From assembly GCA_963920765.1 (NCBI GenBank), contig OY987242.1, positions 24,700,002-24,764,001 of the forward strand: a DNA stretch of 64,000 nt, given 5' to 3'. Of this stretch, positions 1 through 64,000 are shown piece after piece. The DNA comes from Ulota crispa (lineage: Eukaryota; Streptophyta; Bryopsida; Orthotrichales; Orthotrichaceae). The notes beneath the pieces were generated by a model, which saw nothing but the letters and a program-made list of their open reading frames with translations, was not told where the DNA came from and ran no database searches. A program made the position numbers and the translations under genes. Position 1 is the stretch's first letter, and each line of letters begins with the position of its first letter.

Positions 1-758
1 AAGGCCAGGGACCGACCGACCGCATTGTTAGGGCAGGGCCACCTCTGCAGGTTGCCAGCAATGGCACTCTGAGGCAAGGGTCCCACGAGTATGGCGATCA
101 GCCTTTCACGAACGCCGGACTTTACGTGCATCTGTGTTCAGATCGCTTCTCCTTCAGTCCTGACAGCGCGCACTGAATTGACGACGCCCTTGAATTTTGC
201 ATTACGACAGATCTTCACACCACACTACCACAGCCATCAAGCAAGCAAACAGAGCTCTGCTGGAACTCCATCCTGCTCCTAGGGTTTCGCTCATTGTACG
301 CTTCCACATTCCGACCCGCACACGCCACTCTCAACCGGCCAAGTTCGAGTGTGCGGCGCTCAAATCACAATTCAAGGAAGCATTAACAATATGGAAGTGA
401 GAATTGATAGTTTGTTAAGCGGAATTTTTTATCACTTCCAGAGTTGGTCGATCGGTGTTTACATAATACATCGCCTCTGCAGCAGCAGCAGCAGCGTGCC
501 TGCATTCATCATATAACTTACCTCTGCTGAATTGCGGTGTTTCTTGAAGTTTCATTGCGCCACTGATTGATTGATCGAGGTGGCAGAGCGACTCACTCAC
601 TATTAGGATTTTAGTCTTCTCGGGAATTATTCATGTGTGGATACAGAATGGAACTGGAGATTGATGTGCGGCTTGTCGGAAGTTGACAATAATTTAAAGA
701 CCTTTTATAATGTTTTGTCTGCTTCGTCAATGGTGCACGTACGGCCTCGAGCTTTTAC
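1..758. other. Upstream region, no gene recognised
   Basis: Short open frames here have no recognisable domain and no coding signature. A short CAG/GCA-rich run lies near 478-496. The stretch around 569-645 looks like a worn copy of the tandem repeat that follows (shared pieces: a TTGATTG-GAGGTGG block and an AATTATTCATGTGTG-like block). This region probably holds the promoter or 5' leader of the EDR2-like gene, but I cannot place a TATA box or transcription start. Confidence 0.5.
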
Positions 759-1312
759 AAAAAAAGAAAGATCGTCAACAACTGTCAGTCCATATGAAAA
801 GCCTTTCTTGAAGGCGTTGTCAACTCGTGATTGACTTCCGGTTGTGCTTGATTGTTCATTGAGCGAGAGATTGATTGCGGTGGCTGAGCAACTCGTTATA
901 TTAAACTTATGAGGGAATAATTCACGCATGTGTGATTGCGGAAGAGTCGATGTAGTTTATGTGATCACTTATTAGGAATATATAAGTAAGAGGACTGGTC
1001 AGGAATTTTAAGGTGAAGGATGATCGGGCATTGTCGGTCCTTATGAAAGCCATTCTTGAAGGCGTTGTCAATTCGTGATTGACATCCGGTATTCCCTCGG
1101 TTGTCCTTGATTGTGCATTGAGCCAGAGACTGATTGAGGTGGCTGGCTGAGCAACTCGTTATATGAAACTTATGAGGGAATAATTCACGCATGTGTGATT
1201 GCGGAAAGATCGATGTTCTTCATGTGATCACTTCTTAGAAGCTTAGAAGGAAGAGGACGGGGATTTTAAGGTGAAGGATGATCGGGCATTGTCGGTCCTT
1301 ATGAAATCATTC
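759..1312. repeat. ~260-bp tandem repeat upstream of EDR2-like gene
   Basis: Two diverged copies and the start of a third lie head to tail. The block GAGGGAATAATTCACGCATG occurs at 911 and again at 1174 (spacing 263). The block AGGTGAAGGATGATCGGGCA occurs at 1011 and 1269 (spacing 258). The third copy breaks off near 1312, about 100 bp before the start codon at 1411. The copies carry no open frame of their own. They sit in the promoter or leader and could alter regulatory spacing. Confidence 0.8.
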
Positions 1313-1410
1313 GCAAACAGGATTCCTCACTTCGTGAGAGCAGGGTGGCATTGCTGCCATCGAACAAGAGGAACTGCTGCTATTATCATCTCCATCAGAC
1401 CTGAGTGGTA

Positions 1411-4400
1411 ATGATAAAGCTGGAGCGCTACGAGCCGCTCGAGGGGTCGACGTCTTGCCCGCCATCCCCGTCGTCGTCGTCACCTGGTGTCACATCTAAA
1501 AGGTGCATCCCTCCTTATCCTTATGGCAGCTGCATTGCAAGCGCGCGGTGGCTGAGAAAACCCTTGGACCGGAACGGGAGTGTCGGGTATTGTAAGCGCA
1601 GCCGGAAGCGCGGACGAGAGGTGTCCGAGGCAGAGGTGGCGTTGTTGAAGAGAGGCATCATGGGATCCGACCGAGGAGTGCCTGCGTACGCTGGCTGGGT
1701 GTATCACGTCGGCATGAGCTCCATGGGGTACCCGTTTTGCAGCGACAGGTTTCTCGTCATCAAGGGCAAATTCGTCACCATGTTCAAGCGCAACCCTGTC
1801 GAGCACCCTCGCGCTGTATGTCCACACTTCACCCTACTTACTCACTGCTCAATTCTTCTCAATTCTTCATTAAGGGATACTTGAACACCTCATTAGGTAA
1901 AAACAATGCATTCCGGGGTTTTCACTTTAGTTTCTTGTACAATAGTGAAGTCTCAGTGATTGCCTCCAAGAATTTCAAATTATGACAACTTTGAGCTATA
2001 GTTATGCCTACATTTACTGTATGTATGTGAGATTGTGAGATTAAGGTGAAGTACAAAATGGTCCCTCTGTTTTTCCCAATTGACCTAATATGGTGTGACT
2101 GCATGCTCAGTTCTTCATTAAGAGATACTACACCATATTAGGTAAATTGCGAAAAAGAAGACATTCTGAGATTTTCACTTTAGTTTCTTGTACAATAGTG
2201 AAGGTCTCAGTGATTGCCTCCAAGAATTTCAAATAACTACAACTTTGAGCTATAGTTATGCCTACATTTTCTGTATGTATGTGAGATTTAAGGTGAAGTA
2301 GAAAATAATCCCTCCGTTTTTCCCAATTGACTTAACAGGGTGTGACTGCATGCTCAGTTTTTCGCGCTGTATGTCCACACTTCACCCTACTTACTCACTG
2401 CTCAGTTCTTCAATACTCCCTCTGTCCCTCTAAAAAGCTCCAAATCAGACACATTTCTTGTACCACTAAAAAGCTCCCTTTTGCTGTTTTCAAATGCTGA
2501 GAAAGCGTTTGCCATGTTCAATGATCTCATGGGGGCAAGTTAAGTGATTAAAGAGCATTCCTCTCCTTGCAAGCTTGGCCTTGCCCATATGAGGTCCATC
2601 TTTAAATCATCAATAATGAGGAGTTGGCAACATGCACAAATATGGTACTTTTTGCATGGAATTTGGGTGCAACACCATATTCATTAATTTGGGAAAAACA
2701 GGTGTCCCACTTTGTACTCCACCTTAAACCCAAAAAGTTACCTTAAACCAGATTTGAAGGTATCAGATTTAGTCTAAGCCACTAAGATTTTTTCCCTCAA
2801 AAATTCCTCCTCTCAGGTGAGGACACGTGTAAAAAAAACGCTGAGCTCGGTTTAGGAGGCCTCCTAAAACCTTTAGACCAAAATCTGAAAGTCCCAAAAT
2901 TTACCTTTTTTCCCAAATTAACGAATATGACGTTGTGCCCGAAAGGCAACATCAAAGCTGGAGATTTTGCATGCATTTGGTAGATGGTATGTTGATTCTA
3001 GAATGCATGTGTCACTAGCACAAAGATTAAAATAATGAGGAGCTGGCAACATTCACAAACTATGTACAAATATGGTACTTTTTGCATGGAATTTGGGTGC
3101 CTAAACAGCGATATCAAAACTGGTGGTTTTACATACATTTGGTAGATGGTATATTGATTCTAGAATGTATGTGTTGCTAGTACAAAGACTAAAATCACAG
3201 TTAATCCTTTGCAAGGAAGCTTTTTAGACGTATTTAGAGGGACAGAGGGAGTATTAGAAGGCACTTTTCAGGTCTTTCATACTGAGCAACGGACTGAAAG
3301 TCTGAAATCTGTAGGCTCTCGTGATTGATCGCAAAGGTGGTGATATTGAGTGCATTGAGAAAAAAAATTGGTAGGAATTTGAGCTGATTTGATTGCAAAG
3401 GAAATTCAATGCACTATGCTCTTGACAATTTTTCTTTATCAGCAGATAATTGCTTTGGGGTCAGTTTTTCCACACTGAAAAGCATAATGGATCTGGTTTC
3501 TGATTGCTTGAATTGTCACTTTCTTGCCACCAGAGTTTTATAATGTATCTTTCATTCCGTCAAAGGTTCGGATGTCCGTGCTTACCCCCACCTTGTCACT
3601 CATAAAAGCACATCCAATGTCCGCATCATTCCAGTGCTTTATTCCTAGCAAAGCACTAAAATCTGGAGTCATTAATAAATTCTTTGTAAAGGGGGGTGGT
3701 ATTGAGTTTGTTGAGAAGCTTTAGAGCACAGGATGTAAAAGGTTTTTCCCCGAGTGAGCGTTTTCTTTGCATTTGTGCACTGCAGGTGGCTATCAGAAGT
3801 GGAATTGTGGGAACGCATCTGATGGTGGAAGAAGTGGGCCGCCAAATTTTCCACGGAAGGGTATGTATGCAGCAAATGGTTAGCTTGTGAGTTTTGATTA
3901 CATTTTTCAATGATTGTTGACTCAAAAATATTCATGTAACATGTAAATAACGCCATGTGCAACAAATAGGACATTATCCACATATCAAGGCTAGTGGCAA
4001 TCAAAGTTCAAGTTTCTAAATTTTCATTATATAGAATTGTAAAAAACAAGCAATGATGGCAATGAACCTTGACATCGAGCAATCGTGGAACAAAATTTCA
4101 TATTTGGAACCTGAGGTTTTCCCAAATTAATTGAATATGGTGATAAATGACTCTTCTGCAGGCATTGTACGTTCTGCGCATTTTCAATCGCTTGGATCAC
4201 AATAGACAAGGAGAGGTACTTGTGTGGAATTAGTTGGAATGATTGCTCATCTGTTTTTCTATGTATCTATATTATTAGATGTGAAAATCTTGTGTAAAGC
4301 GTGAACTAACATGTATGTTCTTCATCTCCTGCTGGTTACTTCTGAGCAGTTCGCATGTAACACTGCCGAAGAGGTTGAGAAGTGGATAGCTGCTTTCAAG

Positions 4401-7400
4401 CATGCTAAGGAAGAGGTGAAGTTCGTTTTTTTCTATCAATTGCTTTTCCGTTTCAATGCCATCTCTAGTCAACAAGGTTGTGTTAGTGTTTGGACGTTCA
4501 TCAAGGAGAAAGTAACAGGGAGATTTTACCTAATTAGTTCGTCAATAACGAAGAGTTGTCCCCGTTCAGGTCATTGAAATAGTTGAAAATTTGTGAGCTG
4601 CATGTTTTGAATATGACGTAAACACCACTGAAGTTGGTACAAGTAGGTGATCATAGGATGGCTTCTTGATGATGAATCGGGAGGAGGTCCCTCCATGAGT
4701 TTCGTCATGCTTGTCTCTCCACTCTATGATGGTGTCTATCAATCTAATTTCACTAAAACCGTGGTTTTGTTCTAACCTACTCAAGTTCATTAATGTTTGG
4801 GGAAAGGACAGATCACTTAAACTTGAAAGCCAAAATCTGATACATGTGTGGATGATTGTGTTTCAGGCTGAATTCTCCAGTGGGAGAATTGGCAGCGGCC
4901 ACCGAGCCATCAACATTGATGATGAGTAAGTAGAGAAGGTGCAATCAGAACATCTCTCTTGGACAATGAATATGGACTTGCATGGTAACTAATTTGTAGG
5001 TTTTTTACAAACTTTGGGAAGATGTAAACAAATCAGAAGAATTAATTGTTGACTGAACTTGCACATATTGACAGGTTTGACATAAATGGGCCTCGCACTC
5101 ATTCGAGGTCGGTACAGAGTAAATTCTGCAAGCTTATTACAATTGGCAGGGGTAATGTCACACAACTTTGCTTATATCTTTCATGATATTATTTGGAGTC
5201 TGCTCTAAGAAATTAATGTCAGGTTTGAAATGAGAGATTCGCAACTTTGTGCTTCAAATTTGCGTTTAAAATTGTGAACAAGGATGACTTAAATTGGTTC
5301 CCTAACTTGTGATCTCTCTTTAAAGCAGGTCCGGGTTTCCTATTGAGGCGGCCGACAATTGTTTCACCGCAAGAATCTGACTCAGACGGATATTACAACT
5401 ATAGGGAAGGTGATACTTTTGAACAAGCAGACTGGAGATGCTTCTGCAACGTTAATGGTAATATTCTCTGACTCTTGGCTATATGTCTTGGATTTTAACA
5501 GTATTCAAAGCATGGCCATGCTCACAAAGTTGAACAAAGTTCTGGTAGCCTGATTGTTTTTAAGTCTATGACATCATTTTCCACCATGGTCACAATATTT
5601 TCTTGCATTTTTGAGTATATCTTCATGACTGATTGGGTCTGATTGCGATGCAGATGCTTGGAAATTGTCACCTTTTGTGATCTTGTGGACATTTCATTAC
5701 ATGCTTGTATAGCCTTCTTACTGGGTGATTGTTTGGGCAATCAGGTCTCCGGATTTTTGAAGATATCACAGCCTCGAAGGTTGTTCATTTTATTTTCTCA
5801 TAATGCGCTGCTTTATTGAATGATGCTTATGTTGAGGTTCAATCCTAGTTACGTGTTTGAACTTTAGCTTTCTCTCGAACCTGCTATTTATGGATTTAGG
5901 CAGAGAAAGGAACTATCATGAAAGCGGTTGGAGTTATTGAAGCAAATCCCGAGACAATTTTTGAGCAGATTATGAGCTTGGACAATGCTCTACGATACCA
6001 GTAAGGAATTCACCACTATTTGTTTTTTTCCACTAGTAGAAAATTGCATTGGAACCCACTAAATTATGTCATGTAGTTTATGTTGAGTTCCATGTTTCCA
6101 ACGCAAAATTTTGCTAAACAACGCAAAATTTTGAGTTGTTCAACAAAATTTTGCGTTGGAAACATGGAACTCAACATAAACTACATGACATAATTTAGTG
6201 GATTCCAACGCAGTTTTCTACTAGTGTTCTTATTTGAAATGGATGTAGTGCACGCATATATTCAAGACCTAGTATGTTACATATGTACAAAACCGCCAGA
6301 TCACTGAACGAGTTCAAATAGATAATTTCTTGGTCGAGAGCAGCATGTGTGCGTTATGCTCATCGTCTTTGTCCATGTGCTACAGATGGGACATACTGAC
6401 TGGCAATTTGGAGCTTGTTGAGCAAATTGATGGGCATTCCGACATTGTGTATGGTTCGTTCGACCCCAAGTACTTTAAGAGGTGTGAATGTTGACTTGGC
6501 TTACTGTGCTTTTGTTGTTAGGATACTATTTGCGTCACTTAAAGTATTTTAACATATGTAGGAGTGTGGCTTTACAAAGGTATATTAGAGGTTTGCAGAG
6601 AAATTCGAGTACAAGAATCACATCTCTGGAGATCTGGAGATCAAAATTCTACCAGTGTGTGCGTATCTCTAATGCAATTTCGAAGTGGGGGGGGGGGTTG
6701 TTGCAAAACATTATAAGTGAAAGCTGACCACCTTGTTTTCATTCAAAGATCAGTAGGTATAGGCAATTAGCCCAGCCATGCTTACGACACTTGCTAAATA
6801 GGCCATCGAAGTATACCTCGTGGAACAGGTTTAATCTAGGAGACGGGATTATCTCTAACTGTTTAGTACCCTCTCCCTTATTACATGCTTTCAGCAGCAG
6901 AGCATTAGGAATATAGTCACGAACAACTACGTGTCATCCCCTAAATTTTATATGTTCTAGGGCTACTCTTTGAAAATCTTCAGTTGATGTCTCTGCTTTA
7001 CTGTGCAAGTTAAGGCTATAAAAATACACTATTTTTGAGGATGATGCAATTTTGTGTTGCTAAGACTTGCAGCTGTACCAAGTTCGCTAAAACGAAGTGA
7101 TGATGTTAAGAAAAGTTGGTTAACCTTGTGCAGGTTTCGTGGTAAACGGGACTTCCTTTTCTCACGGTATTGGCGACGCGACCAGGATGGATCTTACTGT
7201 GAGCTCCTTCCCTGGGTATAATAATTTGGTACTTTTTAAGTTTGCGTCAAGTTTCTGTGGTTATTAATGTTCCCTTTGAGTAGGTGTAGCGTATCAACTT
7301 CCTGGATCATTACAAGGTGGGGAAAAAATATGCTTGTTAGAGATGGATATGTTTATGAGGTTCAGAAGTCTGAACGGGAGGGAATTATCCTAATGCTTAT

Positions 7401-10400
7401 GAAGAACTTTACAAGCTTTTGGTGGTTAAAAATTTAAGCTGGTTCTGATCAAAACAACACTTTGTTGGTTGCAGCAATTACACAGGTGTCAACCACTCAT
7501 AAAAGTCGGCCATCTAAATCTCGCTTTGAGCGTATTGAATTGAGCCGTAAGCCTCTACTTTCAAAACGTTGTCATCTCTTATTCTTTGGCCTCTAACAAG
7601 AGATTCCGAAAATTCAGCCTGTTTCGTAGAATTTTAGATACCATCATAAAAATGACAGTCTCCGTGATCCATGAGAAGGTGTCTGTGGTTACGGATCCTC
7701 TGAATGGCTTTCCGGCCTATCAACTCCTTAGCCGTTTCAATTAACAATAAGGGATGGTCCTCTATAGTCTAGTCTCATCCTCTCAAAGAAAGATACTTTT
7801 AACGTGGTTACCAATTCAGTATTATCTCAAACGATGTTGCTTTTGCAGCGTTTGAGTAACACTAAGGAACAAGGGTGAAAGTGAAAATACCATTGAGAAC
7901 ATTGAAGCAAAGTAAAATGCTGCTTTACCTGTTTAAGACCAGAAGTCACTTGTAAACCTTGCTTTTTACCTCAAATGTTGTTCAACACAAATGTGGCTAG
8001 AAAACGAAGCAAACTCTCTTAAATCCTACTGGTGATCATACAGAGGTATTCATCTCTATCGGGTATCATGAGGAGATTATGTATGATCACAAAGGATTTT
8101 GAGAGACTTCATAAATCATGAGAAGATACTTTTCATGTTTTAAGAACAGGTTTTAATGAGAATTGTCAGAAACACGTTATTCGTTAAATTGGAAAAAACA
8201 GAGGTACCATTTTGTACTCCACCTTAAACCCAAAAAGTCACCTTAAACTAGATTCAAAGGTATCGAATTTAATCTGAGCCACTAAGATTTTTTCCCTCGC
8301 AAATTTCTCCTCTCAGGTGAGGGCACGTGTACCAAAAAAAACGCTGTGAGCTTGGTTTCAGATGGTTACTTGAAACCTTCAGAAGTCCCAAAATGTAATG
8401 TTTTTCCCAATTCAACGAATAACGCGTTCAGATTAGATTTAGGTGATGAAGAAGTATTTTGACGTATTAGGTTTCATTGAGCAATATCTGAATTGGATTG
8501 CAGCGGGTATATGGGAGATTTCACCTTTACCACCGAGACCTTGTTGTGGAACTCCTCGATCATTGGTTACACAAGTTGTCGAGGTGAAGTCCACTGGATG
8601 GGGTCGATGGAAGCGAAGTCACTACTCGAAGTTTCACAAGACTATTCCCTACATTCTGCTCTGCAGGATTGCAGGTCGGTTTCTGCTAGTGCTTTCATGA
8701 TTTTCTTCGGAGAAATTTAGTGATATTAAATACTGATTGGATTTCTTAGATGACATGATATACATTATCAAGGATTAGAAAATTTTCATTTCTTTCGAGC
8801 TTGGCGTCATAGGTTTGAGAGAACTTCTTGGAGCAAATCCCGAGCTACTTAATTTGGAAGCCCAAGCCAGGAAAAGGCTGAGCAAAGAGGTGAAAAAGGT
8901 GCTTCAAACAGCTGACCCAATGATGGAGGGAGCATCTCCCACGTTGATGGCATCCCCAAAGGAATCGGCAATGCTTGAGTCACACGAAGAGTTTTTTGAT
9001 GCAATTATGGCTGATGACCCTGATGAAGAGGAAGACGAACATGACGAAAATGAACCGGGAAATAACCACCAAGTACGCCTTGTCGTTTTAACTTTGCTGT
9101 GAGAATGAAAAAGTTTTGAGAGCTGCACATATCTGTAGCTACATTCGCACATACTGGTCTAGAATGTTAAGATGCATTATCATTAAACAACGAAGACTTA
9201 CTGGCTTAGCTGCCCTGCCTTACCAACCAAGCAGTATGTGTGATTAAGGCTCAAAAGCAGCTAGTTGAAAGATAAAATTAACCTGTTTTGTGCCTACGCT
9301 TGCGAGGTAACTGCTGGGAAGAGTGGTTAGTTAATTGCTGCTACTGGATTGATGTGGACGGATTTAGCACTTCAAAGTTCAAACCGTTGGTACAGACTCA
9401 ATTAGTTAACTTGTTCAGAATTGAGGGGTTGAATTATGTCGTGGAATTATACTTCAATTCGTTGCGAGTTAGTTAGCACCAGTTTTGTAGTTGAAACACC
9501 TTTCATGGTGGGGGCATTCAGTAACTAACTCCAGATAGCCAATCGGCGCTGCTTGCTTGGTGCAGGCCGGGCCTCACTCTCATAAGAGGATGTTGAAGGT
9601 TGGCTTTTAGCTAGCGACTACATATGTTTAGATCGCAATTTCTCAGGGTCATTTGGATGACTTGTGTCATCCAATCAGTTGGATAATCAGGTGCAAGTTC
9701 ACCCCGGCAAGAGGTTGACTATCGGGCTACGTCTCCAGATTCGTTAACTTTTCTTTACATATATGTTTACAGAGAGGAAGTCAGAAGGCTTATGGAATCT
9801 CCTGGGGTACTGGGCTCGCTTTGCCCACCAAAATATTGCCAGGTAATTTGCCATATTGATGCTGCATCTGGAGTCTAATATGATTCTGAAAGACCACAGA
9901 AAATTTATGTTCAGTTTTATTTTTGCTCAAAAATTTCGCCTCTTCTGATGGTATTTCTTCGTTATTTGAAAGCGCAGCACGTGCATTTGAATTTTCATTG
10001 TTTACATTTTAAGGCCATTAGTGACCTGCTAGTGTACTTCCGCAATTGAAAGTCTGACGTCACAACTTTATTGCAGCAATTAGAAGTGCTAAAGATCTTG
10101 ACTGGGATGCCCCATCGTTGGACCTGGATCCGAGCATGTTTTATTCTTCATTGGAGAGAACTGAAAGTGATGACGTAAGTGGTTGGTCCCAACCTGGAGG
10201 AAAAGGCTTTATGGTTCGTAGCCTGACTTACAATGAGGACAGTCTCAAGGTTTGTATTTCTCCTTTGCATATCCCTCTCTTCAAATTTTGCTCCAGTACA
10301 AAAACAATCTTTGAATTGTTGAGAAACAGCCTTGAGTCATACCTCTTGGATTTCACGCAAATCTCAGACATTGAGTTTATTTATTCCTGGAATATCTCAC

Positions 10401-13390
10401 TAATTTAAAGCATGAGAGTGCGAAAGCCACAGACGGAGAAAGGCAGAATCAACAATGAAACTTGCAGGAAAACTTAAGCTGACCAAAATGCTTGGGCTTT
10501 AGGCAGTTTGGTTTTGATGATATGTCAAAATATGACAGTTAACAAGATCTTCAGTAAAATTAGACTATTTCAATGAGTTGCAGACATCATAGAGTAAATC
10601 CTCTATAATCTTGGTAGAGGTCTGCTATAGTTACAGCGATCATACAGGGGCTTACTTATGTAATCAGAAGAACCCTCCGTTAGTCTTAGCGAAGATACTC
10701 TTGAAAATGTTGTCTTGAAATTCGTGGGACAATCTCATTATACTGAAAATCACTATAATTTGGTTTGCTACTTCCAATTTCCGCTGAAGATTATGTGGAT
10801 GGTGATCAGATATCTGGCGGAGAGCCTCTATTGAAACTGCTGGCTGTGGATTGGCTGAAAACGGACCTAAAATTTGACCATATTGCTTTGCAATCTAGCA
10901 GCTGCGTGCAGGTGAGCTCAAGATTAAGATTCCTCCACCCTTGCTTCGCACATGACAAATGAATATAGTGCATTGCGAACCACCTCCCTCCCCCCAAGAG
11001 TAAAGGCGTTGCTTATTTAGGGTGTGTGTTTTTGTTGTGTATCAGTCAGCAGCAGGGCGGAAAGCACCTTTTATCTTCGTAATCAATTTTCAGGTAACGT
11101 TGGCTCTCTACGGTATTGTGTGACGTGGATTTTTTGGTTGAAAGTGTTTCTTAATCTTTAGAAATTTCATGAACCTTTGTTACCTGTCTGCTACTTTGGA
11201 TTTTCTTGTCTTGACAAAGGGTTGGTTTGACCTATAACCTACAAGCGAATGGCCCTGGACAACTATGATTCTTTGTCAATGAGCTCTTATTTTCTGGTCG
11301 CACATGGAGAAGTACTCAAAAACTTGGAAATAGTTTTAAAATAGCATTTGCAAGATTTATAAGAGGTTAACAACAACTACTGGATTTTCCAAATCCACGC
11401 TCTAATGTCTAAAGCTAAACGTATTGCATTGAATGATGAGTTACTTCTGAACACTCTCCAATATGTATCCTACTCCTCATGTGAATTCATTGGGGGCTCA
11501 TATACACTTGCTTTCTGGGTTATCCTACCTTAGAAACAAACTAATATGTTCTTCATGCAAACTTCAATGTGCCAGAATGTGACATTCCAAGCATCAAAAA
11601 CTAGGATTTGCAAGTGCTCATCTTTGAGTTGCCCAACTGAAACCTCAAAGCTCTAGAGTAGGATAGGTGTAGATCTAGAGTTTCAGATGCTCAATTTGGT
11701 GTCACTTGTGCTGCGAGAGATCTGATATGAGGGGGTTTTGTGGACAGATTCCTGCCAAGCCCAATTACAGCATGGTGTTGTACTATGTTGCTGACAAGCC
11801 AATTCGACCAGGATCATTACTGGATCAGTTTGCTAACGGAGACGATACGTATCGCAATTCCCGGTTCAAGCTTATTCCCAGCATTGTGGAGGTATGGACT
11901 TGCACAATTTTGCAACCACCATTGTATCAATTGAGTATTTCTCTGTGGTTTAATTTTTTTAACTTGTAGCACGTATATGCCGAGGTAGATCAGCTATGGT
12001 GCAATGTCAAACTTTCCTAAAACTCCAGTCCGTTTTCCAGGGGTATTGGATGGTGAAGCGTGCTGTTGGTACTAAAGCATGCCTATTGGGTAAAGCTGTC
12101 TCTTGTAGTTACTTGCGTAAGGATAACTTCCTTGAGGTAAGTCTATTCATTATTTTTCCCTTGTTTATAGAATTGATGTACACAAAAGAAGATATAATAT
12201 TTCAGTTACATTAGCTTGTTCCGAGAAACTCTTAGACTGCATCGTAATGAAAATCTCCGCTACGATTCACGTGGAAATCTCCATATGATCACAACAAAAT
12301 GTATGGAGGCCTCTCCATGATAAATAAGGAGGGTATCTCATTTTGACTATGAGGAGGCCTCTCCCATCAACATGGCATAGATTACAAGCACTTATGAAAG
12401 ATCATGGCAAAGGAAGCCTCCATAAAATCCTTTTACAGACGCCCCTTTCGAATTAGAGATGATTGCTTAGGTCCAAGTCTCTAGCTTCCTAATCAACTTT
12501 CTCTCATTTTATTAACTTTTTCTTGATGGGTGCAGGTAGATGTGGATATTGGATCCTCGTCAGTAGCACGGAGTGTGGTGGGATTAGTTCTAGGATATTT
12601 AACTAGCGTTGTTGTGGACCTTGCAATTCTTATCGAGGTAATTCAACTCTCCCCTCTATTCCTTTTGTTCCCTCTACATCGTAATAAACGTTTTAGGTAA
12701 TGTTACATCACACAATGATCGTCTCTGTAACCTAATCAGATGAACTGGCTATACTACACAACTTCTCTATCACTATGTTCAATAAATTGGAAAATCTCGA
12801 ATTGTCCCTAGTATAAAATTCAGCTCCACTATCACGTGCTGCCAAGTTGCAGTATCATCATCGTTTGTGCTCTTACAGTTTAACAGAATGAGAATTTAGA
12901 CTACTAGTTCAAATTGTCCAAAACATCATGCACAATGCTATCCCTACACTTTATACACTGATTTGCATTCACCTTGAACTAAATGGCTAATACTCCCAAA
13001 ACATGGATCTTGTGCCAATTTACTGTTATGGTGTTTTTTAGCGTTTCTGTAAGTTAATTTTTTTCTTTAAAATGCTCAGTGTCATTTACACTTCAATCCT
13101 GCATTGTTTTCTCATTTGGCACCATTTTCATACTCTTCCATCAGTTAGTAATTAAAGCTAAGCTAAGGGGGTAGACAGGCATCTCCTCTCCTTTCTCAAT
13201 ATTTTCAATGATCTCGCTTGATAAGAATTGTATGCTTTATACGCACTTCAAAGGAGCATGATCTTCAAATGTTTGCTTGAATCAGGCCAAGAGTGAACAG
13301 GAACTTCCAGAGTACTTGTTGGGTACCGCGAGGATAAATCGAATCAAGGTCGAGTCAGCAGTTCAAATTGGTGGGAATTCTTGCAGCTGA
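1411..13390 (+). CDS. EDR2L: EDR2-like PH-START-DUF1336 lipid-binding protein (22 coding exons)
   Basis: Predicted 834-aa member of the plant ENHANCED DISEASE RESISTANCE 2 family. In Arabidopsis, EDR2 binds PI4P, sits on endomembranes and the plasma membrane, and restrains salicylate-dependent cell death and mildew resistance. Exons: 1411-1815, 3786-3860, 4162-4215, 4350-4415, 4867-4925, 5075-5151, 5329-5457, 5745-5779, 5900-6000, 6386-6481, 7134-7198, 7475-7546, 8504-8674, 8813-9072, 9773-9842, 10077-10249, 10810-10911, 11046-11093, 11748-11891, 12041-12136, 12536-12637, 13286-13390. All introns are GT-AG and reading phase is kept throughout. The start is the ATG at 1411; an in-frame TGA lies at 1402. 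Order: ~93-aa extension, PH (~94-200), START (~270-475), acidic linker, EDR2_C (~590-825). The text most resembles the EDR2-like branch rather than EDR2 itself (from memory, no search). Confidence 0.93.
1811..2411. repeat. Tandem duplication spanning the exon 1 / intron 1 junction
   Basis: The junction text GCGCTGTATGTCCACACTTC at 1811 recurs at 2364 (spacing 553), including the splice donor GTATGT (copy at 2369). Between them lies a ~253-bp tandem pair: TTCACTTTAGTTTCTTGTAC occurs at 1921 and 2174. Each unit carries a copy of an end-like sequence (TTTTTCCCAATTGAC) also seen in the MITE at 2669-2939. Confidence 0.8.
2414..3253. mobile_element. Stowaway/mariner-type MITE in intron 1 of EDR2-like gene
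   Basis: The ends are inverted: TACTCCCTCTGTCCCTCTAA at 2414 and its reverse complement (TTTAGAGGGACAGAGGGAGTA) ending at 3253. The terminal TA and CTCCCTC start match the Stowaway group of non-autonomous Tc1/mariner elements. The inside has two diverged direct copies of one segment (AATTTGGGTGC and neighbouring text near 2660 and 3091); the first is interrupted by another element. There is no transposase. Confidence 0.82.
2669..2939. mobile_element. Nested MITE (family also in intron 12)
   Basis: Ends are ATTCATTAATTTGGGAAAAA and its inverted partner TTTTTTCCCAAATTAACGAAT, with inverted similarity extending outward to about GTGCAACACC / GACGTTGTGCC. The interior (CCACTAAGATTTTTTCCCTC and ACACGTGTA blocks) is the same as in the 8175-8424 element. 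It interrupts one of two direct repeats inside the larger mariner-type MITE, so it inserted later. Confidence 0.75.
6031..6226. mobile_element. CACTA-type foldback MITE in intron 9 of EDR2-like gene
   Basis: It begins CACTAGTAGAAAA and ends TTTTCTACTAGTG, with almost the whole 196 bp forming a near-perfect inverted repeat (arms ~90 bp, e.g. AACATGGAACTCAACATAAA and its complement). It is flanked by TTC on both sides (6028-6030 and 6227-6229), the 3-bp duplication expected of the CACTA (CMC) superfamily. The intronic RNA would fold into a long hairpin. Confidence 0.88.
8175..8424. mobile_element. MITE in intron 12 of EDR2-like gene, same family as 2669-2939
   Basis: It starts GTTATTCGTTAAATTGG and ends CCCAATTCAACGAATAAC, an imperfect inverted pair of ~20 bp. 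The interior shares CCACTAAGATTTTTTCCCTC and the ACGTGTA/AAAAAACGCT block with the intron 1 copy, in the same order. About 250 bp long and non-coding. Confidence 0.75.
8813..13390 (+). other. Exons 14-22: acidic linker and EDR2_C (DUF1336) domain
   Basis: Exon 14 ends in a strongly acidic run (DDPDEEEDEHDENEP, ~533-548). Exon 15 encodes YGISWGTGLALPTKILP and is the least conserved exon, so its acceptor at 9773 is the least certain. The EDR2_C core follows: GGKGFMVRSLTYNEDS (exon 16), GGEPLLKLLAVDWLKTD (17), PFIFVINFQ (18), IPAKPNYSMVLYYVADKP and RFKLIPSIVE (19), GYWMVKRAVGTKACLLGKAV (20), VDVDIGSSSVARSVVGLVLG (21) and LPEYLLGTARINRI (22). The protein stops at the TGA 13388-13390. The domain is complete. 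Confidence 0.88.
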
Positions 13391-14950
13391 ACTTATGATG
13401 ACGACCATCAAGCTAACCCATGTCTTTGAACTGTAAAAGGAGAGAGGAAGATATAATTTTTGTACACTAGTCAATATTCTTGAGAAAGAACCATTTTTTA
13501 CCTCTAAACGCCAGCATCCCCATTTGTGGCGTTTGGATGTCTTTTAAGTAGTGTTCACTCATGACAACACAAAAAATTCATCTATTTGCTTGAGTGGAGT
13601 TTCTTGGATAGTGTTGAAAAATTGCCTCATTGGGGATATTTGTGACTTTTGTTTACAAGATTTTCTTTTTATAAAAGATTCACAAGAAGTTGTCTTGTGT
13701 ATTTTTGCAACTTGTACCTCCTTGCTCTTGATCTAAATTTAATGTGAAGAAATCATGTTTTTTGGACCAATTAACATAATGAAGCCATGAAGGTCATCAA
13801 CTTTGGTTTCAACTCTAATTTGAAAGTTTGAGAAATTCCTAGGAGTGAATGTTTTATTGCCAACTGAAGTTTGGGATTTAATCAAACAATCTTCAAATCC
13901 CAAAATTACAGAATAGTATCAAGATTTTGGTTGGCATCATGATGTTCTATACCATAACACAAACTTACAATGAAATTTCCAAAGTTCTTTAGCTTATTTT
14001 CTGTATGATATGAATTTTTCCCACTTCAAAAAAATTATGATAATTTCATATTTTTCTAGAAAAAGCTGAAAATTTCATAGCTTATAGGTAGGCATTTTCT
14101 TCATTGAAAAAAATATATATATAAAATCATATGTAGTTACTATATAGGAACATAAGGAACATACAAAGCTAAGTAATTTGATGTACAACTAAGTAGTCAT
14201 AGGCCTAGAAACTAGGAGCTAAAGAGCTTTGCTTATCCAACATATTGGCATGTTTTGATTGGAAGAAGTATGTTCACCTTCTTCATAGCTTTTATGTTAA
14301 GATTACAAGGAACATATTGTAAAGCCTACCAGTACAATTCCTTGCTTATATAAACCTTACAATTGTTTGTTTATGGGGTTTGCAATACAAGAGAGGGGGG
14401 TGTCATGTATATCCTTAGCTAGAATTGAATTGACCAATCACAAAATTTTGATGACATAATTTTTGTGAAATCAAAAATTGGGTGAAAAGATCCAGTTTCA
14501 CCTATATAGTGTAGTTTTTGATAAATGTACAATGATGTGTCATACATGTATGCATGATTAGATTGAAAAATTCATCACAAACACTTTGGAGTTGAATTTC
14601 AATGAAAGATAATACAAAATAAATGAAACAAGTCACCAAGAAAATTTACTTCGAAAGTGAAATTTGGTGTGTTGATTAAGATTGCATAAGAAGTTAGATG
14701 TAATAGGTTATTTTGAATGAGTCTTTTTAAAAAAAAATTGATATGTAAATTTTGAAGAAATTGATAATGAGTTCTAAGACATTTTGGAGGGCATTGTTCA
14801 ATGTGATTTAAGCTTAGAACAAATGCAACAAACTTTGAAAATTTTGAAGATATAAAAAGTAACGGTGGAGGTGGTTTTGTAAAAGCAACACCAAGCCCTT
14901 ACCAATGATTGGTAGAAACAAGAAGGTAGCAAATTGAAATTGCAAAATTA
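13391..14950. other. 3' flank of EDR2-like gene, no gene recognised
   Basis: AT-rich sequence following the stop at 13388-13390. It presumably starts with the 3' UTR; AATAAA-like signals are too common in this AT-rich DNA to pick one. No coding or repeat structure was recognised apart from short A/T runs. Confidence 0.5.
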
Positions 14951-14954
14951 TTAA

Positions 14955-15180
14955 CCCTTAAACAACCATAGGATATAGTATATATGCTAACGTATAATTG
15001 TCATTTGCTATCAACAAGAAAATATAATTGGGGATCTTAAGTTGTTTACTAGAACCGCATTGATCTATTCTTCAACTTCTTTGTTGATTTCAAATGTAGT
15101 AGAGGTGTGGATCCATTCCACATACAAGAAAAACACCCCATATTGTATTGGTTGCAAAGGGCCTTTGGGTCATTTAAGGA
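14955..15180. mobile_element. TTAA-bounded MITE, subfamily A
   Basis: It is flanked by TTAA at 14951-14954 and 15181-15184. It starts CCCTTAAAC and ends TTTAAGGA. The interior is the reverse complement of the 25109-25327 and 28555-28769 elements (shared block on this strand: GATCTATTCTTCAACTTCTT). 226 bp, non-coding. Confidence 0.75.
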
Positions 15181-15530
15181 TTAATACATTGATCATCAAA
15201 TATAAGTGGCGCTAATCCACTTCCATGCCACCAATTGAGCAAACTCTTGTCGTGTAGCACTTTGATCAATCATTGATCTTGCATGGAAGGATGCCCTAAG
15301 AGACTTTGCCACCAAGTAAGAGGGAATTTAGGACAAAATTGTTGGAAAACTAAAGCTTGGTTTACACTGGGTGTTTAGTATACTTGCTCAAAAATATTGA
15401 GCAAAGTACTTTACGGTTTGATAATATTCCAATCCGCGTACTTGATAGGGGAGGACTAATATATAAATTAAAGGTAATAATTCAAGGCGACAAGTTCACA
15501 TAGGCTATGATATTAAGTGGATTACATCTA

Positions 15531-17907
15531 AGGTAGACATACTTTATTTTGCCCATTATTCTAATCTTGTGCGTCTATACGTGGCGCAGTCATTATATTC
15601 CTAAAACCTAGGGAGGTTGTAGATGTCCTATTTTTTGGGTTCAAAAAAATAGGGCATCTACGGCCTCTCTAGATTTTGGAAATATAATGATCACACCAAG
15701 TACAGACGCTGTCATGATGGAGATCTCTCCATCATATAGATATTTGTTATTTATTTATGTTTGTATTTATTTCAATAAATCAATAGTTGTGGCAAAAGAG
15801 GTGGTCGTAGTGAAGACCACGGTTTGATGACAGCGCAGCGGCTATAGATTCCAGTGCGCTGCGCCGTCTTGTCATATGCACAGCTTAGGAGGGTAAGTGG
15901 CGGATTGGCTGGGCCAATTTTCTGCTTCACTAACTGCCAAGTCATGAATCGCCATCACCGCTTGACGAATTCGATGAGGTTCAAACCCAGACCGGCGGGC
16001 GGCCAAAGACGACCGCTTCTCCAGCCAACCAAGTTCATGATTTGACGACTGAAGACAAGCGTTTGACGCTATTACATACCCGCAAAGGTAGGTGGCCACT
16101 TTACGGTGGTGTTTATTTTGTAATTTAATCATTTTTATATGTTTATCTAAATGTTTTGAAGACTCATATATTTTGCCTTTGTTTGAATAAAAAATACTAA
16201 GAATTTAGAAGTGAATAGGAAATGTATGAAAGGAAAAGAGGTTTGACATCTATGGTGAGGTTAGGATAAAGAGAGGCATGGATTGATATGTCCTACCTCC
16301 CTACTTTAGAAAGAGTCAAAATTAAAAAGAAGAGATTCCTTAGTTGTTGGAAGTTAATGTATGAGTGTTGATGAGAAGAAGGAGGAAATCCCAAAACTTT
16401 GATGTGAGAGAATTTTTTGTGTATACATGATTTTGAATTGAAATTTGAAAAAATTGTTCCTTGTGTAATTAACTTTTTAAAACAAATTTGCAAATTTGAT
16501 TTGGAGTTGTAATACAAAAGTTATGAATGTTTGAATTTTAGAGTCAAAAAGCCAAATTATAAAGAAAAGCTAAGACTTTGACAAACCATAGTTTATGATT
16601 TATATATCGTTTTGCAACAAGATTTGAAAGAAATCTTCATCTTTGTCTTGGTTTTCTAAAAAGTCTTTAAACCTGAGATTTGGAGGTTGGAGAAGAAAGT
16701 TATGAAGATGTGAACGATTGGAGGTGGCTGCCTTTTTATTATGAGAAGGTCAAAACTTTGAAGAGCTACAAGTTTTGAATAGTATGAAATTTTCTTTTCA
16801 AAATTTTAAAACTGATATTTTTTTGTCATGGTTTTTTTAATTATTTTCAATCATTCCTTTTAGAGTCTTATTGAAGAAGTTATAGTGTGTAGAAGTTGGG
16901 GGTTTAGGTGCTCTCTAAAAAATTAAGAGTCACAATTTGATTGACTAGAATTTTTGGACATAGTTTTATTTTGCAATGAAAATTTTAAGAATAGTAGCCA
17001 ATGGTATCATTTTTTTAAATTGATATTACGTTTCTGTGAGTGATGTGTAGAACAAAAGTCATAGAGGTTTTTAGAGGCAGTGTTTAGTTTGCAAGGAGAA
17101 AGAAGAGCCTCTCTTTTGAACTCGCATAATTTTTAGACACTAGCTAGTCTAGATTGAGTTGAAATTTAAAAAGATGTTAAAAAGTTAGAAGAACTTTGAA
17201 ATTGCTATTACACTTAGCATTTGGAGCTTTGAACCATCTGTGGCACTAGATTGAAAGTTGCAGCTTTTCTAGAACTTGTTATTTGTGATTTTCTCCATTG
17301 TTTTTATTAAAACATAAAAACTTAAAGACATGAAAACTTGAAGATTTGAAGATATAAAGACTTCAATAGGAATGTTTTGGGTTTATTTTTATATATGTGT
17401 GGGATGTGGCTTTGTTATTTTTAGCCGGTTTTGAAGGCTCGTTTGTCAATTCATTTTCATTATGTTTTGTAAACCTTGTTGCGAGCAATTTGGGTTAAAC
17501 CAAATTTAACCTCATTTATTGTTGTGGTGATAAAGTGAGATTGATCATCTATATGGTTGAGACTTGCTTTGTTCTCACGATCTGGAGTTTTGGTCAGCAC
17601 ATCATGAATTTGATTTTAGGATCCCGTCATACGGACGGCAGCTTATGTTTGCTATCTCGATCTACTCGTCCCGTATCCAGTGGGCTCTTATCCGTACCTT
17701 GACCCTTATATCCCTAAAGCCAGCCACATAATAGGCCAACGGAAAACTGAAGACTGAAGATTGGAAAAATGAAGATTAAGACCGACGACAATTTTAGTCA
17801 GCGATGCACGATCGCAGCAAGAGATCCTGCGTGTTCCCGAGACGCGCTCCTCTCAACCCGACAACGCTTGGAATTAGAACAATAGGCAGAATAAGGTATG
17901 TCTACCT
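15531..17907. mobile_element. 2.4-kb non-autonomous DNA transposon with TA|AGGTAG ends
   Basis: The left end TA|AGGTAGACATAC at 15529 and the right end GTATGTCTACCT|TA at 17909 are inverted. The inverted similarity continues for ~36 bp (TTTGCCCATTATTCTAA against TTCTGCCTATTGTTCTAA). A TA on both sides suggests a 2-bp target duplication. The interior (2,377 bp) has only short open frames, none recognised; it holds a hairpin at 15570-15711 and a GC-richer stretch at 17590-17880. It may have carried a transposase now beyond recognition, or captured sequence. Confidence 0.72.
15570..15711. repeat. ~70-bp-arm hairpin inside the 2.4-kb element
   Basis: Left arm from GCGTCTATACGTGGCGCAG through CATTATATTCCTAAAACC to GTAGATGTCCTATTTTTT; the right arm is its imperfect complement (AAAAAATAGGGCATCTACGG ... 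AATATAATGA ... GTACAGACGC). The loop is only a few bases. Both strands could form a long, slightly bulged stem. It is either an independent foldback MITE or a small-RNA precursor-like structure; nothing in the sequence decides between them. Confidence 0.7.
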
Positions 17908-17913
17908 TACCTA

Positions 17914-18264
17914 TTAAAAAGTTTGTGATTAAAAGTGTAGGTATTCACACTATGAGAGAGACATTAGGTTCCAATGGTTAGGATTTTGGGGTTTACTTGG
18001 GCCCTCTTGTGATATAACACTCTCTATAATCATGGTCAGATGAGGAGGAAGAAGAAGAAGCAGGTTCAACAGATTTTGACAAAAAAAACAACGCAGGGCA
18101 AGAAATCCAACATAGCAAACAAAAGAACAGCTAGCACAGATAATTGTTAGATTTGGACAAGGTTGTCACTACCATGCAAGGAAGCAATCTTTTATTAGTG
18201 AACAAAGAGAGCAAGATATTCCCTGCGTATTTGATCTTCTTTACTTTTAACATCTCTTGCTTTG
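17914..18264. other. Intergenic, nothing recognised
   Basis: AT-rich spacer between two elements, with a short GAGGAAGAAGAAGAAG purine run near 18041. No coding or inverted-repeat signal seen. Confidence 0.5.
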
Positions 18265-18542
18265 AACCTCATATTCACTAAAATGGGAGATTGGGCACCT
18301 TCCAAAATAACCAAAGGAGACATAAAACTTTTCAATTTTAAGTTAGTTTTGAAAGGTTTTATTGCAATTTAAGTCGAGTAGACCTAAATTGCAATAAAAC
18401 CTTCTAATTTTAGGTAAAATCTGAAAGGTTTTATGTCAATTCACCTCAAATTGATTTAAATTAACATAAAACCTTTTGTCGACTTTCCTTTACATTTCCT
18501 CTCATTTCAATGAAAAACTCCCATTTTATTGAATATGAGGTT
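18265..18542. mobile_element. Foldback MITE of ~280 bp
   Basis: The ends AACCTCATATTCACTAAAAT and ATTTTATTGAATATGAGGTT are inverted over ~25 bp. Inside are two further inverted pairs, e.g. GGTTTTATTGCAATTTA against AAATTGCAATAAAACC, and AAAGGTTTTATGT against ACATAAAACTTTT. No open frame. The superfamily is not assigned because no clear target duplication is visible. Confidence 0.68.
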
Positions 18543-19327
18543 TTTGGCTCCGTCAAGGTCTTGATGACAAGCGCCGCGACACTCAACAGCACTGCTAATT
18601 TTGCTCACCGGTTCTAGACCATGAACTTCATTGTAACTTGCAAATTTTTCTAGTCCATTGTTGTCTCCTTTGTGATGTCTTCACCTATTGTCTTCAACGA
18701 CAGCCTCAAAGACCTGATTTTTGGCAATAGCTTTTGAAAATTGAAATCCGGTTGAGTCGGAGTGAGGTGAAGAAGTTTCAATTATTGTTGTTCAAGAGGT
18801 GAGCGGTCGATCTCACCACAATTGATAATTTTCTTCCGTGTTCTTTTGCTTGGCAGTTTGTGATGTTTTTTTATTGTCTTAAGCCATGTTGCTACAAAAG
18901 GTCACAACCTATGCCTTGCCCAGCACAATTCAAGTTGCTATTCAAATTTTGTGTGGTTTTTGGTAATTATTAATGGACTTGCAAACAAATTGTGTTGTTT
19001 GAAACTTAGAATCAATGCACCATTGTTGTACACACATTTCTATCCTTTTGACTAAGATGAAGGTCTCATTTTATAAAGTTTTTGTACCCTTTTTTGAATG
19101 TTGCGTATGTCATTTTGAAGACACGGCAATTTTGTTTTTTTCCTCTAGCTTACTTCTTGTAGGGTTTTTTGTACACTAGAATTTGATGTGCTGCACTATT
19201 GGTTTAGGTATTTTTTTCCTGATCACTCCCTTTGATTGGAGTAACTACTTCAAAGCAATAGCTTTGCTATGGGCCAAATTCTAATCAACTCTTTGTATTT
19301 TGTTTCATATTAGGCTTCTATAATCAA

Positions 19328-20631
19328 TTGCTTGCATTTTCAGGAAAAATGGATTTCACCCTCTGCCCCAATTTTGTTGCAAGGTTGGGTTTAGTCATTT
19401 TGCTACAACTCATGCATTCCCCATTGACAGCGTCTTTGCTTGTTCATGAAGAGGAGGAAGAAGATATCAACAACCGTTTCTTTGATATCCCTTTGTACCT
19501 CACTAACCCAGTAGTTTTTGACTTTGTAGCAGCTTCAATTTCATTGGAGATGATCTAGGATTTTGGATTAAACGTTGGTTCACCACTTGGTTTTCTAGAT
19601 TTCTTATGTTTCAATATGATGACAAGCGATGGGTTCAAATGTCTTGGATGACCAAGAGAGTGGTGTTTACTATCACAAAGTTGTTGAGGCCGCACATAGA
19701 AACAAAGAACACCTCTTACAGATTAGCTGTTTTTGTTGTAATCCATGTTTATTGTGTTTTATTCAAATTGGCACATGTCGCCAACCTTATAGTGTGCATT
19801 GAGATGTTTGACATGGACAAGAGCACAATTTCTTTAATTTTCCATGAGGTTGTTCAACCCATCAACAAAACATTGCGCCATGAGATTTGTTGGCCCACAT
19901 ATGCTTGGATGGAGGAGATTGAAGCAAAGTTCCACCACCTATGTGGATTACTAGGGGTAGTGGGTGCCATTAACAATATGTAGGTACCAATCTCAAAGCC
20001 TCAACATTACCCCCATTGATTACTATTGTTTTTAACCTAGTGGTTATTGCATGAACTGCCAGGCAGTAGTAGATAGTAAAAAGAGGTTTTTGGACTTGTA
20101 TGTGGGAATGTCTGGTTCTACAAATGACTCTCAAATGCTTTGGCAATCTTCTCTACACCACTTGGCTATGCATGGGAGGACCCTAGACCCTGCCATGCCG
20201 CTTTGAGGTTTTGCTCCATACCTTTTGGAGGATCAATGGTACCCCCTTCTGTCATGGTTGATGGTTTGTAGCGGAGGTTTTTTTTCAACTGTTGTCTCAA
20301 AAGGGGCCGACGGGCCGTTGCATTGTTGAAAATGCATTTGAAATTCTAAAACAAATTTTTTGTGAGTTGTTGAGGAAAACTAAATTGAGTATACAATTTT
20401 TACTTGACATCATTGTATGTTGTAGCAATCTTGCACAATGTTCTACTATGCCAATCCTATGACAATGTTGAGCACTTGCTAGCGGTGCTTCATGAAGAGG
20501 GATTAGTAGGTGAAGATGTAGATGACAATGCAGGTCATAAAGATTGTATAGATAATGTTCCTAAAAATATGGCCATTGCAAAAGCCATGAAGAAATGTGC
20601 AGCATTTGGTATTTTTGTTAGTATGCAATAG
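19328..20631 (+). pseudogene. Decayed PIF/Harbinger (HARBI1-like) transposase
   Basis: Pieces of a DDE nuclease of the PIF/Harbinger superfamily run in order with frameshifts and stops. They are: an acidic N-terminal part (HEEEEEDINNRFFDIPLYLT, 19328 on); a longer open stretch 19606-19980 with MDKSTISLIFHEVVQPINK and CGLLGVVGAINN, matching the family's VGAIDG catalytic region with the Asp replaced by Asn and a TAG directly after; then VPISKPQHYPH (~19984); KKRFLDLYVGMSGSTNDSQM (~20078); QWYPLLSWLM (~20233); IVENAFEILKQIFCELLRKT (~20319); and VVAILHNVL plus an acidic tail (20404-20631). It is inactive as it stands. Confidence 0.75.
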
Positions 20632-21867
20632 CAATAGAGGTTAGAGGTATGACTATGTGGCACCTTACACCATATTTAGTTGTCATTAATTGGTATGTTG
20701 GAAGTTGATTTTTTATAAATTATTGTTTGCAAGTCCTTGGTTTTTTATTGACTGTGTTTTGCATTTTTTTTAAAGCACAAGCACTTGTAGCAAATCCTGA
20801 TCCACCTTTGTAGTGTCTTCCCTATGTCTACAAGCTACACATGTTGTATTACTAACAAAGGGGGTATGCCATGCATGTCATGAGCTTATATGACATAGTA
20901 CATAGTAGAACATGACATTCAAGTGTGCACTCTTATTTTGAGAAGTAGGAAAATTATTGAATTATAGAACAAGCAAAACCTGCCTCATAGATACAATGCA
21001 AGTGAGCCTACTAACTATTTGAACTTGTTTTCCAATCTCACAATTTTTAACAACCATACTCCAAAGAATGCCGCCACATGTTATACTGATATGTCTAGAA
21101 CTTTATTTTTCTAAACATTCTCTCCTATAAAGTAGGTCATTTGACTAGTATAGAATGCATCAATCGTCAACCAATTTATACTTGGATCACAAGTTTATTT
21201 TTATGCTTGCAAGTCCTCCGACTGCAGCAGACAATCATGTGAGTGTGCTCCACAAACATGTGGCTATGGTTCATGGTCCTCTTTGGCAGGAGTCCGCGGC
21301 TGCAATTGAATTGGACTCATGTGAGGAGACCACAATTGCGGGTGAACAGGCCCCGCGTCAAGTGATTGTGCATGCAAGTAAGCAGGCCATGCCCCCACAT
21401 TGAGAGAATGGCGTTGGATGTAAGTAGGCCCTACCTTAGGAGAGTGCCGTTGTAGGTAACCACACCCTCCATCAACATGTTGCTACTGCAAGTGAAGAGG
21501 TTGTTACTGGAGAGAGTGCGGCCATGGATGAAGATGCCACTGGTGAAGAGACCATAGCTAAGGTTGAGGAGTAACATTGCTAAAGTTCTTCAAGTTCTAG
21601 AGGTCTTTACCTCCTACAAGTCATTCAAAGTTGTAAGAGGCAAGTGCTTGAAAGTTGTAGTACTCTTCAGGTGCAATAGGGGGCGTCTTCTCTTGCTGTT
21701 GTAGGCACTTGCAAGAAATGTGAGCTTGTTCTAGAAGTGGGTCCTTGTTGTAGGACCACTGAAAGTTGTGAAAGGCAATATACCATTTGGCCATGTTTTA
21801 TAATGGAAAGCCTTGCAATCTCATTTGCAATGACTGCATTATCGTAGTTCTTCTTGTCCTTTTCTCT
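20632..21867. other. Interior of the Harbinger relic, no gene recognised
   Basis: Lies between the transposase relic (+) and the trihelix relic (-). It includes a 21155-21403 open frame of no recognisable family and a repetitive GAGAGTGCCG/GAAGAG-type stretch near 21400-21560. Probably decayed spacer or 3' parts of the two transposon genes. Confidence 0.45.
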
Positions 21868-22790
21868 TTAGTATGCCATTCTCTTAGAGAGTAGCTTCAT
21901 GTGCACTTCCATCTTTGATCTCTCCATATCACAAAAAAATTCTGCATTGATTTGCATTTGCTTTGCCATTATTTCCCTAGCAGCCTTTGTGGCTTGTGCT
22001 ATGACTGCATGGCTAGACACATTCTTTTGCCTCACTCTTGTATTCCATGTGCGTTGACTAATCATGTTTATGGAGGTGCCTAAGAACTAATCACCTCAAG
22101 GGACACACCAGTAAGAAGGCCATTGGAAGGGCAGGAGCTTGGAGTCCATGCCAAACCCCTCATCCCTCTAGTAACAATAGCAGCAAAAAGTTGGAACGGT
22201 GGAGACTGCGACATTGCTCCATGGGACATGGGTGGGTGGCTCAGATGAGTCTACCCTGCCACTATCCAACACGTCCTTTGACTCCCCATCATTATTCTCT
22301 TCTTCTATTGCTTCAAATTGTAGGTTATCCACTAGTTGCAAATTTCCATCTCCCAATGGTGACAAGTCTCTTATGTGAGAATGTCAAATTTACGGGCAAT
22401 TTCTAAACTAGCCATAGATGGCTTTAAAAATGTCACATTCAAAAAGTCTAGGTAAGATCTCCGCCTTTTGCTCTAGAGCCGACATGTCCCAATATTGACA
22501 TTCATTGATTCTTGTCTTGCACAAAAATCAGTAATCCATTTATACTCAAGAATCAATTAATTCCACTTGCTTTTGCAGGTAGGACCGTCTCGTATGCACA
22601 TGGAAAGGCATGCCCACATCAAGTCCTGCAACACGTAGCCACTTCATACAATCAATGGTCATCAAATCACAACCGTCAACCGTGTCCATCTCTTGGAAAA
22701 ACATTTTATTCTTCTAGGAATGAGTTGCAAAATTTCATGTGGCGACCAATTGGGTCCCGTGTCTTTTTGTGCTCTCTTTGACTAAGGGGC
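21868..22790 (-). pseudogene. Decayed trihelix/Myb-SANT-like ORF of Harbinger-type transposon
   Basis: Read on the minus strand from about 22790. Broken frames give CKSKWNxLILEYKWITDF and YWDMSALEQKAEILP, resembling the trihelix DNA-binding protein that accompanies plant PIF/Harbinger transposases. Two in-frame open pieces follow (22365-22168, acidic EAIEEENNDGESKDVLD; and 22065-21868, KMEVHMKLLSKRMAY, a C-terminal helix typical of these proteins) separated by stops. It lies tail to tail with the transposase relic, which supports one two-gene element. The family call is by eye. Confidence 0.6.
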
Positions 22791-24189
22791 ACCTATTGGG
22801 TTAGAAGAGTTTGGTAATGGACAATGAAAAGCATTGGGTGCCGCAGGTTGTGAGGTGGTTTGATTAAGGAAATCAATTAGCATATCCATTGTGGTGCAAA
22901 CAAAAACAACACTTGTCAATGTTCTGGATTTATAGCTAACAAAGGGTTAGAAGAAATTGCTCATTGTGCAAGACATATTGAGCATGTTGAAAAATTACAG
23001 AAACATATGCAAAGGCATAAAAAGAATGGCCTAAATTTATGAATACGGCACATTGTGCTCAAGCAAAAGCACGGCCTCATTACTTAAAACTATTGTGTTC
23101 AAACTACCGTGTGTTACATTAGCATGTCCTTGGTCCTATAACTATGCAGCAAGCTACGCTCCTCACAATAGAACATTTGGATTTAGATTTCTAGAAATCA
23201 AGCAAACATTATGTCTGTATACTGAACCCTAAACCCAATCACCAAGTACAATGCCCACATACACAATTTCAAAAATCACTCACAAAAATGGCTAGTCTCG
23301 CAAATGCAAATGTTGCAAAGTTATAAGCAGTACTAACTCATCGTCAATTGGCATTGTAGTAGGGCGTGGGGAAAGAGCGTTGAAGGAGATGGAGTGGACA
23401 TGGTTTTCCATCACAAAAAATCTTTGTGTGGCAACAACCAACTCAATCCCTCAATTCCTAATTAATTGTTTTGCTAAAAATCATTTTGCATTGTACAACA
23501 TTGCTATACAAAAAAATCAAAGTTGTCAAAGTACAACAAACAATGCAAGGAGAACTTTGAAGGACAAAAAAAAGGTGAGATTGACAAGTGCACTCACTTG
23601 ATACTGCTGCAACAATTGAAGAATGACTAGACAACATCATTGCTATCCTTTTAACACAAAGGCTGCAAGCGTTGAAACCCATATTCTTCCATTGTCAAAT
23701 CTACGTGATTACCAACCGCCGAGAAACTCTTGCCAAAACTAGAAGAACCAGACTTTGCTAATTTGTATCAACCAAGGACCTTACAAAATATCACACGCAG
23801 AAGTTGTTAATGTACCAAATTGCTTGGTTTTGTAGTTGCATAAAAGTTGCTACACTCTTGATTTTCTTGTATTTTTGGCGTTCCGTTCAAAATAAGCAAC
23901 ATGCAAGCACCGCTCTTACATTTGGCTCCACCTAGGTTTGGCTCTAAAACCTTCCATCTATGTGAACACATCAACTCTGTGAGCCACCTACTACTGTTTC
24001 TTTTGCACTAAGAACTAGTGCAAACGTACCTTAAGGATTGAAGAGCTTCCAAGTTTTTTAAAGTACGCTTGCTCAAGTTTTGTGCACAATTTTTTTACAA
24101 TGCCCATGTCATGTGACACTTCTTTATTATAAGCAAAATTATGTGATTATTAGTTTACTATTTTTTTTCACATTTTTTCAAAAATGTTA
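22791..24189. other. Intergenic, nothing recognised
   Basis: AT-rich sequence, probably the outer part of the Harbinger relic followed by spacer. I could not find its terminal inverted repeats. The open frame at 23380-23601 and its antisense partner have no recognisable features. Confidence 0.45.
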
Positions 24190-24501
24190 TAGAAATGTTG
24201 AAGCAACTAAGGCAGAAGGCAAAATTTGAGGTGAAATTTCTTGAAATATTTTTCATTAAATTTTTGTTCAAAGACAAGAGGAATTGGCATTTGACTAAAG
24301 TTGTTTCATATTTTGTGGAACTTTCTGGAATTAGTAATGAAATTTGGAAGTTGAAATGGCATAGGGCTCTAAAATGGATCACCTCCTCAAATGTAATTTG
24401 TATGTACATTGTTGAAGCCTATGAAAATAACATAAACAACAATAATACATTTGAGAAGGTGATCCATTTTAAAGCCTGCACCAAATTAGAGCCTTCTACC
24501 T
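24190..24501. mobile_element. MITE of the TA|AGGTAGGAGGCTC family (left end worn)
   Basis: The right end GAGCCTTCTACCT|TA (24502-24503) and the interior block AAGAGGAATTGGCAT ... CACCTCCTCAAATGTA ... CATTTGAGAAGGTG match the elements at 44890-45210 and 46864-47190. The left end cannot be fixed exactly. A CACCTCC/GAAGGTG inner inverted pair is conserved among copies. Confidence 0.65.
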
Positions 24502-24510
24502 TAGACTTAT

Positions 24511-25104
24511 AATGATGTAAGGTAGATTCTTCATCTCAAATAAGCATTCAAGCCATCTTCAAAGAACCTTCAAGAATACTTTGGTTGACTAATACAATGT
24601 GGGATAGACGTTTTAGTGTACATATTCATTGAAGGTTTAATGAAATGAAGCTAAGATGAACCTTGTTTCTTAAACAACAATGGCATATTTTGCTAAAGTT
24701 ATATTTCAAAGTTCTTGTTTCTAACTCAATTTCACAAACTATTTAGAAATGAAACAAAATAACATAAGATATTTAATCATATACTACAACATTCTCACCA
24801 TCTATTCAACAATCATTAAATTCTTGTTTAGAAATAAAATAGATTATTTAAAACTTTGTATAATTTTATACCTCCTTCCATGTAACTCCCTTTACAAGAA
24901 CATATATGAAGTACGCAGTTTTGGAACTTCATTCATATATCACCAACTCGTTTTTCAAACACAAATTTTTCTTTACTACAAGTTTGTATTTAAATGTATA
25001 GGTTACAAAATTGAAAAAAGAGTTCCAAAGAAGATTGTTCCTCAAATTCAACTATTCTGATGATGCAATTAGCTGTCTTCCAATCTCAATATCTACTACA
25101 CAAT
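24511..25104. other. Intergenic, nothing recognised
   Basis: Strongly AT-rich. The 24749-25060 open frame is Ile/Tyr/Phe-rich with a composition expected of AT-rich DNA and no known motif. Confidence 0.45.
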
Positions 25105-25108
25105 TTAA

Positions 25109-25327
25109 CCCCTGAAGGATTGAGTGTGCCGCTGCCACCGATACAATACAAGGTACTTTTCTTGTATTTGGAATGGATCCACACCTCTACTACATTTGAG
25201 ATCAACAAAGAAGTCAAAGAATAGATCAAAGTGGTTCTAGTGAGCTACTTGAGACCCCAAATTAAAACTTCTTCCTGGTAGCAAATACCAATTATACAAC
25301 AACATATACACTATGCCCTATGGTCCT
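25109..25327. mobile_element. TTAA-bounded MITE, subfamily A
   Basis: Begins CCCCTGAAGGATTGAG after TTAA (25105-25108). The interior (GATCAACAAAGAAGT, CTAGTGAGCTACTTGAGA) is collinear with 28555-28769 and antiparallel to 14955-15180. Its right boundary is the TTAA at 25328-25331, which also starts the neighbouring subfamily B element. Confidence 0.72.
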
Positions 25328-25331
25328 TTAA

Positions 25332-25579
25332 CCCCTAAAGGATGTTGCTATATTGTATACGTTCTCATGTGTCATATATGGATAGGATATATGAGTAGCA
25401 CATGAATCCCATTGGAGTTGTAAATTTTAAGCCAAGTCACAAACATACTACTAGTCAACTAGGATTTTTTGGAGAATTTTTGACATTTGTCATGAAGGCA
25501 TTTCTTCAAGTACTTCAAGTACTAAATAGTTCTCGTATGAATACAGCCAACACTTTTGGTAGGCAACATCCTTTAGGGG
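25332..25579. mobile_element. TTAA-bounded MITE, subfamily B
   Basis: Starts CCCCTAAAGGATGTTG directly after TTAA (25328-25331) and ends CATCCTTTAGGGG, followed by TAGG (a worn TTAA). The interior is collinear with the interrupted element at 53078-53721 (GGAGTTGTAAATTT, CATTTCTTCAA and TTTGGTAGG blocks). Confidence 0.72.
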
Positions 25580-25589
25580 TAGGCAACCT

Positions 25590-26334
25590 TACAGCTAGAA
25601 ATACCAAAAAATTAAGCTGATAAAGAACTAAACCCCGCTTTACAAAAGGTGTATTTAGAGAATTTTTGAAGTACAAGTAGCCAAAGAACTCTATGATTGA
25701 TCTCAAATACAAAAACACCATATTACTGGCTGAAACTGACAAAATGTCAATACTTGTTCATAAACCAAATATAAACTAAACATCTAAAGACACACGATGA
25801 CTAACGTAAATGAGCTCAAGTGGCTTAAAAACACTGCTGAACGCACCAAATACTCCAATTCAACATTCTAGAGTTCACCTTTTAGTTGAAAGTATTAGAA
25901 AAAAAAATTAAGTTGACAAAATTCAGCTTGCCAGCTTTAAAATATAGCAGCAATCCACAACACGCACTGGCTAATTCTCATTCCAATACACTCCAGCTCG
26001 AAAAAAGAGTATTTAATGAAATGCACGTCTCAGAGACAGAGAAACGGCATTCACATGTATTACTTGTACGACCAAGCACGTCCAGCCAGGCTATTCAACA
26101 CTTCCACAACCAAAAAAACAGTTGAATAATCACTGGCAGGTGCAAGGTCACAAAGATAACGCATAAAGCTGGAAAAACTTAAAAAGGGAAGGCCCATAAA
26201 GTCCTGCGATTGTCACTAGACTTAAAAACACATACTGGAGGACACAGACACAATAAAGGCTAAAAGTAAAGGGAATCTCAAGTACGACCCCTCCACATAA
26301 AAACCTACTCCAGCGAGTGAACCAAAAAGGGTCA
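25590..26334. other. 3' flank of the ARF gene
   Basis: Downstream of the minus-strand ARF stop at 26335-26337, so it should hold that gene's 3' UTR. No coding or inverted-repeat structure was recognised here. Confidence 0.45.
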
Positions 26335-26506
26335 TCAAGGCAAGTGACAAATCAAGAGGCATGGGGCCACATATATAAGTGCCGGTACTACTATGGTTGC
26401 ATAGTTAATACATAAATATCAACAGGCCGAGAGCTATGATCGCACTGCACTGCCATTACTTGCTTCAGGTAGGATGGTAAGTCGCCGGACTGCCGTGACA
26501 AAGCTC
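26335..26506 (-). other. Exon 4 of ARF: end of PB1 domain and unusual tail
   Basis: The acceptor TTGGCAG lies just before 26506. The joined codon gives R, then [15 protein letters not shown], which finishes the PB1 domain as in other class C ARFs. The frame continues for about 40 more residues (through [14 protein letters not shown] and [16 protein letters not shown]) to TGA at 26337-26335. That hydrophobic tail is not typical. A GTAATG directly after PEA could be a further splice donor, so the true C-terminus is uncertain. Confidence 0.7.
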
Positions 26507-29500
26507 CTGCCAAGTTTCCAACATGGGCAAACCCACTCCTAATCAGCAAAACCCCAACTAAAATTCTCACATCTCAAGTAAACTAAAAAATACTCTCAAA
26601 CATGCTAATACTTTCAACTTTTTCTCACAATTCTTTTATCCCGAAAGAAGAAAATTTTGAAAAACCATTCTTAAATATATCATCACTTAGAAATTAAGCA
26701 CTGCTCATAATGCAAACCAATGGGTACAGCCACAGATTCAAACCGTGGTTTCACCAACTGTCTCAAGTGAGTACAAACACTGCTAAACCCAACTACAATT
26801 CCAAGTTCAACACTGCAGTATTCACATTCTAGTAAGGTAAGGAGGTTCATAAACCGTCCATAAACGATCATAAACCGACCATTTAAGCCTACCTAACTCA
26901 TCCATGACACTAATAGATATCTGAAGGAACATGTCACTCGTTCCTAAATAGGGAACGCATTTAGAACATGGTCACTTTCAGAGCCTCCTACCTTAGCTAC
27001 AAAGAAAAAAAGACAGGCAAAAATTATTGGCAAAACTTTTAAAAAATTAGCCACATTTGTGAACACTGGATATCTACAGACCAAAATATGAAGTGTCTAA
27101 ACACCCTGACATAAATTGAGCTAGCTGCTGTACTGTACAACACCAATACACGCCCTCCCAAAAGCAAAAGAAGAGTGGGGACCTAAGACCGTGGAGCTTG
27201 CCCCTTAGAAACCTTACCTGTAAGGCTCGACACCAACATGCCTCGTAGACCCTTCAGCATTCTCATACACCAACCGGTTCTTAAAATCAGGGATAGGAAC
27301 ACTGAACATATCACCCAGACGGTCGTAGATTTCATCATAAGACCGGAAGATAGATAAATCCAGCGTTCGCCCCACCTCCTCCCCTTCACGAAACACTTTG
27401 CAATGGTGAAACGCTTCATTCAACCCGGCTTTCTCCCGGTCACTAGCCTGGTCCCTGAACCACTTCAAACTGCCCACCTCGCCACCACTTCCAATAGACA
27501 AGTCGGACCAGTGGCCACTACTGTTGTTGCTGGCGTCGTTGTTGTGTCGGTACCGAGACACAGCACCGTTCGCAAACCCGCGCACCCTGTTCTCCAACGT
27601 GTTCTCCAGCGTGTTCTCTGAGGACGAGTTGCTAGTAGTGGACACACGCAAGCCGTCATGGAGAACTGGACCATCCGAGGAGCTGTTCCCTGATGCAACA
27701 CACTGCTGCTGTTGTTGTGGCTTGGACGGGCAGGACGGATCAATCGACTGCCCGAACAGAAAGAACGACGTGGACGTCTTCGTCGCCATAGCCGTAGCAG
27801 TAGCAGTGTTGTCTCTCTGCTGTGGATTTGCAGCAACAGCAGCAGCAGGTAAAAAGCTCGTGACGGAGTGTTGAGAGCGGTGCTGGTGGTGCTGGTTGTG
27901 ATGCTGGTGATTGTGGTGTTGGTGTTGGTGCTGGTGTTGGTGGTGTCCATTGGGCAGGAGGGAAAAGGGGTGATTGGAAGGGGAGTCACTCAAGAGAGTG
28001 CGAACAGGAGGGACCTGCTCGTTGTAGTAGTTATCGCTTGGGTACTCTCGAGGATGTTTATAGGAGTTGTTGTTGTTACTACTAGTCCGGAAATCCATGG
28101 TTAGAAGCCCGTTAAAGCGATCATGCCTGGCTCCCTGCATGCCTGCAGAGACGTCGTCTAAGAGTGCAGGGCCACCCCCCCATGGGGCGGGCAGCTGCTG
28201 CTGTCCCGTGAAGGTGGTGCTGCTGCTGTTGCCACCACCGCCACCGCTGGTGGAGCCTGCGAGCGGCAGGCCCAGCAGCCCCGGCGGTGCCTGCAGCAGC
28301 AGCTCCTGCGGCTGCACGGCGCGCAGCTTCTTCTTGGGCAGGGAGAAAGGGGGCAGCTGCATTGGCAAGGTGGCCACGAGCTCCACCTGCCAGGGACTCA
28401 CACGACTCACTCCCTGCAGTAGGTCTGGCTCGTCCCACGTTACCTGCACTTGCCACCACCAAATTTAAAACCTACGGTAGAGGACACTCCAAAAAAAAAC
28501 CAAAAAAAAAACCGACCCCTTTGCTACTAACATACCTATCTCTCCAAAACACAACCCTTAAACCTCTGAGCGTGCCACTGTGACCTGTACAATACGAGGG
28601 ATTCTTCTTGTATTTGGAACGGTTTCACACCTTTAGATCAACAAAGAAGTTGGAATATAGATCAATGCGGTCCTAGTGAGCTATTTGAGATCCCAAATGA
28701 AAACTTCCTGATGGTACTAAAGGCCAATTATACGACAACATGTCTACTAGCCCTAGGGACGTTTAAGGGTTAAGTTCACCATTCAGTTAGCAAGTGGGTG
28801 TAAACATGACTCAGGTCACTAATCTAAGACTAGAAAACAAGGTTGTCTACTGTCCCCTAGAATGATTGCATGGGAATTTAAGACATAGAGAAAAAAGAAG
28901 TGATCACGAAACTCTTGTAATACCCAACGAGAACTCTATACAGTGGTGCTAGGATAAGGTCAATGCTTTGGGAGAGCAAAAACTATTGATCATATCCAAG
29001 CATTGACTTTTAAGAAGAAATACTCTATTCGACTCGCCTAGAAGACACAAAAAAGAGGGAGACCTTGACACTATCCAAACGTTTCTGTTACAAAGATTGA
29101 TCTTATCCAAGCACCACTGTACTGATCTTCAAACAAAAGCACACTCCCAACATATTGGTTACAATGCATGTACCCCAAGGCTTTGTGACACTTATGAACA
29201 TACCTGTAACACGCGCCATGGAGAATTAGGCCAAAGGAGGGGATCAGCAGGCTGAACAGCAGCAATAGTGCCCATGAACCAACTAATCCTGGAAGAATCC
29301 TCAGTCTCAAACGCCATCTTGAAACGCATGCCCGCGTACCACGAGTGATCCAACGCCTGCTTCACCAACGCAGCCTTGACACAGAACTCCGCGGTGCTAG
29401 CACGAGGGTAATACACAACCTCAAACGGCTTGACAGCCACAGCCAGTGACGCGGCCTCCAGCACGGACTTCGCAGTCACGCGAGCACGGTTGCGTGCAAA

Positions 29501-31326
29501 GCTGCTGCTGCTCGTACCCGACGATCCCTGACTCCCAGGTCGAATCCCGTTGCTGCTGCTGCTCAGTCCACCACCATGGCCATGGCCATTGTCACCACCA
29601 CCACCACCACCACCCATTCCACCAAAAAAATCTGAGAAACTCTCGGTCCCCTTGACCTCCCAACGTGAGGCCCGCATTGCAGAAGTTGCACTTGCTGACG
29701 AGTGCCAGGTGGACGTGTCACCCCCGCTGGTACCACGCATTGAACGTCTCACTCCCACACAAAGCTCCCCTGACGCACTGCGCAAAAACACTATCGCATC
29801 TCCTGCCACTAGCTTCTTCTGATTCACAAACGTGCTCCAGCCTGTTGTCAACAAATGTCGCCTCGGCGTGCCTCTGCAAAAAGCAATCAGGTGTAAAAGA
29901 CTGCATGAAGAAACAGTAGAAAACTTTCAAACCCCCGCCCCAGCGTTCAGATAGCAAGACAGAAAACTCAGCATGTCAATGACCCCACTGACCTTTGCAA
30001 ATTAGGGTTTCCTCCTGATCTACAAACTGCATTAGAGAAAATCATCTGACTGTAAAAATTTGATAATGAGAAAAGCTTGGCTCTTGTCGTAACCCAAGTG
30101 ATCTATTCTGGTAACAAAAGCATACTCGTAGAAGTTGTAGTCTAAAAAATGAGGTATAAGGTAGTAACACCCGTAAGCGTGAAACTAAGGATTTTGGGGT
30201 AAGAAAACCAATTGAGGAACTTTGAAAAAAAAATTGTTAAATAAGGAAGAGGAAATCAAAAATACGGGCATCAATTCAAAAGTTCCAATTGCAAGCATTT
30301 GTTCACAAAGATTTTTTTAAAGTCCAAAATCGCTGAAAATGTATAGTTGTGTGTACGGGATAGCTAAAGAAGACAGCTTAGTGAAATCTTTAGTGTGCTC
30401 ATATGCTCATAATACTAACTTGAGGTGTTCTTAGATAGTGAGATGGGGGACTCAAAACCGTCATGCCAGTCACCTAAAACCCTCACCTTGTCACCCAAAA
30501 CCATCACCTTGTCACCCAAGACCCTCACTGTCACCCAAAACCATCATTTTGTCACCCAAAACCATCACCTTGTCACCCAAAATCATCATTTTGTCACCCA
30601 AAACTATCACTTTGAACTGTCACCCAAAACCATCACTTTTAGGAATTTGTCAGTCACTAACAGAGTAGGGTAACGCCAATGGGGACACTCACGGAGAGGG
30701 GGTGTCGCTACCTTATAGCATAAAGTGCATAATGTGTGGAGTTATGGATCATACCTGTATATGTGCCGGAACTTCCAGACATCGCCATGAACATCCTTTG
30801 CCAAGACAGTTTGCACGGGAGGGTCACTGGAGTAATCCAAGGGAGGAAAGATGGTTTCAGCACAGTAGCGAGGAACAGAGAACCCACCGCCATTGTTGGC
30901 GTCACTCTGAGTGAGGGTTTTAGCAAACGAGGCAGGTTTTTCTGGAGGGGGAGACAAAGGGAAATCCTCCATGCGGTCACTAGAGAAAGGGAGACCTTCA
31001 GGCTGCAAGCGCATTCGAGCAAACACTTCATCCGTTTCGGTGTCAGCCAGAAAGTTGACAGAGACAACACGACATGGCACCGTGCCTGAAGGACCCAAGG
31101 ATGGAGGGAAATCAGGAGTGGTAGCCGCCTGCTCTCCATGCCCTTGTGGAAAATAAATGACCTTGGCTCCCACTGCAGGGAGCTGCACCATGCCTCCTGC
31201 ACACGCGTGCCAGAGCTGCGCATCCAGACGGCCCACATTCTCTCCCCCCGACCCCACGCGTCCTCCCGTGTCATCATGCTTCTCCATTTTCACACTCATC
31301 GATAACCGAGGGCCTGGCCCGGGCAT
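26335..31326 (-). CDS. ARF: Class C AUXIN RESPONSE FACTOR (ARF10/16/17 type), four coding exons
   Basis: Predicted 879-aa nuclear transcription factor; class C ARFs bind auxin-response DNA and generally act as repressors. Exons on the minus strand: 31326-30755, 29873-29204, 28443-27218, 26506-26335; all introns GT-AG, phases join. Domains: dimerisation region with [17 protein letters not shown] (34-50); B3 (134-~236) with [40 protein letters not shown] and [11 protein letters not shown]; a Gly-rich insert (~277-284); Auxin_resp (~327-412); a Gln/His/Ser-rich middle region with a His-rich run near 590-617; PB1 from [17 protein letters not shown] (762) to RRLTIL. The start ATG at 31326 follows a probable UTR splice acceptor. 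Class C is shown by the AETIFP B3 text, the [20 protein letters not shown] text and the miR160 site. Confidence 0.94.
26507..27217 (-). other. ARF intron 3
   Basis: Donor GTAAGG at 27217 (minus strand) and acceptor TTGGCAG ending at 26507. It contains the small TA|AGGTA element at 26835-26993. No other structure seen. Confidence 0.75.
26835..26993. mobile_element. Short MITE of the TA|AGGTAGGAGGCTC family in ARF intron 3
   Basis: Left end TA|AGGTAAGGAGGTTCATAAAC, right end GAGCCTCCTACCT|TA (26994-26995). At 159 bp it is about half the size of the copies at 44.9 and 46.9 kb and lacks their central block, so it is a deletion derivative. Confidence 0.75.
28124..28144 (-). promoter_or_regulatory. 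miR160 target site in ARF exon 3
   Basis: The plus strand reads TGCCTGGCTCCCTGCATGCC plus T, which differs from the conserved plant miR160 sequence only at position 15 (C for U, a G:U wobble in the duplex) and at the last base. The transcript is from the minus strand, so it carries the complement. It encodes AGMQGARH (residues 514-521), the conserved class C location. Expected cleavage lies opposite miRNA bases 10-11 (28133/28134). This implies silencing of the ARF mRNA by miR160. Confidence 0.93.
28555..28769. mobile_element. TTAA-type MITE, subfamily A, in ARF intron 2
   Basis: Starts CCCTTAAACCTCTGAG (left flank ACAA, a worn TTAA) and ends GACGTTTAAGGG before TTAA (28770-28773). The interior matches 25109-25327 (GATCAACAAAGAAGT, CTAGTGAGCTATTTGAGA). 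Confidence 0.75.
28941..29119. mobile_element. Tc1/mariner-type MITE in ARF intron 2
   Basis: TA|CAGTGGTGCTAGGATAAGGT at the left and ATCTTATCCAAGCACCACTG|TA at the right form a ~23-bp inverted pair with a TA on both sides. The CAGT end and TA duplication fit Tc1/mariner. 179 bp, non-coding. Confidence 0.82.
30159..30713. mobile_element. TA|AGGTAG-ended element with internal minisatellite, in ARF intron 1
   Basis: Left end TA|AGGTAGTAACACCCGTAAG, right end GGGGTGTCGCTACCT|TA (30714-30715). The interior is homologous, in reverse orientation, to the element at 43569-44112, including the text near CCAATTGAGGAACTTTG and the TCACCCAAAACCATCAC minisatellite. 555 bp, with no protein signal. Confidence 0.78.
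30465..30650. repeat. 21-bp minisatellite (TTGTCACCCAAAACCATCAC)
   Basis: About eight imperfect copies of a ~21-bp unit, TTGTCACCCAAAACCATCAC plus C/T, with one unit shortened and one lengthened. The open frames across it are translations of the repeat, not genes. Diverged copies of the same unit occur inside the related element near 43790-43855. Confidence 0.9.
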
Positions 31327-34100
31327 TCCAATCCAGGACACGGGGAATTGCGGAGGAGCAATTGCAACTGACTTGGCTGGATAATTGTTGAATACTCTGC
31401 AACAATCAGACCTGCCGGCGAGCTAGAAACCACAGGTGCTAAATAAACTACTCATTGTGACTCCCTCCTGAGCTTGGTTGCACCCACTCCAACAACTGCT
31501 TGCTCCCAATTCCAATACCTGCGACATCAAACAATGTCATGAGTAAAAACTGACGAAGATCAACTTCAACCAGCTCCATGTAAGTTATGAGAAAGTTCGA
31601 GTTGCACACAGAAAATGTACTTTTTGAATATATAGTAAAATCGCCTGCGAGTTCTAACCCTAAACGCTTATGATCATGTCATCAAGTTGCACCATGAGCA
31701 TATGCGAGCTTCGCTAAAGCCACACATCAAACGATGTCATAAGCAAAAACTGACGAAGATTAATTTCGAAATCTCAACTTCAACCAGCTCTATGAATGAG
31801 CAAGTTCGAGTTGCACACAGAAAATGTACTTTTGAATATATAGTAACATCGCCTGCGAGTTCTAACCCTAAAAGCTTATGATCATGTCATCAAGTTGCAC
31901 GATCAGCATATGCAAGCTTCGCTGAAGCCACATATTAAGGTTGAGCACTTCAATTCAGCTCCGTGAGGCTCTCACTGTCCTGTCTACTGTTAGTTCGACT
32001 TGCATACAGTCTTAGGCTGTTTTTGTCTGAACACGAAGGAGCTGGAAAAGCACAAAATTGCAGAACTAAGGGTACGTGAGAATCATGTAGCTGCAGCTCT
32101 AACCCTACACACCAATGTTGATCACTCGTCCATATAATGAAATTAGAAACCCATGGGAAGACCTTCACCTTCTCTGGGAGCTTTGGCGAGTAAACAACGA
32201 AAGGTTTCACATCAATAAGCTTTTGTTTCACCTTGTTAGTCACATTCTCGTCTCTGATATGTAAAGCCGAGAGCTTCGATCTCTAAGCATGGAAGAGGGG
32301 GAGATTGTGCTAGTGATGAGACTAAGCTTATTTGGAGATCCGGATGAGAAACGATGTTAACCTAACATACTAAAGGTCTGATGGTACTGACGTCCACAAG
32401 GGCACGCGAGGTTTGTGAGCGATGATACATCGGTCCTCAATTATCAACTCCTAATGTCGATCAAGGCAGAAAACAGGGTTAAGAAGATCGGAGCAAGCAC
32501 GAAGGTTATAGAAAGCAACAAGAGCTTGCACATGATTCTCTGAAGCAGTAGAACTAGACATCTGCGTCATCAGATATCACGAGACTCGGTCTAATTAGCT
32601 TAAGTAGAAGCTGATCTGGATCAAAACCTAGCTCACATGAACACCCACGAATTGGATCAGCCAATTGAAACTAAAAAGCTTAGGATCAAAGACGAGCTGG
32701 TCTTGGTGTGAGATCGTCCTGCAGATCACGAGCTGGAACAGACTTACGACTTCACTAGTACATCGTAAGGCCAAGAGGTTCCATTAAGAAATAAAGCCAG
32801 TAGATATGAAATTGACACATCAAACCATGGTGCGGATCTCACCACAGATCGGATGGCGCATACACCAACTTGATGAAGCCTGTTCTTACGAACTCTATTT
32901 CACAAAAGTCCTCAGTCTCTTCGTCAAATACTCTCACTAAGACAATTACTTCCACAAAAGAAACACACTAACTACACAGAAAGCTCAGATAAACTCCCTA
33001 AAAGCAACAAACAGAGCTCCAGTAAACCTAGAAAGGCAAATGTACACAACCCACACCCAAATTACGCACACAGGAAACAGAAGTCTCCAAAACCTCGGCA
33101 ACGCAAGCAGACGCCAATCAGCCGCCAAATTTCGAACCTCTCTCTCTCTCTCTCCGATTATCTTAACTTAACCCAACCCAACCCAACGCCCTCACGGCAT
33201 AGACACACATAAAGATACAGATACAGCAACTTTACAAAACAAAACGCTCCCCATCAGTACAACAACAACAACACGAACTCCTCCCCCGAGTCACTCACAC
33301 CAATTCCCGACACGACCTCTCTGATTTGCCACAGGATGGACTATGGAGGGGAGTCAGGCTCCCACGATGGTCAAGACACAGCCCACTTCACACATGCGAA
33401 TGTACACTCGAACGTGCAAATCCAGTCACCCCTCATGTCAAACCCCGACACACCCCTCTCATTCTACCACGTACGACGACAGTCGCTTGATGTTACCAAA
33501 GATCGACTACACACGAAACCTCTTACACACTGCACCCCCTCTCTCTCTCTCACTGTCTCTTTCTCTCTCTCTCGCTGTCTCTCGCTCGCTTGCTCGGAGT
33601 GACGGTGTCTCTTAGTGAGGAAAGTTGAGGAGCTGATTTGAGCAGCGATGGAGGAAGGCTGAGAGTGGGAGTGAGAGTGGGAAGGACGGGATGGCGGCCA
33701 TGTGGGGGTGGGTCCTCAGTCTCCTCCCCCTGCTCCTCCTCCACCACCCCTCCTGCCCAGCCCTGCTAAGCTAAGCTTAGTACTACTGCTGCTACGGACG
33801 TGATGCTTACGAGGAGCGGCAAAGTGCGGGTGGGGCAACAACAACAAGCAGCGAAGCTATGTTAGGTTAGAGGCGGAGGCAAGGGGAAGGGGGAGGGAGG
33901 GGGGGAATGGAGTCCTTGGAGGAGCATGATGCTGTCTGGAGTAGTCTGTCCGTCATCGCCGTCGTCGTCGACCCTGCTTTTGCTGCTGGTGCTGCTGGTG
34001 CAGCTGTGGTGGTGCCAGTGTCTGTCCTTCTCTGCCGCCCCTGCGGCATTTCCTTTACTGTCCCAACATGCCCAGCTGAGATGATAACCGCTCCCACTCT
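31327..34100 (-). promoter_or_regulatory. ARF 5' leader and promoter region
   Basis: On the minus strand a splice acceptor (GATTGTTGCAG, exon from 31396) and an upstream in-frame stop show that the start codon is preceded by a probable spliced 5' UTR. Pyrimidine tracts on the plus strand (CT runs at 33139-33154 and 33539-33598) would read as GA-rich leader sequence, common in plant 5' UTRs. The GC-richer sequence up to ~34.1 kb fits a promoter. The exact start site is not visible. Confidence 0.55.
31525..31930. repeat. ~200-bp tandem duplication in the ARF leader region
   Basis: CATCAAACAATGTCAT at 31525 recurs as CATCAAACGATGTCAT at 31725, spacing 200. The following blocks (AAAAACTGACGAAGAT, AGTTCGAGTTGCACACAGAA, GATCATGTCATCAAGTTGCA) repeat in the same order. 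The copies differ by substitutions and small insertions, so the duplication is not recent. Confidence 0.85.
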
Positions 34101-34129
34101 AAAGTGAAAGCACTCATAGCTGATAATGT

Positions 34130-34395
34130 TCCATTCTCAACTAAAGTAGGAATGTTCATTCCCAATTCAGGTAGGGATGCCCATTTCCAACTGAGGTAGA
34201 GAAGTCCATTCCCAACTGAGGTAGAGACGTCCATTCCCAATTGAGGTAGAGACATCCATTCCCAATTGAAGTAGAGACGTCCATTCCCAATTGAGGTAGA
34301 GACGTCCATTCCCAACTAAGGTAAAGACGTCCATTCCCAACTAAGGAAGAGACGCCTATTCCCAACTAAGGAAGAGACGCCCATTCCCAACAAAT
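34130..34395. repeat. 25-bp minisatellite upstream of the ARF gene
   Basis: About ten tandem copies of CATTCCCAACTGAGGTAGAG plus ACGTC, period 25 bp (e.g. 34207 and 34232). Two further copies lie at 34625-34665, separated by ~230 bp of unrelated sequence. Because 25 is not a multiple of three, the open frames across it are not proteins. Confidence 0.92.
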
Positions 34396-34669
34396 GTGCG
34401 GGAAAAATTGGCTCCTAGTTCATAGTTAGCCAATGGAATTGGGAAAACAACGGGTTGCATTTTGAAATTGTCAGCAAAAAAAACCAATTAGATTTTACCA
34501 ATGAATCTAAATATAGTGTTTTACTGTGTAAATTTGGAAAATATCCGGCAAGGTGTGGCAGAAAATCGGTTGAGCACAGAAAATACTGGTTTTTAGCTGG
34601 TGAAGTTCAAAAAATTCCTAAACATTGTTCCCAACTAAGGTAGAGACACCCATTTCCAACTAGGGTTCT

Positions 34670-35648
34670 ATTCCCAGCCATTAGGGTGTTTTGGGTCCAA
34701 CCAGCCTATTTCTAAGCCCTGGAATGTGAATTTTCCCTTTTTTAAGGTTAAGACAAATGAAGTCACAACATGTATCTCAAAAGAAGGTAGGCAGTAGTGA
34801 GCAAGAAGTGTTTTGGCTATGATTGGGATCAAGAGAGTCTAATGATTGGGCATGGATTTCAGACACTTTATGCACTTCAAAATTTGTATAAAATTTCACT
34901 TTTGCATGAAAAATTTTGAAAAAACTTGTGTAGCAATATTTTGTATGAAGCCACCACATAAAAATTTGTGCCGCATTGTTGCTCTAATGTGTTGTTGTGC
35001 AGGAGCTTAAGTGATCTACGAATCCCACATCAACATTGATAGGTACAAGACACCCCCCCACCCGCCCTGTTGCGCAAGACGGCCGCCTACGACGTGGTGG
35101 CGATCCTGTAACCGCTCCGGTTCTATAGGGCGCTTGTCGCTACTAGGTGTGACTGGGATGCTGGGTCACCGGTCGGTCCCACCCCCTTTAACTTCCTTCC
35201 CTCGGAATTCAAGTTCCCCATTTGCAACTAGCGTCCTTGTCATAGTCACCGGTCCTCTTTACAAGTGATAAGTTCAGTTCAGTAGCTTAAGTTTACTCCC
35301 CTTCCCTTCCCTTTTCCTCTTTGAACTTTAGTTTTGGTGGAGGGTTCAAATCCCCATGCATTGATGGGATTTTCTTTCCTTTTGTTTATGTTTTTTTTGT
35401 TTTTTTGTTGTTTAGGGGATGATTATGTTAAGCTTAGCTATCGTATCATTATTCAATTTTTTGACACTAAAGTCCAAGAGGTAAGTCAGTAGAATATTCT
35501 AAGGTGCCACCATTAGTTGGCATGTGCTAAAACCCGAACATGCTTTTGCAAGTGCAATCAAGCAAAAAATCAATCAATCAAACAAACAAAAAAATTGCAA
35601 AAAACGTGTTGGAAATCAAATGTTTGGAGCTGGAAAATGTTTATGATA
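34670..35648. other. Intergenic, nothing firmly recognised
   Basis: Contains a locally GC-rich patch (35050-35260) next to AATCCCACATC text that faintly recalls an LTR start, but no matching second copy, primer-binding site or retroelement protein is present. Confidence 0.4.
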
Positions 35649-35950
35649 CACTGAATATTGCATTTAGGCTGCCCCATACTAAAAAATTATGTTCTACATT
35701 ATGCAAATACATAATGGTGCTACAATAATTTTCATCTATGATTTTTGCAATGAAACAAAATCAAAGGGCTTGGGAACTACTAAAAAGTTGCAAAATAACA
35801 AACTAGCAATGTCTAGCTTGTAAACTGTGTGAAAAATCTTGATATCTAAAGAGTTGCATGCACTTCTATGTGGGCAAAGGGTGAATCATGATGTAGTTTT
35901 GTAGGTAAGGCTACCTAATTGTTAAGGCAACCTAAATGCACTATTTAGTG
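35649..35950. mobile_element. TA-flanked MITE, CACTGAATATTGCATTTAGG family
   Basis: TA|CACTGAATATTGCATTTAGG at the left; CCTAAATGCACTATTTAGTG|TA at the right. The inverted ends are ~25 bp. Other copies: 38069-38352, 40289-40592, 61864-62358. The TA on both sides suggests a mariner-like insertion. Confidence 0.8.
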
Positions 35951-35959
35951 TAGTTGAAA

Positions 35960-38060
35960 CAATGCTTTAGGGTATCAAGCTACATTGTCAAAACGTAATG
36001 CCCCAAGTTCATTTGGATACCAACTCTAGTGCCCAAATGGGCTTGGAGCATCAAGTTTTGGCACTTAGTGTAACTAGGTGCCTCAAGATCATAGTTGTAT
36101 TTGTGTTTGAAATGGACCTTCTTTTAATGCTTAAAAAAATAAAATCTTTGCTTGCCTTAAGATTAATCTTTGATTACATTGCTTAATAATTTTAGGGAGT
36201 CCCTAATGCAACTTATAAAATGCTAGAGCAAATAATGGAATGGATGAAAAGCAACCCCCAGGAGTTGCTCAAGTCAAGCCTTCATATTTTGTGAATATAC
36301 AGTAATCAACCCTTTAGATCACCCTCAAAGACTAAGTTTACATTACTTTTGTATATAATTACACGTCTTGATGGAATCTCTTTTGACATTCAAAATTGGA
36401 TGAGTCTTGATTGGTCAAGTGCATGTTTGTTGGGTAGATGTATTGAGGGTGACTTGGTCAATTGGATGTGAAAGTGGGATGGATTTGTACTTTGATAGGA
36501 GGGGCCTATAAAAAAAATCATATTGAAGATGATCTTAGGGCATTTTCCATACACATCAACAAACCATTTAATACCATCTAAAAAATATTTAAAAATGAAG
36601 ATAGCATCTTTTTTAATGGAGCTCAAATCCATATTTCACAATTTTTTATTATGTCAGGTTACTTAAAACCCCCCTTGCAAGGAATAAATTTGACACAAAT
36701 CTCAATGACACTTTAGTTCTTTTGTGTCTTGTGACACTTTTATTTAAGTGTATCTTATGACACTCAAAGTTTCATAGAAAGTATTGTTTTGGCACATTCA
36801 AGAATAACAAAAAGTCCCTCAACTACGCAATTTGCATAATTACTGTTGCTACAAAAGAAATCTAATGAAATTAATCATGACAAAGGAATTTTAGAGTGGT
36901 TGCATTTTCTACACAACATTTTCACAATATACCATTTTGATACCCAAATTTTAACTGACTGCATATATGATGGAATCATGTCCTTTATTTGAAATGAGGT
37001 AGATTCTAATTGATTTATTACTTATTTATTGGAGTATACATGAAGTATGGTTGAGCCATTGAGATTGAAGTACAAATAATATTGTACTTCATAATGCAAA
37101 TGTCCAATAGATGCTTTGAGAAGTGACTCCTATGAGGACCAAAGTATATTGCAATTTTCTTGTACTTTGAAGATGTGCTACAAAGTACAACTAATAAGAA
37201 TAATTGAACAATGCCTTCTAGACAAGAGATTTAGACCATGTTCATAAACCATGACTGTGTAATTGAATTTGTTATTACTTTCACCAAAATTTGTCAATCT
37301 ATTGAAACAAAGTATCAAGTGTCCCTATTAGTATTGAAAAAGGAGAGAAAATTAATTGTTTAGGCAAGGGTCTTTTTCTACATTTTTATTTTGGTGATTT
37401 TTGTAGATGTTTGTTTTTTATCCATTTTTAATGTCATTTTTTAGTTAACATTTATTGAACCAATTAAATTAGGTATAAATTAAAACACAAGCATACTTTT
37501 TGAGCTACAAGTACACTAAAAGAAAATTGGAGGATTTTTGTACAATACTAAGTTAGATTGTTGTTACACAATTTGTTGATTAAACTCACTTTGTTGGCTT
37601 GTGGACTTCCATGTGTGGTCAATTTTGGCATAGTTGAAAAATAAAAACAAGCAACAAACTAAAATCAATATAAAGGCTAGGTGACCGAAATTTGTTTGAC
37701 ATACTTGGTTTGGATGATCCAATAACAAATTTCTTGTTTTGAAGAGTTTATGTTGGTTAAAAACTTGACCACTTCTAGAAATTCATTGTAACTTACATTA
37801 GAAGATCATTATTATTATACTATTAGTTAAGATAGTTCCTAAGTTTGCAGATTGGTTCTAAATGGGAACTATAATAAATTATTGGAAATGAATTATTTAG
37901 AACTTTCCATTGTGTATTAAGCATGTAATGAGATAAAAACTCCACTTGTACAAGCTCAATTAAAATCTCTATGGCAACACATTATAAACATCACCACATG
38001 TGAGATTTTTGGACAACAAGACTATCCTACACTTTCACTTTTTATGAAACTTAGGGCCAC
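35960..38060. other. Intergenic, nothing recognised
   Basis: AT-rich, without coding signal or clear inverted repeats. It includes a GTGACAC/TGTGTC-rich patch near 36705-36765. Confidence 0.45.
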
Positions 38061-38068
38061 TTTACCAT

Positions 38069-38352
38069 CATTAAATATTGTATTTAGGTTGTCTTACCTT
38101 GAAAAATCACCTCATTACTCATTGTTTGGTCACTTGGAAACGCATGCAATTCTCTAAATTTTAAGATTTCACATGGTTTACAATTCACATATGCTAAAAA
38201 AAAATTACAACATCATTGTTGTTACCAAAGGACCTTTAAATTTTTTTTATTACAATAATTACTAATGAAAATTATTGTGACAAGAGTAAATATTTTTAGT
38301 GTAAAATGTAGAGAAATTCATGTGTGGGCCCATCTAAACGCAATACTCAGTG
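38069..38352. mobile_element. TA-flanked MITE, CACTGAATATTGCATTTAGG family (worn)
   Basis: Left CATTAAATATTGTATTTAGG (flank AT), right ATCTAAACGCAATACTCAGTG|TA. The interior shares CACTTGGAAACGCATGCAAT-type and CATCATTGTTGTTACCAA text with 61864-62358. Confidence 0.72.
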
Positions 38353-38965
38353 TAAGTATGAAGGCCATTTGGTGCTCCAAGTCTCAATTTACTCTCCTCA
38401 CTAATTCAATTTCTAAAATCCATCCCACTCCCCTTGCACAAGGAGCCAAAGTCAAAGCTTTGAAAATATATCAATGCACAAAAAAGCACAAGGCTTAATA
38501 TGGCCCTAAGGCTAGGAATCCAATCCACCAAAAATGAACAATCTGTTTTGTAACCTTGGGTTGTTGCCAACTTTCATCAAAGTACAATTGTTTTAACCAA
38601 AAGAACATGTTTTTGGACGCAATCAACATAAACAATGGATTGAAATCTCAACAACTCTATTTGATATCCTTCATTCCTCCTTTTTTGAAAATTTCAAAAC
38701 TTGTAGTAATGGCCTCAAATTATTTGCCTTTCATAGAAAACCCCTCGTCGGACTCTTAATTTAGTGAATGATGAGAACAGTTATGAAGACTACGTACAAA
38801 CCAAAGAACTCTTTTAATGCAAATTTATGCCACAATCTTACCTCATTATATCAGTGGCTACTTCGCCACTACAACAAAATTTAAAAAGGTGAACCTAGGT
38901 ATGAAATTACCAATTCCCTCTCAAAAGAAACACTACGTGTGCCAAAATTTGGATGAAGGTTACTT

Positions 38966-39712
38966 AGGGTGGCTTCACACTATGACCGGCCAAGTCGAGA
39001 GGCAGTGGGATTGAGTGGCCAAACTTTGGTGAGAGGCCAACAAAATGGGTTAAAAACAGGTATTAAATTATTGTTTTTGACACCTTTGGCCGCCCTTAGT
39101 GTGAAGCCTCCAAAGGCCAAACTCTTGGCAATGAGCTTCCACGGACTCTCAACTTGAATGGCCATAGTGTGAAGCCTTCAAAGGCCAAGCCCAAAGTCCA
39201 AAGTCATAAATTTCATGGCCTCTCAACTTGAGTGGCCATAGTGTGAAGCCTCCAAAGGCTAAGCCCAAAGTCCAAAGCCATAGCATTTATTAAACCTTTC
39301 AAATCCAATGGCCAAGATCTTATAAGCTTTTGGTTATTTTATGAAAACAATGTGACGGCCTCTCAACTGTAGTTTGGGTCTCCATTTTTGCTTGACCCAA
39401 ACTATTGCCGAGAGGCCGTCAACCTTGGATGATAAAGTGCTGCCATGTAGACATTTGGAGGATGATGGCCTTTGGAGTTTGGCCCCTAGTGTGAAGGGTT
39501 GAGTAGCCGGACTCTCGATTTCTTGCAATCTGATTGGCGCAAACCAACGACCTCTCAACCTTCAACCATAGTGTGAAGCCGCCTTTACATTAGCTAATTT
39601 TACTAATGGACATATATGTGTGGTTGATTCTATCCACTCTCGATTTCTTGCAATCTGATTGGCGCAAACCAATGACCTCTCGACCTTTGGCCATAGTGTG
39701 AAGCCGCCCTTA
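38966..39712. mobile_element. Element with GGCTTCACACTATG inverted ends and internal repeats
   Basis: The left end GGTGGCTTCACACTATGACC and right end CATAGTGTGAAGCCGCC are inverted. The text CATAGTGTGAAGCC(T/G)CC recurs inside at ~39165, ~39236 and ~39570, and the right end is duplicated (see 39511-39760). The ends resemble those of the 53930-54651 element (TTCACACTATG). No coding sequence; superfamily uncertain. Confidence 0.62.
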
Positions 39713-39760
39713 CATTAGCTAATTTTACTAGTAGACATATATGTGTGGTTGATTCTATCC
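39511..39760. repeat. 125-bp tandem duplication at the right end of an element
   Basis: ACTCTCGATTTCTTGCAATC starts at 39511 and again at 39636. The following text (GATTGGCGCAAACCAA, TAGTGTGAAGCCGCC, TTACATTAGCTAATTTTACT, ATATATGTGTGGTTGATTCT) repeats with few changes. Confidence 0.88.
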
Positions 39761-39788
39761 ATTTTCTCCTTTTATGCGTGCACTTTAA

Positions 39789-39971
39789 CCCTTGAACGCA
39801 TGTTGGGCCTCTGCTATACTAGACTTTATCTTAGCAATATGGTGAGGGTGGAATTTTGCATAGGCAAGGTTGGGTTTCAGTCTAGATTTTCAACCAATCC
39901 AATTGCCTCTACAATGGAGGTTAAATACCAAGATATACACAGCCAAAGAGGGCCTTCCCGATGTTCAAGGA
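39789..39971. mobile_element. TTAA-bounded MITE, short subfamily
   Basis: TTAA (39785-39788)|CCCTTGAACGCATG at the left; GATGTTCAAGGA|TTAA (39972-39975) at the right. 183 bp. The terminal inverted match is only about 9 bp. Confidence 0.55.
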
Positions 39972-40288
39972 TTAAAATGTGTCTAACTATATTAACAAAA
40001 AAAAAACCAAAAAATGTACCTCCCATACAAAGGGACCCAAATTTTGATGACCTTGACTTTTTGTGCAAAAATGCAATCTTTACAAGGGAATGAATGATTG
40101 AAACTTTAATTTGTTAATGCGGAAACAAAATTTCACCAATTTTGGTATGGTAAATGTCTTGAACCTTTCACTAACATGGCCGACACATGGAAGTTTGCCT
40201 TTATTGGTATTTACACCAAAATTTGGAGAGAAGAATTTGCTTCTCCATCTAAAATCAGGCATTTCTTGTTTTTAACTAATTTTCACGA

Positions 40289-40592
40289 CACTAAATAGTG
40301 CATTTAGGTTCCCTTGACAATTAGGTTGCCTTTTCTTGAAAAGTTACCTCATGACTCTCATTGCTTAACCATTTGGAGGCTCATGTTACTTTTTAGATAT
40401 TAGGATTTCATATACTTTACAACCTTGATGTTGTCATTTTGTTTTTTAGCAATTTTGTTGTTGTTGTCAAATCCTTGTTGTTGTTAAAACAATTTATTGC
40501 AATAAATATTAATGAAAAATATTTTAATACATACTTATATATTGTAAAATGTCTAAAATTAGTGTGGTGCAACCTAAATGCACTATTTTGTG
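40289..40592. mobile_element. TA-type MITE, CACTGAATATTGCATTTAGG family
   Basis: Left CACTAAATAGTGCATTTAGG, right CCTAAATGCACTATTTTGTG. The flanks (GA/TT) have drifted from TA. Length and interior resemble 35649-35950. Confidence 0.75.
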
Positions 40593-41034
40593 TTGATTAT
40601 AATAGATATTTTTTGTCTTATATTATATATACTGTAATTTTATTGTAAATTTTGACCAATCTTTTAGCCGATACTTTCAAATTCAACCGACTTTTTTGCA
40701 ATCTCAACTGAACAGAATGAAATCTTTGTTGAATGCAGAAATTAATGATTTTAGGAGGGAGAATCTGGGGATGTCTGCTAACTTAAGTCCAAGGTACTGG
40801 GAAAATATAAGTTACTTCATGTCCTAATCCCATGTACCGGTAACTTATTCACTCTTCTTATTAACTATGTTTTTACAACCACTATGGAGACTAGTAAACA
40901 CGTGTTATAAATTGCCTCAATGCATCATATCAAAGCGTATATCCACATCAGAACGTAAAGGATATATATATTTATAATTAAAAGGCATAACTATAGGGTC
41001 ATATTCTAAGATTTATAGTATTATTTCTTTCTTA

Positions 41035-41493
41035 GAGCATCTCCACCAGTTGGCTCGGGCCTCCGGGGTAGCGTGGCCTCAAGGTCATTTGGTTCATTTG
41101 AATTTCCACCGGTGACTCGCTCAAATGATTTTTCTGCCTGGCTACGCTAGAAAAGCCTCTGGGAATGCTGAGCTCCCAAGGTAGTTTCAGTTTTGAGTGA
41201 GCCTGTTTCACGGATTGGGTTCTGATAGGTGCAATAAAGCTCTAGAGAAAAGGCTAAAATCAGACCATGTCCTTGTCCTCATCAGAATCCCACCACAGCA
41301 AAGCAGCTACGCCTTAACTTACCTCCACCCGGCCCCACACGACTCATATGATTATAGCCCATGTTAATGTTTGAGATCCTATAGCGCCCCATTGCAGAGC
41401 AAACCGGTAGAGATCAGCATGCTTCCCCGGGGGAAAGGGCCCACCCAACAACATTTGACGAGTCTTGCAAAGGTCCAACCGGTGGAGATGCCC
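41035..41493. mobile_element. Tourist/Harbinger-type MITE
   Basis: TTA|GAGCATCTCCACCAGTTGG at 41032 and CCAACCGGTGGAGATGCCC|TTA at 41494, i.e. ~20-bp inverted ends with a TTA duplication as in PIF/Harbinger elements. Similar GAGCATCTCCA ends are widespread in plants. 459 bp; GC-richer than its surroundings. The Harbinger transposase relic at 19.3-20.6 kb shows the superfamily was active here, though not that it moved this copy. Confidence 0.82.
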
Positions 41494-41936
41494 TTACTTT
41501 TCCAAATGCTTGCTTTTATTCTCATGTCATACCACCAAGCTTGGGGCCATGTTTACTGAACATAACCACCAATAGAACCCTTTTGTTTCTCCCATCCCTT
41601 CTTTAATAAAATTTATTCTCTCCAGAAAAGTACAATAAACAAAATTTAAGTAAAAAATACTTCATATCCTAGCAAGCCTAGACATTTTATTTTGCTTTAA
41701 TTGGCTATCGCCATCTGAGAGGATTGCTTACCTAAAAAAATAACACTTTAAACCCTAAAGGACTAAGTACTTGTTGAGTAGACACTTAGAGAACTTGGGT
41801 AGGGTCATATAAAGTTAGTTTTTATTAGATGTTCTCAAAATTGTTACACAAGGTGTAATTATTTATCTCCCAAGTGGAAATGGAGCTTTTTTCTCCAATT
41901 GAATACTTGATTCAAAAATTATGTTGCTAAAAAAAA

Positions 41937-42365
41937 TTGGGTAGCTTGGGCAATTTAGGCATTTTTGGAGAATCTTATGCTATAACTCTTGTCAACTTTT
42001 GAAATTTGGCATGTATGTAACTAATAAAATATGGTATGCAATTGTCAAAAAAATGAGCTCTCAAATTACATTTTATGAGGAGTCAAACTTTGTTAACTAT
42101 GCCCGAGCAATTTCAAAAATTATATATTCTTCTAACTTCATGCCCTATTATCTTGCAATTTACGAATTCAAAGTTTTTGAAACATTTTTCACATATTTCA
42201 AATGTTTGCCTCTAACTTTCTACTATTCATATTTCAAATAAAAAACTTCCTCATTGCACAAGAAATCATGAAAAAATGAATAGTGTATTGCCAATTCACT
42301 TAACCTCCTTGCATTGCAAGGTAATTTAAAATAAGCTAAATTCTATATTTGCTTCTGAAAATTAC
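41937..42365. repeat. Dispersed repeat, second copy at 63562-64000
   Basis: Collinear with the right end of the window: GGAGAATCTTATGCTA, AACTTTTGAAATTTGGCA, ATGAGCTCTCA, TGCCCTATTAT, GCACAAGAAATCATGAAA and CCTCCTTGCA(T/A)TGCAAGGTAA blocks in the same order and orientation. Its right part merges into the 508-bp duplication. Element type unknown. Confidence 0.8.
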
Positions 42366-43281
42366 ACTAGTGAACCTAATATTGTATACTTATGAATGAT
42401 CAAAAACTTCATTTTTGTGTAGTGCAAAAAATTTACTCCATGAGGGCTTGAAATGTGCTGGCCTTGTATTGCAAGAATGAACAAAAGTTGTTTTTCTTAC
42501 TTCAAATGTTATAATCTTGCAATCCACACTGTCAAATGGGCTGAAATGATTTGCGCATATTGATTTATTCTTTTAACGCCCTTTTGTTTGGTTGACATAT
42601 AATCCTTGAGAAAATCTTCAAAAATACAAGAGTTATTTCTCAAGTGGCTCATATTATCTTATGTGTGCCCTCTTTTAAAATTAGCTCTAAAGTTTCAAAG
42701 TTAAAAAAGAAGGTGCTTTGAAAATTCTTCAATCCTAAAATGTTTACAAATTATACTACTAAAATCATAAGAATCATGAAAAAATGAATAGTGTATTGCC
42801 AATTCACTTAACCTCCTTGCATTGCAAGGTAATTTAAAATAAGCTAAATTCTATATTTGCTTCTGAAAATTACACTAGTGAACCTAATATTGTATACTTA
42901 TGAATGATCAAAAACTTCATTTTTGTGTAGTGCAAAAAATTTACTCCATGAGGGCTTGAAATGTGCTGGCCTTGTATTGCAAGAATGAACAAAAGTTGTT
43001 TTTCTTACTTCAAATGTTATAATCTTGCAATCCACACTGTCAAATGGGCTGAAATGATTTGCGCATATTGATTTATTCTTTTAACGCCCTTTTGTTTGGT
43101 TGACATATAATCCTTGAGAAAATCTTCAAAAATACAAGAGTTATTTCTCAAGTGGCTCATATTATCTTATGTGTGCCCTCTTTTAAAATTAGCTCTAAAG
43201 TTTCAAAGTTAAAAAAGAAGGTGCTTTGAAAATTCTTCAATCCTAAAATGTTTACAAATTATACTACTAAAATCATAAGAA
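42266..43281. repeat. 508-bp exact tandem duplication
   Basis: Positions 42266-42773 and 42774-43281 appear identical over 508 bp by eye (junction at TCATAAGAA|TCATGAAAAAATG). Such identity in otherwise diverged repeat DNA means a very recent duplication or an assembly error. Confidence 0.88.
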
Positions 43282-43505
43282 CCTTTGTAATATCACATAT
43301 CGACCTATGTAGTATTGTATATCCACTCTCTATGATATCACACTACTAAAATCACATGGACTTCTATAATATCACAATTACACTTTTATTACATTATATT
43401 TACAGTCTCCGTGAATAGAAACAATTTGAAAGCTTTATTAAATTTGTACTTTGCATTTTACCTAACGTATGAAAATCTCAATTAAACTCTAATGGTGAAT
43501 ACACA

Positions 43506-43800
43506 ATGCCAACTGCTAGTGATGCATTGAAAATCCAACACACGTCCCGGTACTAGAGGATCTTTATAAGGTAGCAGCACCCATAAGTGTTGCGTCTCCA
43601 TGGGCGTCAGTGACAGTGGCAAGATGGTTGTGAGCTATGGAGTGATGGTTATGATGCCAACTGCTAGTGATGCATTGAAAATCCAACACACGTCCCGGTA
43701 CTAGAGGATCTTTATAAGGTAGCAGCACCCATAAGTGTTGCGTCTCCATGGGCGTCAGTGACAGTGCAAGATGGTTGTGAGCTATGGAGTGATGGTTATG
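43506..43800. repeat. 148-bp tandem duplication carrying a transposon end
   Basis: ATGCCAACTGCTAGTGATGC at 43506 recurs at 43654 (spacing 148), with one base missing in the second copy near ACAGTG(G)CAAG. Each unit contains the left end TA|AGGTAGCAGCACCC of the element at 43569-44112. Confidence 0.9.
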
Positions 43801-44112
43801 GGTGATGAAGTGATGGTTATGAGTAACATAGTGGTGGTTTTGGGTAACTTACATGATAATTTTGAGTGTCCCATCTCACTATTTAAGAACCATTAACCAT
43901 TGTTTTTAACATCTCTTACACATGGCTTTACAATTTTATTGATTTTGGATTTTGAAAAATCTTTGCAAACAAATGCTTGCAATTGGAACTTTGAAATTGA
44001 TGCCAATATTTTTGGTTTCCTCTTCCTAACTTGACAATCTTATTTTCAAAGTTCATTGATTGATTTCCCTACCCAAAAACCCTTAGATTGACGCTTATGG
44101 GTGCTCCTACCT
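43569..44112. mobile_element. TA|AGGTAG-ended element with minisatellite remnants
   Basis: Left end TA|AGGTAGCAGCACCCATAAG (also at 43717 because of the duplication), right end TTATGGGTGCTCCTACCT|TA (44113-44114). In reverse orientation it is homologous to 30159-30713, including GTGATGGTTATGGGTGATGA minisatellite units and the AACTTTGAAATTGATGCC region. Confidence 0.78.
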
Positions 44113-44114
44113 TA

Positions 44115-44889
44115 GAACAAAGCTAATTTTTCTAACCCTTTACATTGGTTCCACATCCCAGCTTTACAAGTCGCAATTCAAGCTACATTTCAATCTTATT
44201 AAAGTAATTAAGGGCTGAGAGATATTTAAAAAACATTTTACTATTGCAAACAAATTTGTTTTTGGAAGTTGGGTTTCATTTTTTTCTAATCCTCACCCTT
44301 GACTCAAAGTTCCACACTCTTGGAGCCAAGTTTCCTAAACAATGTTGCCAATGCAAGCATAGTCCAATTGAACAAGAACTTGGGATATAGAACGCGAGGT
44401 GAAGTTGTAAGCACCAATTGTCAACCTATCAACCAATTAGATATTGAGATCCCATTGAACACAAGATTGAACATAAATCAGAGATCCAAAAAAAACAAAG
44501 CAGATATATCACACGAGGCCAGGCTTTGTCCATATATCATCAACACTAGCTCATTTTTTGAGCAAGGTACTCACACAACCCATAAATGCTGAGACTGATG
44601 TTTTTTGTTTGATGGATTACAAAAAAAGAAAAGCTTTATAGGATGGAAAAGAGGTATTACTCATCTGGTTTTTTAAGAAGTGATCACAGATACATGGTTC
44701 AGAAAGTAAAATATAACCTCACCAATACACTTATATTTTTAAGTAACCCAAATTGTGAGAAGATTCACAAACTCAATGTTAGGTCTCATGTTGTCATTTT
44801 AGCAAATTTCATGGAGACAACAAGCATTGTGGACTTTTGCAATTTTTGAAAACAATATTATGATGTGCAAGTACTTGCTACATTGGTTT
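44115..44889. other. Intergenic, nothing recognised
   Basis: AT-rich. The open frames at 44299-44592 and 44643-44849 show no recognisable family. Confidence 0.45.
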
Positions 44890-45210
44890 AAAGGAGGCTC
44901 ATAAACCATCCATCTAATGGCTAAAACTGGATTTTGGGGGGTGAAACTTTTTGAAATATTTTTCAGTAAATTTTCCTTGAAAGTCAAGAGGAATTGGCAT
45001 CTAACCCAAGTTGCTTCATATTTTTTAGAGCTTTGTGGACATAATTTATAAAATTGAAGTTGAAGTGCATAGAGCTTTAAAACTGTCCACCTCCTCAAAT
45101 GTACTCCACTTGTGCATTTTTGAAATCTATAAAAAATAGCATGTGCAAATTGTGTGCATTTGAGAAAGTGGACGATTTTAATACCCGGACGATTTCAGAG
45201 CCTCCTACCT
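44890..45210. mobile_element. MITE of the TA|AGGTAGGAGGCTC family
   Basis: Right end GAGCCTCCTACCT|TA (45211-45212); left end worn (AAAGGAGGCTCATAAACC). The interior AAGAGGAATTGGCATCTAAC ... CCACCTCCTCAAATGTACTC matches 46864-47190 and 24190-24501. Confidence 0.78.
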
Positions 45211-45214
45211 TAGT

Positions 45215-46863
45215 GTTACTGCAAAGAGGCAATCACAATTGTTTAGGGGTTAAACTTCCTTTAGTAGCTTCTCTCAATGCAAAGCCTTCTCCTTTGTACA
45301 TGGTCCAAAGCCTATAGAGCTAGTTGCTAATGTACGCCATATCCTCGAAGGTCCACTTAGCGTTTTTCATCTAATTTTCTTTTCTTTTAATTTGATTTTC
45401 ATGGTCCAGTTATTAGTTTCAAGGATCCTTAATTCAAGTTCAAAAAAATAATTTTATGGATGTACTCAAGAAAATGAGGTTCTAATAGCATTGAAGGCTA
45501 ATTCTCTAGTTCAACTCCCATTTCAATTAGATTCTTAATTTTTAAGGAATCCGATTCTACAGCGATCATATGTTTAAAGTGAATTAGTTTTTAATATGAT
45601 TTGCAAACCATGAACTCTTATATTGTCCGTTGGAATCTCTACATTGTGGAGTTGGCGCTGTACCTAACTAAATATGCAAGGCCAGTACACAGACAATTTG
45701 TTCCATTTCTAGCAATTTCTGCATGAGAAATTTAGATGCTTTTTTACATGAGCAATAACATTATATTTTCAAACACATAATCATATTTATGGCTATAAGT
45801 TATGAATAAGTATCATCGCTTTTCGATGTGCAATTAGATGGTAAAGATGTATTCAAAAAAGACTCTAATACTGTTGACTTGAAAAATACGAAACAAGTTG
45901 GAAAGAAGCGAGATTTTAGTTTAAACAATTGAGTTTGAAAACAAACATAATCTCAATTTCCAGCTTGTTTCTTTTAAATTCCATTGCAGTCTTTGTCTAG
46001 TTTAGACCCCTCTTGCATTCCGTTTATTTATTTATTAGGTAAGTGGATGCATGAGACCTCCATATTTTGCTTATATGTATGGACATGTTCTGATTGTTTG
46101 TCAAAATGTTGGAAGTTTTGTTGATTTTTTGTATAATTGAGAATTGAATAAATTCTTTTAATAAGTCTAAAATTGCATAAATAGTATAGTTTTAGAAAAA
46201 CAAGGCACATTTTTGAAAATTTGAATACATATTTTAAAATGAATAGAAAAACACTTGATAAGAGCACTCAAGAGATAGTATGCAATGTTCTATCTTGTAG
46301 TTCAATTTTTTTTTAAATGATTTGAATGTCTTCAAAGTTTTTCATTTACCAAGTCTAGCTTTTTTTTTCCACTTTTGTGTCTATCTTAAAATATAAACAA
46401 TAATAATATTTATGCAAAATGGCATACCAAAAGTCATTTCTTTTTAAGTTCACAAATTTTGACCAAAAATATGTTTTGAAGGTGTCTACAATTCACTTGA
46501 CCTCTATTATGTAAAAAACTAAGCATACTTATAGTTATTGGAAGTAGTCAACTGGTTGGCTACTGCATTATGTAGCAAATGTGGAAGGCTTTGTTGAAAT
46601 CTTTGCTTTTAAGAACCTACAATCCAACATTGAAAACAAAAACGTGAATGGTAAGTCAATCTCAAAAGGATTTTGTTCTAGATAGTGATGAAGAGTGCAA
46701 GGTCTTGTTAGGAATTAAAACTATAAATTGAGTTGGGATAGAAAGATCATGTAAACTCCAAGGCTGTTTGTCATATTCATTACGTTCAAGAAGCACTCCT
46801 TGTATTTGTCTCCAAATTTAAAGAGGATGTTGGGACTTTTAACTCCCCATGCAATGTAGTGTA
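45215..46863. other. Intergenic, nothing recognised
   Basis: AT-rich with no coding or inverted-repeat signal apart from short homopolymers. Confidence 0.45.
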
Positions 46864-47190
46864 AGGTAAGAGGCTCGTAAACCAACCATCTAATAACTGA
46901 AACTAAATTTTGGGGTGGTGGAACTTCTTGAAATATTTTTTAGTAAATTTTCCTTGAAAGACAAGAGGAATTGGCATCTAACTCAAGAATATTTTTATTT
47001 TTTTAGAGTAATGTGGAATTAATTACGAAATTTTGAAGTGGAAAGGTCATATGGTTCTAAAATGGTGCACCTCCTCAAATGTACGTCTACTATACATTAT
47101 GGAAAGGCTATGAATAAGACATGTACTAATTGAGATCATTTGGGGAGGTGAACAGAATTAGTGCCCTAACGGAGTTCGAGCCTCCCACCT
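46864..47190. mobile_element. MITE of the TA|AGGTAGGAGGCTC family (best ends)
   Basis: TA|AGGTAAGAGGCTCGTAAACC at the left; GAGCCTCCCACCT|TA (47191-47192) at the right. 327 bp. An inner inverted pair (CACCTCCTCAAATG / CATTTGGGGAGGTG) is conserved in the family. Confidence 0.82.
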
Positions 47191-47194
47191 TATA

Positions 47195-49527
47195 CTCAAA
47201 AACAAGAACAAAACTCACTTCCACACTTTTAGAGCCATAGTTGAAGAGTGAAGATATTAATTACCATGTCTAAATATAATATATATGATTTTGTGCTAGG
47301 AGCCAATCATGTCTTTTATATAGTATATAAACAAAATGCAATTTCTTTAAGGTTTGCGCATGAAAATCCTACCTTCACAAGTAGGAAAATACCTTGACAA
47401 ACAAAAGAAGAATATCATTGCAAACAAAGAATTTCACAACTAATAAGTGCCTCAACTATTCTAAAAGCATTTTGAAAGACAAATAAAGGTTGACCTTCTA
47501 CTATAAAAAAGAGGACAAAAAACATGGCTTAACAAAAATCAAGACATGAGCAAAACAAAGGAAGTATCACTTTACATTCAAGGCAAAACTCTAAGTCACC
47601 TTCAGCCATCCACCCAATTTTCATTCATACTTTTGTGTTTACATTCAATGTAGTTTCCAATCAACATGTATACCAGTAAATTATCTTCACGTGACCATTT
47701 GTTACTCCATTAGTGAATTTAGGTGGATTGAGACCAAGCTTGTGTGTAATAGATTTGCAAGGTGTAATTATGTATTAAATAGAATAGATAAAAATGTAAA
47801 GATTAAAATGAGCATAGTATGTAAAACTAAAGGACATTTTGCTCTAGGTTCCACATCTGACTATGCAAGTTCCAATATAACACCAATATTTTACTTTGTT
47901 GGATGTAAAAGGCAAAATGGCTTAATAATGTCATGCAAACATATTTTTGGAACTTGACTTTAAAGCAAAAGTTAAATTTTTACTGCATACACTCTTTGAG
48001 CAAATCCCAACTTTTTTTTGCATAAGCACTTCCATGTAGGTATTTCTACATGAACATAGGCTAACAATATAGAGTTCAACTATCAATCCTAATTTCAACA
48101 TCTCAATGAATCAACTTTTAAAAAATTATTGAAACTTGGGACTCAAGATATAACACAAACCATCCCTCTTTGTGGAATATGGACTTTGACATACTATTTT
48201 AGAGCATAATAGTGCAAAATTGCACCCACTGAATATAATTTAATTAAGAACAAGTCAAATTCTAAGGATAGTACTCCTTAATGAGTTTCCATCTCAAACA
48301 AAACATCACATGAAATCACCTTGTTTCTAAACAATGTTAACATAACAAGCTAAAATGCCAAAAAACCAAAAAACCAAAAGGCATCCAAATTATGCATGAA
48401 TATATAGATAAGCAATTTCAACACACTATTTATATTTCTATTCCAATGCTCTCTAAAACATGGAATAAGAGTAAGGGAGGGATTTTCTCTTAATAAAACA
48501 CATGACCATTAGTGGTCACATTCAAAGTAAATAACAAGGATTTTTCAAAATATTGGGTTCAAGGCAATATTAGTCAAAGCACAAGTATGAGACCTAGAAA
48601 CGACAAAAAGAGAGCCTTGTTATGTGAGCAATTCTTATAACAACTTCCCTAAGAAGTTTGTTGTCCTAATGTGTTACCATATTTATAATTGCCATAGACA
48701 TGGAAGTGCGTGGTTGAGAAGCCTAACTGCAAAAGAGGTGAAAATATTGCAAAAGGAATTGTTGAAGAATCAATTGCACTTGCCTAGTGATCAACTCTTT
48801 GAGCTTTGCAAGTTTTGAGACAAGACTGCTCTTGTGCCAAGGTTGTGAATTTCTTGTTTAGTTTTGCAACCAAATTGGGAACAAATTTTCTTGTTACGCT
48901 TGGACCCACCTCCACTATAATTACTATGCCCCAATCCTAGCCACAATGAGGATGCCCTTACCATTTTGAATTTTCCTTGAATTTTTTTTTTTAAAAAAAT
49001 TCAATGTTTTTTTAGTATACATAAATTTTCCAATAATTTCATCACTTATTTCATGAGAATTTCTTGGACGAAATTTCTGTTTTGTTTTTTTTTGTAATGT
49101 TGAGTTTTTTTTTGTCCACGTATCATTGAATACAAAGGCTTGATGTTGGAACAGGAAAAAGCCCTACTTTATTGATGTCAGCCGCGGTTGGAGGGGGGTA
49201 CATCATGGCACATGAGTCCACCTACAGTGGTTCATAACTTTCATATCATGCATTGTCACCTGTTGGCCCCCGAAGACCCCTTGAAATACTCCACAATTCC
49301 CCCAAAAAAACTCAAACCAAAAACAAAAAAGTCGATGTGTTTTTAAGTACAGTCGAGACTAATAATTGATTGCTGACTTTCCAATAATAATAATAACAAA
49401 AGTCCCACAGACCCACACTATGTCTCCATGATCCCATCCATCATATCCATTCGGTTGGATTTTGTCCTCGAGTAAATAAAAGATAATAGGAGTCACTCAA
49501 AGGAATAAAGGTTTTTTTTAAAGGTTT
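47195..49527. other. Intergenic, nothing firmly recognised
   Basis: Long AT-rich stretch. The open frames 47691-47957 and 48624-48818 match no family I know. A slightly GC-richer patch lies at 49180-49300. Confidence 0.45.
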
Positions 49528-49531
49528 TTAA

Positions 49532-50476
49532 CCCTTAAAGGATTGTTGTCCTTTGGGGGACAAATGGGATTTTGGGCATGTATCTATGGCTAAGCTACTT
49601 TGCATGATTTTTTGAAACTTTTATTGAAGTTGAGGAATTTAAAGATCTACGTGAAAATGTAATTTTTTCTTCATTCTGATAACTACTGAAGAAGTTATGC
49701 ATGAATAATTGAAAAACAGGGGACTATTGGGCAACCAAAAAAAATTTGAATTTAAAATTTTTTTTTTTTTGAAATTGGTTTTTTAGATTTTTATGTATTT
49801 GGGAAGCCTTGAATCATTCAATTTTGATAGATGAGATGAAAGTTATGAGAAGTTTTAGTTTGCGGGTAGGTATAGGACTCCCAAACCTCCATTCCTTTTC
49901 CTCCTTGTAAAAATTTTTGCTTTACTTTTTTGAGCTCTTTGTGTATTTGTTTTTTTACATTTTTTTTCCAAGTTGTAGTAGACTAAGATTCCTTGGTTTC
50001 TACCTTTTGGATCAAAGTAATTCAGATTTCTAAATTTTACATAAATCCTCCAATTTTGCCTAGTGTATTTGTAAAATTCTAGACCTTCTAGCATTGTAGG
50101 ATTTTACAAAGTATGATCCACATGTCCAATTCATCTGAAAGTTCTCCCACACATACCTAACTTGGTTTTGGACATGATAAAAAAAATCCTCAACTTTGCG
50201 TAGAGTAATTTTTTTGGGTTATCAATGGTCAAAGGCTTTTGAAAATTCCAGGCAATAAAGAAAAAAACTTTTTTCTTCACTTTGGATGTAAATATCTCAC
50301 TCTTCAACATTTGGATTGAGTTGATTTTTTCCCATAGTCTAGGCCAAGATCCTATGGTTGGATTTTCCAAAAAAAAGTTTTGCTTTTTTTTTTTTTTTTT
50401 TTCTATTCTACTCACTCTCCCAAAAGTGGCAGTTTTACACTGAAATTCATAGAAAAAGGCCGTGGTCCTTTAGGGG
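49532..50476. mobile_element. TTAA-bounded element, subfamily C (945 bp)
   Basis: TTAA (49528-49531)|CCCTTAAAGGA at the left; TCCTTTAGGGG|TTAA (50477-50480) at the right. The text after the left end (GGGGGACAAATGGGATTTTG, GATTTTTTGAAACTTTTAT) is shared with 55861-56488, and the GAAGCTTTGAATCATTCAAT-type block with 57926-58858. No transposase. Confidence 0.82.
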
Positions 50477-50584
50477 TTAAATAAAATCTTCATCACAACA
50501 GCTGAAATACTTTGAAATTATGAAAAACAATCATATGCCTTTATTTTATGCTTGTAGAATTATTTATTGATAATAAGTAAAGAG

Positions 50585-51012
50585 AATTGATATATGCACA
50601 CCGCAATTTGATTTATGCACATCGCGATTTGATTTATGCACACTCGGGGGTGAATTTTAGATATTTATCACTGATAAGCTGAATTTGTAAAGTTTGAGTT
50701 CAAATTTGGATTTGGAGACCTTGATTTAGTCTAGAATCATGTAGGAGGTTGCAATTGAACAATGCTCAGTGGAAAATCTTTGCTTTTTTTACAAAGAAGG
50801 ATAACAGTAATAATTTGCCTCCTAGCTAAGCCTTTCCACTAGGCATTGTTCAATTGTAACATCCTTCACAATTCTAGACTAAATGAAGGTCTCTAAATCC
50901 ACATCTAAATTCAAAATTTACAAATTTGGCTTGTCAATGGTAAATATCTAAAATCTACCCCCTAGTGTGCAACTCTGCACATATCAAACCCTGGGTGTGC
51001 GTATTTTAATTC
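50585..51012. mobile_element. Foldback element, AATTGATATATGCACAC family, copy 1
   Basis: The two halves are imperfect inverted copies over ~190 bp each (TTGGAGACCTTGATTTAGTC against GACTAAATGAAGGTCTC; GCAATTGAACAATG against CATTGTTCAATTG). The left end repeats GATTTATGCACA twice, a local expansion. Confidence 0.78.
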
Positions 51013-51141
51013 CCTAAACAAATATGTATTTTATTTTAAATCAAACATAAAAAGGATTGATATGGAATTTGTAACCAATCCTTTTGTACTTGTTATTTGA
51101 ATGTTAAATTGGAGAATTTTTTTTTTTAATATTAAAAATGG

Positions 51142-51523
51142 GGAAATTACAAATAGGGGCATGAAAACGTAAAATATTACAAACAGGGGTGCACTTTCAA
51201 ATAATTACAAATAGGGGCACAATTTTTAAAAAATTGTAATTTTTTTAATGTTAGCTAATTTCTAAAAAAACTAAAAATTCTCTCCAAATCAAGCCAAAAT
51301 AAAGGAATTTTGAGTAAAGAGGATGGTGATTTTTGAAAACTTTAGATTTTTTAGAAGTTAGCTAACATTTTATGTGATATATCTAAATTAACAGATGTCC
51401 AAACCAAAAAAATTATAAAAATTTACTTTTTTTTGTTGAAATTGTGCCCCTACTTATAGTTAATTTGAAACTACACCCCTATCTATAATATTTTACATTT
51501 TCATGCCCTTATTTGTAATTTCC
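51142..51523. mobile_element. MITE with ~90-bp inverted ends
   Basis: Left GGAAATTACAAATAGGGGCA then TGAAAACGTAAAATATTACA; right is the complement (TGTAAAATATT... on the other strand, ending ATTTGTAATTTCC). Two AGGGG(T/C)(G/A)CA blocks in each arm. 382 bp; the superfamily is not clear because no target duplication can be read. Confidence 0.75.
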
Positions 51524-51529
51524 GCATTA

Positions 51530-53073
51530 AATTTGACAATGTTTTGGATATAGAATGTCATTTATGATAACGTTGAATTACTTTAAGGTTGACTTGGATG
51601 AAACTAATGACTATGTTGGATAAAATGTTCCATTAAAATCTTTGTTAAGGAGTTGGCTAAGGACCTTACAATGTTGCCCGTGGTTCCTATTGTCTTTTGT
51701 TGACTCCATTTCAATCATCAATATTTATCATTCAAACTTGGAAAAAGTCAATTTTTATATTGAAGATGATCATCAAGGATTGAAACTTCTATTTGTGTTT
51801 ATAGTCATTGTGTTCTTTTGAAAGAGTTTTTTAAAGCATATACATTTATGAGCAAAAAACACATTTCAAAGACTTTTGAAATAAATTGCTATGAAATTGT
51901 AAACTCAAAACAAACTAGTGATTTTTTTCACATGTTAGATTAATCAAGGGTGAGTTAACGGAAATTTTCTCATCTTTTGATTTTATAAACCTAACCATTG
52001 GATCTTGCATTGAACTATGCAACTTTTTTTGGGAAGCTTGACCTTGTAGATTTGAGAAATATGATCATTTGAAGTTGGTCTAAACAAATGTTTGGCATTT
52101 GTCCAGAATTTTCAGATCCCTTTGATCCCATGGTGTGGATTTTGTTGCATTATGGGTGCTAAGTTTATCAGTTTAACATGCTCTAAAGAATGTTAAGCAT
52201 ACCTACATAAATTTTTATGGCAATCCAAGACATGGAGGACATTCTACATAAACTTGCAATGCAAACATGTGCTACAAATTAAATGTACAATGAACTTTTT
52301 GCAAACCAAACTTCCAAGACTTATTTTGGAAAATAAAAATCCAAACAATAGATTCAAAGATTTTGGCTTCATTGAAAATCACAAAAAAAAGAAAAAAAGA
52401 AGCTCTAGGTGCTATTACAATTTGAAAGCTAGTGTATTTATCTAACATAATAATGCTTTGGGCATACTCAAATAAGATCCTTGTTTGTTCTAGATGAGTT
52501 TCCATTGTGTTCTCAAGTTTGTTCCTATGGATGAGAATGATTCATATGTTTTTTTCAACCATCCAATGCTCTATGTGAATGTAACCAATTTTCATGAGAC
52601 TAAGGCACATTGAAGTTCCTCTTTAAGGCATCAATTTCTTCCCATTCAATATGTGACTTTGGAAAGTCCTAGGGACCCAAGAGGAGACACATGAGCTTTA
52701 CTCATTGCCCCTTCTCTTAATAGAGTTGCCCTCTCAACTTGCTCTTGGAAAAGTCTAAGGATAATTGACATGCCTCTCTTGTCCTTCTAATGTACAAATT
52801 CTCCAAAGTCCTCCATAACTTTTGAACTCTAAATTTGATTTTCAACAAAAATATTATAATTCCATATAACCCTTACAAAACCTTGTTTCATAAAAAAGTT
52901 CCAAAATAATTGATCAAATATCCCAATAGTACAGGCCTCCTCAAAATCCTTTTTGCCCTTAATAACCCAACAAAGCTCAAATCTCAAGTTGAGGTGGGAC
53001 TTGTGGAGATAGGATGTGGGATGTGGTGTGAACTACCCCTAAGGGTCAAGTTGATCTTAGGTCATGAATACAC
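51530..53073. other. Intergenic, nothing firmly recognised
   Basis: AT-rich. Near 52985-53040 is AAGTTGAGGTGGGA and GGTGTGAACTACCCC text resembling the end of the 53930-54651 element, so a worn copy of that family may end here. Confidence 0.4.
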
Positions 53074-53077
53074 TTAA

Positions 53078-53721
53078 CCCTTGAGGGATGCTGTTGTTTT
53101 GTATACGGATGGGGCATTTGGGTAGCATTTGAATCCCCTTGGAGTTGTAAATTTCAAACTAAGTCATAATCACACTATTGATCAACCATGACTTTTTGAG
53201 AAATTTTTTACATTTGCCATAAAGTCATTTCTTCAAATATTACATGGCCCTCACGGCATCCCCAATCCAGTAGGTATATTAGCCCCGCCATCTGTGTCAA
53301 ACAGGGTCTGACTGTGGCTCTCTTACAGAGTAGGGCCTTTTCCCAATCCACCACCTCCCAATGCACATACCTTATGACACTCACTAACCACAAAATTTTA
53401 TTAGTTTATGTCTTTTTTAAGTGCTTATGTGTGAGTGATTCATGTCAGAAGTATTTGAAATTCTCTGAAATTGCGTCAGTGTTAAAGCTGGAGTGGTATG
53501 GAGGACTCTCCAAATAGTGAAAATTTGCAAGAGAGGGGCTCTTATGTGGGGAGCCCTGAAAAATGCAATATAATTTAACTGCTACATTGGAGCCCATGTT
53601 TTTGCTCAAATCCTGTTTAAAACCTTGCACAAGCTTTTGCATATACTTCTTTTACGGATGCATTGGGGATGCCCTCGTACAAATACAGACCACATATTTG
53701 GTAGGTAACTTCTTTTAAGGG
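53078..53721. mobile_element. TTAA-bounded MITE, subfamily B, interrupted
   Basis: TTAA (53074-53077)|CCCTTGAGGGATGC at the left; TTCTTTTAAGGG|TTAG (53722-53725) at the right. Its outer 176 and 47 bp align with the 248-bp uninterrupted element at 25332-25579; the extra ~420 bp is the nested element at 53254-53674. Confidence 0.75.
53254..53674. mobile_element. Nested hAT-like MITE (GGCATCCCCAAT ends)
   Basis: Left GGCATCCCCAATCC and right ATTGGGGATGCC are inverted. The flanks GCCCTCAC and GCCCTCGT could be a worn 8-bp duplication as made by hAT elements (6 of 8 match, depending on where the ends are placed). The empty site is represented by 25332-25579. Confidence 0.6.
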
Positions 53722-53929
53722 TTAGATCCTAATGGGGACATGTGACTATTCAATTAAGTGGCTACAAAACCTTTCTTTTGTATGGGCATGCAAGCTAACT
53801 TACGGGGGTGAATCAAATATTAGTCGGAGTGAACTTGGGGACTAGGTCTTGGTCCAGAAAGCAATAAAAGCTTTGTGCCCGGTCCATAATGTCTTTTGTG
53901 AGCATGGTTTTTGAAAAGTCTGGGGGGTT

Positions 53930-54651
53930 CACACTATGTCCCATATTGGAATTTCAGAAATCATACTGTGATTGGTCGAGAGTCAAAAGTTAGGACCCGG
54001 TAGTTTACACTAAATTTCAAGTCTCAAGTCATGATTCACTTAGAAAGGTTTCCATGGCAATATTTTTTGTGTGTTTTGGCGTCGAGAAGGTGGTACTTTG
54101 CTCATGGTTTGGATTGAACATTTTGCTTGATCCACTTCCAATTCAAATCCCACCAATTTTTTTGCATAAATTGTTTATGTTTTTTTTAAATATTCTTTTG
54201 TATACCTATAAATCCAACGGAATCAAGATATCAAGTTGAGGTGGGAATTGCACAAATGCAACATGGAACTTGCACACGTAGGGTGTGGAACTTAGGAGTA
54301 GTTCACACTACTTTCACATCTTGTCTTTGCAAGTCCCATCTCAACGTCAAATCCCAATTTCATTGCGTTTTTGAGGGCAAAATGGAGTACCAAAGAAAGT
54401 CATGAATATTTCATACAGAAAATATTGGTGTGACTTGGGCTAAAATTTTGGTTTAGCAAAACCGTTGACCCAAATTTGAAGTGGGATCCCATTTTCTTTG
54501 GCACCAAAACTTTCAAAAAGTACTACCATGTAAGCAACTGTGATGTGGGATGTGGGACATAGTGTGAAGCACCAAGAGTCCCAACTTTTGACTCTACACG
54601 AATCAGATTCTCAAATTTCAGTGGGACGTGGGACATAGTGTGAACTGGCCC
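53930..54651. mobile_element. Element with ~75-bp inverted ends, GGTTCACACTATGTCCC
   Basis: Left GGGGGTTCACACTATGTCCC and right GGGACATAGTGTGAACTGGC are inverted, and the match continues inward through GAGTCAAAAGTT(A/G)GGAC. A second inner pair (TCAAGTTGAGGTGGGA / TCCCATCTCAACGTCA) lies in the centre. No open frame recognised. Confidence 0.68.
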
Positions 54652-54654
54652 CTC

Positions 54655-55635
54655 ATAGTCTCAAAAGAATATGAGACTTGGTAAACGTGGAACGAACTCC
54701 AGAGGGGGCTGCGGCTGATGCACTGCAAGCTGCCTACAAACTGGGCCATGTCTGAAAAAGAATCATCCTCGTCAAGTCTGCGGACCAGATATGCTTGGGG
54801 GGGAGGTTCGAGAACATTAGGATCTCTTTAAGGTCAGTAGGAGTCAAAGCTGTTTTGAAGCGGTCCCAATCCTAGCCTTTTTTGGTTCAATCTAGGAAAT
54901 CAACTCCTCCAAGGCAGGGAAAATTTTCTTGGCAAAAACTAGCCTATATCTTACCTCAACTCAAAACCCAACTGGCGACCATAACATTAGAAAAACTCAG
55001 TGAAAATATGGATGAAGTTGTTAGGGATGTTACTCGTGAGCTAGGATCCATGAGTCATGAGTCATGAGCGTAGTTTAAATTTTACCAATGAACGTATACA
55101 CATGGTCTTGTAATTTTGCATTATAAATGTTCATCTCTTGAATAACCATTCATGGGCTCACCATTTTATGCTCACAAAACAACGTCGTTTTGAAGTTGCC
55201 AAATCTTTCCCCAAGTTTACATTAAATTTGTTAGAATTTGAATGAAATTTACTAATATTAGTATATTGTACGGATGAACGTGCACATGTTGATTCTATCC
55301 AAAATTTCCTTACTTGCTCGCAAGGTGGGGTGCATGTCGCTCTAATGGCAAAAATAAATAATAAATAAAAATCTTGCTCCAAGCTTGCAAGGATGGCTTT
55401 CACAGGTAATTAAGGTTTTTTTTGGTTCAATTTTAACAATGGGTCCAAACCCAAACTTCCACAAAAAGAGGATGAGTTGAGTTTGATCCTGGTTTAGGGG
55501 AGGGTGGCCCCGACACCCATGTGCACGTATCTTTATTTATTCTTAAAAGAAACACTAGATGACATTGGGTGCCAAATAAGGTTTTTTGAATAACCCTCAT
55601 GAGTTGAAGCTAAAAGTTTTGAAGTTTATTTTAGG
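54655..55635. other. Intergenic, nothing recognised
   Basis: Mixed composition. The 54882-55067 open frame is short with no recognisable family. No inverted repeats seen. Confidence 0.45.
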
Positions 55636-56721
55636 GGATTGATATAGGCACACCTGGGATTTGTTGTATCTACATTTGGGGTAGATTTTAGATGTTTATC
55701 ATCAACAACTTGAGTTTGGAAAATTTGAATTCATGTATAGATTTAGAGACTTTAATTTAGCCTAGAACCACAAAGGTGGACACAATTGAACAACACCTAG
55801 TAAATGAGCTTAGCTAGGGGGCAAATTATCACTTTTACCCTTGTTTTAGCTTTTATTTAACCCCTAAATCCCTGAGTGTCCCCGCGGGGGACAAATGAGA
55901 TTTTGGGCAGGTACCTATGTCTAAACTACTTTGTGTGATTTTTTGAAACTTTTATGGAAGATGGGGAATTCAAAGATCCGTGTGCACATCTTTTTTCTTT
56001 TTCATTTTGACTTTTTTTGAAGAAGTAAAAAATGAATTTCTGAATTTTTTTGGAGATGGGGCAGTCCGGGCAGCCCAAAAATTGGTTCTTTGAGTTTACA
56101 TGTTCATGGGAAGCTTTGAATCACTTGAATGAAATGAAAGTTATGAGGACTTTTAGTTAATTGGTAGGTATGGAGCCATATCTACCAATTAACTAAAAGT
56201 CCTCATAATTTTCATTTCATTCAAGTGATTCAAAGCTTCCCATGAACATGTAAACTCAAAGAACCAATTTTTGGGCTGCCCGGACTGCCCCATCTCCAAA
56301 AAAATTCAGAAATTCATTTTTTACTTCTTCAAAAAAAGTCAAAATGAAAAAGAAAAAAGATGTGCACACGGATCTTTGAATTCCCCATCTTCCATAAAAG
56401 TTTCAAAAAATCACACAAAGTAGTTTAGACATAGGTGCCTGCCCAAAATCTCATTTGTCCCCCGCGGGGACACTCAGGGATTTAGGGGTTAAATAAAAGC
56501 TAAAACAAGGGTAAAAGTGATAATTTGCCCCCTAGCTAAGCTCATTCACTAGGTGTTGTTCAATTGTGTCCTCCTTTGTGGTTCTAGGCTAAATTAAAGT
56601 CTCTAAATCCACACATGAATTCAAATTTTCCATATACAACTTGTTGATTGGAAATATCTAGAATTTACCCCCCTTCTCATTGTATATATATAACAAACGT
56701 TTGGTGTACATATATCATTTC
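55636..56721. mobile_element. Foldback element copy 2: ~1.1-kb nested palindrome
   Basis: The outer arms belong to the AATTGATATATGCACAC family (GATTTAGAGACTTTAATTTA against TAAATTAAAGTCTCTAAATC; GCTTAGCTAGGGGGCAAATT against AATTTGCCCCCTAGCTAAGC). In the centre sits a TTAA-bounded palindrome (55861-56488), so the whole is one almost continuous inverted repeat centred near 56175. Confidence 0.88.
55861..56488. mobile_element. TTAA-bounded palindromic element, subfamily C derivative
   Basis: TTAA (55857-55860)|CCCCTAAATCCCTGAG at the left; CTCAGGGATTTAGGGG|TTAA (56489-56492) at the right. The arms of ~310 bp look nearly identical (e.g. GTCCCCGCGGGGGACAAATG at each side). It contains only the left part of subfamily C, mirrored. 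The centre is GGTAGGTATGGAGCCATATC. Confidence 0.88.
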
Positions 56722-57921
56722 CATTAAATATTGACATTATAGGATGGAATAGAAATTCCAAAGGCTCTACTTGATCTCCTTCTTTATTCCTTGTAAACCC
56801 CTAAATCCTTGGGGCCTTTATTTTGTCAAAAGACACTCAAAATTGCCATCTCTATTGCAGAGAGTTTTTTCTATTTTGAAAATTGGTCTTTTTGCATATC
56901 TAACTATAGGATCTTGTACTAGACTAGTATAAGAATGTGGAAAAAAATCAAAATTTTTGACTGCAGAGATTGCAAGATTTATGCGTTTCAAGTGTAAAAA
57001 TTGACAAACTTTTTTGCACCTTGCATGACTATATTATTTGACTTTGAACTTTTTTTATATATTTTTTTTGCACCACAAGGTTTGAAGTTTTATTTTTTTA
57101 TGGTGGAAATTTGAGTTGAGACTCTTTGGGAAAAACTCAAAACAAAAAATAAAATATTTTCATTCTAAAAAAGAACACTAGGTGAGAATCTTTGGAAAAT
57201 AATCAAAATGAAAAAGACTTTATTTTCATTCTTAAAAGAAACATTAGGTAGAAGAAGGTATGAGATTGAACACAAAATTAAATTGTTAATAACCTTGCAA
57301 TGGAATTGAAATGCAATTATCCCAATGGTGAGATTGTTCTAGCAATCAAACGTCACCCTTTCCAACAATCTTTTTTGAAAAAATGTTAAATTTGCATTCA
57401 AAAACAAAGTTTATAAGTTATTTTTTCAAGAAGATGCTTGAATTGCTCAAAAAACAAGATTGTCCATTACTTTCTCATAACTAGTCCAAATGGAATGAAT
57501 CAAAAGCTTTAAATGAAGACAAATCTATAACCTGTGAGAATTGTATTTTATTTATAATATCAAGTTTTTGTAAAATACAATTTGCTGCCTGATATCCCCA
57601 AATTTGTGCATGTCTGAGCACAACGTTTGCTCCCAGGCATAGATTGGAATAAAATTTATGTCCCTCAAAAGCTAATATACTTTTCTATCTTTAGAGTGAG
57701 TTTAAGAAAATCAAGATAAGGCCACAGGTATGTGCCCAAAATCCCATTTCAATTGTCCCTTGAGAGGACAAATTCTATTTCTTGCTCTGCAACTCATGTG
57801 TGACCAAGGTTTGGAACCAACTAGCGGCTAGTTAAAAGCTAGCCAGCTGAAGTGAGAAAAAACTATTTGCAATTTAAAAACATTGGCTGAAAACTAGTTA
57901 TAAATCTTTAATTATATATAT
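56722..57921. other. Intergenic, nothing firmly recognised
   Basis: AT-rich, with TTGTCC-type and CCCCTAAATCC text near 56798 that may be the end of another worn TTAA-type element, but no partner end was found. Confidence 0.4.
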
Positions 57922-57925
57922 TTAA

Positions 57926-58858
57926 CCCCTAAAGGCCCAAATAGTGATTTTTGGCAACATAGCAATTTTGGGCAGCTCATTACAAATGGATTTTTCATTT
58001 TCTTTCTTTGAAATTTTCACACATAATGTATCCAAGGAGTAGCTTTAAGGCCCAACAAATTTCATAACTTTTGACTTTATGGTTCAAAAGTTATGCATGA
58101 TATGTAGTTTTCTTTGTTCAAGGGGCAGCTCGGGCAGCTCAAAATACTTCTTTAAAAATATCATCTTTTGAATTTTGTTTTTTGAAACTGGTTCTTTAGA
58201 TATATATATCCTTGGGAAGCTTTGAATCATTCAATTTTCATCAATGAGATGGAAGTTATGAGGAGATTTTGTTTGCGGGCAGTTATGGATTCCTTACTCT
58301 AAAAAAAACTTTTAAGTCCTATGTTTTACTCAGTTTTTAATATTTTGGAAAAAAAATAAAGTCAAAGTATGTAGATTGTTTATCACAACATTTTGACCAT
58401 TGGGATTGGAATTTTTGTTTTCCATAATTAAATTCTTAACAATTTAATGTTTTGAATCATTCTCTACTTCTTTTTACTTACTAATTCTTTCCTACAAGTT
58501 ATACATTTCCAAATGATTTGAAATTTTTCAAGTGTGTACCTGACTTGCCTTAAAGAATGAATACAAAAAATTACAACCATTTTGAAACTTTTTTCATACA
58601 AATATGACCTTGTGAAGTGCAGCTGCCCAGATTTTTGCATGGACAAAAAAAGACTTTTTGTCAATTCAAACTTAATCACCTAACAATCCGCATGGCAAAA
58701 ATTTCTGAATTTTTTCCACATCTTTACATACTAGTGTACTACAAGATCTTATGGTTAAATGTGTTCAAAAATAAATTTTATCTAAAATTTGATACTTGCA
58801 CTACAAATGGCAGTTTTGGAACAATTTTGATGAAAACATAGTCAAAAGCCTTTAGGGG
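57926..58858. mobile_element. TTAA-bounded element, subfamily C (933 bp)
   Basis: TTAA (57922-57925)|CCCCTAAAGGCCC at the left; AGCCTTTAGGGG|TTAA (58859-58862) at the right. Near-homologous to 49532-50476 in parts (TTTTGGGCAGCTC, GGGAAGCTTTGAATCATTCA, AGGAGATTTTGTTTGCGGGC). No transposase. Confidence 0.82.
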
Positions 58859-58862
58859 TTAA

Positions 58863-59466
58863 TAGTATGAAATAGAGAAAATAACCAAATTTGTTCCTTG
58901 ATAAACAGGTTTTATATGGGAATTGAAGGAAATCAACCAAAAAGAACTCAAATATTTCTTGGACCCTAGGTGTGACCATCCCCGGTGAATACTCTCTCTA
59001 ACTCAAATTGCTCATCATCAAGGATAGTCACACCGTCTCCAACACGTTCTCAATTTGTGGAGAATTTTAACATGGCAGCACAATTCTTTGAAGTTGGCTA
59101 AGTTTTTCCTTCTCTCACATGGGCGGAGAACTTCCCCAATTGCAAAATTTTCACCTCAAGTTGTCTTGTTTTCACCGCTCTTTGTTAGTAATTTACCATT
59201 GCAGTTGCTCCTCACAGTTATTCTTCGTGGTCAGTAAATCATTCTCCATTCTCCACCCACAAAAGGAGTGTCACACCTTCTTCATGGAAAAGTTCTGCAA
59301 TTAGATCCTATTTTCACTCAACCAATTCTCAACCTTCACTGAAGTTTCAATCTTGGAGAAGGTGTGACTACCCCTATTGTTCTTGACTTGTTGGATTCCT
59401 AACTTGTTAGTTGTGTTTTCTCTTTTCCAATTTTGATTGCCCACGGAAGTTTGGCCTTAATCAGGG
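58863..59466. other. Intergenic, nothing recognised
   Basis: Moderate composition. Open frames at 59055-59304 have no recognisable family. AAGGTGTGACTACCCC near 59360 and TGTGACCATCCCC near 58972 are inverted in sense and may mark ends of a further small element, but the match is short. Confidence 0.4.
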
Positions 59467-59872
59467 GAATTGATATATGCACACTGGGGGGTTGATATTT
59501 GCACACCCCTTCTAGGGTAAATTTTAGATTTCTACCATCATAAGGCTGAATTTGAGAATTTTGAATTCAGATTTTGACATAGAGACCATGATTTAGTTAA
59601 GAACCGTGAAAAAGGTTGCAATTCAACAACACCCAATGAAAAGCTTATCTTTTTTTACAAACAAAAGTAAAAGTAGCACTTTTCCTCCTAGTTAAAATTT
59701 TTTAGTGGGTATTGTTGAATTGCAATTTTTTTTGTGGTACTAGACTAAATCATGGTCTCTATGTCAAAATCTGAATTCAAAATTCTCAAATTCAGCTTTA
59801 TGATGGTAGAAATCTAAAATTTAACCCAGAGGGGTGTGCAAATATCAACCCCCGATGTGCATATATCAATTC
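59467..59872. mobile_element. Foldback element, AATTGATATATGCACAC family, copy 3
   Basis: Ends GAATTGATATATGCACAC and GTGCATATATCAATTC are inverted. Arms of ~190 bp (TGAATTCAGATTTTGACATA against TATGTCAAAATCTGAATTCA). This is the most symmetric of the simple copies. It abuts the TTAA element at 59883. Confidence 0.85.
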
Positions 59873-59882
59873 TGTTAGTTAA

Positions 59883-60525
59883 CCCCTCACCGCCCAAGGG
59901 GCCCAAATCAAGCTTCTATGAATTTTATTCAAGGATGCACAACCTTTCTACAAGATTTTTTTAGTGATTATTATTACTTTTAAACTCTTATTGAAGTCTG
60001 GTTTCAACATTAGGAGTCTAATTTTGAAAATGAATTAAAGTAATTTGTCTATTCAAGATTTTGTGCAAGGGTGTCCATTGCAAATCTTCACTTTCTAATG
60101 TTGAAGGCTCTTGGAAATGAGCTTCAAGTACACTAAAACTTGGAGAAAAAATCACATTAAAATTTCAATTTAAAAATTTGTAGAATAGATTTTGAGAAGC
60201 CGTAAATTGATTGGGGTTAAGCATGTTATACTTTACATACTTGTATTTTTTTGGTACCCTCAATTTTAGGTTTGAGATGCAAAAAGAGGATTGAAAGCCT
60301 TCAAATCACTTTCGCAATTTTAACAGCCTCATGATCAAACATTATAATCTTTCAATCCATAAATGATATTTTTGTGATTTCTTTTTGTATGTGATCTACA
60401 ACATGTCTACTTTGAATTTATACGGTTGTACTTTAGAAAAATTGATAAGATTGATAAAAATGCCGGCATTTGGTTCACTTTCAAACCAATTCTAAGACAG
60501 TCCAAACTCCATGGGCTGTGAGGGG
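59883..60525. mobile_element. TTAA-bounded element, subfamily D (643 bp)
   Basis: TTAA (59879-59882)|CCCCTCACCGCCCA at the left; TGGGCTGTGAGGGG|TTAA (60526-60529) at the right. The inside is AT-rich and unlike subfamilies A-C. Confidence 0.8.
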
Positions 60526-60529
60526 TTAA

Positions 60530-61330
60530 TTACTCCCCAAACCGGTGATGCTACAGGTGGGTTTCACCCCCAAAAACCCGTGGCAGAGGGCAAAGCGGGC
60601 TTGACAGCAAGTGCGAGCGTACCATTCGCACAGTTACCTTCGGGCACTGGGCCACAGGGCCTGTGACTGGCATGTGCAGTTGGAAAAGCGGAGCGCGACA
60701 CCCGAAGCCCGGGCCGATGACCACGGCGACCGGGGCGAAGCGGGCGGGCGGGCGAGCGGGCAGGCAGGGGCAAGCTGCCCGGTCCTGCAAGGCTGCAACT
60801 TGGACCACGGCGAGGAGTAGGAAATGGAAAAATGATGAAAGGGGGGGTGCGGAAGTGCGGACATGGAGGCGGCCGCTGTTCTCGGCTGCTTTGTAGCCTG
60901 CTTTCGGACTTGGGGGCCCTTGGCCCGGCTCGGACATTCTGTCAACCCCCCTGACTTGTCTGTCCTGCTCCTCTTTGCCATTATGGCCCCCCTCCTTTTC
61001 TTTAGCCCCATGTAACCGATGTTACCCAATTTGGCCTTTTCTTTTTTCCTGCAAATACCAGCAGGCCCCAGCGCCCAGGGTGTACGACCTGAAGTAAAAG
61101 TTAACTTAAGGTAGTTGAAGCACATTCCGCTGTGTTTTTAGCCCACTTGAGCTAAATTGAAAAAATCACCATTCGGACCCCATCTCCTATGATACCACCC
61201 CTACGCCCCCTATTACCGACTTTTCCTGCCCTTCCGGCGGACTGCCCATCTTTGCCGGCTCGGTGTCCTACACAGACGTGCTGTGGGGTCAAGGTGGAAA
61301 ATCTCAGTTTTTTTTTACAACCAATGGATT
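60530..61330. other. GC-rich island between two TTAA elements
   Basis: An abrupt change to GC-rich, CpG-rich sequence (e.g. GGGGCGAAGCGGGCGGGCGG near 60733) in otherwise AT-rich DNA. Overlapping open frames in several phases (60551-61125 on the minus strand, 60611-60896 on the plus strand) result from the lack of stop codons in GC-rich sequence. None has a recognisable domain. It may be captured sequence, part of another element or a remnant of a gene. Confidence 0.5.
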
Positions 61331-61333
61331 TAA

Positions 61334-61577
61334 CCCCTAAGCGTCTAGGTCAAATTCATGCAAGGCTGGACCTCATTGCAAACAATTTGGCATTGTAAGT
61401 TCAAAAATAATATCTGGAAGAGTTAGCCTTTGATTTTGCACAAGGCTTAGGGTCTGGAGCTGTATACAAAATTTGGTAAGTTTTCATTGCATGGATCTAA
61501 AGATTTATAGCAGTCAAAGAACACAAACTGATGAATATGGAGAGGTTAGATTTGGGACGTTGGGGGGCACTTAAGGG
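61334..61577. mobile_element. TTAA-bounded MITE (244 bp)
   Basis: TTAA (61330-61333)|CCCCTAAGCGTC at the left; GGCACTTAAGGG|TTAA (61578-61581) at the right. Short imperfect inverted ends. The interior does not closely match subfamilies A or B. Confidence 0.7.
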
Positions 61578-61863
61578 TTAAATAATAATCTACCCATTCT
61601 TTTGGAGTTGGTCAATTATATCCTCTATAGTTATAACATTTGGGAATATTTCTAGACTTCACCAGCTAAAATCTGGCATTTTACGTATTCAACTTGTTTT
61701 TTGTTGGATTGTACCGGATATGTTCCTAATTCTACACTGTAATATGTTGTGTTTATATATTTTTGTAAAATCTAACTGGTTCTTTTGCCGGCAAATTCAA
61801 AATGCAACTAGTTTTTTCCAATTCCACCAATTGCCTCTGGTTTTTTCCACACATTGAGTTCTA

Positions 61864-62358
61864 CAAATAATATGGTATTTAGATTGCTTTAACAACTAGG
61901 TTGCTTTACCTTGGAAAGGACTCGTTTCCATTAGGGGGCTGGAGGGATCTAGGCATGGACCTCCGGCCTCCAGCTTCGCAAAAGTTGAATAGCATTCTTA
62001 GACCTTTTGGACCCTAGACTGGAGCTTGCTTTCAAAACTTTACATCTTGTTGAGATTTCAAAATTTTGTTTTTCTTGTGCCCGTGGTAAACCTGGATGGC
62101 CCTCCAATTCCGGTTATCAATGGAAACTAGCCCTAAGTTCACTTGGTCATTTGGAAGCGCATTCATCTCTCTAAATACTTGGATTTAACTTGATTTACAA
62201 CTTGGATGCCTCCAATCTATATTTATGCAACTTCATTGTTGTTGTCAAGCCCTTCAGAGTTTTTTTGCTACAATAACTTTTGATGAAAATTATTGTAACA
62301 ACAATAAATATTTGTGCAGAGAATATTGTGTGGGACAATCTAAATGCAATATTCAGTG
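61864..62358. mobile_element. TA-flanked MITE, CACTGAATATTGCATTTAGG family, with insertion
   Basis: Left TA|CAAATAATATGGTATTTAGA, right TCTAAATGCAATATTCAGTG|TA (62359-62360). About 200 bp longer than the others because of a nested element near 61918-62132 with imperfect ends (GTTTCCATTAGGGGGCTGGA / TCAATGGAAACTAG). Confidence 0.7.
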
Positions 62359-62360
62359 TA

Positions 62361-63561
62361 GATTAAATCAAGATCTCTAAATTCAATTCTCAGTGGTAAA
62401 TATCTAAATCTTTACATTTTTGGTGAGTGAAAATTCGGAACTTTATCACCCTATCTCCACAAACACGTGTGTGCAACACATCAATCCATCTCTGCCTCAA
62501 GATACTCATGCTAGAAAAATAAAAATACATATACATACACATTTGTTTATAAATGTGCATTTGATGTTTTTTTTTCCTTTTGTCCATTTTGGAAGTGAAT
62601 ATGGTCGCTTCACATTTATTTTGCTTTTAATGGTTTTTTCTGTGTTCCTTTTTGACAAATTTGAAAGAGGCTTCATTGCAAAAATAAAAATACAACACTT
62701 TACCAAACAAAAGCATGGAGTAGACACATAGAGTACAAGACAAAGGTCAAAACTAGCCCCAAACTAAGCAATAAGCACCACCAAAACAATGATAGCATCA
62801 TACCAAGGAAATTTATAAAAACCGGTGTAGTTGGAACAAGGACATGCCCCCAAAAAACTAGTGTACTCGGAAGACGACTTTTTTGTGCTTTGTTTTCGGT
62901 TTCTTTTTTTGAAAAACTAAATTCAATATTCAACTATAAGAACAGGAGTCTCTTTGTGGCTGAAACAAAAATAAAAATCTGTCCGCTGAAAAAAGTAACT
63001 GCACAAGTTAGCAAATAAGTTTTAAATGATTTGTATTATATTATTCAACCAAGAAAAAAATTGGTTTTAATAAGTCAAAATGACTTAAGGAAGAAAAATA
63101 AGACCTTCCTTTTCGTTCTGATGGTAGTAAAAAGAAGGTTACCAAAATAAAACACAAGTTAGAAAAGATTCAATATTAAAATAAAATAGAGTTGGGGACA
63201 AAAAGTCGTAGTCCTCACTCCCACACCCCTCCCACTCAATCAATTCTTTGCCAAATTCAAAACCAAGTACATATTTGAAAGGTTCAGAAAGAGAAACAAA
63301 TTGCAACAAGTTTTGACATAAATCTAACTAGGAGAGGGTTAAAAAATTTGGAAAAAAAAACATCAAATCATGATTTAAATGCTCTTGGAATCACTACAAA
63401 TTCACCACCATTTTACAACCAATATGTTCTCAACCTACAAAAAGCTTGCTTGAGTTGAGGCAATTTCAAGTTGTAAAGGGCCATTAAAAACTACAAAGGT
63501 GTTAATAGTGTTGATGAAAGTTGAAAAATATGACATACACATTTGTGCAAAATTGCTTTTG
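62361..63561. other. Intergenic, nothing recognised
   Basis: AT-rich. The open frames on both strands at 62390-62933 mirror each other and show no recognisable family. Confidence 0.45.
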
Positions 63562-64000
63562 GTTTGGGCAACTTGGGCAATTTGGGCATCTTTGGAGAAT
63601 CTTATGCTAAAACTCTCATCAACTTTTGAAATTTGGCAAGCATGTAACTAAGAAAATATGGTGTACAATTGTCAAAAAAAAATGAGCTCTCATATCATAT
63701 TCTAAAGGGAGTCAAATTTTGTTAACTATGTTCGGGCAGTTTTAAGAAAAAATAATTTCTTCTAACTTTGTGCCCTATTATTTTTCAATTTATAAATCCA
63801 AAACTCTTGAATTTTTTTTCACATGTTCCAAATGTTTGTCTCTAACTCTTCACCGTTTGGATTTCAAATAAAAGACACCCTCAATGCACAAGAAATCATG
63901 AAAGAATGACTTATGTATTGCCAATTCACTAAACCTCCTTGCAATGCAAGGTAATTCAGAAAAGGTAGACTCTATATATGCTCTTGAATATTTTCACAAG
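63562..64000. repeat. Dispersed repeat running off the window, copy of 41937-42365
   Basis: Same blocks and orientation as at 41937 (GGAGAATCTTATGCTA, AACTTTTGAAATTTGGCA, GCACAAGAAATCATGAAA, CCTCCTTGCAATGCAAGGTAA). Diverged by scattered substitutions. It continues beyond the end of the window. Confidence 0.8.

Follow-up and report, generated by a model that had tools for sequence, protein, structure and literature searches.

Non-autonomous piggyBac-type elements and diverged DDD-transposase lineages in the genome of Ulota crispa

A host gene and TTAA-flanked repeats at the locus

The window, that is, the whole 64,000-nucleotide stretch of DNA analyzed here, lies on contig C1 of the Ulota crispa assembly (274.8 Mb, 157 contigs). 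It contains a split auxin response factor (ARF) gene with B3, ARF_AD and AUX_IAA domains; such factors are also known from some close streptophyte algae. There are 12 copies each of the motifs TTAACCC and GGGTTAA in the window, as against means of 5.1 (maximum 11) and 4.8 (maximum 10), respectively, in 50 first-order simulations. A strict search for TIR pairs returned five, as against zero to two per simulation in 20 second-order simulations; these five represent three distinct listed elements (55861, 57926 and 59883, named like the others by their start in the window), the remaining two being one shifted and one mispaired version.

The first-pass annotation had proposed at least nine elements of the form TTAA-CCC...GGG-TTAA and given 11 starts for them, which holds in part. 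Seven of the 11 starts pair with an inverted end of the CCC...GGG type, two of them with a worn flank (28555) or a worn end (14955) and the other five with TTAA at both flanks (Table 1). Element 25109 is a member of a verified family, but its right end is worn, and the starts at 25332, 39789 and 53078 are unsupported as elements of this form. The paired inverted ends are imperfect, matching at 9 to 14 of 14 positions in the six pairs compared. Several subfamilies with distinct ends are indeed present, as had been claimed.

Table 1. Features of the window and piggyBac-related loci elsewhere in the genome
Feature	Position	Strand	Flanks, ends and remarks
ARF coding pieces	27214-28449 and 29192-29854		flank MITE 28555
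MITE, ~215-240 bp family	14955..15180	-	TTAA on both sides; right end GGA, not GGG; from alignment and repeat borders
MITE, same ~215-bp family as 14955 and 28555	25109..25327	+	TTAA-CCCC on the left; right end worn, end coordinate approximate
MITE, same family as 14955 and 25109	28555..28769	+	left flank ACAA, right flank TTAA
945-bp MITE	49532..50476	+	TTAA at 49528-49531 and 50477-50480; ends CCCTTAAAGG / CCCCTAAAGG
628-bp palindromic MITE	55861..56488	.	TTAA on both sides; related to 49532
933-bp MITE	57926..58858	+	TTAA on both sides; ends CCCCTAAAGGCCC / CCCCTAAAGGCTT
643-bp MITE	59883..60525	+	TTAA on both sides; ends CCCCTCACCGCCC / CCCCTCACAGCCC
244-bp MITE	61334..61577	+	TTAA at 61330-61333 and 61578-61581; ends CCCCTAAGCG / CCCTTAAGTG
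Transposase locus L001			5019 bp end to end; TTAA directly at both ends
Transposase locus L006			5094 bp end to end; TTAA directly at both ends
Transposase locus L005			5578 bp end to end; TTAA at both ends; 11/16 end positions match
Transposase locus L003			6013 bp end to end; TTAA at both ends; 10/16 end positions match
Transposase locus L008			5280 bp end to end; TTAA at both ends; 10/16 match; one side begins CCT, not CCC
piggyBac-like gene L084	C1:1179300-1182900; pieces 1350-1841 and 2112-3038		PF13843 5.6e-32 and 1.2e-25
Opposite-strand piggyBac match pairs	C2:36765124/36779670; C7:18203169/18223004; C10:676128/785346		

Alignment with window and genomic copies places 14955, 25109 and 28555 in one family of about 215-240 bp, with 14955 inverted relative to the other two. 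Sited between the two ARF coding pieces, 28555 is probably intronic. No paired inverted end was found in the window for either 25332 or 39789. Among the larger elements, 49532, 55861 and 57926 have internal sequence in common. The left and right TTAA of 55861 should not be counted as separate evidence: together with about 113 bp of flanking DNA on either side, the element makes up a single near-perfect palindrome.

At 25320-25345, between 25109 and 25332, lies the junction GGTCCTTTAACCCCTAAAGG, with a TTAA inside the end of this element type; one element may therefore have been inserted into the end of another. The sequence TTAAGGGG was not found in the window.

Families and end motifs across the genome

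Genomic copies of 49532 comprise 40 near-full rows, 39 of them besides the window copy and 84-93% identical to it (40 of 9,078 first-look candidates scored). There are likewise 39 other long genomic rows for 59883, 90-93% identical (40 of 3,616 candidates scored), and 39 other rows for 61334, 80-85% identical (40 of 414 candidates scored). The ends of 49532 and of 59883 are common to their genomic copies, and the copies of 61334 start in 34/39 cases and stop in 25/39 cases no more than a few bases from the respective TTAA. For 49532 we compared 30 copies, a biased sample made up of those closest to the window copy. By eye, 26 of the 30 have an exact left TTAA; an automatic count at the blast ends, some of which are trimmed, gave TTAA on the left in 22, on the right in 24 and on both sides in 16. 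The divergence of these 30 closest copies from their majority averages 4.4% (range 3.1-5.6%), which, within the bias of the sample, suggests a burst.

The end motif TTAACCCCTAAAGG has 15,411 exact occurrences on both strands, as against one for its reversed control and 21 for a version with ATAT in place of TTAA; thus, each of the four flank bases is under strong constraint. Exact occurrences on both strands number 704 for TTAACCCYTCACCGCC and 2,228 for TTAACCCTTTARNGACC, as against none for the control in either case. If each element contributes two ends, the TTAACCCCTAAAGG motif alone would correspond to roughly 7,700 elements.

Empty sites and target duplication

The joined flanks of 59 automatically detected candidate records, in which overlapping loci are counted repeatedly, were compared with sampled DNA, and paralogous empty sites matching across the junction were recovered for 12 distinct insertions. 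An exact single TTAA is found in three of these 12 (L042, L050 and L057), the match at L042 lacking one base just after it. Most of the others have a single TTAA-like tetramer that departs from TTAA at one or two bases (for example TAAA, TCAA, CTAA, ATAA, TTGA or TGAA), and the paralogues carrying such a tetramer are continuous and 66-89% identical. Gaps fall at or beside the junction in L011 vs L045, L025, L028 vs window, and 55861 vs L021. No consistent duplication length other than TTAA was seen in the 12 paralogous empty-site alignments. As read from these alignments, the target duplication appears to be TTAA; a TA duplication with ends reading ACCC...GGGT would give the same sequence, and we set it aside solely because of the transposase evidence.

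Transposase loci and their ends

At least 120 genome matches to DDE_Tnp_1_7 (PF13843) lie above the cut-off, the best with an E-value of 1.3e-73, and are located on contigs C1 to C11; none falls inside the window (116 of 528 candidates scored). One or more stops are present in 110 of the 120 matches, and the ten without stops include some that are partial or are pieces of one place. No uninterrupted full-length transposase was seen between two ends. Loci L001-L008 showed no paired ends within 1.5-kb flanks; longer flanks brought out the left ends of L001 and L006, some 2.5 kb upstream of the domain. With flanks so extended, five of the eight loci have TTAA-flanked end pairs 5.0-6.0 kb apart (Table 1), the pair at L003 being chosen over two equal- or higher-scored pairs because both its flanks are exactly TTAA. 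The other three gave no pair: a right end only at L002, a left end only at L004 and neither at L007. A further locus, L071, has a right end only. The surroundings of L084 and L086 contain no TTAAC[CT] start or [AG]GTTAA end, and those of L085 no such ends that pair. Inverted ends starting with CCC are found in the window elements and in the transposase elements L001, L003, L005 and L006. The check proposed in the first-pass annotation, a genome search for DDE_Tnp_1_7 flanked by the same ends, thus returned transposase-bearing elements with TTAA-CCC ends of the window type.

The open frame of L071 matches PF13843 (8e-60) and, in the PDB, the piggyBac transposase 6x67 (4.1e-20) and piggyBat 9c0f (5.8e-17); open frames of L084, L085 and L086 also match PF13843. 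In the L071 alignment the first two aspartates fall on D268 and D346 of piggyBac, which we take to be catalytic, as we do the residues of the DDD triad generally. Across 12 loci, aspartate occupies the first position in ten, the second in nine and the third in 11, with all three present in eight; the exceptions are N at one position in L002 and L008, N at the third position in L071, and L007, which showed only the third aspartate. A cysteine-rich C-terminal tail, read by eye in six loci with the cysteine spacing of the piggyBac C-terminal domain as reference, is clear in L002, L004 and L005, partial in L003 and L008, and decayed in L071.

At L084, two uninterrupted pieces adjoin at position 166 of the profile and can be joined in frame by GT-AG (1841/2119); the 3.6 kb covered contain no ends of the TTAACC type. 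Read in frame 0 with X at stops, the locus gave no Pfam match, while in their correct frames all pieces but the first gave Pfam matches. Judged by its sequence, L084 is possibly a domesticated gene.

Some piggyBac matches also form pairs of equal or near-equal score, one on each strand and separated by 15 to 109 kb (Table 1); these are possible large inverted duplications.

Relationship of the MITEs to the transposase elements

Similarities between the MITEs and the transposase elements are short, with modest E-values. The left end of 59883 is 85% identical to that of L001 over the first 27 bp (E 0.002-0.006) and 89% identical to that of L006 over the first 18 bp (E 0.23). Over its last 54 bp, 49532 shares 76% identity with the right end of L003; two further colinear blocks (72% and 81%) match the 3' end of L003 at nearly equal spacing, the three together spanning 320 bp in one element and 318 bp in its counterpart (individual E-values 7e-4 to 3e-3, from a small comparison). 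This colinearity makes 49532 look like a relative of an L003-type piggyBac that has undergone internal deletion.

A piggyBac origin of the window elements

The assignment of the window elements to the piggyBac superfamily in the first-pass annotation is supported by the transposase domains, the shared ends and the empty sites. We are nearly certain that these elements are non-autonomous piggyBac MITEs and that the genome houses several diverged piggyBac lineages with a DDD transposase, through which the MITEs would have been amplified in trans. The observations behind this are the common end motifs, the TTAA-flanked copies, the empty sites with a single TTAA-like tetramer, the domains between ends and the relation of 49532 to L003. 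Under the proposed mechanism, each of several diverged lineages would have its DDD transposase gene bounded by C-rich inverted ends with TTAA flanks; this enzyme would cut at the element ends and insert the element into a new TTAA, with duplication of the TTAA, and short copies retaining little beyond the ends would have multiplied through such a transposase in trans. Hairpin cut-and-paste chemistry, mobilization in trans and mainly past activity would be expected by analogy with the known piggyBac mechanism.

Mariner and Harbinger MITEs are common in plants, and flanks reading T-TA-A would formally also fit the duplication of TA within a TTAA site; hence, the elements might belong to PIF/Harbinger (TWA duplication) or Tc1/mariner (TA duplication), with ends that happen to read A-CCC...GGG-T. 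Against this, PF13843 domains lie between such ends in five of the eight extended loci and the ATAT control indicates constraint on all four flank bases, leaving this reading very improbable. Kolobok, another superfamily known to make TTAA duplications (PMC9587614), would also account for the TTAA flanks; however, its ends are described as 5'-RR and YY-3' (PMC9587614), as opposed to CC...GG here, and what was found between the ends is a PF13843 domain, so that we give Kolobok practically no weight. Kolobok, Harbinger and mariner were accordingly set aside on the type of end and the domain between the ends.

The transposases could also have nothing to do with the MITEs, being contaminants or newly acquired foreign DNA, a notion favored by the 2022 review of land-plant transposable elements without piggyBac in its main text (PMC9033089). 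Its probability is negligible, as the transposase matches lie on contigs C1-C11, which also bear the MITE families, and both ends and subterminal DNA are common to the transposase elements and the MITEs.

Comparison with known piggyBac elements and their hosts

piggyBac is a standard gene-transfer tool, and its natural hosts have been described mostly in animals. The elements described here resemble the superfamily, as represented by Trichoplusia ni piggyBac (6x67) and piggyBat (9c0f), in the PF13843 domain with its DDD residues, the TTAA flanks, the CCC-type ends, the cysteine-rich C-terminal motif of several loci and the existence of MITE derivatives. Published inverted ends of piggyBac start with CCC, for instance CCCTT or CCCTC, and its transposase has a C-terminal cysteine-rich domain (PMC10813416). 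In contrast to the 2472 bp of T. ni piggyBac (PMC10140906), the transposase elements here measure 5.0-6.0 kb; they further differ from known piggyBac in the plant host, the very many MITE ends and the several diverged, mostly broken lineages. The mechanism and kind are known; what is unusual is the host, together with the copy number.

The view that piggyBac is not a usual land-plant superfamily, also put forward in the first-pass annotation, meets a mixed literature. The 2022 review names six plant TIR superfamilies, with piggyBac absent from its main text (PMC9033089), whereas a 2024 plant review includes PiggyBac among plant superfamilies, citing a general classification (PMC10794571). Animal papers state that piggyBac occurs in plants (PMC10813416; PMC10140906), a fern repeat table has 1,230 PiggyBac copies amounting to 122 kb (PMC6890710) and a Stipa table has one (PMC8319324); the available text of a paper on Physcomitrium transposable elements contains no occurrence of piggyBac (PMC7466625). 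PMC10619864 was rejected as a source, its 'piggybac' being, in the text available, part of 'piggybacking'. Among the best matches in the openly licensed literature we found none that describes a land-plant radiation of piggyBac, which is weak evidence.

We entertain only tentatively the broader proposal that this is a lineage with piggyBac as a major, multi-lineage group that gave rise to thousands of MITEs and left behind at least one unbroken piggyBac-like gene with an intron (L084), which may be domesticated, a radiation for the most part overlooked in surveys of land-plant transposable elements. With its several lineages and thousands of ends, the genome allows a test of whether piggyBac is ancient in plants or was acquired by horizontal transfer. 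It also suggests that piggyBac MITEs of this sort may go unclassified when plant repeats are annotated.

Foldback and nested repeats around the elements

Element 55861 sits midway inside another foldback repeat, and the near-perfect palindrome at 55678-56671 extends beyond the MITE into this enclosing repeat. Its arms match at 310/313 positions, then at 54/55 and 57/58, and further out at 54/66 and 12/64. The arms are about 363 bp long in other genomic copies; the shorter length in the window copy is common to both arms, which suggests that they were homogenized in place. Two relatives of the foldback repeat lie at 50637-50971 (148-nt arms, 83%, with a 39-nt loop) and 59507-59834 (136-nt arms, 89%, with a 56-nt loop); no TTAA-CCC ends were noticed on either. 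An inverted repeat at 51137-51528, with 66-nt arms (88%) and 260 nt between them, is perhaps another MITE.

The start at 53078 was rejected as a clean element on account of its poor partner (9/14 positions, flank TTAG) and the different repeat inside it. This nested repeat, at 53247-53675, has inverted ends of the GGCATCCCCAAT type, and many of its copies occur in inverted or head-to-head clusters (40 of 1,329 candidates scored).
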